From Bondarzewia mesenterica (lineage: Eukaryota > Basidiomycota > Agaricomycetes > Russulales > Bondarzewiaceae): 60,735 nucleotides of DNA. The translations under genes and the position numbers were made by a program. The notes below the pieces were generated by a model that saw nothing but the letters and a program-made list of their open reading frames with translations, was not told where the DNA came from and ran no database searches. Location of the stretch: the NCBI GenBank assembly GCA_004802705.1, contig SGPL01000156.1:1-60735 (forward strand). Direction: 5' to 3'. This document shows, piece after piece, positions 1-60,735 of the stretch (position 1 is the stretch's first letter; every line of letters starts with the position of its first letter).

Positions 1-322
1 TGCTAAGTCGAAATACGTTTTTGGCAGTGCCTGCCAAAAAAAAGTGGCCCCAGTGTGCCCAGCCGCTATCGCATGGAGTGCAGCGGAGTGTGAACGATAG
101 CGGCTGTGTCCGAGCCTACACTACACCTATCGCTCAACTGCCGTTAGATGCACACCGTCCGATGACGTGAAATATATAGTGGCGGCTTGGGCGGTCCGTA
201 CGGTCCGATCGGGCTGCACCAACAAACGATATAAGTAGACCATCGTAGTACAAGCGGAGTATGCACTCCGTCTCACACCTTCTCCTTTCTGAAAAGGATT
301 TCTTGGATTGAGGAAGACTGTC
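1..322. other. Upstream region of the dehydratase gene
   Basis: No coding sequence is supported here. The stretch holds an inverted repeat (61-105, listed separately) and an AT-rich TATAA-like string at about 230-234, some 90 bases before the ATG at 323. It is most simply the promoter and 5' leader of the enolase-family gene. Confidence 0.5.
61..105. repeat. 11-bp perfect inverted repeat with 23-nt spacer
   Basis: AGCCGCTATCG at 61-71 is matched exactly by its reverse complement at 95-105. It lies about 220 bases upstream of the dehydratase start. It could be a dimeric regulator site, a hairpin, or the trace of a small inverted-repeat element; nothing further can be said from sequence alone. 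Confidence 0.6.
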
Positions 323-2215
323 ATGGCTGTTACTATCACACACTTTGAAATCCACGGTGCGCGCTCATATCGTGATGCAATGTCTGTGCGATTAACGTTT
401 GACACAGATGTTCGGTTTCCGACATCGCTGAGCGGCGATGGGACCGATGCCATGTAGCTAGTGCACCATAGTGTGGGTTGTTATGACTGATTGTATACTG
501 CTGTGAACAGGAACACCGATTGCGACTACTCCGCCGCGTACGTCTCTCTGTACACCTCGCAGTCGGATTTGGTCGGACATGGCTTGACCTTCACTATTGG
601 GCGTGGAACGGACATTGTTTGTCAGGACTCATACAATATGTGAGATTCCAACTCAATTACTGCTCAGGTCTGCCTTGCTGTCAAAGAAGTCGCAAGTCGA
701 CTTGTCGGTAAGGAAGTCGAGTCTCTGTTCTCTAACATGGGGAAGGCGTGGGATTACCTCGTCGCCGACTCACAACTGCGCTGGTAAGTAAATTATATTT
801 TTCTCCGGAAGCACCTAATACCGCTATCTCAGGATCGGTCCGGAGAAAGGGGTGATTCATATCGCTACGGGTGCGGTTGACAACGCTCTTTGGGACCTTT
901 ACGCCAGGTCCCGTAAAAAGCCCTTGTGGAAACTCATCGTCGACATGACGCCCGTGCGCTCCATACCTTTCTCATGCTAGCATTCATGAGAGTTCTCATG
1001 ACCAACCACAGGAAGAGCTGGTGAATTCTGTGACTTTCCGGTATATCACCGACGCTATCACGCGTGAAGAGGCTCTTGCAATGCTGCGGGCAAAAGAGTC
1101 TACAAAAAGCGAACGCGAGGCCAAGGTCCGCGAGCTCGGGCAAGTTCTCAATCTCATCTTGCCGCTTCATTTATATTGATTGTTTCTTTTACAGATACCC
1201 TGCATACGTCACTTCGGCCGGCTGGCTCGGCTACTCGGACGAGAAAGTCGCGCGCCTGACGAAGGAGGCCGTCGCGGCGGGTTTCAATCACTTCAAGATG
1301 AAAGTCGGCGCAGACCGAGACTCTGACTTGCGTCGTGGAAAGATCATTCGTTCGATTATCGACGACCCACAGTATCTGCCCCCCGGGCACGCCCCGCGTG
1401 ACCCGAACGGGCCTGATCTCCAGGGAAAGAACGCAGGCCCGACAGGCGCTGTACTCATGATCGACGCCAACCAGGTGTGGGACGTCAAGCAGGCAATCGA
1501 CTATGTCTCTTCGTTGGAGGAGATCAAGCCGTGGTTCATCGAAGAGCCCACAGCTCCGGACGACATCCTCGGCCACGCTACGATCCGCAAGGCGCTCAAG
1601 CCCCTCAGTATCGGGGTCGCGACCGGAGAGCACGCTCACAACCGCATGGTGTTCAAGCAGCTTTTGCAAGCAGACGCTATCGATGTTTGCCAGATCGACT
1701 CATGTCGTCTGGCGGGCGTCAGCGAGGTCATCAGTGTGCTACTGATGGCGGCCAAGTTAGTTCTCAATTAAATCTCTTCTGCTGTGGTCACCTAACAAGC
1801 GAATGGATTAAAGGTTCGGTGTTCCTGTTTGTCCGCATGCAGGTGGTGTTGGCCTCTGCGAGTATGTGATCCACCTGAGGTCAGTGTTCTCTTCGACCTT
1901 TATGATACACGGACTTTCATGCGTGATGATCAGTTTGATCGATTATATTGCCGTGTCGGGCACGATGGAACGTAACGTCCTCGAGTTCGTTGACCACTTG
2001 CACGAACACTTCGTCCACCCGTGTTCGATCAACTCGCGTGGCCGTTACAACATTCCCAGCGATCCCAATGAAGGCTACAGGTGCGTTGCATTTGACTGTA
2101 ACAGATGGTATGCTCATAATCTTCGAATAGTATTGAGATGCGGAAGTCAAGCTTTGAAGAGTATGAGTGGCCTAATGGGTCATATTGGGTGAAGTCGCGG
2201 GGTAAGGCGTTGTAG
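323..2215 (+). CDS. L-fuconate dehydratase / ENOSF1-type enolase-superfamily enzyme
   Basis: Enolase-superfamily sugar-acid dehydratase, expected to remove water from an L-fuconate-like acid to give the 2-keto-3-deoxy acid. Ten exons (323-356, 408-453, 511-616, 668-783, 833-953, 1012-1139, 1195-1755, 1814-1879, 1934-2080, 2131-2215) close in frame to 469 aa. The N-terminus has [16 protein letters not shown]. The KxK motif (HFKMKVG, about residues 217 and 219) is the base pair of the family. The metal ligands lie in [15 protein letters not shown] and VATGEH, and the catalytic His in [12 protein letters not shown]. The last motif matches ENOSF1/L-fuconate dehydratase better than fungal L-galactonate dehydratase (LGD1/GaaB), which remains the alternative. 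The intron at 1140-1194 appears to use a GC donor. An insertion of about 20 residues precedes the first metal ligand. It converges on a sugar transporter relic. Confidence 0.88.
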
Positions 2216-2487
2216 TTTCAGATTTGCAGGGTCGGTGTACCCCTCGGAGGAAGAAGAGAGAAGTCGACGGCACCTGTTGTACTATAGTTATCAGCATCCT
2301 AACAAGAAGCAAGTCTTGCGTTTCACGAGCACATGCGTAGGGGCGGTCTTGGAACAGCAAATTCAACATAGAGAGGGTGATGTATTCGAACCCGTCACTT
2401 CTCGACATGGGTATCTTTCGCCTTCTCGATAACCTCACCATCTCTGGCAATCCTCTTTTTCTCAACCGTTCGCCTGCCCTTACTGGT

Positions 2488-4450
2488 TCACACACCACCA
2501 GTGATACCGCCTTTCTCGAGCACATGATCAACATCCTCGAGTTCGAGGCCTTGGGTCTCGGGGACGAACGCGTAGATGATGGGCACCCACAGAGCATTGG
2601 TGATAGAAAATCTGATGAAGACTCGCCAGCTAATACTGGCGACGGCTGGCGGCGTCATTTCGACCGTTAAGAATGTGCAGATCCGGTTGGAGAAAGAGGC
2701 GATGGCAGAGCCGCGTGCGCGGATGCGAGTTGGGGATATCCGTAGGAATATAATAAGGCATTTAAATTCCGTTTTAATTGGCGAGAGCATACCTCTGCAA
2801 GGTACAGCCATGGCTGTCATTGCAGATATACGGTGAATTAGCTTTAAAGAATGATGCATACCAGCAGACCGCTCAAATCGGGAGGAATCCAGCATGAAGG
2901 AATACCTGAAAGATGAATACCATCGCCGTTGCACCATATGCGGATGATACAGTGCCGAGAGAGAGCAAGATTGCCGTGAGCATGAAACATAATGACTGGC
3001 CGACGGCAAAGAACATCAACAGGAAACTCCTGACGAACCTACTTTATCATACTCGCTCTATTGATCGTCGGGTTAGTCTTTCTAAATCAAATAAATAAGA
3101 GCATAGTATACTCTGTGAATTGCTGCATAAATTGAATTCCAAAGCAAAGACATATTCTCCGGAGATTATCCAGTGGACCGCATTGCAGCAGCTCGCCATA
3201 ACGGAAGGGGCCTAACCGAGCTTGACATTAGCCAGGCGGGAGCAATCCAAACGTGGTGACAATGTACCTCCCGCGCTCTCCTGTTGCAACGATATCCGTA
3301 TCTCCGTTTCCTTCTCAACAACAACTGGGTCCGTGACGTTCTTTCCTTCAAGCTGAGCCAAGACACGAGCCCCTTCTTCCTCCTGTCCGTGTGCGATGAG
3401 CCAACGGGGAGAATCCGGGAGGATGGATACTCTAAAGAGCAGACCGAATGCGAAGAAGGCCTGGAAGCCTGGAAGGTTGTGAACACCGCAAATGAAGTCA
3501 TAAAGTATTCAGAGACTGTACCGATGGGAAGACGCCGTTGAGCGGGTCCATGTACGAATGACATCCCGTAGTCAAGCCAGTAAACCTGCAATAAATCATG
3601 GCATTGATCGACTGAATGGTAATCATATACATCTACGATATGGTCTCACGAGGACGAGCCCAATAATGGCCATTGTTGAGTTGAGGCAGACGAGCGTGCC
3701 GCGTATGTGTCCGGCGCAAGTCTCGGACTGATACACAGGGATTGAAGAAGAGTTGCACCCGTTACCGTTACTCACAGTCCAATGATGACAACATACGTAC
3801 GATTCCTGTCATTATACGCCCCACGTAGAGTTGTGCTCTGGTAGTCGAGCTTGTCAGGATTGCTTGTGATATCAGTCAAAAAAAAAAGCTCCATCCTCTG
3901 GCACATCTGATGAATGAATGAATGAATCACCGTGCTGACCAGCACTATAGACGCGCCGGTCATGATCGTCTTTCTCCGACCGATGCGTTCGCCAAACGCG
4001 AAGGCGAAAAGGCTTCCAATCGCACATCTGATATCCTGGAAACCGATGGAGTGAAATTACAAAGAGCGAATGTACCCAAAAAAACATGCGCATGTAAATA
4101 GAAACCTGGGACTCTGATGTCAAACCAGTGAGAATATATTCCCAGGGTACGTACAATGGTTCCTTGTGCAGTGGGATCCGGATTACCGAACGCTCTTCCG
4201 CATTGGTTGTCCACGCCGACCTGAACTCAAGTCAGCATCCCTGACGATATCTTGGGCGGCGCGAAAGCACACTAGTCCAGACATGAGCCCCTGGTCATAT
4301 CCCTGGAACAAAAAGCCTTGAAAATAGCAAGCTAGTAAAAGAAGGTCACGACCGCTGGAAGAGAAGAATATATGTTCATTTGAGATGACATATCTGTCAT
4401 CGCAAAGACTAACCACTTTCCTCGAACAGGTAGGATCCATTGCACATTGT
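2488..4450 (-). pseudogene. MFS sugar transporter, probably degraded
   Basis: Recognisable pieces of a 12-helix major-facilitator sugar porter read in order on the minus strand: GFLFQGYDQGLMSG (first helix), FGERIGRRKTIM (loop motif), VGRIMTGI, SIPVYQSETCAGHIRGTL, WLDYGMSF, ILPDSPRWLIAHG, CFGIQFMQQFTEY, and the C-terminal PETQGLELEDVDHVLEKG with stop at 2488-2490. Most exons join with normal GT-AG introns. Two joints do not. After WLYLAE the acceptor reads GG rather than AG just before ISPTRIRARG. After VGRIMTGI only about 30-35 bases remain before GNGCNSSS, with no usable acceptor. The N-terminal exons (about 4330-4450) are also uncertain. I therefore call a pseudogene; sequencing error or odd splicing are alternatives. 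The likely substrate is a monosaccharide, by family only. Confidence 0.6.
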
Positions 4451-5431
4451 AGTACTGATCTGAAACAAGACGCAGACCTCGAAAGCTGCCAGTGTATTGC
4501 CGGTATATGTGGCCTATGGGTAGAAGATTCAATTTGAAGGCGACCGGCACACTTTGAATGGGAAACCTCAAACCTCAAAGAGCACACGATGGTGGCCATC
4601 AGATGTTGAAGCCCTTCGTGCTGTTATCGAGTATATTTATGTCAACACTCTGCGCTCACTGGCTTCTGTCGAAGTGATCATGAGCTCGGATTTGTTGGAC
4701 CATCTCCATGATTGAACGTGGTCCCGCAGAGATCGGGGTAGACCGGGGTCTCCCCTGGTCTCCGGACCTTCGAGGACTCGAGTTCTTCCCGATATGGCAA
4801 CTCACCATTAATGTTGATTTCATTTTTTTTTTGACAGAACGAAACGATTGTAACTGATTGTAATCCTTGCCAGTTCCACTTGGGTTTTCTCTGATCTGTA
4901 CGTCCGGCCACACGATGTAATTGCATCTGTTGCTTGGGCTCTCCTGGGCACTGTTGCCCGCAGCCGTACCTATCGGACTTCGATTCTCAGGTATTTCCCT
5001 TTCTTAGATTCAATGCGCAGTTACTGCACAAATTTTCACCACGTTCCGAGAATTCCTCCATCCGCGAAAGGGCTGTGGTGTGCGCCGTCACCCGTGAGGT
5101 TTGCCTCATTTTACCTTCATACTTCTCGACCCAACGCATTATCATCATTTTCAAGTACTAGCATCGACCAGGACTCGAACGCTCGAATTCATCTACTTGC
5201 CATTCAATTTGCCTCGAGAATATATTTTGCCGATGGATCAGCGATCTTCGTTTGTCGGTTTTTTTTTGGCCATTTTCATGGCGTGCCGCACTGTGCGCGG
5301 AGTCCGGACTGCGGCAGCGGCGAAGCCAATCTCGCGCTTACATAAGTAATTGTGGGTCAACACAAGCCAAACAAGTTGCAAGTATTGGCGAGCTTCCTCC
5401 GTCCGCGAACATTGACTCCGGCTAAACCATC
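4451..5431. other. Intergenic, no supported gene
   Basis: Short open frames only and a T-rich run near 4820-4832. It may hold the lost first exon and promoter of the transporter (leftwards) and the promoter and leader of the F-box gene (rightwards). Confidence 0.5.
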
Positions 5432-7010
5432 ATGGTCACTCGAGCGCCCTCATTCGATGACTTGGCGACTTGGGATGATGCAGTTGCTCACGGTATCCGC
5501 ACCATTGACGATGACGACGACGAGCCAGCGGAGCCAACGTCCATGTGAGTATCATCCCTCATTTCACATGCGTGCACCGACCAAGTGAACCCTCCACAGT
5601 GACCCTCGACCTCTATCTCTTGACGTTGTCAGCATTGACAACAACATAATTGAACTTGAATCACAGCTCAAAGCTCTACGGCTTCAAAGGTCCCAATTAT
5701 TAGGCAAACACGCACTCATCAACCGCATGCCGCCCGAACTCCTTTCCAGAGTGTTCGAGCTCGGAGTACACGAGCAGACCCATCTCCTCCCCTCTCTCTC
5801 TCTCGTATCGAAGCATTGGCGGAATGTTGCTCTCTTAACTCCATCTATCTGGACATATATCCGTCTCGACCACGACTGGGGCTATGCCAGGCACGCCGCC
5901 TTCCTCCGTAAATTGAGCGTCTACACCAGCCGCTCTCAGGCGTGCAAGCTCCTCATCGACATCGACTGCCGATATGTCGAGATAGTATCCGAGCTCGAAC
6001 AGATTATGAGTGCGCTTGAGCCTCATCTGCACAGGTGCTTTTCTTTCCGTATGTCTGTGCCAGACTGGGAATGGATGGAGGTCGTGCGACGGCACGCGCA
6101 ATACCTCGGTCCCGCGCTCGAAGAGCTCTATGTACGCCTTGATCCCACAGACTCAGAAGACCAAACGCCCTTCGTTCTGCTATCTAAACCGTGTCCCCGA
6201 CTCTCAGTGGTCACGCTTGAGCACACACCGCTCATCGCTATCCGCACTGAGCTCCCGTCCCTGCGTCGGCTCCATCTAATACGAGACCAGCGCTTCCACT
6301 CTTCCCGAATCGGCATCTCCTTCAGAGAACTGTTCTCGCTCCTCACCTCCACGCCAACACTGCAGGAACTCCGCATCCATTCAGCGCTTTTCCTCCTTGA
6401 TGGCTCGGAAGCAATCTTCCAATCCTCTCCACAACCTACCAGCCTTCCCTCCCTCTCATCTCTCACCTTCCATTTCGTCGACTCGAATAATCTAGTGACA
6501 TTCCTCGAATCAGCGCTCCTCCCCTCGCTGACGCGGCTATCTGTCCAAATGGACCCGTCCGCAGACGAGAACCTCCACTGGCTCGTCCGACTCGCGCTCG
6601 ATAGCCCGACGCGCCTCCCCGCCCTCCGGCACCTCGACCTTCGTTCCTGCAGCATCGACGGGGCTGCCATCGTCCCCTTTGTACGCGCACTCTACCACCT
6701 TCCCACCATCACCGCGCTAGGACTGTCCAGCCCACCCTCTGGCCACATCGGCGCGCGCATCTTCGACGTCCTCGCCAGGGCACCCGCAGATTGGGGCGAG
6801 GCGTGGCTTCTCCCGCGCCTCGAGGCGCTCTGTCTGCAGAACTGCAGGGACGTGTCAGGGCACGAGATCCTGCGCGTCGTCCGCGCGCGCAATGTTGGCG
6901 CACAGGGTGTGGCGGCCATCCGGTACGTGAAGGTGTCACAGTGCTATGCGCTCGACCCCGACGTGCAAGACCAATTGAAAAGGCTGGTCGATGTCGTGCG
7001 TGTCTTGTAA
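5432..7010 (+). CDS. F-box protein with leucine-rich repeats
   Basis: Two exons (5432-5544, 5600-7010) give 507 aa. The first exon is acidic (a run of Asp/Glu). A short coiled-coil-like stretch (IIELESQLKALRLQRSQLL) precedes the F-box: RMPPELLSRVFELGV, then LSLVSKHWRNVALLTPSIW, about residues 92-140. The rest is a series of irregular Leu-rich repeats (LPSLSSLTFHFVD, LPALRHLDLRSCSIDG and similar). F-box proteins of this type recruit substrates to SCF ubiquitin ligases through Skp1. This layout (short N-terminus, F-box, degenerate LRRs) is a very large and fast-evolving family in Agaricomycetes, so no substrate can be assigned. The start is the first ATG in frame with the F-box across the intron. 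Confidence 0.85.
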
Positions 7011-7645
7011 GCGGAAGAATGGGATGGAATATGCAAGATGCGAAACGCGGTGTTTCCGTCAGTCTTTCCAAAACAAGCTACGTATTCTCCCACCGCTCCC
7101 GCCGTAACACTTCTCCCCCACAATCCTGCTTGTCTCCTTCTCTAGCATCTTGGCCTTATTTGCCACGCGTGCGTGGACTCATCGCAACGACTCACTTACC
7201 ACACATTGACCCCCCTGTTCTACCACCCACTATCCACTCACAAAAGCTGTACCATGTATGTACCTGTCTTCGCCTTCATCATGTCTTCGCCTATCCACCC
7301 TTTGTACAGTACATCAGTCGCATCTTCTTCCGTCCGTACACTTGCTTCAGTTCTTCGTTTTCTTGCTTGTTATTCTTTAAACCTTGATTAACTCTCACGT
7401 AGCTTCTCTTGTGTTGCGGAAAATGTAATATCTGATCACGACCTTTCTTGGTTTTGGTGTGCAGATCATGCGTAGATGATGAAACAAGTGCAAGGTGCAG
7501 CGATCGATGATTTCGCAGGTTCGAGAGCATCATGCATCAATTGAAAGATGTCTAAAAAAGATTATAAACGTATGGGTTGGAGTATCCAAAATTCTTTTGG
7601 GAGAATTATTGCGTGCAGGACACCATGAGAGACCAAGATGACGTC
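7011..7645. other. Convergent 3' region
   Basis: Between the F-box gene and the DNAJC17-type gene, which point towards each other. T/C-rich, without coding similarity; probably the two 3' untranslated regions. Confidence 0.5.
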
Positions 7646-9015
7646 TCACTCATTCGCCTCCTGCTCCCGGATCTCCCGCTCCAGGCGTTCCCGTTCTGCC
7701 TGCCGTAGTCGCATCAATGTAAGCGACTGGTAGTCGAGACCGGCGGGTGTGGACGCCTGCAGCGGCTGTCGGGGTAGTAGCGGAGGCGTGTCCACGAATT
7801 CGGGCTGCGTCGGTGTGAATGAGGTCAGTCAACCTTGGAAGATGTAATACAAGTAAGGGGACCCACGAATGACGAGTATGTTCCCGAAGAGCGAGATTCT
7901 GAGAACTGAGGTAGAGTGCCTCTAGGTCCCGTGCTCGCGCCCGTTTCAGTCGAAGTCCTCTGACCGTCCATCTTCCGTGTGCTATCAGCCTCGTACCCTT
8001 TTTTCCCCGCCTCCACATCAGCAGTACCCAATTTCCCTTTCTTTCGCAACCAATCTAATACTGGTGGCTCCTTTCCCCCCGCCCAGCTAATTTCGACATC
8101 CTCCATTCCCTTCTCCCTTTTTCCACTGGCACACACAGCCGCGAACGCGTCGCCGATACGGAGGAATTGCACGAGTGCAATCGCGCGCTTTGGCGGCTTG
8201 GTCGGTGCATTTTTTGGTGGTTTCATGCTAAGGATTATGGAGGACTTGTCAACGTCGCCGAAAGAGGAGAGAAAAGAGGCAAGTGCGTCTGCTGTAGTCA
8301 AATCCGAGTGCTTCGCGAGTGGATACTTTAGGCGGACGGTCGTGTCAAGGTCACCTGATAACCCAGTCATCAAACACGAAGTTCTGACTCGAACAGGACA
8401 TCAACGCACCTGGTGGAGGTGGCTCCATCTCCTCCCTCGCCCTCTCAGCCGCCCTCTCAGCTTCCTCCTCCACCCTCCTCAGCTCTTTCTCTTTCTCCTC
8501 GCGCATTCTCCGCCCTTCCTCCCTAATCCGATCTCGTCTCCCTCGCGAGCGCGCGATCCTCGGCCGCCCGCTCGAGCTTGGCCTTCTTGAACGCGCGCTC
8601 GCGTTCTTCCAGCTCGTCGACAAGCGTACGCCGCTTGGCGTCATAATTCGCGAAGCGAGCCTTCCGTGCCTCCTTGACGCGGAGCTTCGCATCGAGCGCG
8701 AGGCGTCTGAGCGGATCAAGGAGGAGCTCGTAGGCTTGGTTCAGATTATGGAATTGGCGGGCTGGCAGGATCCCCCTCGGATTAGCACCTAAGATGTTGT
8801 ATTTTTTTTGTCACGTACCGGCATCGGGGTTTCCGCGATTCTACAAAGCAGATGTTGAGATGCTGAACACTGGGACAGCGGCAGTGCATGCTCACTCTGT
8901 CGGGGTGAACCTTGAGCGACCGCTGACGATAGGCGGTTTTAATCTCACCGTCCGTAGCCGCCATTGTAATACCAAGGAGCTCATATGGATTCGTTTCTTC
9001 GTCTGTGTTCGACAT
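7646..9015 (-). CDS. DNAJC17/Cwc23-type J-domain splicing factor, with an apparent frameshift
   Basis: J-domain protein of the DNAJC17 (human) / Cwf23-Cwc23 (yeast) type, which works with the spliceosome. Five exons: 8896-9015, 8819-8840 (22 nt), 8410-8788, 7867-8354, 7646-7804. The first exon carries NPYELLGI and the HPD signature (LKVHPDR, residues 35-40). Exon 3 completes the J domain (FHNLNQAYELLLDPLRR) and begins a long charged coiled coil. The C-terminal half holds an RRM-like fold (TTVRLKYPL, RAIALVQFLRIGDAFAAV). The frame changes within exon 3 at about 8535-8570: the coiled coil continues in another frame and no GT donor is available there. The exon sum is one base too long. A sequencing or true indel is the likely cause. 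The gene is divergent from BUD13 with 201 bp between start codons. Confidence 0.85.
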
Positions 9016-9216
9016 GTTGGGTGAAACGCAATAACAAGCTGTTGGTGGTGAGAAAAGGTGAGAAAGCACCACTAATTAGTAATCAGTCCATGATGGTCCA
9101 TGACTCGGCTTGTTGAACCAAGACTCAGTGACCTCACTGCTTGTTTGCATCACGCGTTGTTTGCAACGTTTATCATCCCCAACTTCGCCAACTGCTTCTC
9201 GACATCAAATACCGCT

Positions 9217-10299
9217 ATGAAGGCATATCTAGCAGATAAATATATGTCTGGTCCGAAAGCAGACGCTATTCTCTCGCGCGTGGCACCGAAGAAGAAGAAA
9301 AAGCGAAAGGCGGGCGCTGATCCATCCTCGTCGACGTCTTGGACCGGCGCAATCATTCAGGACGACGACGCCGGCTGGGGGAATGCGTTTGCTATTAAGG
9401 AGGATGAGGACGTGATGATGCGGAGGCAGTAGTGGCCGCGGACAGGGTTTTCAAAAAGAGACGTGTGACAGGTGCTGGAGGCGCGGGCGAGGATTCGGGC
9501 TGGACGACGGTGCGGGAACGGACACCGCCAGCTCCAGAGGATGAGCAGCCAATAGTTGTGGATGCGAAGGGTGTAGAACCCGAGCCGTTCAAAGGTGGGT
9601 TGTTGACTTCGAAGCAGCTGAGGGAACGGATGGCCGCTGCGAACAAGGCCTCCGGTGCATTAGATGAGAGAGCACGGGAGGAGATCGAGGCCGCGCAGGA
9701 GACCGTGTACCGTAATGTTTTGGGGCGGAAAATCGATACCAATGTAGAGAAGATGGAGGCCGCACGAAGGGAGAGGGAGAAGGAAGAGCGTGATGCGAAG
9801 AAGGCGGAGTGGGGTAAGGGTCTGGTGCAGAGAGAGGAGGAGGAGGAGCGGAAGAAAGAGTTGGAGAGACAGAGAACAAGGGGTGTGGCCAGGTATGCAG
9901 ATGATGAGGACTTGAACAAGGAGGTAAAGCATAGGAGCGGTGAAATGATCCCGCTGCTGCCTTCTTGACGGTATGTCTTGTTTTGAATGTTTGTGATTTT
10001 GAGCTTCAACAGTGCTCACTGGTATTTTGTCCAGAAAATACGATCAAAAGGTCTACGGAAACTTGAATATACGGGTCCTCCACCGCCGCCTAATCGTTTT
10101 GGAATCAAATCTGGATATAGGTGGGACGGCGTTGGTGCGTACAGCATATATTCACTTCATGCTCTATTATTGCCTATTTCTGACTCTGTGCTCTACTGCA
10201 GATCGTGGTAATGCGTTTGAAAAGAAATTGTTCCAATGCCAGAATGAACGAAAACGTCGAGGGCAGGAGAGTTATGAGTGGAGCGTTGACGACATGTAG
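9217..10299 (+). CDS. BUD13: BUD13, pre-mRNA splicing factor (RES complex), with two apparent 1-nt deletions
   Basis: Subunit of the RES complex, which aids splicing and nuclear retention of unspliced RNA. Exons 9217-9970, 10035-10134 and 10202-10299. The start is the ATG of MKAYLADKYMSGPKADAIL, the conserved BUD13 N-terminus; an in-frame codon further upstream is not needed. Next come a Lys-rich stretch, ETVYRNVLGRKID, EWGKGLVQREEEEE, ARYADDEDLN, and the hallmark C-terminus EYTGPPPPPNRFGI, GYRWDGV, NERKRRG, SYEWSVDDM. The frame breaks twice: near 9405-9415 (read in frame on one side as ...KEDED, on the other as EAVVAADRVFKKRR) and near 9942-9950, just before the conserved NDPAAAFLT. Both fit loss of one base each, after which the exon sum is divisible by three (317 aa). 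Confidence 0.9.
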
Positions 10300-11353
10300 A
10301 AAGGCGAGAACTTTTCACCTTCGGATACTGCTTCTGCAGTTCTGCTTCACGGAATATATTCATCTAGATCACGACTCCGAATAAGTTCTTATTTCGTTTC
10401 CTCGAAGGCACTTGCGGGGCTCCATGCCCATCAATGTTGCGGTGATGTGGTACTGCTCCTCTCGAGCAGTGGCTCTCACAAAGCTTCACCCGGGCCATCG
10501 TACGTTATTCATGATACTACTTCAGCTTCGCAAACTGCCAGGTCCACCACGCGATACGGTGCCAACTTCTTCCGGTCTGAATATCCAGCGGATACCACGA
10601 TGACGCATCGAGACTCTCTAGAACCTGGCCATTTACCCTTCTCACTTCGTCGTTAGTTTCTCGCGCTCGCTCCCATCGCTTAGCGCTTACCACTCATGCG
10701 GCAGTGTCGTGCTCGGGCGTTTCGAAGCATGCTGATGCGGCGGCTGATAGATCCGGAGCTACAACTGTCTCACAAACTCAAACTTTCCATCGCTCTAGTA
10801 GGCTCCGCGATACCCACTTCTATGCCCTCCCCTGTTCCCGCATTCGTTCCGAGACCTGACATCAAAGAAAGAGGCCTGACCACTCTCTCGGGTGCAATAG
10901 CCAGACGCCATCTTTTTTTTACCTTCAAGCTTTGAAGGTGATATTTTTTTCCAGTCGTCGGCTGCGGACTGGACGACTGACATCTGCCGACGTGTCGTAA
11001 CCTTGGCACACCGCCGGAGCGTTTTTCTCCGTATATCCACGACACGACAGATACGGGGTCTGAGCGGCGTATAGATACTTAAGCAGTGCAGGGTCCCAGC
11101 ATTCGTCGGACCGCTCTCTCTTTCCATACCTTGCCGGTGGGATTCCGGCGGAACTCGAGTCTGAATCGAGTTGGCTTTTGGAAGGCGTGGGACGCTAGGA
11201 CCTCCCACACGAGACATCCATCTGTTCGTCCTGCGGACTTTGACCTGCCATTGTATCGCAGAGCGCCACACTGCCTCTCCGCTGTCTAAATATATAGGCT
11301 CGCCTCGTTGCCCCTGCTTCTTCATTGTCGATTTCACGATCTTGCCAGTCACC
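10300..11353. other. Intergenic, promoter side of the CPL1-like gene
   Basis: No supported gene. Short open frames on both strands have no recognisable similarity. The right end holds a strong TATA box (11287-11297). Confidence 0.5.
11287..11297 (+). promoter_or_regulatory. TATA box of the CPL1-like gene
   Basis: The string TAAATATATAG lies about 57-67 bases upstream of the ATG at 11354. This is a good position for a core promoter with a short leader, and typical of regulated, well expressed secreted proteins. Confidence 0.5.
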
Positions 11354-11987
11354 ATGATCGCGAGACGTTATGTCCACATTTTTCAACTCGTCACTCTGAT
11401 AGGCTGCGCTTTTGGCTTTGGCACGCCGGATCCTTCGCTCTCGAGTCTCAGTCAGGGTAACTTTTCAATTTATGCTCCTCACAATCGGAAGTGGGCGTCT
11501 TTCTCATGCCAGGATTTCAGCCGTCCTCTCATACCGTCCGCCCGCAGTGAATACCATTGACTATCTTATCGACACGCTCCTCCAAGCCACAGAACATAAA
11601 CACATTGACGATATCTCCTCAGCACTCTGTCCGCAAGGACAACAAGTCTGCCCCCTCGCTGATTCCGAGGGACCACAGCGATCCGTTCCCTGGTGTGAGA
11701 CGTGGACCATCGACGCGATCATCGCGCATGGGTTCGAGTGCGCAAATGTCGACAGCGATGCGCAAAATTGTGGGGGCTGTCAGTCCATTGATGTCAGGTC
11801 AGTAGGATCCACTTCACGATAGACACTGACTCTCGACGAATCTTGCTCTTGACGTAGCTTTGACTGTGGGAACGTGTGCCACGCGACGGAAAGTGAATGT
11901 GTTAGGGGGAGATGTGTTGTGCGAGCGTGTGAGGAGGGATATGTGCCGTCGGCGCAGCGTGATCGGTGTGTAGAGGCGGTTTCGTGA
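11354..11987 (+). CDS. Secreted cysteine-rich protein with CPL1-like domain
   Basis: A small secreted protein. Exon 1 (11354-11456) encodes a signal peptide: MIARRY followed by a hydrophobic core and a likely cut near GFGTPDP. The last exon is 11858-11987. The middle exon ends at 11797 and can begin at either of two acceptors, 11521 or 11548. Both keep frame (169 or 160 aa) and differ by nine residues. The mature part shows the basidiomycete CPL1-like cysteine pattern: CPQGQQVCP, FECANVDSDAQNCGGCQ, FDCGNVC, then CVRGRCVVRACEEGYVPS. The family is named from Cryptococcus CPL1, a secreted protein needed for capsule. In saprobic mushrooms the role of these proteins is not known. I assign the fold, not a function. 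Confidence 0.8.
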
Positions 11988-12489
11988 GATATGTGCATGG
12001 CTTGTACTGGGTTTTCTGGTTGGATCTGTTCTATCGCAACGCTCTCATCAACTGTTGACTGCAAAAGACGAGCATGGGCTTACGAAATGATCCGGGCTGT
12101 TAGCAGCAGCTACATAAAGCCCTAGCCACATTTTCGACCATTGCAATGTCACTTCCTCGGGCTGTTTGATGTTCGTACTGCACCTGAAAACAGGAGGAGC
12201 ACATGACCATAAGCCCAAATTGTGATATTTGACGCAGCTGCAATGTTTGCCTCTGCGACTTGAGCATCTTGAATTCCGGGCACAAACCAGCGCTGTGCGA
12301 TGGCCTTTGGTCATCTTGACTTGCACAAGTGAGCCTCATCGACAGGCAGAATTCAACGCTGTGATGTCATGTCATTTAGCTCCGTGCCCATGAACCTGAT
12401 TCGGAGCCGAGTGCCCGGGACACGGACCGGCCGTGCATTTTCTGGCCGCTGAAACGGGCGCTTATTTCGCGAGTCACCCTTTCCAANCG
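11988..12489. other. Intergenic
   Basis: 3' side of the CPL1-like gene and promoter of SEN34. No gene seen; one N at 12487, directly before the SEN34 ATG. Confidence 0.5.
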
Positions 12490-13703
12490 ATGGCCTCGTC
12501 GTCTTCCTCCTTTCGAGTCCCCATTCACGTCTCCAACAACCGCGCCTTCGTCTGGCACGCAGACCGTACGCACTTCCCTCTTTCTCCATGTTCATTTTGC
12601 TTCTTCGCACGATGACCTCCCGTCAAGCACAGACGTCGCGACCCTCCGCACCGACCACCACATCTGCGGCGTCCTCGGCGGGACGCTGCCCCCATCTCTC
12701 GCAGCAAAATGTNTTCCTAGGCCTCCCACTCATCTTGATGCCCGAAGAAGTCTTCCTCCTCATGCAAAAACGTGCGCTNTCCCCACCTCCATCTCCCCCC
12801 CCAAAGCAAAACAAAAAGACGAACCAACCCTGATCCAAACCCTCATTTTTCCTAGAACTCGCAGTCCTCGTCGACGACCCCTCGGCACACCACACTCCCA
12901 CCCCTGCCCAACTCGAAAAATGGAACGCAGAGCGGACGCAAGACGTGAAAACGCCAGCTCGCGCGTGCNCGGCAGGACGTCGGCGCGAGCGGCAAGNGNG
13001 NCAAGGCGATGAGCGAGGCGGCACTGAAGAAGCGTCACGAGCGCGAAGAGCGTCGGCGCAAGGCAGAGGAAATCGCTCGACAAGCTGCCAATGGCCTGCC
13101 CACCGACACCGTCCCTTCCGTTCCCGATACCTCCANACCCTCCGCACCGCAAACTCAAGCCCCATCCTCNTCTTCACCCGCACTGCCATACACGGTGACG
13201 GTGCCCACGACNTCCGACGATATGGCATGGTACGCCCCCGCCGAACATACATTCACCTCCCTCGACGCCGCGCGCGCAGCNGGCNTGTGGAACTACCCCT
13301 CCACCGACGACGAGCGCGCGAAATGCGAGGTCTTCCGTGACTTGTGGGAAAAGGGCTACTTCATGGGCGGCGGGAGCAAGTTCGGCGGAGACTGGCTCGT
13401 CTACCCCGGTGCGTCTCTTCTTCTCCCTTTTTCCNTTCNTNNTATTNATTNNTTCATTCAATCAACGTGGTATCGTTCAAAATACGGCTGTGTTCTACAC
13501 GTCCTCAGGCGACCCGCTGCGCTACCACTCGCACTTCGCCGCGACCGTCCAGCGCGCGCCCGACGCGCCCCTGCGCCCGATGGAGATCGTCGCCCACGGG
13601 CGTCTCGGCACCGCCACGAAAAAAAGCGCATCTGCTGTGTGGCTGGGATCCGGAGTCCAGGGAGGTGACGTATCTGAGCATCGAGTGGGCTGGGTTCGGT
13701 TGA
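12490..13703 (+). CDS. SEN34: tRNA-splicing endonuclease subunit Sen34 (sequence of low quality)
   Basis: Catalytic subunit that cuts at the 3' splice site of intron-containing tRNAs. The N-terminus has the family pattern: NRAFVWHAD, then TLRTDHHICGVLGGTLPPSLA, and LGLPLILMPEEVFLL. A long Ala/Arg/Lys-rich linker follows. The nuclease domain is FRDLWEKGYFMGGGSKFGGD, LVYPGDPLRYHSHF, GRLGTATKK, YLSIEWAGFG. The expected Tyr (LVYPG), His (RYHSHF) and Lys (ATKK) of the catalytic triad are all present. An intron splits YPG and DPLRYH (about 13410-13508) and contains several N bases. The frame breaks near 12690-12715 (beside an N) and at an A7 run, 13619-13625, where six A would restore TKKAHLLCGW. 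These look like base-calling errors. Confidence 0.85.
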
Positions 13704-14041
13704 GACCCCGAGCCTTCGAAATCAGCCAGAACGCATGCGTTGTCGCCTCAATTTCTATTCGAGCTGGTCTTTGCTGTGTATTGGTATTGGTACTCGCTGA
13801 ATTCAATCTGAGCGTGGTGCCCCAACATTTCTGGGGCGGCGTGAATGGGAACAGACCGGTGACGGTAGGACACATACCAATGCTGGATGAATGCTATGAA
13901 ATTACTGGTATATTTCTGCGTGGTATACTCAAGTCCGTGCGTGCGGCCGAAACAGAAACATGAAAAGAAGTGAAAATAAAGGAAAGAAGAACAAAGAAGA
14001 ACAAACTGAAGCATAAAAGACGCCTATGTACATTCACCTAC
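13704..14041. other. Convergent 3' region
   Basis: Between SEN34 and the EI24-family gene. A-rich near 13960-14020; no coding sequence supported. Confidence 0.5.
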
Positions 14042-15612
14042 TCAATCTCGCTTCCGTCTCACACCCGCAAACCTCTTCCCACGTGCACCCAACCCACGCA
14101 CCTTGAGCTCGACCGCATCGCCCTCGCCTTCCTCCACGCTCTCCGCCCTCCGCCCAGCTCCGGATCCAGCTCTACCGCGCGTGCTGAGGTTGAGCGCGTG
14201 CGCGACGCAGTCGTTCACGAAGATGACGGGTGCGAAGACGGGGNCGCGAATGGGGACATACGGAGATGGGTGGAGCACGGGCGGCTGTTGTTGCTGGTAC
14301 TGGGGTGGATGGGAAGTGGGCGAAGGAGGGACGGGGTTGTATGGATCGAAAGGGACGGGACGGGCATGCATCGCCATGATGATGAACTGTCCGCGCGGGA
14401 CGAGCGGTCGGCATGAGATGAAGATGAGGAAGGGAAGAATCGAAGGACTCACGGAGGGAAAGAGCAGGGCGAAGAGGGCGGCATTGGCGAGTGTGCTGCC
14501 CCACATGCAGAGTGCGGCGGACGGAAGACCTACGCGGACGTAAGGTATATATAACAAAAGTGACCGGGAAAATATTCTCAGACGGACCGAAGGCAAAGTA
14601 ATATGCCCAGCGCTCTTCCAGATGCCGCACGCGTCGTGACAGTGACAGTCCGCGGGCGATCCATATGAACCTACACAAAAAAAAAATTTATCCACGTATA
14701 TCTCATGGCCGAGATCATAGAACCCTTGACTCTTACTCGAAGCAATAATACCTACATCATCCCATGCACACCGTCAGCCATATTTTGGAAAGTGACTATC
14801 GGATGCACAAGAACAGCCCACTCACGCGTCTACCCAGCAGAGAAACACAAACTCGGACAGGCCGCCTACGAAGGGGACATACGCCAGAGCGAAAGAGAGC
14901 ACGACGCTGGTGGCGACCATGACCCCGCGGTACGCAGACGTCGCGAGGGAGTTGAGAAAGGCGATGTACGCGTTCGGAGCCGTCGACGTGCCCGGGGCGA
15001 CGTAAGAAGAGGCGCGGCCGTGTTGCAGGGTGTAAGCCCGTTTCGCGATGACGGCACACCACGAAGTCTACCAACCAACCCGCGACACCATTCCACTCAA
15101 CGTAAATAGGTGACACAATGGCTACGGGGAGAGATGTGTGTGAAGGAGAAAGAACCCACGTTGAGGTAGAGCGAAACGCCCACGACGGGGAGCAGCCATA
15201 AGATCCGGTAAAACCACCCGACATTCCTGTGCAGCCACTTGTGAGGCTGGTCTTTCGCGAGCGGGTGGAGTACCACGTCAAAAACATAAATCGACAAGAG
15301 CGAGATGGCGTTCAGCAGGAGCGACTTGAGCACGTTCGCGCGGATCTCGGGGTCGCTATAACGGAAACGCGCAATCGCGCCGGGAGACGCCGTTTCATAT
15401 ATAACCTCCCACTCAAAAGACGACAACGAGCACACACACCTTGCAATCAGGCGCACGACGACGTCCCACCGGGACGCGTCCACGACCCCGCGCCATGCCC
15501 ATCCGGCCTGGAGCTTCAAGGTGTCCCGGAATGGGAGGAAGGTCGGATACGCAGCGCGCGCGGAGGGAGGGTAGGCGGGCGCAGGACCCGGTCGAAGGAG
15601 GGGTCGCGACAT
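14042..15612 (-). CDS. EI24-family ER membrane protein
   Basis: Homologue of etoposide-induced protein 2.4 (EI24/EPG-4), a multi-spanning ER membrane protein linked to autophagy in animals. Seven exons (15440-15612, 15160-15355, 14826-15067, 14737-14751, 14588-14670, 14453-14529, 14042-14386) sum to 376 aa. Exon 4 is only 15 nt and encodes YYCFE. Family features are the membrane stretch LLLNAISLLSIYVFDVVLHP, the segment WCAVIAKRAYTLQHG, a helix containing VVLSFALAYVPFVGGL, and SRRVRHLEERWAYYFAFG with FIIMAMHARPVPFDPYNP. The C-terminal tail is Pro/Gln-rich, then basic (ARGKRFAGVRRKRD). One N at 14244 does not alter the frame. The function in fungi is not established; ER localisation is inferred. 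Confidence 0.85.
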
Positions 15613-17056
15613 GTGCTCGTGCACGCGAAGGCTCCTGACGTGCGGGTCGTGGTGAAGATCAGCCACATGGCAATATTGTCGTTCCGGAGGAGGCAACTGT
15701 GGGATTGCCTGAATGGGACTGTTTGATTCAGAAGCTGTTGCCAAACAACCGCTCGCTCCGTTGGGAAGGAGGGGATCGCAGGGGATCGCACAGGATCGCA
15801 CGTGTTGTTGTTCTCAGATTTTGTTCGCGTTTTCGTTTTTTTTGGTGTCCAAAGTACCTTCGTCCGTTTTTATATCATGTTCCGACGTCCATTTTTTTCG
15901 TTGACTTTCATGTCTGAAATTTGCGAGCGTCTACTCTTCGCCATTAGTACGCCCGATTTCTGTCGCAGTCGGGCAGGACCGGTGTACAACCGCCTGCTAG
16001 CCCCAGAGAATACAGAACACCATGTCTGTTTACCCGCAATTGTGACCGAGCGTCCTCGAGCGACCATGTTCGCCAATGTGCTCAGTTGATGTCATTATCA
16101 GCAATGACGAATTTAAACACTGGAGCCGAGCACCCGCGAGTTCCACGTAGGTGTTCAGTGGAAAAGCGAGAAGGATCAATGGATCGAAATGAATCTTCGG
16201 CATCAAACGATATGGGAAGTGGCAGTCTGAAACAGTTCCATCACGAACGAATGCCGTGGCGACCCCTGAGTTTCCACCGTCCGCTTCTCGATGAGAGACG
16301 CTCATCCTAACGGGAGTTCGTCTGCCATCCGTATCAACCCTGTCGCAACCGAAAAGGCGCCACCATTGATCCACAAACTCTCACTTATTGATCGGACTTT
16401 CGAGCTCACAAGTGCGCGTTTGAATAGGGTTGCTGCCTCCCCAATCCATCAAGTCATTGGCATCATTAAGTATAACACTCATTGACTCCATCATCAGGCA
16501 TCCAGATGGAATAATGAAAGAGAGCGACAGCGGCATGCACCCAAATTTGAGTTTGTGCAATCCTCCTCAACATCACACCCATACCACGCAAATTTCAAGC
16601 AGAAAGATGCATCTCCCAACATATCCCTCACACTCTAAATCAATGCTCAAGCGAGTCAAATGTCAGCAGAGAATTCACCATCGGTCAAGGTCGTTTCACG
16701 AATCACATAACATAGCCTACCGGAATGTACACACCTCGAGCAGGCCATGTACGCTACGGAAGCCACGTTTTATCAAACACATGTTCCATAGACGCATGGC
16801 GTGGATACACGCCACATAAAACTACAATACACCAGAAACACATCGAAAGATATAACAGTTAAAGAAAAATCGGATGTGGACCGTCGTGGGCGCGTGACTA
16901 CGGAAAACTATCTTCTTCGGACGTACACGGTCAAGGCCAGTCAATAATAGGGAACAGCACCCCGTGCCACGGGTAGAGGTAGGCAATTTACGTTAGAGCT
17001 AGAGGGATTCGGTAGATGGTACGGGTAAACGTGGGAGGGGATCAAGCCGAACGGGT
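15613..17056. other. Gene-poor interval
   Basis: About 1.4 kb with only short open frames and no recognised motif. It should contain the EI24 promoter (left) and the 3' end of the H1 transcript (right). I see no tRNA-like arm structure and no repeat. Confidence 0.5.
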
Positions 17057-18417
17057 TTAGGTCCTCCTGCTGGTCTGAAAGCAAGGGATAAGGCGCCGTT
17101 GACTATGTGACCCAATATAGTCAACTTACCCTTCGGCCGGACGCAGGCTTGGACGCAGCGGTAGCGCTCTTCTTCAGTACTGGGGCCTTCTTGGCGGCAG
17201 CAGACTTGGTCTTCGCGGCAGCGGTAGCACCAGTCGCGGCCTTAATGAATGGCCTAATTTGAGACCTTATGCACAGTCAAAGAACATCCTACATACCTTC
17301 TTCGCAGCGCCGCGCCTGGAGGTAGAGGTAGTCTTCTTCTCGACAGCAGGCTTCCTACCTGCATACGTCTTCTTAGCAGGGGCCTCAGCCTTCTTCGCAG
17401 GGGCCTCAATCTTCTTTGCGGGTGCCCTCCCCGCGGCGGCAGGCTTAGCAGCGGCCTTGGTAGACTTGGCCGCGGCAGCCTTCTTGGTCGCAGTGCTCGT
17501 GCGGCCGCTCAAGGTCTTAGTGACTGTCGGTTTCTTTGCGACAGCGGGCTTTGCGGCCCTGGCTACAGTGGTAGGTTTAGCGGCCTTTGGTTTGGCGGCA
17601 GCCTTGACGGGCTTCGCAGGCGCCTTCGCGGTCTTAGCAGCGGGCTTGTTCTGGAAGTATGAGATTAATTATGATAGTCACTTACCGACCGTGTTTTCTT
17701 ACACTTACCTCCTTAGCCTCAGAGGTATCAGTAGCAGCTTTGGCGTGCTTTGGAGGGAGCTTCACGCGTCCGGAGGGACCTGTTTTAAGAAGTATGAGAA
17801 CGCTTACCGATAAGTCATCATGGAAATTACCACCTTTGGGAAGTATGAAGGTACCCCTTTCTGCACCGACTGCGATGGCCTTGCTGAGCTGGGTAGTTTG
17901 CGCATTTCCGATTTCCAGGTTGTACTGGTCCTCGACGAACCTAAAAGATGTCAATTGATGCCCACAGGACGGTCAAACTTCAATGTCACGCCTCACTTCT
18001 TGATTTGGGGGCGGGAGACCCCGTGGCGGGCATCGTCAGGATGAGCGACGATGCATTCCTATGGTGAAGTGATGGGCATCAGTAAACATGTTGTGCATGC
18101 GTACAGGGTGTTAAAAACACGGGGGCACGCGTCCGAGGCGCGGGAGAAACGTGTATCGACTGTGAGCAAGTCAACGGTGCGGCACGGCGGCTGCCGGGTA
18201 GGGCGAGCTACCCCTTTTGGTGCAGTCAACGGCGACGACGATAACGACGATAAAATGCCAGAATACATGGAGAGAGTAGAAGGAAAGGGTAAGGAGAAGC
18301 TGCGTTGAAAACGTTTCGCACTTTGATCATATCGGTCCAACTGGGGTGAGCGGGCACCGATTTAGAGACGGTCTTCTTGGTGGGTTTGGCAGTGCTTGAT
18401 TTCTTCGCGGCCGACAT
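17057..18417 (-). CDS. Linker histone H1
   Basis: Binds the nucleosome dyad and linker DNA. Seven exons (18322-18417, 17997-18058, 17834-17940, 17709-17779, 17297-17650, 17130-17240, 17057-17074) sum to 272 aa. The basic N-terminus (MSAAKKSSTAKPTKKT) is followed by the winged-helix H15 domain: VPAHPSWTDMIKECIVAHPD, HGVSRPQIKKFVEDQYNL, QLSKAIAVGAERGTFILPKG, PSGRVKLPPKH. The tail is rich in Ala, Lys and Pro, with repeated AKK/APAKK units, and ends SGRRTSRRT. The last exon is only 18 nt. Seven exons are notable for a histone. It is divergent from MZM1 with about 650 bp between starts. Confidence 0.93.
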
Positions 18418-19070
18418 CGTTGCTAGGCTTGCTTGTTGCTGAAATTTAATTTAAGTATCGACTGTTGAGGTACTTGAAGGAACAAGATACCTGAGAAGCG
18501 AAGGGGAAAAACCTGAGGGTGAAGGTAGTGGTACGAAGGAAAGAGATGTTGAAACTCCGAGGTCGCGTCGACGCTCAACAAACTGTAATCGCGCGATCAC
18601 GTGAGATGTTCCCCCACTTCCGTTGATTGGGTCCTTGGATACCTTTTCGCCGATATATTCGCGTCCAGGCAGTTTTTTCATGATCTACTGGCCCGTTTCA
18701 TGATGGGCCGCGAATAGAAATGCCATGGGACGCGTCGTGACTGACTTTGGACGAAGTTGTCCGGTTTCTTGACGGTTGAAATTATTTTTTCGGACCCTGT
18801 CACCATCTTGTCTTCTTCCAAGCTATCATGGGGCTTGAATACATCGAAGTTTCATGATATTTGAAGAAGGTTGATGCAGGCTTGTCGAGAGGAACGATGG
18901 AGAAAGTGGACGCGTTCGTAATTGGCGCGGGCTTTACGCCCGACCATCGCTTTCGATCTCAGAACAGATCTGAGGAACTCGCGGAAGCTCCCGTTCAAGG
19001 TCTTATGTAATCGATCAGGTCCACCCAATGTCGATTTCCAGATTTGTGCACTTGGTCACGCCAACCAACG
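18418..19070. other. Divergent promoter region, histone H1 and MZM1
   Basis: About 650 bp shared by two head-to-head genes. Short open frames only; no recognised element. Confidence 0.5.
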
Positions 19071-19615
19071 ATGTCCATCTCCCCTGCTCTTCAGGCCGCT
19101 GCTCGTTCTGCCTACCGTACCTTGTATCGCGCCTCGGCAAGTACATTTTATGGTGTGTTTTTCTTCAATTGTTTGCCCAGTGTACTTTCTGACTGTCGTG
19201 GAAGGCGATGATCGGGTGCTCAAGGGTTTGTGCTGGCATAGTGTTGGCTTCCGCTTTTGCCGAGTCTGGTTTTTATAGCGTTCCGGGACAAGATGCGGCA
19301 AGACACCTTAGCTGGGCTGTCACAAACCGACCCTCAATTGTACGAGAAGAACGTGGACCTTGCTTGGGAGGTGGCAGAGGTGCTGCAGAAAAATATTGTG
19401 CAGGCACAGAGGGTCGACGAGTCCCCGACTCCGGATGGTCAGGAAACGTGGAGTGAGTATCCTGTCTGTGCTGTCTGATTTGACAGATCTTCTGAAGCTT
19501 CTTAGAACTACGTTTCACGAAGCATACCGAGTTGGCTGACAACGACTCCATCAAAGATCCCCAAGTGGAGGAGTCTAATCGAAGTCAGCGGAAGAAAGAG
19601 AAGGTGCAAAAGTGA
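19071..19615 (+). CDS. MZM1: Complex III assembly factor MZM1/LYRM7 (LYR protein)
   Basis: Mitochondrial matrix chaperone that stabilises the Rieske iron-sulfur protein before it joins the bc1 complex. Four exons (19071-19152, 19205-19225, 19279-19452, 19506-19615) sum exactly to 128 aa. The LYR motif is at residues 18-20 (SAYRTLYRAS). Family segments follow: AFRDKMRQDT, AWEVAEVLQKNIVQAQRV, and the conserved end KLRFTKHTELADNDSIKDP, then a basic tail. Exon 2 is a 21-nt microexon (GDDRVLK). The start is the ATG immediately before the LYR helix. The next gene downstream is also mitochondrial and starts less than about 80 bases away. Confidence 0.88.
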
Positions 19616-19682
19616 GCTCGTCGTGCTCAGATGGATCTCCGCCACCGTTGATATCCCGTTCTGATGTAGGTGTTGTCACTGA

Positions 19683-20229
19683 CTCGCCAGCTCATCTTCT
19701 TCATCCGATACGCCAACAACTTCAGTCCCACGATTTTACTCCCAACTCAAGAAAGCACACCAACAACGCAAAATACCCGACCTAAGAGAGGAAGATTTAG
19801 AAGAGAGTTTTGTCCGAGGTGCGTCATGTTCCCGTCGCCATCGTTCGCATTGTACTCATGCCATGCTTGGTTCTCGGCCTCAACAGGCAGTGGTCCCGGC
19901 GGACAATCTATTAATAAGACTGAAAACAATGTACAGTTATTGCACAAACCCACAGGGATACGCGTTACATGTCAAGAAACGCGTTCCTTGGAGCTCAATC
20001 GCAAGCTGGCTCGGCGACATTTGCTAGACAAAGTAAGCACTGATCGTGCTCGCGCGTCTCTCCTTTGCCCAACCATTATTGTGTTTAGTTAGACAAGTTG
20101 TCCAACCCTGGGTTGTCCAAGAGCGAGCTGCAGAAAGCGAGGCAGATCGAGAGAGAACGACGGAGGCGTAAGAAGGCGAAGAAGAAACAGTCCGCACAAA
20201 AAGGGACAGCCGCCGACGAGCACGACTAG
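19683..20229 (+). CDS. Mitochondrial GGQ peptide-release factor (MTRFR/Rso55 type), 5' end unresolved
   Basis: Class-I release-factor GGQ domain without the codon-recognition domains, as in C12orf65/MTRFR and yeast Rso55, which rescue stalled mitochondrial ribosomes. Exon A (to about 19819) encodes [20 protein letters not shown]. Exon B has the catalytic loop [18 protein letters not shown] and [19 protein letters not shown]. The last exon (20089-20229) gives [20 protein letters not shown] and ends in a basic tail, as usual in this family. No ATG lies in frame upstream: an in-frame TGA is at 19680-19682. The first coordinate is therefore only the first sense codon after it. A missed 5' exon, an indel, or shared transcription with MZM1 could explain this. 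Confidence 0.8.
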
Positions 20230-20549
20230 GTTCTTTCTCCATTAACATCATTTCGCGTGCTTTTGCCATAATTGTGGTGTGCAGTATGACTTAATATCGA
20301 GGTCGCAATGTGCCCTTAACGACTGTGGGGTCTTGGTATGAGACTACTTAACCACTGCGAAAGGGTTGACCAGCACACAATGCTGGTGGGCTGTGTCTTG
20401 AAGTCGTGGGAAAAAATGCTATGTGTAAACACCAGCGTGTACCCCGTAACCTGCTCGAGCCGCACCGTGACGGCTACGCAGTATAACTTTAGTTTCCAAC
20501 AGTCGCGAGCTACTCAGGCCCACGTTATCATTCTTCCAATACTCTCAGA
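20230..20549. other. Intergenic, promoter of CAP gene
   Basis: About 320 bp between tandem genes; nothing recognised. Confidence 0.5.
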
Positions 20550-22569
20550 ATGTCTGGCGGACTCCACAACTTGTCCACTGTCCTGAAACGGTACCAGCCC
20601 CTTCGCATGTTTATTAATCACCTGTCTGAGTGTTTGGCAGACTAGAGGCCGTGACCTCGCGTCTCGAGGATGTTTACAACGCTGCGCAGAACGGACAAGT
20701 TATTCACGACGAGCCCGATCCTAATGCAAACGCTCGTTCAGCTGCTGCTGTCCCGGCTGTGCCTCCACCTCCCCCCGCTCTAGCACCCCCGCCTGTCATC
20801 GAGCAACCGCGTAGCGTCATTGCCTTTGAGGAGCAAATTATTCAGGGCAAAGTCCAACCGTTTGTCCAGTTGACGGAAAGCTTCGCAGCCCCGTGCGTAA
20901 TCGAACAGGTACGCAACACGTCTGCCTCCATCCGTATTCTGCTGTCAACTCTGTTCCGCGTCCCCCACACAGTCCAAGAAAGTCGAGAAGCTATTCCTCA
21001 CCTTAGGTGGTCTCATTAAGGTTGCTGGAGCTTGCAAGAAGCCCGACCAGCAAGCCTTCGCAGGGTTGCTCACGGACCTTCAGTCTGACATCGAGGCTGT
21101 CACGCAGATCAGGGATTCCAATAGGAAGGAGAGGGATTGGTTCAATCATCTGAGCATGGTCTCTGAAGGCGCATCGTGCGTGGGCTGGGTTGCACTGGTG
21201 AGTGCCTCAATGTACAGTGGCCGTCAACGGGGATCGTGAAGTCGTGATATGGTGGATGTAACAGGAGAATAAGCCAGGGCCGTTCGTTGGCGAGATTAAA
21301 GACTCGAGTCTGTTTTACGGTCACAGGGTCATCAAAGAGTTCAAGGAGAAGTATGTCATCCTGATGCTCAATTCATGTTGTCGATATTCACCAAGGTCTG
21401 CAGGGATGCCAAACATACAGAATGGGTTCGGGCATATGTTGCTATTCTTGACGAATTGAAGAAGTACGTTATGGAATATCATACCACTGGTCTTGTTTGG
21501 AATGCCAAGGTGCGAACCTACACCCTTGGAATGGAATGATTCCGGGACATATACACATATACCTGTCCATTTCTCCAGGGCATATCAATAGAACAATACC
21601 AGACATCGTCTGCACCTCCTGCAGCCGCTGCTACTCCGCCGCCGCCACCGCCGCCACCACCACCACCGCCAGCCGTTGAGCCAGCCGCACCTGAGGCTGG
21701 TGCCGGTGCCGCAGCCGGAGGTCACTCCGCTCTCTTTGCGGATATCAGTCGCGGTGAAGATGTGACAAAGGGTTTACGAAAGGTTGACAAGAGCCAGATG
21801 ACGCACAAGAACCCGGAGCTGAGAGCTGGCAGCATTGTCCCCAGTAGTTCAGGACCTTCGGCAGGTGCGATTTTTTGGTTTGCGGTCGTCGGAGGGACAT
21901 GGTCTTATTCTTCGGTCAGTCGCAGCTCCGAAGAAACCGATTAAGCCTAGTAAACCGCAGGCTCTCATGGGAAAGAAACCTTCCAAATTTGCGCTGGAAG
22001 GCAGCAAGTGGGCCATCGTAAGTGCGGACGCCCATGACGCCACTCTCTCGCTGACAGAACGTAGGAATACCAAGAGAACGAGAAGGGCTTGACCGTAGAA
22101 AGTGGAGAGATGAGTCAGACAGTCAACTTGTTTGGATGCAAGAACTCGACCATCGTGATCAAGGGCAAAGTCAACGCCGTGACTATAGGTAGGGCCGGAG
22201 CAGGTTTATCACCCCGTCTTTCCCCGCTGATCCTCTAATGATTACGCAGTCAACTGCACGAAGACGTCTGTCCTTGTCGACTCCGTCATCTCAGCCGTTT
22301 CCATCACCAATTCGCCATCATTCAACCTACAGATCACGGGGAAAGCTCCTACAGTTCAACTCGACACCACGGACTCGGGTCAGATTTACCTGAGCAGAGA
22401 TTGTTTGGGTGTCGAGATCACCACGTCAAAGTGCAGCAGCATTAACGTTAGTTTACCGGTGGAAGGAGAGGAGGATGGCGTATACGAAGAGAAAGCTGTT
22501 CCCGAGATGTTAAGGACTGTGATCCAGGATGGAAAGTTGGTGACTACGGTTGTAGAACATGTCGGGTGA
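20550..22569 (+). CDS. SRV2: Adenylyl cyclase-associated protein (Srv2/CAP)
   Basis: Cytosolic actin-monomer recycling protein that also binds adenylyl cyclase. Nine exons (20550-20590, 20641-20908, 20973-21197, 21265-21350, 21404-21509, 21579-21864, 21920-22017, 22065-22188, 22250-22569) sum to 517 aa, typical for the family. The N-terminus has the RLE signature (VLKRLEAVTSRLEDV). The helical folded domain includes FVGEIKDSSLFYGHRVIKEF and WVRAYVAILDELKKYV. Then come a run of about a dozen prolines, a WH2-like/linker region (KGLRKVDKSQMTHKNP), and the C-terminal beta-helix CARP domain (VNLFGCKNSTIVIKGKVN, CLGVEITTSKCSSINV). A second proline string lies near the N-terminus. All splice sites are GT-AG. 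Confidence 0.95.
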
Positions 22570-22953
22570 GATCTGCCATTAGGTTAAACACTACTCATAA
22601 GCATGATATGGATCTGTCAACTGCATGTTTTGAAAACATCTGTCCTTTTCGCCATTTCTTTCGAAGATTTTCTGGCGTCTTCATATGTCTGAAAACCATC
22701 TTGTGATAAAACAAACCGGGGGAGTGACGTACTAGTGACGGCGCTGCATAATCGATGCATCTTGCAGCATCTTGCCGAAGACCTCCGAAGACGCACTGAT
22801 CAATGAAGCCGAACCGGCGGACCTCTTAGTCAGCGTGATCAACTAGCGCTCTTGCATTTGATCCGGGACAAATTCGAGCACACCCCTTTCCTCTCACTCT
22901 CACTCGTCGTTGCGTGTTTTGAATCTCGCACTGAAAAAAATTGTTACCTAGAC
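22570..22953. other. Intergenic, promoter of PhoD-like gene
   Basis: About 380 bp between tandem genes; no feature recognised beyond T/C-rich leader sequence. Confidence 0.5.
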
Positions 22954-25900
22954 ATGGATAATGCAGGCTGGCATGCACAGCGTAGGGCTGCACACGGGGT
23001 GAGCTATGTCATTGCTCCCAGTTATTCGACTTGCTCATGCGGCTCATGCCGACATAAAGAACGATGGGCAGCCCCCACCAAGAGGCCCTGACGGGCGGTT
23101 TCAACCTATTGAACAGGTCATGCCAATGGATGAGGGCTTCATCGGAGGATTCAATCCGTCCGTTAAACCAATCACTCCTGGACCCCCTCTCCCTCCGAAA
23201 GACGACATGGGTCCCCCGCCATTACCGAACCGCCCTCTCCACACACCCGTAGGATTTCCACCGACCACTTGGGGTGCCCCCGTAGCGCCAGAGGGTGTTG
23301 GGGAATCGAAGCAGCCCTCCGTATCATCTAACACGTCTCAGTTCACTCAAATGAGCGCCGTCGAGCGCTCCCAGCATCTCAGAGTCGCGAAAACGAACCC
23401 TCACTTGCAGTTCATGTGCGGACCATTACTCCGCTATGACACGGTGAACGATCAGGGAGTCTGGCTTGGTGCAGCTCTCGTAGTCAGTAAGTGATCGCCG
23501 CAGTCCTAATGTCTGGAACCCTCGCTTAGCGCGCGCCTGACATGCAGCTGCGGATGCTGGCTCAATATACGAACCTCACCCCACGTTCAACTACCATTGG
23601 GATCCTGACCGACCGGCGGTTTTTGAGAAAAGGCATAACGGTGTGAGCACTGGTCACGGAAAGTCAGTTGATCTAGGCCCGCACCCGGCCGATCCCCTAG
23701 CGAACTACATGTCACAGAGCACGGAGAACGGGCATGCATACCAAGGACCCAATGCTCAGAAACAATCCGTTCCTGGGCAGGAGATCTGGGTGTATGAAGG
23801 GAACGGAGGGTGCGTGCGCTCCTCCTCAAATCTCCGGCAGAGCCCATTTATCTTGTTCATGTTTCTCCGCTCAGAACCTATACGTTTTGGAGATTCCTAA
23901 TCGAGATCCCTCTTGTGGAGAACGAGATGAAGATCAAATACAATGTCAATAATGGACAAGAATTTAAGTTCTACGTTCCTGGACGAAATCAGAACATGCG
24001 TATAGCGGCATACTCGGTGTGTCTCCTCCATGACGATTCTTCTCTCTTTTTCTCTTTACTGAATTTGGGAGCTTCTGCAGTGCAATGGATTCAGCGCCGG
24101 TGTCAATCCTGAAGATTTTCGCGGTCCCGGGTTCCAAAGCGGTTATGACCCAGTCTGGGTAGACCTTCTTGCGAAACATAAGGAACGGCCATACCATATG
24201 CTTGTTGGTGGAGGTGATCAGCTATACTGTGACGGGTAAGAGTGAAATAACTTCAATTTTTACGTCGCGGTTTACCAAAGCTCGCGCCTTCTGAGGTTGA
24301 CCCGCGAGCCTGAGCTGCAGGATTGGGTGAACCATACGAAGCCCGAGGAGAAGAAAAAATATCCTCTTACGCAAGAGATTTCGCTTGCAATTGATCGGTT
24401 TTATTTCAACCATTACTGCCAAGTGTTCCGTAGTGGGGCATTTGCGAGAGCAAATAGTTCAATGTATGTACTTCGCATATGCATGAATTCAATGTTTTTC
24501 TACTCAATCCGTCTGATGCAGACCTATGATGAACATGACTGGTGCGAGTTTACTTTCCTCTTGCAGAAGATGAGTTTCTCATTCCAAGGGATGTGGGTCA
24601 ACAACTAGACGATCATGGTACGTGTAATGTAAAATCTACTTGCCATTTGAAGTTTGTGCTGATCAACGTCTTTGACTTACATCTTTAGACCTGGTGAGTG
24701 CATCCTGATATTGACCTTGTAGACAAGGCTGATGTATAAAAGATCGATGGATTTGGAAGCTGTCAGTCTTCCTCATCATGTCCACAGTTCCTCTCACTTA
24801 CTTTCCATTACTTTGGCAGACCCTGATGATTTGCAGAGGGCGCCTGTCTTCAACACGTAAGGGTTTAGAGCGCTACAGCGGAACTATAACCTCATCCGTT
24901 TCACAGAATTGGTTCACGAGGCTTCTTCTTCTTCCTGCTATTCCAGTGCTTTATCAATGGTGCGCCGCAGGCCTTCGCTACATTCGCGATTAGCAATCGT
25001 CATCTTGATATCTGCAGTCGAGGTCGATGGGCTCGACGACCAACCTGGAGCCCATAGCATAAAATCTCTCATCATAGGAGGTCCAGGGTCTTATGTACCC
25101 TTTCCGTCACACTCGTTCCTATCATGGACCGGGCCGACGACGAGATTGCTGATGCTGGATTGTCGGTATGTTTTTGATTTTTAAGTTGTCACGGCCGCCG
25201 TGCTCTTACTGATGAAAACAACATTCGGGAATTCCCAGGGCGGAGAGGAAGCTGGATCAAGTTTGCGGCCAAACGGAGTACCAGAAGGTTTTTGAAAGAT
25301 TAAACACGATGCCGATGAACATCGAGCATCTGATTGTGCAACTCGGTGTGTTCGCTCAATTCGACCTACTGATTTTCTTTTGTCTTGACGATCTGGAAGG
25401 TATACCGATTGCGTATCCCCGCATGGTCTTCCTCGAGACTATGTTGGGCTCAAAGTTGAACCCACTGGTTTCACTCGGCAAGAACGGGTCGTTAGGTCTG
25501 AAAGGCTTCGTGAACAAATTCAATGCTGATGCGGAGCTGCTGGATGATCTAGTATGTCACAACAACCTTTCGTTTCCCTTTCTATGACTCAATAGCAAAC
25601 GATGCAGAATGACCATTGGACGTCAAGACACCATAAGGTAAGTGCAACTCGAGGATGATTTACGTCTGCACGACTGCAAAGAAGCCTGACTTTCATGACG
25701 TTCATGTACACGTAGTCCGAGCGTAACTGGTTCATTGAACAGCTGCAAACCATCGCGGAGCAGCGCCGCATCCGCATCACCTTCCTTTCAGGCGACGTAC
25801 ACTGTGCGGCCGTGGGGATACTTAAAACGCTCAAGAAGGGGAAGAAGGGGGCTGAGGTGCCCCCGCCCGCGGATCATCGGTATATGATCAACGTGGTGAC

Positions 25901-26494
25901 CAGTGAGTGAACCTACGCTACCCTTTCGTCGGTGTGAGAATGTGTGACGAAGGATCGAATTTTGTTGCAGGTGCGATCGTAAATACTCCGTAAGGCGTCG
26001 GTTCCGAATCGATGTTGTGCTGGACCCGTGCTGACTTTTCCTGGTGCTCGTGCTTGGATTGATTGTCTAGACCACCGGGTGGCGTGCTCACAATGGTGAA
26101 CACGCTCGCAACGAAGACGCATCGAACGATGCATTACGCTGATACGGACGAGACAATGGTGAGCTGTTCATTGTTCGCTCAAAGTGTTAGTCGGACTGTA
26201 TCTCAACATCGCATACGGCGCTCTCCCCAGCTTGCGCTGTTCGACAAGGAGCCAGACGGGACGAAGTCCAAGTCCAAGTACGTCATGGGGCGGCGGAACT
26301 GGTGCAGCATCGTACTGGATGCGCCCAGCGGCGATCTGGTATTCGATATTCGCGTCGAGAGGGAGAAGGGCGTGGGCGAGACTGTCGGGTACGGTTTTTC
26401 CTCCTGTACTTTTCTATGCATGCTGAGCCTACTTCTATTTTTGACGTACAGATACACCACTCGAGCACCTGCCCCGCATTGGTCACCCAAGTGA
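22954..26494 (+). CDS. PhoD-like phosphatase, fungal PhoD_2 type
   Basis: Large fungal phosphatase of the PhoD fold (relatives include yeast YGR266W); the substrate is unknown. The preferred start is the ATG at 22954 (45-nt exon MDNAGWHAQRRAAHG, then a GTGAGC donor). The ATG at 23006 is an alternative that would read through that intron. Conserved blocks: PPPRGPDGRFQP, LQFMCGPLLRYDTV, AGVNPEDFRGPGFQSGYDP, HMLVGGGDQLYCD, IPMMNMTDDHDLIDGFGSY, SLIIGGPGSYVPFPSHSFLS, LMLDCRAERKLDQVC, WFIEQLQTIAEQRRIRITFL followed by SGDVHCAA, NTPPPGGV, YVMGRRNWCSIVL. The DDHD and GDVH motifs are the expected metal ligands. The DDHD region is split over exons of 20, 9, 5, 19 and 37 nt (24522-24541, 24609-24617, 24689-24693, 24743-24761, 24820-24856), all with GT-AG ends. 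The C-terminus is YTTRAPAPHWSPK. Confidence 0.88.
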
Positions 26495-26942
26495 TCTTTC
26501 TTATCTTCTTCTGTTTCCTTTTTCCCGTCGTTCTTACTAGTTTAAGAAGGAAGCTGCATCTTTCCTCCGCTGTCCTTCACTTTAGCTTGGTTGACGAGCT
26601 TATTTATTGTCTTGATTTTCTGCTCTTCTGCCATTCTATGTAGCCCTTCTGCATCTTCCCTTTTCCTTTGCCTCCTAAGTCCGCTAATGCTAACTGGATA
26701 TGTCAGTCCCGCTCTGTAGCATATGTTCATGCCAGCTGGATAACTCTACCTTATTTAATAAACCTTTAACTTTCTTTTCTGAAGTATTCTCAAAAGTGGA
26801 GCATACCTCCTCGTGCATCCTCTTGTTCATGATTATATCAACTGCGCTTGCGATGAATACCATAAATTATTTGGTGAAAATGCAATAATAACAGGGATAT
26901 GATCCTGAACGTGAAAAAAGAAGTTATTGACTGGTTGGTCCA
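26495..26942. other. Convergent 3' region
   Basis: T-rich sequence between the PhoD-like gene and the Bre2/Ash2 gene, consistent with two 3' untranslated regions. Confidence 0.5.
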
Positions 26943-28812
26943 TCATGAGTCGTCGAGCTGCATCTGTGTGGACGCCGCGCTGTAATAATGATAATTCTGC
27001 TGCTGCTGCGTCTGTGGAACAGGTGCTTCCTCTTCTTCCTCTTCTTCCTCGGCCTCGACTTGGCCCTCGCCATCACCGTACTCCGAGGTATAGGCACTGT
27101 GCGCGCCGGCGTGATCAACGCTTGACGCCGTGGGCGCGGGGGAATGCGCCTCGACGAGTATGCGTAGCTCATGCGGCAGAGACAAACTGGGGAGGTGTCC
27201 GTCATCCAAAGGCGTGCTCTCGTCCCTCTCTGCCGTCCCCTGCTTCAACGCATCTTTCTTGCGCTTACGCGCCTCTGCCTGCGCGCGCCGCCTCTCGCGC
27301 TGTGCAGCGCGCTTTTCCTGTTCCGCGGTCTCTGCGGCGATGTTCTCCAACGCCTGTTCCTCCTCCAGCCGGTCCAGCGCCCATTGCTCCTCCATGAACT
27401 CGCGATAGCGCTCAGAGAACGGCCTCCACGCCCGTCCCTGATCCTGCTCGTGCTCATGTTCGCTCTTCACGCGTTCATCGCCCACCTCACCCGCAAGAGC
27501 CGCGTCGATGTCGGCGGGGGGGCGGGTACGCAAAGTCCGGGCCGGAATTAATGCGCACGCGTGCGTCATTGAAGAGGGAGATGAAAGGGTAGTATCCCAA
27601 GCACCCATCATCAAACGGGTTCTCCTTGTGTTCCCGCGCACCCTCCCGCGCACGTTTGCGCGCCTTGCGGGCGTCGGCCGGTGCGGCGCGCAGTGGCAGA
27701 AAATCGTAGAGCTCACAGAAAGCCGGCCCGGGGGTCTGCCCATTGACGAAGAACGCGATCTGCGAGGTAGGCAGCGTCGGCAACGGCCTCAGCGGCGCAG
27801 GCTCAGGTGCGGACTTAACACTGCGTCCACCGCGTTCAGGCACGTTCTTGACGGTGGCAGATTTTTTGGTGGACGAGGGCAGCGGCGTGGAGTCGGTCGG
27901 CTTACGGTTGTAGTCCATGAGCGCGATCATCTCTTTTGACTGTGGGTATTCAAGGTATTCGAAATATTCCTGCCCCTTGAACTCGATCGCGATACGTTCG
28001 CGCTTGATGTGCGCGGGGTCGTGCGGATCGTCGGGATCGGGCTGACGCAAGGACGGCAGGGAAATGTACATGCCAATCGTGTCACCAGGGCCGAATGAAG
28101 GGCCATAGGGGCGCGTGCGGGAGAGATGGACCTTCTCGCCTGTCTTGTCGCGGAGGCCGTAGCTGTAGCCATCAAGCCCGCAGGGCGCGTTCAATGGTGC
28201 CTCGCGGCGACCCCAACCGAGGCGAACATACGCGCCCTCGCGCTTGGAGGTGTCTGTCCGCGCGCCCCCACCGTGCTCGACAGTCACTTCGAGGTACCAC
28301 TTGCCCTCGCGCACGGGCGCGTTGAGGCGCGCGCTGCGGAAGCCCTTGTCGCCTAGCAGACCAAGGCCGTCAGGCGTAACTTTGATAAAGGGGCTGCGAT
28401 CCTCCCAGCTCACCCGTGAGGTCGTCGGCGGGCTTTCGATGGTGCGTACATGAATGGTGGAGCCCGGGGGTGTGAGGCCGGCGGGGATGTAGCGGAAGCC
28501 GAGGCGATTGGTAGCGAGTTGTTCTGTGAAGTGATAGGGCGAGCCTTCGGAGATGGGAACAAAGACAGGGACGCGGGAGATAGAGAGACGCGGGCGAGAA
28601 GCGAGGTCGTGAGTAGATGGGAGCACGACGTTGTCGGTTGGATTTAAGGAGGAAGGACCTGGATCAGAGGGTGCAGGAGAGGCGGTCGCTGTAACGGCGC
28701 CAGAGAAATTGTTTTTTCGTTTCTTCGAGGGTGCATGGTGAGATGTAGTGAATAGAACAGCGGCAGAAGAGGGAGATTCGTCGCGCGCTGGGGGAGAGCC
28801 TCGAGCAAGCAT
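26943..28812 (-). CDS. BRE2: Bre2/Ash2 subunit of the COMPASS H3K4 methyltransferase (one homopolymer frameshift)
   Basis: SPRY-domain subunit of COMPASS, which stimulates Set1. A single exon from the ATG at 28812 (MLARGSPPARDESPSS). The SPRY domain covers roughly residues 130-400: GLLGDKGFRSARLNAPVREG, GKWYLEVTVEHGG, EGAYVRLGWGRREAPLNAP, GLDGYSYGLRDKTGEKVHLS, GPGDTIGMYISLP, IAFFVNGQTPG, GYYPFISLFNDARVRINSGP. Two disordered inserts interrupt it, one following YLEYPQSKEMIAL and one Lys/Arg-rich near AFCELYDFLP. A 7-G run (27516-27522 on the plus strand) shifts the frame. With six, FAYPPPADIDAALAGE continues into the C-terminal Dpy30-binding-like helix (FSERYREFMEEQWALDRLEE) and an acidic/Gln tail, about 622 aa in all. 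The run length is the obvious suspect. Confidence 0.9.
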
Positions 28813-28840
28813 GCTAGTCACGGTGAACAAGGAAGGGTTT

Positions 28841-28853
28841 CCCTAACCCTAAA
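28841..28853. promoter_or_regulatory. Telomere-like CCCTAACCCTAAA motif (telo-box) in a divergent promoter
   Basis: Two direct CCCTAA units followed by AA lie 29 bases before the Bre2 ATG and about 115 bases before the E2 ATG. TTAGGG repeats are the usual fungal telomere unit. In yeasts, Tbf1/Teb1-type Myb proteins bind such motifs inside promoters. Position in a 155-bp divergent promoter suggests a regulatory site rather than a telomere relic. Confidence 0.5.
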
Positions 28854-28967
28854 CTGAGGTCATGTTGGCCGGAGCGCTTAAGTTACAAGCGCTGGTGGCT
28901 TCGTCGTCAGAAGTGACGACCATACATACTCAGTTACAGCAACTCTCTTACTCTTCCTCACCTCGCG

Positions 28968-29952
28968 ATGACCGCCGTACGGTAAGCCTACCATCCTCGC
29001 GTACCCCCATTTTAATTCTGAATTTTGTGCTAGTCGAATCAATAAGGTACTGCACTAGATCTCACTTCACTCCAACTCTCCTTCGACGCCGATCTTTCTC
29101 ATCTTGCCTCAGGAGCTCAAAGATATCAACGACCGGCCAATAGAGGTATGTCCCCCTTACGGCCCCTCCAGAAAAGGCGCATCTCATGCCTGCCTCAGGG
29201 TATCACCGTAGAAGCCGATGAAAGCAATGTCTTCCTCTGGAACTGTACCGTAAAGGGCGAGGTGAGCGTGATCCTTCCCTTCAACAGGTCCCGTCCTTTC
29301 ATTGTGTTTCCTTCTATGTGCCCTTCCCGCAGCCCGACAGCCCCTACAAGAATGGTACTTTTCGTTTCAAGCTCGAGCTCCCAGAGAATTATCCATTCAA
29401 GCCGCCAGTGGTGCGAACACGCTGCCTCCTTCATCCTTTCCACGTACGCTTTACGTATCCATTGTACCCCAGGTGACATTCAGCACAAAGATATACCACC
29501 CTGGAATAAACGAGGAAGGCCATATTTGCGTGCCCATCCTGCGCGATCAGGTGAGCAGTATGGGACCAGACTTCAATTGACGCAATGTCTGAGCAGCAGC
29601 GCTTGATAGTGGAAGCCCACGATCATGCTGCCCACAGGTACGCCTCGAGGACAGCTATCCGATGTGAATGCTGACGCGACGCGGCTTCAGTGCTTGCCGT
29701 TATCAAGGAGAAGGTCAACAAACCGAGCCCTGATGACCCTTTTGAGCCTGACATCGCGGCCGTGAGTACTTGTTCAACTGAAGTGAGTTGTGACTCCTGA
29801 AGTTCAAGGATCTCGTCAGCAACTGAGAGACGATCAAGCGAAGTTTTTGGCCACGGCGAAGGAATGGACGAAGAAGTGAGAAACCTTCTGTATCTTGCTT
29901 CCCCACCTGAATTTCTGACAGTTGTCACTCCAGACATGCCATGAGTACCTGA
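28968..29952 (+). CDS. Ubiquitin-conjugating enzyme E2, UBE2L3/UbcH7-like
   Basis: E2 enzyme. Ten exons (28968-28981, 29034-29046, 29113-29145, 29199-29261, 29333-29410, 29473-29550, 29610-29637, 29691-29761, 29820-29875, 29934-29952) sum exactly to 150 aa. The first two exons are 14 and 13 nt. The sequence begins MTAVRRINKELKDINDRPIE. The core has FLWNCTVKGEPDSPY, FKLELPENYPFKPP and YHPGINEEGHICVPILRDQV. The catalytic Cys is residue 86, the same number as in UbcH7, and length and C-terminus (ATAKEWTKKHAMST) also fit that type. The usual HPN motif reads HPG (76-78). UbcH7 relatives work with RING-between-RING and HECT ligases; an Rsp5 gene lies 18 kb away, but no link can be claimed. Confidence 0.92.
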
Positions 29953-30589
29953 CAGGATGCAGGCATATAAAGCAAAGCCCGAGCTTCTAGGAATCATTAT
30001 ATGTAATCGTGACAGAAGTTGTACAAGATGTATATGTTTTTTGCAATCCCCACGACGCGTTCCTCATGACATCACTGTGCGCGCGCGGAGGCAAGCATGG
30101 AGCGTCCAAACGTATAATTGTTGCTTATTTTCTTTTTATTTAATACCCTTTTCCTCTTCAAATTTATTTGAGGGTTGAGAATATCTGGGCCGGTACATAC
30201 ACGGTGGAAGACCGGAGTTGGGTGGATGGCGGCCCATGGCGACCCAATGGGGAGTTGGTGGCGAGCACGTCGCGTTTCTCACTCTCGTCTACCACTGTGA
30301 CAGGCCGCCTGTGCCGCCTGGTATGTTCTCAACCCGTTGACTGCAAACTACCTCAGTCTTTGCTCTCTTTTACGTGGTCAAGCATATTGTACGACAGGCA
30401 ACGCACCTTCCCACCTTCTGATCACCTTGTTTTCCTTGTTCTATTCTATCCCAACTCCTCGTGTTCCCCACGTTGTCGACCCTCATTTGATATTGGCTCT
30501 ATTTCCACACCTCTCGCTACCAATTCTTCCTTCTTTTCCTTGCGCGGTGCTACCAACGTGTACAAAACGAGGTCTAACAAAGACCAATC
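29953..30589. other. Intergenic, promoter of the Ser/Pro-rich gene
   Basis: About 640 bp between tandem genes. The right part is C/T-rich, as expected for a fungal leader. No gene supported; several overlapping open frames here extend into the next gene in wrong frames. Confidence 0.45.
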
Positions 30590-33500
30590 ATGCATCGCTT
30601 CCGGTGAGTGCGCGCATTCACTTCTCTTCCTCATCTCGGTCAACACCGCGATTCATCATCTCCCCTCCCCATCATACTTTTTTCTTTGCCTTGCATACAG
30701 CAAGTGGTCCGATACCAGACGAAGTCAGGTCCCTGATTCTGCGCGGTCGACCGCCGCCTCGTCTTCGCGAGCAGGATCGTCTGTTCCACAAGAGCCTCTT
30801 CCTGCCCTACCACCCATCAACGACTTCCGCACTTCACTCATCCTGCCAGAGTAAGCCTGCCGTTTGTCTGCTATTCTCTTAACCTCGTGATGCGATGTCT
30901 GTGATGCAGCCTGTCGCGTCGATTCACCCTCCTGCGGTCCTCGACCGGCGATCCGGTTTCCATTGAAGACCTTCGGTCCAGATTTGCAGAGCAGCGTGCG
31001 CGGGGAGCGGAGAACCAGCTTTCGGAAGAGGAAGAAGAGATGATTCTTGAGACCCTCGGTCGTCTACGCGCCAAATCGTCTACGAGCTCAACGGGTGACG
31101 ACTCGGGCTATCTTGCCGGCCGCGAATCCCTGCAGTCGACTAATACCACGGCCTCGAGCACCACCTCTTTCCCTGCCAGCAAACGATATAGCAATAATTT
31201 ATTTGGTTCAGGAAAATTTAGGGATTATAGTTATATACGCAGCGTCACGCATCAACATCCAAGGACAGGGAGCGGGCGGAGTGCCCTTTCATCTGCGTCG
31301 TCGGCCAGTAGTAGATACAGACCCTCGGATTCTCTCAGACCTTCTTCGCCCGAGGGGAGCGCGGTGGGCTCGGACCCATCCTTTTCCAGCAATGACCGCA
31401 CACCGGTAATGTCGTCTTTGAGCTCGCTTCCTGAGTCCTCCGTCTCGTTGGAACACAGGCTGTCGAAGGGTGTACATAGGGACCAAATGCGAAGGGCATC
31501 GCTGGCTTTGGAGGAGGTTATCAGAGAAATTGAGGAGGAGGCAGAGGCGGATGCTGACGGCGACGATCAGATACTAATGCCCCGGTCTCCAGTTTTGCAC
31601 AACGATGGCCACGATCGGCACGGAGGGTTCTCGAGAGAAGCTGTGAGTTACTCTGCGAACATTCTCCTCTCGGATCTGATGGCGTCTTATGCAGGATGAC
31701 GCCACCCGCGGCGCGGCCATCTCCAGTGAATACGAGACCGGAACTGCTCTCTCTGACGATCATGAAGGTGATGTGTCGCGTCTGTCCCCTTCTCCCTACC
31801 CGCGTTCTGCTACAACGTCTCCTACACCAAGGCTTCCCGGTTATATACCAGGGATGCCCAGGCCCATGACCCCACGGGACGTGGGCATAGAATCTGACGA
31901 CCAATCACCGTCGAACTCGTCCACCCCACGCGCGACTTCCCCTCGTCTGCCTAATATCAGTGATCGTGCATCGCCAGTCATACCCCTTACCATCACCTCG
32001 AGTCTCTTGCGACACGACTCGACCGGCTCCCGCCAGACTTCCCGTACAACGTCCTCCCTCGTCACGAATTCGCGTGCTGCGAACGGGCGCTTCACGCCGG
32101 AAGACGAATCGTACGTCGATTTTGGGTCCCCGCTGGATTCGTCGATCTTGGGTCGGAGACGGCCAGCATCCCCGCTTTCGGGTCCCACTTACCAGCCCAT
32201 GACCGTCTCATCACGCCCCAGTACACCATCGAGTATCACTTGGAAAGTGCCCACGAGTCCACAGAGGTCATCATCGAAGCACGAAGGAAGCGGTTCCGGC
32301 CATAGCAGGAACGGAAGTTCTGTCAGTTTCGTTAGCGATTCCAAGACGGACTCGCAGGACCGCCCTGCATCACGGACGCGCATGCGGAGCGGGAGCGGCT
32401 CTGCGTTGGGGCATGTGCGGAACGAGAGCGCCATGAGCACGACCGACTCACATGACCTGCCGAACCTCACCATGGAGCGCTCAAAGTCATCCATGTCGAC
32501 TTCTTCGCAGTCGCGGTCGTTGCGCTCGCCAGCGCTACCCGACTCGCCGCTCATCGATAGTACTCATGGCAGCACGAATTCGTTCGGGATGGTCGTGTCT
32601 TCCGCGCGTGGGCTGTCGGACAATCGGCCGCCATCTGCGATGTCAGGTGTGGAATTGGGCTCCCCAATGTCGTTTGCGAATCGTGTCTTGCGCTCGCCGA
32701 CGCCAACGCAGTACGCTACGCGTTCACCGACATCGGCCACGTTCTCGGACGGCGAGCGGTCGCCTGGCATGAAAAACAATCATCGCAGATCCAAGCACGC
32801 GCACTCATCTTCCCACTTTTCTTTGAATCAATCGCAGCCACTCCTACTGTCGCCCATCGCCAATTCTTCGCGATCGTCGTTGGAGTCTGCTGGATCGAGT
32901 TATCATTCATGGGAAGGCGAACAAAAACAGGATCGGACCATCGCATTGTTCACTGCTTTGGAGCCTCAACAGGCGGCGTGGCACGAACTTTCCAGTACGG
33001 AACAGTCGAGCTCGACAGCGGACGGAGTTGAAGGAGCGGATCCCGAGGAGATCATCCAGCATTACGCTGGCCTGTCCAAGGCCGACTTCGTGGCCATCCA
33101 GGACAGGCTAGTGTTCGCGGCAAAAGCAAAGGCGGATGCTCCGGAAAATCGCGATAGGAATAACTCCGTGCGGAGACGCAGGCCGTCCACGTCCCAATCT
33201 AACTATTCTAACAATGGCCGCGAAAGTAGGGTGAGTTCTGTAGATACTGTCCGCATCGTCTTCTATCGAGCTAATCCCTGTGTAGAACGCAGATCCCACT
33301 CCTCAATCCCAATCTCAGCCGCAGCTTCTCGCGCGGACCGCCCCGTCGGACAACGTCTCCAAAGCCAACGCGCTGTTGGATTCGGTGCTAAGCAGCATTG
33401 ATTCGCCACGTTCCAAGCCGATCAGTGTGCAAACCGATACTGAGAAGACGGAGCCTACTGACGTTGCCGTCCATTCGCCCACAGACACTGAAGTCTCTAG

Positions 33501-35934
33501 CCCGACACGGCGACGGCGGGCCCTGGCTGATGCATTGTTTGGAAAGACGGAAGTGGAGGACGCTTCAACATCACCCGAATTATCGCAGAACGTAGAATCC
33601 AATCCTGCTCCTGCGAGTCAGAAGATGCAGCATGACGCCATTGCCTCACTAGGGCCGCTCCAGCCTGAGATCATAGCACCTGTCCGTGAGGCGGCACCCA
33701 CGCAGTCGCCTTCGCCTTCGCCGGCTGGGAAGCCGGCTCAGGCTGTTTCGCGACTCCCGGCCGGTTCCCTCCCATTCGCCGACCAATTCGAGCTGGCGAA
33801 GGAAGTGCAGAGGAGAGCCGATGCGGCCATGGCTCAGCTGAAAAAGATGCCTTCAAACTCGAAACTGAACGAGAGCGCCTCGGCACACCACCGCAAGCGC
33901 ATCAGTCCAAATCAGATATCGAGCCCACGTCTGGTGTCAGCATCGACGAGCGTCGATACCATCCCTCTGCGCTCGCCGTCATCTGCGTCGGGTCAGGTGC
34001 ACCACACATCGAAGTTCGGCCAGCGGATCAAAAAGCTGAAGGGTACCCTGCGGTCGAAGCCTGCGCATCTTGGCGGAGATGAAGTCAGACCTCTCCCCAT
34101 AGATCTATTATCACCCTCGTCAGCGCAAACCGCTCAATTCAATGCGGGGTCTTTGGCTCATCCAGGCGCGCTTGCTGCCGTGAGCGCCACAGAGTTGGGT
34201 AGATTCAAAGTGCCTGTTCCCAGCCCTCCTGCTTCCGCTGGGCCTGGCTTGAAGGGCTTCATGGCTCGTTTCCGCAAGGCGCGCGTCGCGGAGGTGTCTT
34301 CAGATTTCGATCATCGGAAAACACCGCCTAACTCGGCAACACTGGCAATGCACACCGTCCAGCAACCTCTAGGCATCCAAGATCAGGTTCGCTCTGCACC
34401 TCCCAACAGCGTTGGTTTCCATGCCTTCAGTCCGATAAATCCTTCAGGTCTATCATCGCAGCAACAGTCGGCGCCTTCGGCCGCGCGATCGCCCACGCCT
34501 GCAGGTGATGCTGCAGTAATTGACAGCAACGCCGTAAGACCGTCATCAGATCAAGCTGCGTTGAAGCAGCTGTTCGATGCAGCCTCGAATCTCGGTCTCG
34601 ACCAGGGTGCTCTTAATGATTTTCTGGTTCGGTCGGGATCGGTATCATCAAAGTCGCCAGCAGCCAAGTTATCGAAGCACGCGTCCGCAGCGACCAGCCA
34701 TAGAAGTGGCTGGATAGACTCGTCTCTTCTGGAGCGGGCTCGTTCTCCTACTATTTCAGAGGGGCGGCCCAGCATTGAGCAGTCGACCTCGCGACGAACC
34801 CCCGAGCCGGTCACCAGAAAACTCTCTGTCCGTAAACAGACTGCTCGCCTGGACGAGTCCGCGGATCGGTTGGCCTCCAGCACGGTCATCAGACGTACGC
34901 TGATTTTTCCCTCGGAGAGTCGGCAGTCCACAGTCGATCTCAATGTCTTGATGCGCAAAAACTCTGCCGCACGTCGTCGCCGATCGGCAAGCGGTGTGTC
35001 CGTTTTTTCTAATCGTTCTGTTCACGAACGTGCTCCGACACCCCCTCCACCGAAATCTCCCACTACCCAACGTTTCTCGACCGATTCATCGCCCCCTGTA
35101 CCGCAGCTTCCTGCCTCGTTGCTGTCGCGAAGTGATCACAGGATGGCTATGCCCCAGTCAGCTCCCCTCCCGTTGGAGAAGTCCAATTCAGCGTACGATT
35201 CTTTGTGAGTTTGGTCGTTGAGAATGTTCTCATCGAAGCCTTATATCTATCATGCACTACTAGGTATGAGATGTATGTGGGTGAGGGCAAGCCTACGGTC
35301 GCCGTAACAGGGGAACATGCGCAGGATAATGTGAATCAGGATCCACACATTGATGCGTTGCCCTCTGTTGAGCCTGGGAGGGCCGTAGAAGTCCTCGAGA
35401 TGGCTAATGGAGAAACGATATGGTTCGTCATAACTCCACGAGCCCAATAATTAAACATCCTTATCGACGGCATTGTGAACAGGTCGATTGTCAACGGGTT
35501 ACGAGATGATGATGCTGAGTCATTCTATGCAAACAGGGCAAGCTTTGTCTCCGAATACTCCTTCAGAGAGCCTAGTTCCGAGGGTGTCCAGCTGTTTTTC
35601 AAGGAGCATGGGAGAAAAACGTCCAAGGATAGCAATTCTTCATTATTGTCCCGAAGGAAAACGGCGCAAGGTCCTAAGCGCCCTGAGACCAAAGTGAGTG
35701 CAGTTTTTGCGCCACGTTTGAGTTATTTCTCACTGGCATCCTCAGGTCTTCTTCAGCTCATCCGCCCAAATCGGCCGCCTCATTGACAACCTCTCACAAG
35801 GGCTGGAGGCAGGGTCGTTTAACATCGTGCCTGCGGAGCCTACCGTGGCATCCTCCATGCACTCCGAGTCAGATGGACAATGGACTGTGGAAGAACGACT
35901 CGATCAGATGCTCGGTTCTATGGGGACGTCATGA
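30590..35934 (+). CDS. Large Ser/Pro-rich, mostly disordered basidiomycete protein of unknown function
   Basis: Eight exons (30590-30603, 30701-30850, 30910-31642, 31695-33230, 33286-35204, 35264-35422, 35483-35693, 35746-35934) sum exactly to 1636 aa. I do not recognise a characterised family. The N-terminus is basic (MHRFRKWSDTRRSQ), followed by FRTSLILPDLSRRFTLL and a Ser-rich region with many SP/TP sites (RSPTP, SPTSAT), suggesting phospho-regulation. Islands of order are LSEEEEEMILETLGRLRAKS, ALEEVIREIEEEAEAD, and IIQHYAGLSKADFVAIQDRL followed by VFAAKAKA. FADQFELAKEVQRRADAA and the basic block HTSKFGQRIKKLKGTLRSKP also stand out. The most conserved-looking part is the end: ANGETIWSIVNGLRDDDAES and QIGRLIDNLSQGLEAGSFNI. 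A scaffold or cortical role is possible but unproven. The first exon is only 14 nt. Confidence 0.8.
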
Positions 35935-36147
35935 CGTTTCCTCTTATACTCTTATTGGTGCTTTCTTTGCTCCACATCCTTCTATCGTATTTGCCCGGTT
36001 TTTTTTTTCGAATTTCTGTCTGGTCGTTCTGCTTTGTATAATTTTTGCTTTCACATCGTATGTTTTCACCCATAGGGATTTAGCATTGTGTATGCGCTAC
36101 TCACTACAAGTAGGCACTCGAAAGTCCGTTCGTTAAATACCAGAATC

Positions 36148-36894
36148 CTAATCAATATGCAGCTCCAACCATAAGTTGACGACCAGCGCCAAGACCGCGT
36201 TGAAAAATAGCTCCTCATGGGTGAATGTGTACTGCAACATGCCGAACGCCAGACCAACGGGTGACATCTCTCGCATCCGGTCGAAGGTGGCAAGTGAGTT
36301 GCTGAGCCGAGCCTCAGTGCCGTCCTGCACGACCATGTACAACTAAGAATAATGTCAGTTACGGCGTTGGACACAAACGAGGGGTGTGATCTACAAACCG
36401 TGTATGCACCCCGGCCCCTCTTGTACCACGCAAACTGATGCGGAAACCCGTCGAAACCCACAGAATCGAAGATCCGCAGGCTGGTTATTCGTGACATATT
36501 ACGATCCTCACTCGTCAGCATGCCAGAAAAAAGCAGAACACGCGAGAAACCATTACTTGACGTTGTCCGTCGTGAAGCGGACGAGCTCCGTCATGTGCAT
36601 AGTCCGCCCGCGGATTGTGGCAGTACCGAGGTGCGTACCAGCGATCCAGTCAAACGTCGCAGCGGGAGTGGTGTTGTCAACTCCTTGATAAATCTATGTG
36701 CCAAGGAAGGATGAGACGAGCGGGGGACGGTAATGTCTTGCCGTTCTCACCGTCGTCCGTGTCTCAAGTGCGACTTGGGGAGTATGTAAATCAAACCAGA
36801 CAAGCGGATTGGGGTCAGTCGCCATGATATTGCAGTGTCGAGGGCTCCTTTCGTCGCCGATAAAGTAGGCGATGTAGGGTGGAATATAAGACAT
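36148..36894 (-). CDS. DUF6593-like protein
   Basis: Four or so exons from MSYIPPYIAYFIGDE (ATG at 36894) to LVVNLWLELHID (stop 36148-36150). The order of blocks resembles the basidiomycete-expanded DUF6593 family: a short strand-rich start, VALETRTTIYQGVD, FDWIAGTHLGTATIRGRTMH, then FPHQFAWYKRGRGAY, LYMVVQDGTEARLSNSLATF, and a terminal hydrophobic strand. DUF6593 proteins are thought to have a tubby/scramblase-like barrel; no function is known. The assignment rests on pattern only and the inner splice sites are not all certain. Confidence 0.5.
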
Positions 36895-37461
36895 CGCTGC
36901 TAGGGTTGGTGCGAGGGAGGGGGAAAACTATCGATGAACGTTGAGGGAGACGGGGTTTTAAGATGCGCAACCTCTCCAGAACCAAAGTTCTTCTCGGAAT
37001 AATCAGCTGGAGCCTGTTTGCCCACAGTAAAAATTCTCGTCTATTGATATATGGACCCACAAACTTGCATGACTTTGGCTCCAGGAAGGGAATTCTGTAG
37101 CGTAAAAGAAAACTTACAGGACCAGAATTGAATAACAGAATGGAATGGAGTCGAATAGAGTCGAATATTCCCTCGGCAGGTTGCGTGAGGAGACGATCGA
37201 AGAAACGCTAAAGAAATGGTCAGTGCCGCTGTGTGGTTGAGCTGATAAGGAATTTCCCGGGCAGTCTCGTACCCTTCGCTACCCTTCGGGATTCTACGTT
37301 CAAGTGCACCGCCAGGACGGTGGAACTCAGGAACGTGGAACAGTTGTAGCTTGCGTTCTTACGAAGCACCAACGACAAAAAGTCGATAAACTCTGGGCAA
37401 GACAGCATTGCAGTGGACACCTACGGTAGCAGTACAAAAAAAAAGACACGAAAAAAAGTCC
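36895..37461. other. Intergenic
   Basis: About 570 bp between two minus-strand genes; no coding sequence recognised. Confidence 0.5.
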
Positions 37462-38909
37462 TCAGGATGAGTTGACCTTCCAAAGAGGGCGCTTGCGTAA
37501 TTTCCGAGTGACGTGCACCGCACTACCGCCCGGACTCCCGCCACCAAAGGCAAGGACAACTGTCTCCTCCGCACCTGCGCCACGCGCGATTCCTCGGTTT
37601 CTTAACTTAATGACGTCCTTTGCGAATTGAAATCGCGCTCGGTCGGAACCTGCGGTCCGACATCAGCTCAATATCTTGCATGAAAATTTTGGAGGCTTAA
37701 CCGATTTGGAACGTAGGGGACTCTATTGCCACCTTGAACAGATCAAAGGGCACTCGCGCGAACGTTTGTAAAAGTGTTTCACGTCCGTTTGGCGGGGGTG
37801 CCGCCGACGCCTCAGGGGCTGGAGGGGCCTGACGGTGAATTTCTAGCGCGGATGGGAGGGTGACGACAAGGAAGTGAAACACATCGTTTCGAAGCCGTTG
37901 TGCATACAGTCCAAACACGGAAGAGGAGGGCAATTCGGGAGTCGCTCCACTATCCGTTGACGGAATAGTGTCGATGAAATCAAGCCATTCATTGATTGTG
38001 TCCAGCCTGATGGACTGTTGGCAAGCTTCATACGCGTGCCCACAAAGGTCGTCCATACCGCCAAGTAGACACCCAGCAGCAAGGACCCCCCGTGCATTTT
38101 CTGGGCGGATCAGGTTGAGAGAAATAGAAGAATAGAGGAAGCCAAGGGCTAAGGAGTGAGAGAGATTAGCTATTCCATTTAAAGACAATGGTATAATTTG
38201 CTCCGATACCTATCGCAAAACCCTATCAAAGATCGGCCGGCAGAAGAACAGTCAAATTGCGATGAGGGGCAAAGTGAGAAGACCTACCTCGTGGGTGACT
38301 TCTGGCTCATGTTCGAGATGAACATAAATCACACGTTGACCTCCTGTCTGTGGTGACGTCGACATCAAATGTACGAGGTAGGGTGAGCGAGAAAGGATGA
38401 TCGCGTGGAGGCGATAGATATTTTGTTGAACGTGCTGTAGACAAATTTCAATGTACATGTGGCGACAGATACGGGGTTGTGGCTTACGAGGATAGTATCG
38501 GCGTAATTCTGCACAACCTCACCCGTGGTCAGCCTCGTTGCATACGGGCCCACCGAGATGTACACTCACACCAGTCTGAAACCCCGAATGGTACAAATGG
38601 CTGACTATCTCCTCGTTATGCAGGACATACGGCGATCTGAGAAGAGGTCGAGCGAACCCACAAAAGTGATCAGCCATTGTCTACTTGTCTACCTCACTAA
38701 AGAGAATGTCTTCAAAAAAGAAAAGCATTCCACAGGGTGCGCAAAGAAAAACCCATCGTTCTCAGAAAAACGTACTGAGAAAAGCCGTTCACAGATGCAA
38801 GAGAAGGCGAAACATTGCTCTCCGTGTACTGGTGCTCCGGGACAATATCGTACATTGTTCCATTGCTAGGTCCGGGATGGCCATTTGATGGTTGTGATAC
38901 CGTTGTCAT
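37462..38909 (-). CDS. BTB/POZ-domain protein
   Basis: Likely substrate adaptor or scaffold; BTB domains dimerise and often bind Cul3. The start is taken as MTTVSQPSNGHPGPSNG (ATG at 38909), a disordered lead. Then come SPYVLHNEEIVSHLYHSGFQ, and the BTB fold YADTIL, IYRLHAIILSRSPYLVHLM, RVIYVHLEHEPEVTHE, FLYSSISLNLIRPENARGVL. A BACK-like region follows (LLGGMDDLCGHAYEACQQSI, DTINEWLDFIDTIP). The C-terminus contains VPFDLFKVAIESPTFQIG, ARFQFAKDVIKLRNRG, and LRKRPLWKVNSS before the stop at 37462-37464. Introns are short GT-AG. Exon limits at the N-terminus are approximate. Confidence 0.75.
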
Positions 38910-39354
38910 GAGTAGAAAAGAGAGTAAGAACGATACGAGAAAAGAGCGGTGGTTGGCGCTACTGGACACAACCAACAAGTCCCGCGAGCTACTACATTCA
39001 CTAAACAGGAAAGCCGCGTGGTAACGCGTATGTCACGAAGCGTGACAGCATCGGCAACTTAAACTCGGAAATCTTGCTTAACTTCGCCTTTGTCAACGGG
39101 CGATTATTTTGCTGATACAAAGGTCGTTGATTAGAGGTCGCCTGAATTCCGGACACAAAGCCTTACACGCAGGGGTGAAGGACCGGTGAGATCCCTGGTC
39201 AACTTGCGGAACTGCAGGGATCAATTCAAGCGCCTTCGGACAAATTCCAAGGAACTTTGGAGGTTTGATTTGACCCGGACTCTGGTTGGTTGTTGCGACA
39301 TAAACGTAATTCCCGACGAGACTCCTTTGCATCTGCGGAATTACAATCATAAGA
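38910..39354. other. Intergenic between BTB and NTAQ1 genes
   Basis: About 445 bp; 3' side of NTAQ1 and promoter of the BTB gene, both minus strand. No further feature recognised. Confidence 0.5.
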
Positions 39355-40383
39355 TCAGTCCGTAGAACACCATTTTCCGAATGTAACCAGATCCATAACA
39401 ACCCCATATCCTCCAGCGGAACCCGTGGACATTTGAACAAAACTTGTCATGAGGTTGTGGCGAATGCCTTTCTCCTTCGCTTTCGCACCACAAAGCGGTG
39501 GGTATGGCGGGGGAGAGGCGACATAACGCAATTCTGTCTGCCCCAGTTTTGATTCGACGTTATTGTCATTACCACTGTGAGCGATCTACCAGTCATCGCG
39601 ACTTAATCAGTCATGCCATCGAAACTCGCAACCCAGGCAATAGCATGTAGTGTTACCAACCATATGGGACCTATCCGAAGCAAACCAATCGAGAAAATCA
39701 AAGGCGGGAACGATTCTGAATAAACTGGCGCCCAAGGGAGTGAGCGGTGGCCGCTTCCACAAGGACAACATATGGATGGAGACGACATTTTCGTACCTGT
39801 GATAATTTTCTGGCAATACAGCACTTGGATCAAAAGTTTGAGAGACATACTCTAAATGATGACAAGTTGGAATACGAGATGTAAATCAAAAACGGCACAG
39901 GGATGTTTGCATGCAGGAGAGGAGCGCACCATTCCAAGAACAAGGCATGGATAAAGTGGAGTCAAAGTCATATATCCATGTTTTTTCTAAAAATACAGCT
40001 TTCCCATCATTTTGATCGATATTATCTGCAGTCCGCATGCCAGATGGTACGGATGGGACAAGAGATTGTCTGGGACGCATTATCAAGACAACATGATAGT
40101 CCCAGACGGTCATCGAACCCCAATCGATCGCTGATTTCTGCATACACAGGGCAACCTACCATCGTCAACATGGTAAACAGAAATGCGCGAATCTATCCCT
40201 AACCCAGCAGACGCTGACCGTTTTGGTTGGATTCGAGATAAACACAACGAAAATTTCCCAAGCATCCCGCACTAGCTGTCGACAATTAAACTGTTCTGCG
40301 AGAATATATATATTCTCCTCGCAATAACACCTGGTGTATGAGGAGTCGCTTGGTAGCGAAGGTGGCAGACAAAGTTCGACCAT
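39355..40383 (-). CDS. Protein N-terminal glutamine amidohydrolase (NTAQ1, WDYHV family)
   Basis: Converts N-terminal Gln of proteins to Glu, feeding the Arg/N-degron pathway. Start MVELCLPPSLPSDSS (ATG 40383). The Cys of the triad is in RCYCEENIYILAEQF, followed by WEIFVVFISNPTKT. The His is in the family signature WDYHVVLIM. The Asp is in WIYDFDSTLSMPCSW. Downstream blocks match human NTAQ1 in order: EYVSQTFDPSAVLPENYH, FRIVPAFDFLDWFASDRSHM, then RYVASPPPYPPL, a basic loop, MTSFVQMSTGSAGGYGVVMD, with stop at 39355-39357. The exon joint before WIYDF is one base out of phase, next to a run of six A, so either the splice choice or the base count there is wrong. Baker's yeast uses the unrelated NTA1 for this step. 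Confidence 0.85.
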
Positions 40384-40588
40384 AGAGGAAAGTGAACAAG
40401 ATATTTTCAAACTCCGCGTAACCTAACTCAGCAGTCCATTACTATTATGAGACATATCACCAACATTATCGGACGACTTGGCAGATGAATTGACCCCCCA
40501 CACCCTCGGACACACTATCTTACACGGCGTTCCCGAAACATGATGCTGAGATCCAGTCGCTTGCTAGAACACTGCTATAAACGCAATG

Positions 40589-41053
40589 TCAGGAAGAAGA
40601 GCGCACACGCAAAGAAGACGATGTATACGCACTAATAGGAGAATTATATGGGTATATGAAAACGGAGCTCCGACGTGCGCCGTCCCCACTCCATCTCACT
40701 TCCGACTCCACGTTTGCGACATCTTTTTGGACAAAAATGTCCTCCAAATCTGGCGTTGAACGCCGCTCAGGCGTGAACGTCACGAAAATGCCCTGCTCAA
40801 CACGGTTGCTTGCAGAGGACGGGTGTGGCGGCGCTGGCGATGGGTATTGAGGCTGTGGTGCAGCCAGATGGATAGGAGTCTGTGTGGAGGGCAGGGATGA
40901 GGGAGACAGGTGAACGCGATGTGCAACAGCTCGCGACGAAGGTATGTGCCGAGGGTACTGGGATGGGGATGGAGGGATGGGGATAGTCGCTTTTTTGACA
41001 TTAGTGAAAGGGTGCTCTGCAAACGGGTTGAAAGAGGATAGAGATTGAGACAT
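40589..41053 (-). CDS. Short disordered protein of unknown function
   Basis: Single open frame of 154 aa from the ATG at 41053 (MSQSLSSFNPFAEHPF). Contains an NPF tripeptide, which in endocytic proteins binds EH domains, a run of Ser/Pro/His-rich sequence, and an ordered-looking segment (GIFVTFTPERRSTPDLEDIF). It has no recognised domain. The tail YTSSSLRVRSSS is polar. It lies just upstream of NTAQ1 on the same strand, with about 200 bases between. It could be a real lineage-specific gene or a chance frame. Confidence 0.45.
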   Translation of the reverse strand: MSQSLSSFNPFAEHPFTNVKKATIPIPPSPSQYPRHIPSSRAVAHRVHLSPSSLPSTQTPIHLAAPQPQYPSPAPPHPSSASNRVEQGIFVTFTPERRSTPDLEDIFVQKDVANVESEVRWSGDGARRSSVFIYPYNSPISAYTSSSLRVRSSS

Positions 41054-43949
41054 TGTACTAGAGGTATAGAGGGCTGATGCTTCAGACAATGGAGTGGTGC
41101 TGGCAAAGATCGTGCACCTCGCAAGTCATTTATAGGATTCATCAAAATCCTCGGATGGATAAATTCCGGGTGTCGAATATTGGCGAGACACGGGCGTTGA
41201 AAAGGCGTGTCTATCACATGTCTTCCCCAGCCTTCCCCCCACCCGAAAACGCGGGGTAAAGGAGCTGATTCAACATTCATTTCGGCGACTCGAAGCTGTC
41301 AATAGGCGTCTATGCAATTGAGATACCCCTGTGTTCACAACTCAGGAGGAGCTGGAGAGATCATATGCTCTCGCGGCGTTCTATGTCCTGCATGTATCAG
41401 AGCAGCTGGCTCCAGGTTATACCCCTGAGGCCTGCCTGTGACTCGGGACAGAGCTTCTTCGTAGTTCCGCGTTATGTAAGGTCAAATTTCGGAGCACAGT
41501 AACTTACGATCGGCTCGGGCAAGCGCCGACTGGCGTTAGCAGTAACCCAAAGTGCTGCATGTTGCAGCATGTAGTAAGCTCTCTGTTGTAAGTTACAGGG
41601 CTGCTGTAACGTGTACGTGTTCTACGGTTTGGGCAGTTACAGCATCCATACTTGTACTCGCACCTGCTTGTTTTCTGCAATCTGCTTAGGTAAAGTTTTC
41701 GGAACTCCGAGCACAAGTGACACGGCTCTTCGGCACTTGCCCAGCGGGCCGCCATCTGCCGCCATGTTGCCTGCATGGCCTTGAACATTACATGATACAT
41801 TGATAACAGGGTTTGAAGCGCTTGAAGCTCCAGGTCTTGCTCAAGATTCGGAACGAGACGGAATGATCAATGAATATCCAACAAGCGCGGCTTGCCAGTA
41901 TATGTTCGCAGGCTTCAAAATGTATGATGGTCGTCCGCGTACGGAATATCTGTCCAAGGGTTTCACAAGATAAGACGTGATTGAGGAAGCATAAAACTCA
42001 AAGTTCATACACGACAAATTGCAGATACGCGTTGATCCTAACAGCAACGGGAGCTCCCAAACCTGCGGTCGACGTTCCGAGTTGGACGAGGCTGTGGGTG
42101 ATGATACTGTGATGATCTCATACGAGAATTGGGTGCGAACATGTCGACATAGAGAGTGATTTCGGAGGAACTATACCTTTCGAAGAAACCCTAGACCACA
42201 TCGTTGCGCACGATGAGGTATGACGCAATGTAAAGAAGAAAAAATACCAAGGAGCCATGATGAACTGAGATAGATAGGACTCAGAAGGCACTTCTTACTT
42301 ACCTGCCACCGAAGAATGGCCGCGATGAGGTGAGGAGGGATGTATAGATCACACAGAGCAGGTCGCATCATGATTACAGGGGACATTTCTGATTGTGTGC
42401 GGTAACCATAGGCATGGTCGAAGAGAACTGCGCTTTGTGCCACTCTGCTGTCAGTCAATCATCGGGTTCCTCACCATTTCTCTTCTGAGTCAGCCTTGCA
42501 ATAGTCAAACTCCTTGCCATGCTAAAAGCAGCTCATCAGACCGGACGCAGCCTGACTCCATCGTGGAGGAACCATACGTGAGATTGAGCCATTTTTATGA
42601 CCTATGCCCCATAAATAAAAAGAACGTCCGGGGAGGCGACAACACCGTTAGATGATCTCAGCTGCAGCCAGCAAGGCATTCCCGACAAACTTGCAAGCGA
42701 ACCAGTTGATACCCATGGGCCTTCTCGGCGAAGTTCTTCCCTAAATAGATGTGTTCTTCACGAAACAGCTCTTGGTCAACAGTACTTAATCCGCTGAAGC
42801 TCTTGAGTGGCCGCTAAATTAAGCTGTCCAATGTGCGACAGCGAAAAAATACGTACAGCCCGTCCGATAGCGCCATATATGCATGGAGAAATATATAAGT
42901 CGATAATCCGTACATTGGGTAGTTGCGGCAGGGTGCGGCCCTACAGCATTTGGCAAGCTTGGAAGGCGATGATCTGGTGCCCTTAATCCCAGGCTATCCC
43001 ATAGCATCGATACGGCGCATGTACCCTTTCGTAGACAAAGGCCACAGGGCAGGTGGGGAGTTCCCTCAAAAAGGAAGCGAATTAACATGATCGTGGAGAA
43101 CATGAATTTACCTGCATGCCAGTGTCTTTACTCAGCCGACATGATCCAATGCAAGAGTAGTATCCGGCTTGGCCTGAGGAATAGGGACTCTTGAACAAGC
43201 TTGCGCTCATTAATGGCTCGGAGGCCATGTCTCTCTCGGTACACTGTACAAGTACATTGTCAGATCGGCCGCGGAAAATACGGCGTGTTCAGAGCTGTGA
43301 AATGCGAGACAGTATATCGATAGTCAACTTTGGTCTTACTTTAAATGTTGAGAAAGACCCTCTTACAAGAATCGAGTAGCTCCGATTGGGAGCTGGTCGA
43401 GCGAGACTAGCAACAGAAAAAAAACGAGCTCCATGAGGATACTGTTCGTGATATGGCGGTTAAATTGAGCAAGTCATGTCTACTGGTAATAAGTCGTGAG
43501 TCCGGTTCAAGGGTGCCAGTAAATATGAGATACTGCGGGTGGAACTACCGTGGAAGAGCATGCAGGTCCTGGTTGTCATTGCAGGACAGTGCAACTTGCA
43601 TGGCGCGTTCAGCTTGGAAATCTGCTTACATAACAAGTGTAGTCGGAGTCACGACTCCGGATCATAGTCATTGCAGTATCGTAGTCTATCGTAGTAGATC
43701 GTAGTCTCCCAGCGGTGGATTGTAGACACTCCCCGTGTCTGACCAGTATCGCAGAGTAAGTAATATCACTGCACAAACCACTTCTGTGTGTAGTTTTTAG
43801 GTATCCTGCCACTGCGTGAATCAAAAGGCGCCTTCAATCCACTTATCTTTCGATCTACGCTGTTGCTCATGCTTCCAACTGAATCAAACATTTGACAAGA
43901 TTTGTGCTCCTATTGCAGATCCTAATTGCTCGGTACAACAATTGTCTAG
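41054..43949. other. Gene-poor interval
   Basis: About 2.9 kb without a supported gene. Minus-strand open frames at 41504-42047 and 42171-43103 are short, lack recognisable motifs and do not join into one product that I can identify. Near 43640-43720 there is a small inverted repeat (CGGAGTC / GACTCCG) and short TCGTAGT repeats. This may be a decayed gene or transposon remnant. Confidence 0.4.
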
Positions 43950-46900
43950 ATGAACGGTACCGCATTCCCCAATGAATCCGCCGAGCCGCCATCTTCCTCT
44001 TCTGCACATACTCTGCGTCCGTCGCCAAGCACCCTAATCACTCTTCCCGAGATTCTCTCAGCTCTCTCGAGCCTCCAATCCGAAGAAAATGCCCTCTCTT
44101 CATCACTTTCTGCTCTCCTAGCCTCTCAAGAACCCATCCTCGCCTCTCTCAACCGCCTCCAGTGCCTCGTCCCTCACCTTGATGATCTCCATTCTGAAGC
44201 CTACATCCTCTCCGACAAGGTTTCTGCTACAGCGCGCACAGCGGAACGCGTCGGTGGACGCGTTAGGACGCTCGACGAGGAGATGCGCCGTGTCAGGGAG
44301 GCGAGCGAACGTGTAGGACAGGTCATGGAATTGAAGGTCCTTCAGTCATCCTGTCAATGCCTCGATTACATCACAATTTCTGAAGCCTTGCTGCATTTAT
44401 CAGTCTTCCTTATCCGCCATGCAGTCTTCCATTGACACTCAGGACTGGGAATCAGCGACGCGGCATTGCGGTCGCGCTATGGCGCTGCCTGACGAGGTGA
44501 TCTCAGGAGCATTCGCTGAAACAGCCGTCGTTCGTCATGTACTTATATCTTTCACAAACGTGATAATTGATGTTCGTTACCTCTCTTCCTTCAGCCGACG
44601 TCTGAAAGTCCTCTCCCACCCGCTCAGACACTCCAGTCCGCACGAGAACACCTACTGGATGTATTCACTCGTGAGTTTAACGAGGCAACTAAGTCCCGCG
44701 ATGCAGCTGCTACGACACGATTTTTCAAGCTATTCCCATCTATTGGTTGGGAATTGGAAGGTCTTGAGGCGTACGCTGCATTTGTAGTGGATCTCGTTAA
44801 AGTGCGCCCTCCTGCATCCGCCAAAAGTGCGTCTTTATGCTCTTCAATTTCACCTTTCGCTCAGGAAAAAATGAATACCAGCCTCATCCCCGTTGTACTA
44901 TATCACGTCGCTGACCGCGCTGTTCGAGAGCATCGCCATGATCGTCGACCAGCACCAACCTGTAGTTGAGAAGTACTACGGTCCCGGAAAAATGGCCAGT
45001 GTAATTGTGAAACTTCTTCAGGAATGCGATCGTGTATCCAAAAGCCTCATCGAAGGTTGGGAGGAGGAAAGATCCATGAAGCGAAAGGTACACTTCATTC
45101 CACCACACATCAGTCAGTTTGCACTTATTCACACCGTTTTGTAGCTGTCAGATATAGCAAGCGTCGCATTTCCATCGCTCTCAGCATCGACGCCAATAAC
45201 GCGCCGACAGCCCGTACAGCCCCAGCCTCCGACAACAGAGGAAGAGGTCGATCCACGCGAGGTTGACAAGGTCATTACTGAGGCGGCGGGCATGGCCAGC
45301 CGGTGGAGCCTATTCCGGCGTTTCCTTTATGATCGTTTGAACGTGAGTTCCCGCCAGTGCTATATCACCTCTTTCCCCACATTTATTGTAACTTAACAGA
45401 ATAACGTCGGAGATGAAGACGCTGCCGACGACCTCAACGGTGAAAGTTCATCCCGCGCATCGACTCCACAACCTTCACAGACTACAAAAAATCAGGATGC
45501 TGACGAACCGCCACATTCGGCTAGGGAAGAGCTGAAAGCCGTGGATTCTAGCGCGTGCAACCAGCTCTTCGACGACTTGCTAAGCACGTATTACATTCCT
45601 CTCGAAGTGTGGTACACTCGCAGTGCCATCGACAAGGTTTCCCCTCCTCCCTCACAATACCCGCTCGTCCCCTTTAACTAATTTTCCTTCCCAGGCTCAT
45701 CGCCTCTCAAGCCCAGAAGCCTTCTCCACTCCCGTGACGACTACTACCCCCGACGATGTCTTCTACATCCTTAAAGTAGTACTCTCGCGCCTCCTCTCGA
45801 CTGGATCAGCCCCTGCCGTCGAGCGAACGTCCGCCTCCCTGCGTGACGTCGTAGAGCGGGACTACGCAGGCGTGATACGGCGCAAGATGGAGGAAGTTTA
45901 CCGCACGGCGAGTGTAGGAAGGGGTGAGAAGGCGGACAGGGAGAGTAGAGTTGGTTTCATCGTACGTTTCCTTTTTCGTCTTTAACGCCCCCGGGGGAAT
46001 TGATCTTCCCTATCCAATTATGTCTTTCTGAACAACCTGCACAACCTAAATGTAGACGATGTTGAACGATCTGGACATCTCCGCCTCGCATATGGAACGC
46101 CTAATCAAGGATCTGCTCTCATCGCCGACAATACCCCAAAGTTTCCTGAGCTCTGAGATTCCAGCCGCCAAGAGTGGTATATCTTCATTCACCACGCTCG
46201 TGCCTAAGTTCCGGTCTTTCCTGCGTGTACGTTTTTCCTTCCGGCTTCTGTCTGCTCCCAACTCGCTTCCTCGATTTTTCTTCCGATTTTCGTTATTTTT
46301 TATTTGTCTTTGGACTCAAAATTGCACAGGCTGGAATTGAGCAGCTCTTCAACCAGCTCCTCCGCCCGAAATTGCGGACCCTTCTAACGGACGTGTATAA
46401 AGATGTTTTCTACGTGTTGGATGAGGATACCTACTCCGCAGCAGAATATCAGGACGTGGTTCGGAAACGCTTCATCAAGGCATGGGAAGGGCTTGTAGAC
46501 GGGTACAAGGTATAGTTCACTTGTCTTGCATTGTGTGGGCTTTTTCCATACAAAGGGATCCAGGTCACTAATGTGTTGTCCTAGGACACGTTCACGGAGA
46601 GCAATTTCCGCTTGTTCTTCGGCCTCGCGCTTGACGTGCTCATCCGGCCCTGGGAGAAACTGGTAATGGGGTTCAAGTACAGTGAGGTATTCAATTTCTC
46701 TTCCTACTCTCTCCCACCGTAGACGGTGTACTCATGTACTCCCTCTATGGCCTACAGCTCGGTGCTATACGCTTCGACCGCGACTTGCGCTCCATCACGA
46801 CTTACTTGTCATCGCAAACGGCTTTCGGTGACGTTCGTAACAAGTTTGTACGGCTTCAGCAGATTGCGACTCTGCTCAACCTCGATCAGGTCCGTCAAAT

Positions 46901-47050
46901 TTGCTTTTCATTTGATAACCGCGTCTTCATGTCTCGCTGACTTGCGAGAGACTACAGGAAGAAGATGTGGACGAGTTTTATGGCAGCTCAGGTATCGCAT
47001 GGAAGTTAAGCGAGCAGGATGCCAGGACGATTGCGGGATTGAAGGTCTAG
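43950..47050 (+). CDS. COG4: Conserved oligomeric Golgi complex subunit 4 (COG4)
   Basis: Tethering-complex subunit needed for retrograde vesicle transport within the Golgi. Around a dozen exons from MNGTAFPNESAEPPSS (ATG 43950) to LSEQDARTIAGLKV (stop 47048-47050). The N-terminal coiled coil (SLQSEENALSSSLSALLASQ, ILSDKVSATARTAERVGGRV) is followed by the helical body: DTQDWESATRHCGRAMALPD, FFKLFPSIGWELEGLEAYA, LYYITSLTALFESIAMIVDQ, NQLFDDLLSTYYIPLEVWYT, NDLDISASHMERLIKDLL, LFNQLLRPKLRTLLTDVYKD, LDVLIRPWEKLV, IRFDRDLRSITTYLSSQT, and KFVRLQQIATLLNLD at the C-terminus. Length and order fit COG4. The first donor (GTCCTT) is weak but keeps frame. Confidence 0.92.
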
Positions 47051-47595
47051 GTAATGGCACCTTGACCCTTGTGTACAGCTTTGTGGCCCATTCCCAATAT
47101 CCCTTTCCGATTTTACTCATACAATGATACCCCGTAACGATCCAGACGTCTTGTCACGTTGTGTGAAACAATAAAACAGAAATCCTAATCCTAACTACAG
47201 GCGTACTTACCACATGAATTTTAATGCTGAGGCGATAGCGTGCAAGCAATCCGAGAGAGTATGTGGAAAGAATTCAAGTCTTAGGTGATTATGTAGAATT
47301 TGAATCACTGTCAGTCATGCTGCATGCTGAACTATTTTGCGTTTACAAAGCTTGGCAAGTATCGGTTCACAACTTCACAGCCCCGGCCCCGGCGAGGGCT
47401 GGGGCCGAAAAATTACTATAAATGGGATAATTCGGACCGAACGGAGCGACTAAGTTTACGAGCGGATTTGTAGTCACATCACTTGCTTCACCTTCCCCCT
47501 CGAGTGCATCTATCCCTCTGTTAAGCTTCTCCTCTGCTTCATCTCATCCTCCCCCTCTTGCTCCCATATCTCAGGTGAGCGCCTCAGTCGCTGCG
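47051..47595. other. Intergenic, promoter of Rsp5 gene
   Basis: About 545 bp between COG4 and Rsp5. At 47381-47406 a GC-rich imperfect inverted repeat (GGCCCC ... GGGGCC) sits just before an ACTATAAATG string (about 47414-47424). This is a plausible core promoter arrangement some 180 bases before the ATG. Confidence 0.45.
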
Positions 47596-50500
47596 ATGTC
47601 TTCAGCACAAGGGGAATTGTAAGCACCAGCTGCGTTCGTTTGGTCATTCGCCTTCTGACAAGTAATACTACTTTCTGCAGGAAAAAGATTAGGATTACGG
47701 GTGTGTTGTTCTCCATATCCTAGTATCAAAAAATAGACCAAGCTCCCATTCAGTTGTCGCCGCCGATGGCCTTTCCAAACGCGATGTCTTCAGACTCCCT
47801 GACCCCTTCGCTGTTATTACTGTCGATGCCGAGCAGACACATACGACCAGTGTAATCAAGAAGACGCTCAACCCCTATTGGAACGAGAGTTTTGATATGT
47901 AAGTTCAGCTACATCGTTCCGTTTTTACTTGCTGATTCACGCCGGTTGATTTACACAGCATGGTTAAGGAGTCGTCTGTGGTTGCTGTGCAAATCTTTGA
48001 CCAACGCAAGTTTAAGCGCCGAGACCAAGGCTTCTTAGGCGTCGTCAATGTACGAGTCAGTGATGTGTTAGACTTGGAACTGGGCGGACATGGTGCGTAT
48101 ACCTACCTTTTCCTATGCTCTTCGTTTGTTTATTTGTTTACTTGGGTATGCCAGAAATGCTGCAGTTAGATCTGAAGAAGTCCAATGACAATCTGGTTGT
48201 ACACGGCAAACTCATTATCTATCTTTCGACAAACCTCAGCCAGCCTGCTACCAACTCTCGTTCCGGAGGAGGGGTCGGTTCACTTAACGCAGGCGTCGCT
48301 GGCCTCTCAATGAACGAGTCTTCTCTCTCAGTCAACAATACTGCGGCAGCCAGCTCAGGTGCCCTTTCTCGTACCCCAAGTTCTCACGCCACAACCCAAG
48401 AGCCCGCGATGTCAATGCCCACGCCAGTCGTATCTCAGGAAACCGAGCAACAAGCACAACCCCAGGCGAACAGTTCAACACGTCCTGTCAGCACGGGGGG
48501 TTCTTCCGCGCAGCCAACCGCCAATCAGCAGGGAATGCGTCCCGCAGCGCCTGGAGCTGTATCTCCTGGCCAGGCAGTTGTAGCCAATAATCAGGCGCAG
48601 CACAATTTCAATCCAAACGAAGACCAATACGGTCCTCTCCCACCTGGGTGGGAACGTCGCATAGATCCTCTTGGCAGGACGTATTATGTCGATCACAACA
48701 CCCGCAGCACCACTTGGAATCGACCTTCGAACAGCCAGTCCACGAACAATCATGTTCAAGAGGGTGAGACGAACGCTGCTCGCGATCATAACAACCGCCG
48801 GATACTTGCAGATGATTTGTTGGAGGCGAACAATGGTACGACCTTGGGGAGGAGTGGGTCCGCGGTGGCACAGCCTACCGCTGCTGCTGCTGTCGCAGCC
48901 AGCACCAATGCTAGCACCCCGGGCACTGGGAATCTTCCAGCTGGGTGGGAAGAGAGATATACTCCCGAAGGGCGGCCGTACTATGTGGATCACAACACAC
49001 GCACGACGACATGGGTCGATCCGCGTCGGCAGACCATCATCCGTGTCATGGGTCCCAACGGTCAGAACACATCGCTCCAGCCCCAGTCGATATCTCAGCT
49101 CGGTCCCCTGCCCTCTGGGTGGGAAATGCGTCTTACTTCGACTGCCCGCGTTTATTTCGTGGACCACAACACGAAGACGACGACATGGGATGACCCGCGC
49201 TTGCCTTCGTCGCTCGATGCGAATGTACCTCAGTACAAGCGTGACTTCCGCAGGAAGCTCATATACTTCAGGAGCCAACCAGCGATGCGCGCACAGCCGG
49301 GCAACTGCCAGATCAAAGTTAGACGTAACCACATCTTTGAGGATAGTTACGCGGAGATCATGAGGCAGACACCTAATGATTTGAAAAAGAGACTTATGAT
49401 CAAGTTCGATGGGGAGGATGGTTTGGATTATGGTGGCCTCTCCAGGTGTGTAATATCATTGTTGTTTCTGGCCTGTATTCTGATCTTCACCTAGAGAGTT
49501 TTTCTTCCTCCTCTCTCACGAAATGTTCAACCCCTTCTATTGTCTTTTCGAGTATTCGGCACACGACAATTACACGTTGCAAATCAACCCTGCATCTGGC
49601 GTCAACCCCGAACATTTGAATTATTTCAAGTTCATCGGTCGCTGTCTCGGTCTCGGCATCTTCCATCGTCGTTTCCTCGACGCATACTTCATCGTCAGCT
49701 TCTACAAAATGATCTTGAAGAAGAAGGTTACATTGGCCGACTTGGAGAGTGTGGATGCTGAATTGCATCGTGGTTTGACTTGGATGCTGTAAGTTGTGCA
49801 TCATACGAATTCTGGATGCAGACGCTCATGCAATTGTGGCTAGCGAGAACGACATCACTGATGTTATCGATGAGACGTTTACTACAACCGAGGAACGCTT
49901 CGGCGAGATGGTCACAATTGAATTGAAGCCTGGTGGAGCGGATGTCCCAGTGACGGAGGAGAACAAGAAGGATTATGTCGATCATGTGGTCGAGTATCGC
50001 ATTTCCAAGCGTGTCAAGGAGCAGTTCGATGCGTTTATGTCTGGTTTCAGCGAGTTGATCCCTCAAGAACTAGTCAACGTATTCGACGAGCGTGAGCTTG
50101 AGCTGCTGATCGGCGGCATGTCCGAGATCGACGTGTATGTGCTCGTTCTCGTCCCTACTGCCATCTATTTGTACTGATCTACCTGATTTGTTGCAGTGAC
50201 GATTGGACCAAGTTCACTGATTACCGCGGTTACGAGGTGAATGATGAGGTGATCCAATGGTTCTGGAAGTGCGTGCGGTCGTGGCCGCCCGAGCGCAAGT
50301 CGCGGTTGCTGCAGTTTGCAACGGGAACGTCACGGATTCCTGTGAACGGATTCAAGGACTTGCAAGGCTCGGACGGCCCGCGTCGGTTTACCATCGAGAA
50401 GGCGGGCGACCCGTCGCAGTTGCCGAAGAGTCACACGTGCTTCAACCGAATCGATCTACCGCCATACAAGGACTATGCGAGCTTGGAGTACAAGCTGACC

Positions 50501-50596
50501 TTGGCAGTAGAGTGAGTTATACCATACATTTTCATCTTGGGAGAGTGCACTGATTGGTTGCATTACAGGGAAACTGTCGGATTTGGCCAGGAATGA
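47596..50596 (+). CDS. RSP5: NEDD4-family HECT ubiquitin ligase Rsp5
   Basis: E3 ligase that ubiquitinates membrane proteins and many other targets. Nine exons (47596-47618, 47681-47700, 47754-47898, 47959-48092, 48155-49445, 49495-49788, 49844-50134, 50197-50511, 50569-50596) sum exactly to 846 aa. Domains in order: an N-terminal C2 domain ([47 protein letters not shown]), a Ser/Gln/Pro-rich linker, three WW domains ([60 protein letters not shown]), and the HECT domain. The catalytic Cys is about residue 814 in [16 protein letters not shown]. It ends EETVGFGQE, the family C-terminus. Exon 2 is only 20 nt. Confidence 0.96.
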
Positions 50597-52179
50597 TTAT
50601 TTTCCACGTCTTTATGGTTGTGTCCCATGCCTCCTTCCCGTATACATCTTCCATATTTTTACTTTCGGTCACGTAGTATGTCTCGCTCGCTTTGATTCTG
50701 TATTAGTGATTCTTTCTTGTTTCTAGTCTCTAACATTACGATGGTGTCCATCGACACTTTTGTCCTTTTATCCTTTATAAGTCCTTTTATCCGTCACAAG
50801 TCCATATCTCTCTTAAATATCTTCTCATGTTGGCTGCTCTGGCAGTGTGACACATTGCCAGATTTCTACTCTGCGTTTCTCGGACTGTTGGATTGGGATT
50901 TCTTCTAGAAGTTCAGCGGCTGCCTCGCACTTGATCGCTTGCGGTGGAACCGTGGGAGGTCGCGTTTGGGAGGGGCGGCGATTCTTTGCCTTGCCATGTG
51001 TATTCTACGATGTAGTGTCGAAGTGAGATATCTTCACTGATAATTGCAAACACCTTGCGTATCTGTAAAACTGGTGGCGCACTGAGATTTCTTGGTGTTC
51101 AGACATTGCTGGGTCTATCTCAGCGCGGAGCTTCTGTTCTGGACACCGTCTTGGGCTGCAAAGCAGCGGCGCTTCTGTTACCGAGCACTCACGCTTCCAA
51201 AACATATCGCGCATCAAGTGCATGCGAGATGCTTGACATACGAGTTCATGACCAGCCAAATCCAGGTGGTTTCAAAGGCGAAATCGCCAATCGCGAGTGA
51301 ATTCGACAAGAACATAATGGTCTTCATGATCAAGATTAAGATAAGTATCTGGGAGGGAGACTGCTTGAGCTCAGAAAAGATAGGGTTGTGGGATGATTCT
51401 GGGTTGAGCGGATTATCAGGCTTCACCAGGATCCCCATCGACCGAACGTTGACGCCCTGCTCGCGATGCATGTGCATGCCGGTAGCCGAGACGAAGTTGG
51501 CAACAACGAAACCACTCCGCTCAAATGAAACCAACCAGCCTCGAAGTCCTTGCCCGTTGGAGACCCTATAATGTACTATCGGACTGCATGTTCGAATTCA
51601 CAAAGAAAATGACACACAAGAGTCGAGCGGACACCTTGTAGCCTGCTCCGGCGTGGGGTCAGTGGCCCTTCTTATGTGAATTATTCATATTTCATCGTGT
51701 TCAGACGAAAGGTAACTCATATGATGGTACCGTCCTCACTTCCTTGATGCGGTCGGTGTCCCATTTCAACACCCCTGTGGGTCGGTGGGCCGAACAATCG
51801 GGGCCATTCCTCCCCTTTGATGCGACGCAGGAGGTTCGTTCAGTTGGTGTGGGCACACGAGAGTCCGACTGGAAAAGGCCGTCGCCAAAATCGGAACCTT
51901 CTGCTCTGAAAGAAAGAGAGAAAAAAGAGCGAAATCGCACATCATGCGTCAGGGATCAGACTAAAAAAAATTGAAACGAGGGCCACATTTGCGTGGGGAC
52001 GCACTCAAGTCCTTGCTCGTACTTACCTTAGAGGCACTTACGAGGAACTCGTCGAGTTCCTCAGGGGACACAAGGCTTGAAAGACATATGTCGATAGATT
52101 TGATGAGATGCGCGAACGGCCTGGACAGATATAGAGACCTGGAAACGGATATTGGTTAAAGGGGTCGTGAGGTCGTGGC
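50597..52179. other. Gene-poor interval after Rsp5
   Basis: The first part is the Rsp5 3' region. The remainder has short open frames on both strands with no recognised domain and no frame that can be joined across plausible introns. Confidence 0.4.
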
Positions 52180-52740
52180 TTACGGGCAAGTACCACTCAC
52201 TATCGGTCTCGACAAGTCAGTCCTGAATTTCCTGGAAAGACGTTGTGAACTCGATCAGATGAATGTCGCGAGCAGGTATCACCAAAAGTAAACCGCTCAT
52301 CCGCAGTCTCTTGACGACGGTTTCCGTGATCTTGGTTTGATCTGAAGCCGGCACGATAACTGGATAACACAAGCCCAAATCGGCCAAGGTCAGGGTTACC
52401 GAAGAGTTGCGTGAGCCCGCCGAGGATAGCGGCCAGGTCTTCAGAAGCGCCGTGATACTACCAAACAGGAAGCGTTTCTCTGTAAAGTCAGTCCGTCAGT
52501 ATATGAAAGGGGGGAAGGGTGAGGGGACTGCAAGCTTAATCGGGTTGTATGCGTCAGTGAACTCACAAAATGCATCGCTGAAGTCTCCCGAAAGTATTGC
52601 ATATTGACGGCGGAAATGTTTCATAGTGGAGACATTGGTATGGTTCAGCTTGTTTCCCATTCCCATACCTTAAAGTATTTTCTTCCAGTAACGGATTTTC
52701 ATACGCCTCCTCGTCATTACCAGGTCCGCGACGCGCCATG
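52180..52740 (-). pseudogene. Weak coding traces, possible unrecognised gene or relic
   Basis: Minus-strand blocks look protein-like: MARRGPGNDEEAYENPLLEE (ATG near 52738), YAILSGDFSDAFCEFTDAYN followed by PIKLA, and RFLFGSITALLKTW with VTLTLADLGLCYPVIVPASD and LRMSGLLLVIPARDIHLIEF. A good branch-point/acceptor pair precedes the third block. However, the phases across this intron do not agree for any donor I tried. I do not recognise the family. It may be a real small gene with an indel, or a decayed one. Confidence 0.25.
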
Positions 52741-53021
52741 AGATGGGATCAGCGGAATGTGATGCGCTCAAGGTTGGATGAAGACGAGCATCCCACGGGT
52801 TGGCAGCGGCCGGACCCAGTCCGTGTGCCTGCTAACCACATCACTCATCCAAAAAAAAAAAAGTAAGACGAGCAATCCCTCGTACTCAAATGCCAGGCAA
52901 TTTAAAAGGTGCATCGACGAAGGGATGCCACCGAGAGTATTGTGCTTTGGAAAGACGCAAACACCATGAGGAGACAGGAATACGTGTGACTCCAACAACT
53001 CCCTGAATATGGGTTGGCACC

Positions 53022-53285
53022 GTGCTGGCACTGGAAGTACAAGATCCCTGTGGCCCGCTGAGAATGCATCACTGCGCGTCTGAGTCAAGGGTATGGCAAA
53101 GCAACCAGAGCCTTGACTGTAGGAGAATCTATGACTATGAGTTGCAACCGTGCTGCACAAGATCCTTGTGTCACACCGAGAATGCCGCATCATTGCGTGT
53201 CTGAGTCAAGAGGTGTAGTAAAGCCACCAGAGCGTCGATTGTGATCCGTAGAAAATCCCATGATTGCGTGTCTGGGCTACAAAAG
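53022..53285. repeat. Decayed tandem repeat, period about 118 bp
   Basis: Two diverged copies share GAATGC...CATCA(C/T)TGCG(C/T)GTCTGAGTCAAG, then an AAAGC(A/C)ACCAGAGC block. They start near 53062 and 53180. A third partial copy (ATTGCGTGTCTG) follows near 53265. No coding sense is visible. Confidence 0.55.
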
Positions 53286-53582
53286 ACGGGGCAAAGCAGG
53301 GAAAAGCTACCACCAACTTAGTCCGATAACATTATGAAAATGAAACCTGCGCTCGAGCACTGATTCAGGCGAAGGCTGGTGATGCGCGGCTTCGTTCGAA
53401 AGAATAATGCTATGGTGGTGGAAGCGCGAGGCACGGGGGGCGTGTACGCGTGAGGACTCTGAGCACGGGGCAAGCGAGAACGGGCACGAGAGCAGGCAGA
53501 GATACGCATAGCCGAAGGTCGGCAGATCACATGTAAATACACAAACGGAGGCTTCTCTTCCCTTAACCACCATCATCAAGAG

Positions 53583-56054
53583 GTGGCACCCCCAAGACCC
53601 CGGAAAAACGACTTTTCTGCTGGCTCATCGCCGGCCTCTCTAGCCTCAACAGGGCCACCCCGTACTATACAATTACAATACAACCACACTTACCTAGATA
53701 CTATCCCACCCGAAAGAAAACGATACATGGATAGCTCGTCTCTACGACGAGAGGCGGGTGAAAATGCCCCGCGACCCCCAAAACCGCTAAAAAACCAACC
53801 CGCTGTCGGTCCCTCACCATCGCCCATACACACAAGATCAAGCACGGCCAGGAGGGCCAATCAGCCCACACCCCCTCCGGCACTGCACAAGGTAACGTCA
53901 ACCACAAGAACGCTGCGCAAATCAAAATTTGCAAGCAAATCTGAAGTCAACACCGAAGCAGATGATGAAGAGGACCTGGCCGCCATACTAGAGGAACTCC
54001 GTGTAAGCTCAGGCTTACCACCATCACGAATCTAGCAACACACTTACCGGATCAGGCGACAACCTCGGGATACTTCCGCGATGGGTTGCACACACACAAG
54101 AAGATGGTTTCCCATCGAGGACGCAGGGCCCAGGGTTGAGGCAACGATACATACATAAAAAGGACAGTACACTACTTAGATATATCATCCGTCTTTCCCC
54201 TCTCTCTCGCTTCACTACGATACCCACAAAACCCACATAAAACACACGAATAGACATATCGGTGATCCGTTAGTCTCGCGTGATCTAGTGAGCCGCGTCG
54301 TCACTACCGACGCCGCGCTACACTCCGCCCCATAGACCCGGACACCGCTACAGACAACGAGACAATAGAAACTCCCTCAGAAAGCGTCATAGACGTGAAC
54401 AGCGGAAGAAAATACATCATAGGTGCCAAACTAGTCGCTCACGGTGAGCCGATCACACTAGACTCTGTCTCCACATCCCTCCTACTCTTCGCCGAAATGC
54501 TCTACAAACAAATCCTGAAAAATAATGTCAAGCCAATCCGTGACAGCCTACGGGCATTTGCGATGGTACTACGTGGCCTCGACGATGACATCTGCACAGA
54601 GAAACTGGTGAAATCCCTGGCGGATGCCACCGCCGGGACGCAGTCCACTACTAACCCCTCCGACATTCAAAACTCCATTTTCATAGCATTAGCCGCCCAG
54701 GAAAGCCGCCTCGACAAGAAATTCGCCGAACTCGCCATGAAACTTCAACCCAGCAATCCGCCCCCCCCCCTCCACAGTAGACAAGACGCACATCGACGCC
54801 TTGGGCAAGCGTATCGAACAACTTTCAAGCGAGCTAGCAGTGGGGTCAACTTACAGAGACGCGCTACTAACAAACAGACCAAACTCCAGCCAAGGAGTCT
54901 CACCAGTCCAGGCTAGAGCCAGACAACACGCCCACATAGCTGCCAAAGCGTGCCAAATTCTACTAGAAGCGACCGAACCCACAGATCCCCCCCTGCTTGA
55001 CGGACGCAGCCTGGACAGCATCAGAGAAAGTGCTAACAAAGTCATCTCTGTCATTGCCGAGAACCCACAATCTGACCCCGGCTTCCAAGTATCTATTCGC
55101 CAGGCTACCCGCATTCGCACCGGAGACCTCCTCTTAGAACTCAATAGTGCAGACTCGGCGGAATGGCTCAGCTCGTGGGGCCAAAAGTTCAGCGCCAAGC
55201 TCGGCAAAGACATTCGACTACGTCACCGCCTATTCCCAGTCCTGGTCAAGTTCATGCCTCTCTCCTTCTGACCCACAAACCCCGCTGACCTGCGCAAGGC
55301 TGAGGAAGTCAACGGGCTGGACGAGGGCACCATTGTCTCTGCACGCTGGGTCAAACCCATTCATCATTGAAGTGCAACCCAATCCTGCGCACACGTCATC
55401 CTGTCACTCTCATCACCCATGGCAGCGAATTCCGTCCTAGGGGGTGATATCTTCATCTGCCATACTAAGCTCTGGCCAGAAAAGCTGCGAAAAGAGCCAA
55501 TCCGTTGCCTCAAATGTCATAGGTACGGTCACATGGCCTCCCACTGCACGGCCCCTTCGGATGTCTATGGCACCTGTGGCAAGGGATACCGCACACCGGA
55601 CTGCCAGAACAAAGATACTCCTCATTGCGTATCATGCAACATGGACGATCACCCCAGCTGGTCCTGCGTCTGCCCCTTCTTTCATCGCCTCTGTGACGGA
55701 ATGGACGCTAACCACATAGAAAACACTATGTTCTTCTATCCAACCTGGGAGGAGTAGACCAGAAAAATCGCCCCACCCACAAGGCGACAAAAACCCTTGG
55801 CAATGACCCCTCCAACACAAACTGGCAAGCCCGCAAAACCCAAAACCCCAGTGCATACACCCGCCCCCACCTCCCTTCCCCCCCAGCAGGCAACAACAAC
55901 ATCGACAGCAACACCAAATACACCACCTCTCTCATCACTCCCCCGTGTACGGCGACTCTCCCTTCCAACGCCCCGCTCCCCACTTCAGTCCCCCGCCCAT
56001 CCTCCCGCACTGCAAGACGACACCCATGACACCCCTCCCTACATCGCCCAATGA
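53583..56054 (+). pseudogene. LINE ORF1 (gag-like, zinc knuckles), broken
   Basis: RNA-binding protein of the element. The 5' part (53583-54035) gives a Pro/Ser-rich stretch (IPPERKRYMDSSSLRREAGE). The next coding block, from about 54310, includes GLDDDICTEKLVKSLADAT. A frame change falls at a run of about ten C (54761-54770). From there to 56054 one frame runs through: GKRIEQLSSELAVGSTYRDA, the ligand-like LRHRLFPVLVKFMPLSF, and the Cys/His array CLKCHRYGHMASHC, CGKGYRTPDC, CVSCNMDDHPSWSCVCP. It is stopped in frame at 55269 (TGA), 55368 (TGA) and 55755 (TAG). The last probably was a Trp. The expected final stop is TGA at 56052-56054. In one knuckle a Cys position reads Tyr (DVYGTCG). Confidence 0.8.
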
Positions 56055-59000
56055 ATAGTACACCTGAACCCACGCTCACAAGTTTACGAATCTGGCAACA
56101 AAATGTCAACACGTCGCCTGACAACCAATAAAGTCTCCTTAGCTCAGCCAAACCGGAAGACTTCGACCTCTTAGTCCTACAGGAACCCAGCATTAATTTC
56201 CTCAGAAACACCGTGGCCACGCCGGCGTGGACGGTAATCTACCCCACTAACCACTTACAGAAACCTAAAGCTACTAGATCCCTAATCCTTGTCCGCTCCA
56301 AGCTCTCCACCAGCAGCTGGCGCCAAATCGACTTCCCCAGCCCCGACGTTACTGTAATTCAACTCTCTGGCACCTTCGGCCAACTCACCATCTTCAACAT
56401 CTACAACTCGAACAACCACGGCCGCACCCTCGACGCCCTTGATAGTTATCTCAGGCAACACGAACATGACCTCCTCCCGGACAACCGGTCGTACCTCGTC
56501 TGGTGCGGCAACTTCAACAGGCACCACCCGCTCTGGGACAACCCCGAGGACACCCACCTCTTCACGAAAAAAGCACTCGAGGCAGCAAAACCAATCCTCA
56601 CCCTCCTTGCATGATACCACATGGTCATGCCACTCCCCGGAGGTATTCCGACCCTGCAACATTTCGTCACTGGTAAGTACTCGAGGCCCGACAACGTCTT
56701 CTGCTCGGACACCTGCACTGACCTTTTCATCACATGCGACACCAATCTCGGCCTCCGAGGCCCCAAGACTGATCACCTACCCATACTCAGCCATATGGAC
56801 CTCGACATTCCGCTTACTCTGGCTCGGGAAATACGTAACTGGCGCCTCACGGACTGGGACGCCTTCGCAAAAGAGACTGAAATACGACTAGGCGACTTCC
56901 CTCCCCCCCAACACATCACGTCTACCACGCAATTCACCCAAGCTGCAGACAACCTTATCGAAGCCCTCACAGATGTCATACGCACGACGGTCCCCATCTC
57001 TAAGCCATGTTCCTTTTCCAAATGCTGGTGGACCTCTGACCTCATGACCATGCGTAAAGAGAAGCAACGCCTCGCTAACTTATCTTACAGCCTTCGTCAC
57101 CTACCCAACCACCCGTCGCACCAACAGGTCAAGGACATCAGAAACGCATACGCTACCGAGATTCAGCGCACGAAGAAGCAACATTGGGAAGATTGGCTAG
57201 AGGACGCTAAAGAAAAGGATATGTGGATTGCCAACAAGTACATCTCATCCCCTGCAGGTGATGGAGGCAGAACACGAGTACCATCGCTCAAGACCCAGCT
57301 CCCGGACGGTACGACTAGATCATTGGTTACTAACAGCGAGAAAAGTGCAGCGCTAGCGAGTACCTTCTTTCCCCCACCCCCGGAAACTTCAAGCATCGAC
57401 CCAGACTTCATCTACCCCCCACCGGCTTTTGACTTCATCCCCATCACATGTGAACAAATTCTCTGTCATCTCAAACACCTCCAACCGTACAAAGCACCAG
57501 GACCTGACGGTATCCCCAACATCGTCCTTATGCGCTCAGGCGATCTAGTCCTCGAACACCTCTACTACCTCTACACGGCCACATTCGAACTCCAGATCTT
57601 CTACCCCCCGTGGCGCGACTCTATCACGGTTGTCCTACGCAAGCCCAGTAAATCACGATACGACGTGCCGAAGGCCTACCGACCCATCGCACTGCTCAAT
57701 ACCACATACAAACTCCTATCTGCCATTGTAGCGGAGGAAATTACGTACATAATGGAAGCTAACAACCTCGTCCCAGCCACGCACTTCAGTGGGAGGCCTG
57801 GACGCACAACAACGAACTCCATGCTATTAATTGTTGACAAAATCAAGGCTGCATGGCGGGATCACAAGATAGTATCGGTACTCTTCCTAGATATCAAAGG
57901 CGCGTTTCCGAATGCGGTGACAGAGCGCTTACTCCACAACATGCGTAAGAGGCGCATCAACGAGACATATGTTCTGTTCATAGCGCGCCTACTACAAAAC
58001 CGACGCACCACCCTCCGCTTCGACGACTACACTTCGGACTTCATTGATCTCATCAATGGAATAGGACAGGGTGATCTGTTGTCCATAATACTCTACCTCT
58101 TCTACAACGCTGACCTCTTAGATGTACCCCGTGGCCCTAAGGAGTCGGCTACTTCCTTCGTCATCGACGCGGCCTTTATTGCAGTTGGCAAGACCTTCAG
58201 TGAAACTCACAAGACGCTAGCGCGAATGATGAAACGTGCAGGAGGGGGTATAGACTGGTCGAAAGCTCACAACTCACACTTTGAAGACAGCAAATTAGCA
58301 CTCATCGATTTCTCAAGGCGCCAGGACCCAGACACAGTTCACCCTGGCAAAACAACACCCGCAAAATGCCCGCCGCTCACTCTTCCCTCGGTCACCATCC
58401 GCCCCTCGACATCGGTCAAATTCTTAGGCGTTTACTTCGACCAGGAACTACGATGGAAGCCGCAAGTGCAACATGCGATAGGCAAAGCAATGAAATGGAC
58501 TCTGCAACTCCGGCGTCTCTCGCGAGCATCCACAGGATTACCGCCAATCTTTGTGCGGAGGTTGTATGAGAGCGTGGCCGTCACTAAATTATCTTATGCA
58601 GCTCCTGTCTGGTGTGTTCCCATCCACATCAAAGGAAATGGACGACGGGCGGGCTCTATAGGGATCATAAAACAGCTCAGTAAAGTACAGCGCCTCGCTG
58701 CTCTAACGTTCACAGGTGCCCTCCTGTCTACCGCACAAGACGTACTGAACATACACGCGTTCTTCCTCCCAGTCCCCCTCCTCATCGATAAAGTCTGTTT
58801 CTGAGCAGCCCTGCGTATTGCTGGAGTCCCGTCAAAGCACCCTCTCTTCCGGCCTGTGCGTGATGGAGCGACCTTTAACCCCAAATCCAACCGCTCACCC
58901 CTACATGACCTCATGCATATCTACAACATCACACCCAGCTCAATCGAAATGATACACCTCTTTTGCCACCACCGACCCTCAACGCGCCCCGCATTCACCA

Positions 59001-60040
59001 CCCACATCAAAAAGGACAAAAAGGCAGCCATCTCTGCTGACCGAAAGCTCAAATCAATCATCCGAGTCTATACAGACGGCTCAGCTATCGATGGCAAGGT
59101 AGGGGCAGCAGCATATCTGTACCGAGAGGACAGAGTTGGAGAAGAACCGAAGAAGTTATTTTACCACCTCGGAAGCGTCCACGACCACACAGTATTCGAA
59201 GCGGAGGCGGTAGGCTTAACATTGGTAGCCGAACTAATACGACGTGAAAGTGTTGACATCTGCCAACTCACATCCATTAGCCTAGACAACCAAGCGGCCA
59301 TTGCAGCCACAGATCTCCGCCGTCCCAAATCCGGATATCACATACTGGACACATTCAATGCTCAGGTCGATCACCTCCAGGACACACGAGGTGGTGCATA
59401 CAAGCTTCAGCTCCACTGGGTGCCCAGACATGAGGACGTTGCACGCAACGAAGCAGTGGACAAAGCGGCCAAACAAGCGGCCAAGGGTAAGACCAGCTTG
59501 CGGATACGCCTTCCTGAATACCTACAGAACGGATCGCTCCCAGCCAGCATATCCGCAAGGCGCCAAGCCCATCAGGACGCCCTACTTGAATGCTGGAAAA
59601 AAGAATGGGAAGCCTCACCACGACACGCCCGCATCAGCAAATATGACCCCTCACTCCCATCCAAATCCTACCTACGCCGCGTCAAAACCTTCACGAGGAC
59701 GCAAGCGAGCCTATTCATACAACTCCGTACAGGCCATATCCCCCTACAGCAGCACCTCTAGTGCATAGGAAAGGCCGACTCCGCAATCGGCACATATTGC
59801 GCTGACGCAGAGGAAATGGTTAGACACTTTCTCATTGACTGTCAATTTTTTCGAAAGGACCACCTCATCCTCAAGAACGCACTCCGCCGCGACGCCAATG
59901 ACCTCAGCAAGCTCCTTTCCAATGACACCTCTAACGCAAAACCTCTCTTTCGATACATTTGCGACACCGGCCACTTCAAAGACATTTATGGAGAGAAGTT
60001 CAAAATAAACAGTGCGGACACGGACTCGGACGATGGCTAA
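56051..60040 (+). pseudogene. LINE ORF2 (endonuclease - reverse transcriptase - RNase H), four nonsense codons
   Basis: One continuous reading frame of 1330 codons from ATG 56051 to TAA 60038, interrupted only by TAA 56129, TGA 56612, TGA 58802 and TAG 59759, with no indel. Endonuclease: LRIWQQNVNTS, LLVLQEPSI, YLVWCGNFNRHHPLWD, KTDHLPI. The catalytic GDFN reads GNFN. Reverse transcriptase: YKAPGPDGIPNIVL, AYRPIALLNTTYKLLSAIVA, LFLDIKGAFPNAV, GIGQGDLLSIILYLFYNADL; the FxDD box reads FVIDAAF, so one catalytic Asp is gone. RNase H: IRVYTDGSAIDGKVGAAAY, FEAEAVGL, SLDNQAAIAA, WVPRHEDVARNEAVDKAA, with the acidic residues present. A Cys/His end motif follows (YCADAEEMVRHFLIDC). The copy cannot move itself. 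Confidence 0.9.
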
Positions 60041-60735
60041 CTACAAAAGACACAATCCCCAGTACGTACCCTCACCTCACGAATGAACTACAGACACTTG
60101 CGTCCCCCCCCTACAGACAAACACGCCCGCGCACTCACCTCAAACTCCGCAATCATAACTACTTCACACACACGCACGCTCCTCACGAACCGCACACCGC
60201 TCGCAAACGCGGGGGCCGCCCATGCTTCGCTCTCAAAACGCGCTCAAACATCGGCGCTGGCAAGCTCTTCCGTAGGGATGGGTCACGCGTTGGAGGGTTA
60301 GTGGCTGGGTACGGGAGGAGGTCGGTCTTGTCTGCTGGTGCTCACAGGCGATACGGATTCGCACTTTCTCTTTTTTCTTTCCTTTTACCTTATCCCCGTC
60401 TCCTTTCTCGTTGTGTCCAGAGGATTTATCTTCGTCCCTTGCGCTCCCCGTGCAAAGCCGCTTCGGCGGCCGAGCACCTGACAGATTTACACCCACACTA
60501 CGATCTCATCCTCTCTGCCTCACTCCATCTACTTCACTTTGTTCTCGTTTACGTCGCCCCGTCTAAGCCGAGTTAGGAAGCTCGGGTCCCATTTTTGGCG
60601 TCCGGGAGGGACAATGCCGACTTGGGCACATTCGGGGATGACAAGGGGGCTACAGTCTTTGGTAGCATTTGTATTGTGTCTAACATAAGGTCTAAGACCT
60701 TAAGGACAATAAATTGGATTTCAAAAAAAAAAAAA
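60041..60735 (+). other. LINE 3' untranslated region, poly(A) signal and tail
   Basis: No coding sense. It has CACACA-rich stretches and a C/T-rich block near 60360-60420, then AATAAA at 60708-60713 followed nine bases later by A13 at the end of the window. Confidence 0.75.

Follow-up and report, generated by a model that had tools for sequence, protein, structure and literature searches.

Microexons are already known in fungi, as are tiny exons in fungi related to the species considered here. In the accessible parts of the respective reports, the CYP621A P450 genes of Fusarium carry a transcript-supported exon of 1 nt, one per gene and in one genus (PMC12940212); the P450 genes of Phanerochaete chrysosporium combine introns of 45–55 bp with exons as short as 6 bp (PMC1184071), with an 8-nt exon in a conserved I-helix motif cited in PMC12940212; and very short exons, sometimes under one codon, are called typical of the genes of Phlebia radiata (PMC6540522). 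As far as the accessible text of PMC11121469 goes, Trichoderma Xlr2 contains a glucose-regulated 20-nt microexon that encodes two cysteines of a zinc domain, is conserved in the genus and was missed by annotation, and in that of a Cryptococcus study (PMC3990503) microexons appear merely as a read-mapping setting. In the literature that we searched on fungal microexons and short exons and on PhoD in Agaricomycetes, a coverage outside which most subscription papers fell, no title or opening of an abstract among the matches listed described an enzyme with five consecutive exons of this kind in its metal loop, nor the frequent loss of such a run from public gene models.

Here we analyze a 60,735-nt stretch of the Bondarzewia mesenterica genome (hereafter the window), in which five tiny exons, the shortest of them 5 nt, together encode what is probably the metal-binding core of a PhoD-like phosphatase. 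The initial annotation of this DNA regarded 5 nt as close to the shortest exon imaginable, a view contradicted by the 1-nt exons of Fusarium CYP621A as reported in the accessible part of PMC12940212.

Results

A phosphatase gene with a five-exon core

Our hand-built model of the PhoD_2 phosphatase gene runs from start to stop codon at 22954–26494 on the forward strand of the window and comprises 21 exons (45, 427, 262, 142, 155, 168, 20, 9, 5, 19, 37, 53, 148, 107, 152, 30, 187, 19, 88, 158 and 43 nt) that encode 757 amino acids. All 20 introns are GT–AG, with lengths of 49–81 nt. The initial annotation had proposed that the core is assembled from exons of 20, 9, 5, 19 and 37 nt, with GT–AG borders, fitting phases and introns of 49–71 nt, all of which we found exactly so in the DNA. 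In the gene model, exon 6 (24296–24463, forward strand, as are all exons that follow) ends in ...ARANSSI, with the last codon split as AT|A. The splicing search described below then places exon 7 (24522–24541; 20 nt), which encodes PMMNMT and the first base of an aspartate codon; exon 8 (24609–24617; 9 nt), which completes that aspartate and adds DH and the first base of the next; exon 9 (24689–24693; 5 nt, ACCTG), which supplies the rest of that aspartate and a leucine; and exon 10 (24743–24761; 19 nt), which encodes IDGFGS and the first base of a tyrosine codon. Exon 11 (24820–24856; 37 nt) completes the tyrosine, continues with PDDLQRAPVFN and stops two bases into a threonine codon, whose last base opens exon 12 of the gene model (24907–24959), followed by IGSRGFFFFLLFQCFIN.

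The introns between exons 7 and 11 are 67, 71, 49 and 58 nt long, all four begin with GT and end with AG, and the introns on either side of the array (24464–24521 and 24857–24906) are likewise GT–AG. When joined, exons 7–11 form a single stop-free frame that reads PMMNMTDDHDLIDGFGSYPDDLQRAPVFN. With microexons defined as exons of ≤30 nt, the array holds four of them (20, 9, 5 and 19 nt), exon 11 at 37 nt exceeding the limit, and two more lie further along the gene: the 30-nt exon 16 (25608–25637), which encodes NDHWTSRHHK with its conserved NDHWT motif, and the 19-nt exon 18 (25971–25989), in the region of the conserved SAIVNTP motif.

An open frame with a SPRY domain, which we take to resemble Ash2/Bre2, lies on the opposite strand just downstream of the phosphatase gene (27487–28842, reverse strand). 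Elsewhere in the window, adjoining forward-strand frames at 56615–59761 that encode an RVT_1 reverse transcriptase domain and an RNase H domain are probably a retroelement, an open frame at 48064–49494 (forward) contains three WW-domain stretches, and one at 5589–7010 (forward) encodes an F-box-like protein whose leucine-rich repeat match falls short of the cut-off. Scanning the window for Rfam families (at the gathering threshold) and for tRNAs gave no match.

The assembled core against chance

We searched for the core by dynamic programming over any chain of GT–AG introns of 40–120 nt, without an intron penalty, using as the target 42 core columns taken from 50 relatives whose core is unbroken, the present gene being excluded. 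Alignment A2 contains 47 of these relatives, and because all 50 were picked for having the core, the invariance of the core columns in A2 is circular. For the real DNA, all 42 columns matched, and exactly six introns were recovered, the four of the array and the two at its flanks; an intron penalty of 0.5 returned identical introns. Controls retained the flanking pieces of exon (11 of the 42 columns) and the GT and AG at the ends. Among 200 dinucleotide shuffles of the middle, the mean was 19.6 columns and the maximum 24 (with the chain absent in one), and among 200 other stretches of the window the mean was 19.5 and the maximum again 24 (with the chain absent in eight). Only one of the 812 length-matched in-frame chains scored 42, the runner-up scoring 35, and with looser intron limits (30–200 nt) one chain of 3609 did so, the runner-up scoring 38. 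The maximum of 24 in the controls and the uniqueness of the 42-scoring chain rule out a chance match and alternative splicing chains, and the 42 matched columns and the single such chain among 812 bear out the earlier proposal that the core is recovered only by joining the five exons. The stretch occurred once when sought in the 33-Mb assembly (844 contigs), with no further copy reported. A scan for the branch-point pattern CTRAY, which matched in 8 of the 20 introns, in one case 5 bases from the acceptor, was uninformative.

Family membership and bacterial relatives

The encoded protein scored 245.3 bits against the PF19050 (PhoD_2) profile, for which the cut-off is 22, and 21.3 bits against PF09423 (PhoD in the strict sense), below that profile's cut-off of 27. 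Removing the five short exons lowered the PhoD_2 score to 184.6 bits, so that the array is worth 61 bits, and left PF09423 unlisted. The closest relative among the proteins listed was a 756-amino-acid PF19050 protein of Artomyces pyxidatus (Russulales; P0001), which was 72% identical with 100% of the query aligned. A structural match placed the protein in the PhoD/purple acid phosphatase fold. Bacillus subtilis PhoD (2yeq), which we take to be a member of PF09423 and not of PF19050, was absent among the 50 Foldseek matches listed and was found on a second look; sequence searches of solved structures gave nothing useful, with one unrelated weak match. As reference ligands for the Fe/Ca active site of PhoD we used C180, D207, D265, D266, N271, N272 and D436. 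A 17-sequence alignment of bacterial and fungal proteins shows conservation at SC.G, GGDQ.Y, DDHD..D and SG-.-H, positions assigned from the alignment itself.

A contig search for PhoD_2 relatives returned bacterial records, from which 80 of 83 loci were kept (L002–L081; mostly Proteobacteria by their titles, with 23–32% identity to the fungal enzyme), and a search of viral contigs returned none. Two of the bacterial loci, scanned with Pfam, scored 141 and 120 bits against PF19050 and also passed PF09423, with 37.1 and 48.5 bits. The PhoD_2 family thus spans bacteria and fungi. At all 80 loci, which are intronless, the loop MWDDHD[IL]IDGWGS lies in one frame; because the loci were retrieved via the DDHD pattern, the presence of DDHD there is not independent evidence, and only the continuity around it counts.

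The core in proteins of relatives

We assembled 163 related proteins, the best 120 of 505, 884 and 890 matches in three overlapping searches, of which 24 were ORFs from unannotated assemblies (sources lgn and jgi) and 139 were annotated fungal models. The 24 ORFs are uninterrupted and 625–897 amino acids long, and the longest contigs that carry them measure 2.2–4.5 kb. Because a gene with ~20 introns would not yield such ORFs from genomic DNA, the lgn and jgi contigs are probably spliced cDNA, to judge from the lengths of contig and ORF. The joined DDHD.IDG.GS(Y) was present in all 24, which as full-length ORFs had been selected for lack of interruption, and in 23 by a strict pattern that includes the following proline. 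Of the annotated models, 55 matched the strict pattern and 84 failed it (Fisher p = 1e-7 for the two groups, whose rows are related to each other); 56 passed the shorter pattern DDHD.IDG, and 68 lacked DDHD altogether. In these counts, P0131 was counted as broken although it retains DDHDLIDGFG, and P0121 and P0124 were counted as intact although they are damaged just upstream. Public models of this enzyme in our sample are often wrong at the short-exon stretch, as the initial annotation had anticipated in stating that gene finders would normally miss these exons. One annotated protein, a 1307-amino-acid Tetrapyrgos model named as an adenylyl cyclase-associated protein (P0095), combines PhoD_2 with further domains and is probably an annotation fusion of neighboring genes.

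Predicted consequences of missplicing

Skipping the 20-, 5-, 19- or 37-nt exon singly, or retaining any of the six introns, is predicted to truncate the protein to 402–455 amino acids. The initial annotation's claim that skipping destroys the frame stands for these single skips but not for some multi-exon skips, since the frame is preserved when 9, 5+19 or 9+5+19 nt or all five exons (90 nt) are left out, with the core damaged or removed; its statement that loss of the 9-nt exon stays in frame and harms the core agrees with the same arithmetic. By leave-one-out weight matrices, built from only 20 sites, the donor of exon 9 (CTG|GTGAGT) scored highest of the gene's 20 donors, and by matrices of the same size the acceptor of exon 10 (ATAAAAG) scored lowest of its 20 acceptors. 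A strong donor at exon 9 before a weak acceptor would fit, as a weak indication, a fixed order of splicing.

We are confident in reading the locus as a working metallophosphatase gene of PhoD_2 type, presumably spliced constitutively, whose active-site loop is cut by introns into exons of 20, 9, 5, 19 and 37 nt. Introns would have been inserted into codons of the loop to leave exons of these sizes, and the spliceosome would remove the 49–71 nt introns sequentially, most likely by intron definition, a mode suggested by the short introns together with the short exons. There is hardly room on one 5-nt exon for both U1 and the factors of the 3′ splice site, so the two introns flanking it are probably removed successively. 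All five exons would be needed to rebuild NMTDDHDLIDGFGSYPDD. Splicing in Bondarzewia itself, the order of intron removal and the dependence of activity on the core are the parts of this explanation that we infer.

The frame arithmetic is also compatible with the array acting as a regulated switch, in which in-frame skips (9, 5+19 or 9+5+19 nt, or all five exons) would produce a catalytically dead protein, and other single skips or retained introns would produce early stops and decay. The strongest donor and the weakest next acceptor flank the 5-nt exon, as such a switch might have it, and the 20-nt microexon of Trichoderma Xlr2 is described as glucose-switched in the accessible text of PMC11121469. 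In-frame combinations of skips nevertheless arise by chance, and the ORFs from unannotated assemblies carried the full core in 24 of 24 cases, though such lists show minor isoforms poorly; we therefore consider regulation of this kind unlikely.

Break points in annotated models

Under constitutive splicing of an intact loop, the many defective database proteins would be products of annotation; the alternative is that these skipped and read-through forms are real proteins and that the DDHD loop is often missing or replaced in Agaricomycetes. The sheer number of models without an intact core or without DDHD favors that alternative, as does the fact that some of the skips involved (5+19 or 9+5+19 nt) stay in frame. 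The positions of the errors argue otherwise. In 75 of the 83 broken models with an upstream anchor (P0111, the one remaining of the 84, lacks an anchor and was left out), the first error fell at a column compatible with one of the Bondarzewia junctions, and in eight it fell elsewhere. Because read-through of a donor joins the last bases of the exon to GT, the first wrong residue is fixed: methionine at the exon 6/7 junction (AT|GT), glycine at 7/8 and 8/9 (G|GT) and valine at 9/10 (|GT). We found methionine in 15 of 15 models at 6/7, glycine in 14 of 21 at 7/8 (with another residue in seven), glycine in 17 of 19 at 8/9, and valine in seven of eight at 9/10. Thirteen annotated models contained exact skips, of 5+19 nt (six), 9+5+19 nt (five) or 9 nt (two), as exon borders like those of Bondarzewia would give.

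The share of the first 108 annotated models that depart from columns conserved among the unannotated ORFs was 16, 38, 51, 19 and 13% in exons 7–11, with its peak at the 5-nt exon 9, and 1–9% in the other scorable exons; exon 1 has no conserved column and went unscored, and the per-exon rates include true sequence variation. At exons 16 and 18, annotated relatives differed in only 7–9% on average. Within Mycena and within Lentinula, which exon was missed varied from species to species. The broken forms thus disagree with one another, mostly err first at junction columns and mostly with the read-through residue; the core is kept in every ORF from the unannotated assemblies, and bacterial relatives retain the loop. 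Together, these observations make it very improbable that the defective forms are genuine proteins. That the locus is a decaying pseudogene with an accidental exon pattern in degenerate sequence, a reading in favor of which we saw no evidence, is barely conceivable given a complete 757-amino-acid frame, 20 of 20 GT–AG introns, a length and identity resembling annotated relatives and a unique core match far above chance.

If the defects are annotation errors around a constitutively spliced array, they can be read as traces of its junctions in other species. Read-through residues or exact skips occurred in Heliocybe (Gloeophyllales), Rickenella (Hymenochaetales), Jaapia (Jaapiales), Piloderma (Atheliales), Schizophyllum (Agaricales), Artomyces (Russulales), Daedaleopsis (Polyporales) and Plicaturopsis (Amylocorticiales), with orders assigned by taxonomy look-up. 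In Hygrophoropsis (Boletales), the break is at the 7/8 column with a residue other than the predicted one. With such traces in eight orders, it is very probable that much of the Agaricomycetes has these junctions in common, a conclusion drawn from errors in the gene models of others. The comparison with related Agaricomycetes that the initial annotation proposed, made here at the protein level, thus gave 75 of 83 breaks at columns compatible with the same junctions and the joined core in all 24 lgn and jgi ORFs.

Discussion

The annotated models also bear on the origin of the array. In early-branching groups (Cantharellales, Sebacinales, Auriculariales and Phallomycetidae), the strict core was intact in 14 of 16 models, versus 41 of 123 others (Fisher p = 4e-5, for a grouping made post hoc, with orders looked up for twelve species of the sample, and rows that are phylogenetically non-independent). 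A longer pattern reaching upstream matched in 11 of the 16 versus 41 of the 123, and the shorter DDHD.IDG in 15 of the 16. On the simplest interpretation, gain of the inner introns postdates the split of the early-branching groups and divided an old loop into progressively smaller pieces, and an obligate microexon array grown through intron gain is likely. A bolder extension has an ancient obligate cassette in the later-branching orders, which would have acquired its inner introns once Cantharellales, Sebacinales and Auriculariales had diverged and would serve as a splicing checkpoint: in-frame skips would yield a dead phosphatase and other errors would be destroyed, so that output would follow splicing fidelity. 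We regard this extension as speculative and probably wrong.

Because 84 of the 139 models fail the core and 68 lack DDHD, surveys by active-site motif will undercount the enzyme, and proteins expressed from constructs based on such models will probably lack activity. The PhoD_2 array also makes a clear-cut test case for gene prediction and for mapping reads across short exons. If early-branching orders truly lack the inner introns, these fungi form a natural series for studying how the spliceosome handles consecutive exons of 9 and 5 nt.

The array can be set beside described systems, each compared here on the accessible part of its report. The B. subtilis PhoD (2yeq; PMC4223295) is bacterial and intronless, unlike the Bondarzewia gene. 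Phlebia radiata shares the very short exons, which are the subject there of a general remark without gene, motif or conservation (PMC6540522). The P450 genes of Phanerochaete, also an agaricomycete, have similarly small introns and exons but belong to a different family, and no five-exon run across an active-site loop is seen in that text (PMC1184071). In Trichoderma Xlr2, as in Bondarzewia, a microexon missed by annotation codes for part of a functional domain, but that of Xlr2 is single and glucose-regulated (PMC11121469). Fusarium CYP621A resembles our gene in having an ultra-short exon within a conserved motif that is out of phase if skipped, in having an intronless relative and in being hard to annotate (PMC12940212); the Bondarzewia gene, read here from DNA, differs in having five consecutive short exons and in leaving traces of its junctions in several orders.
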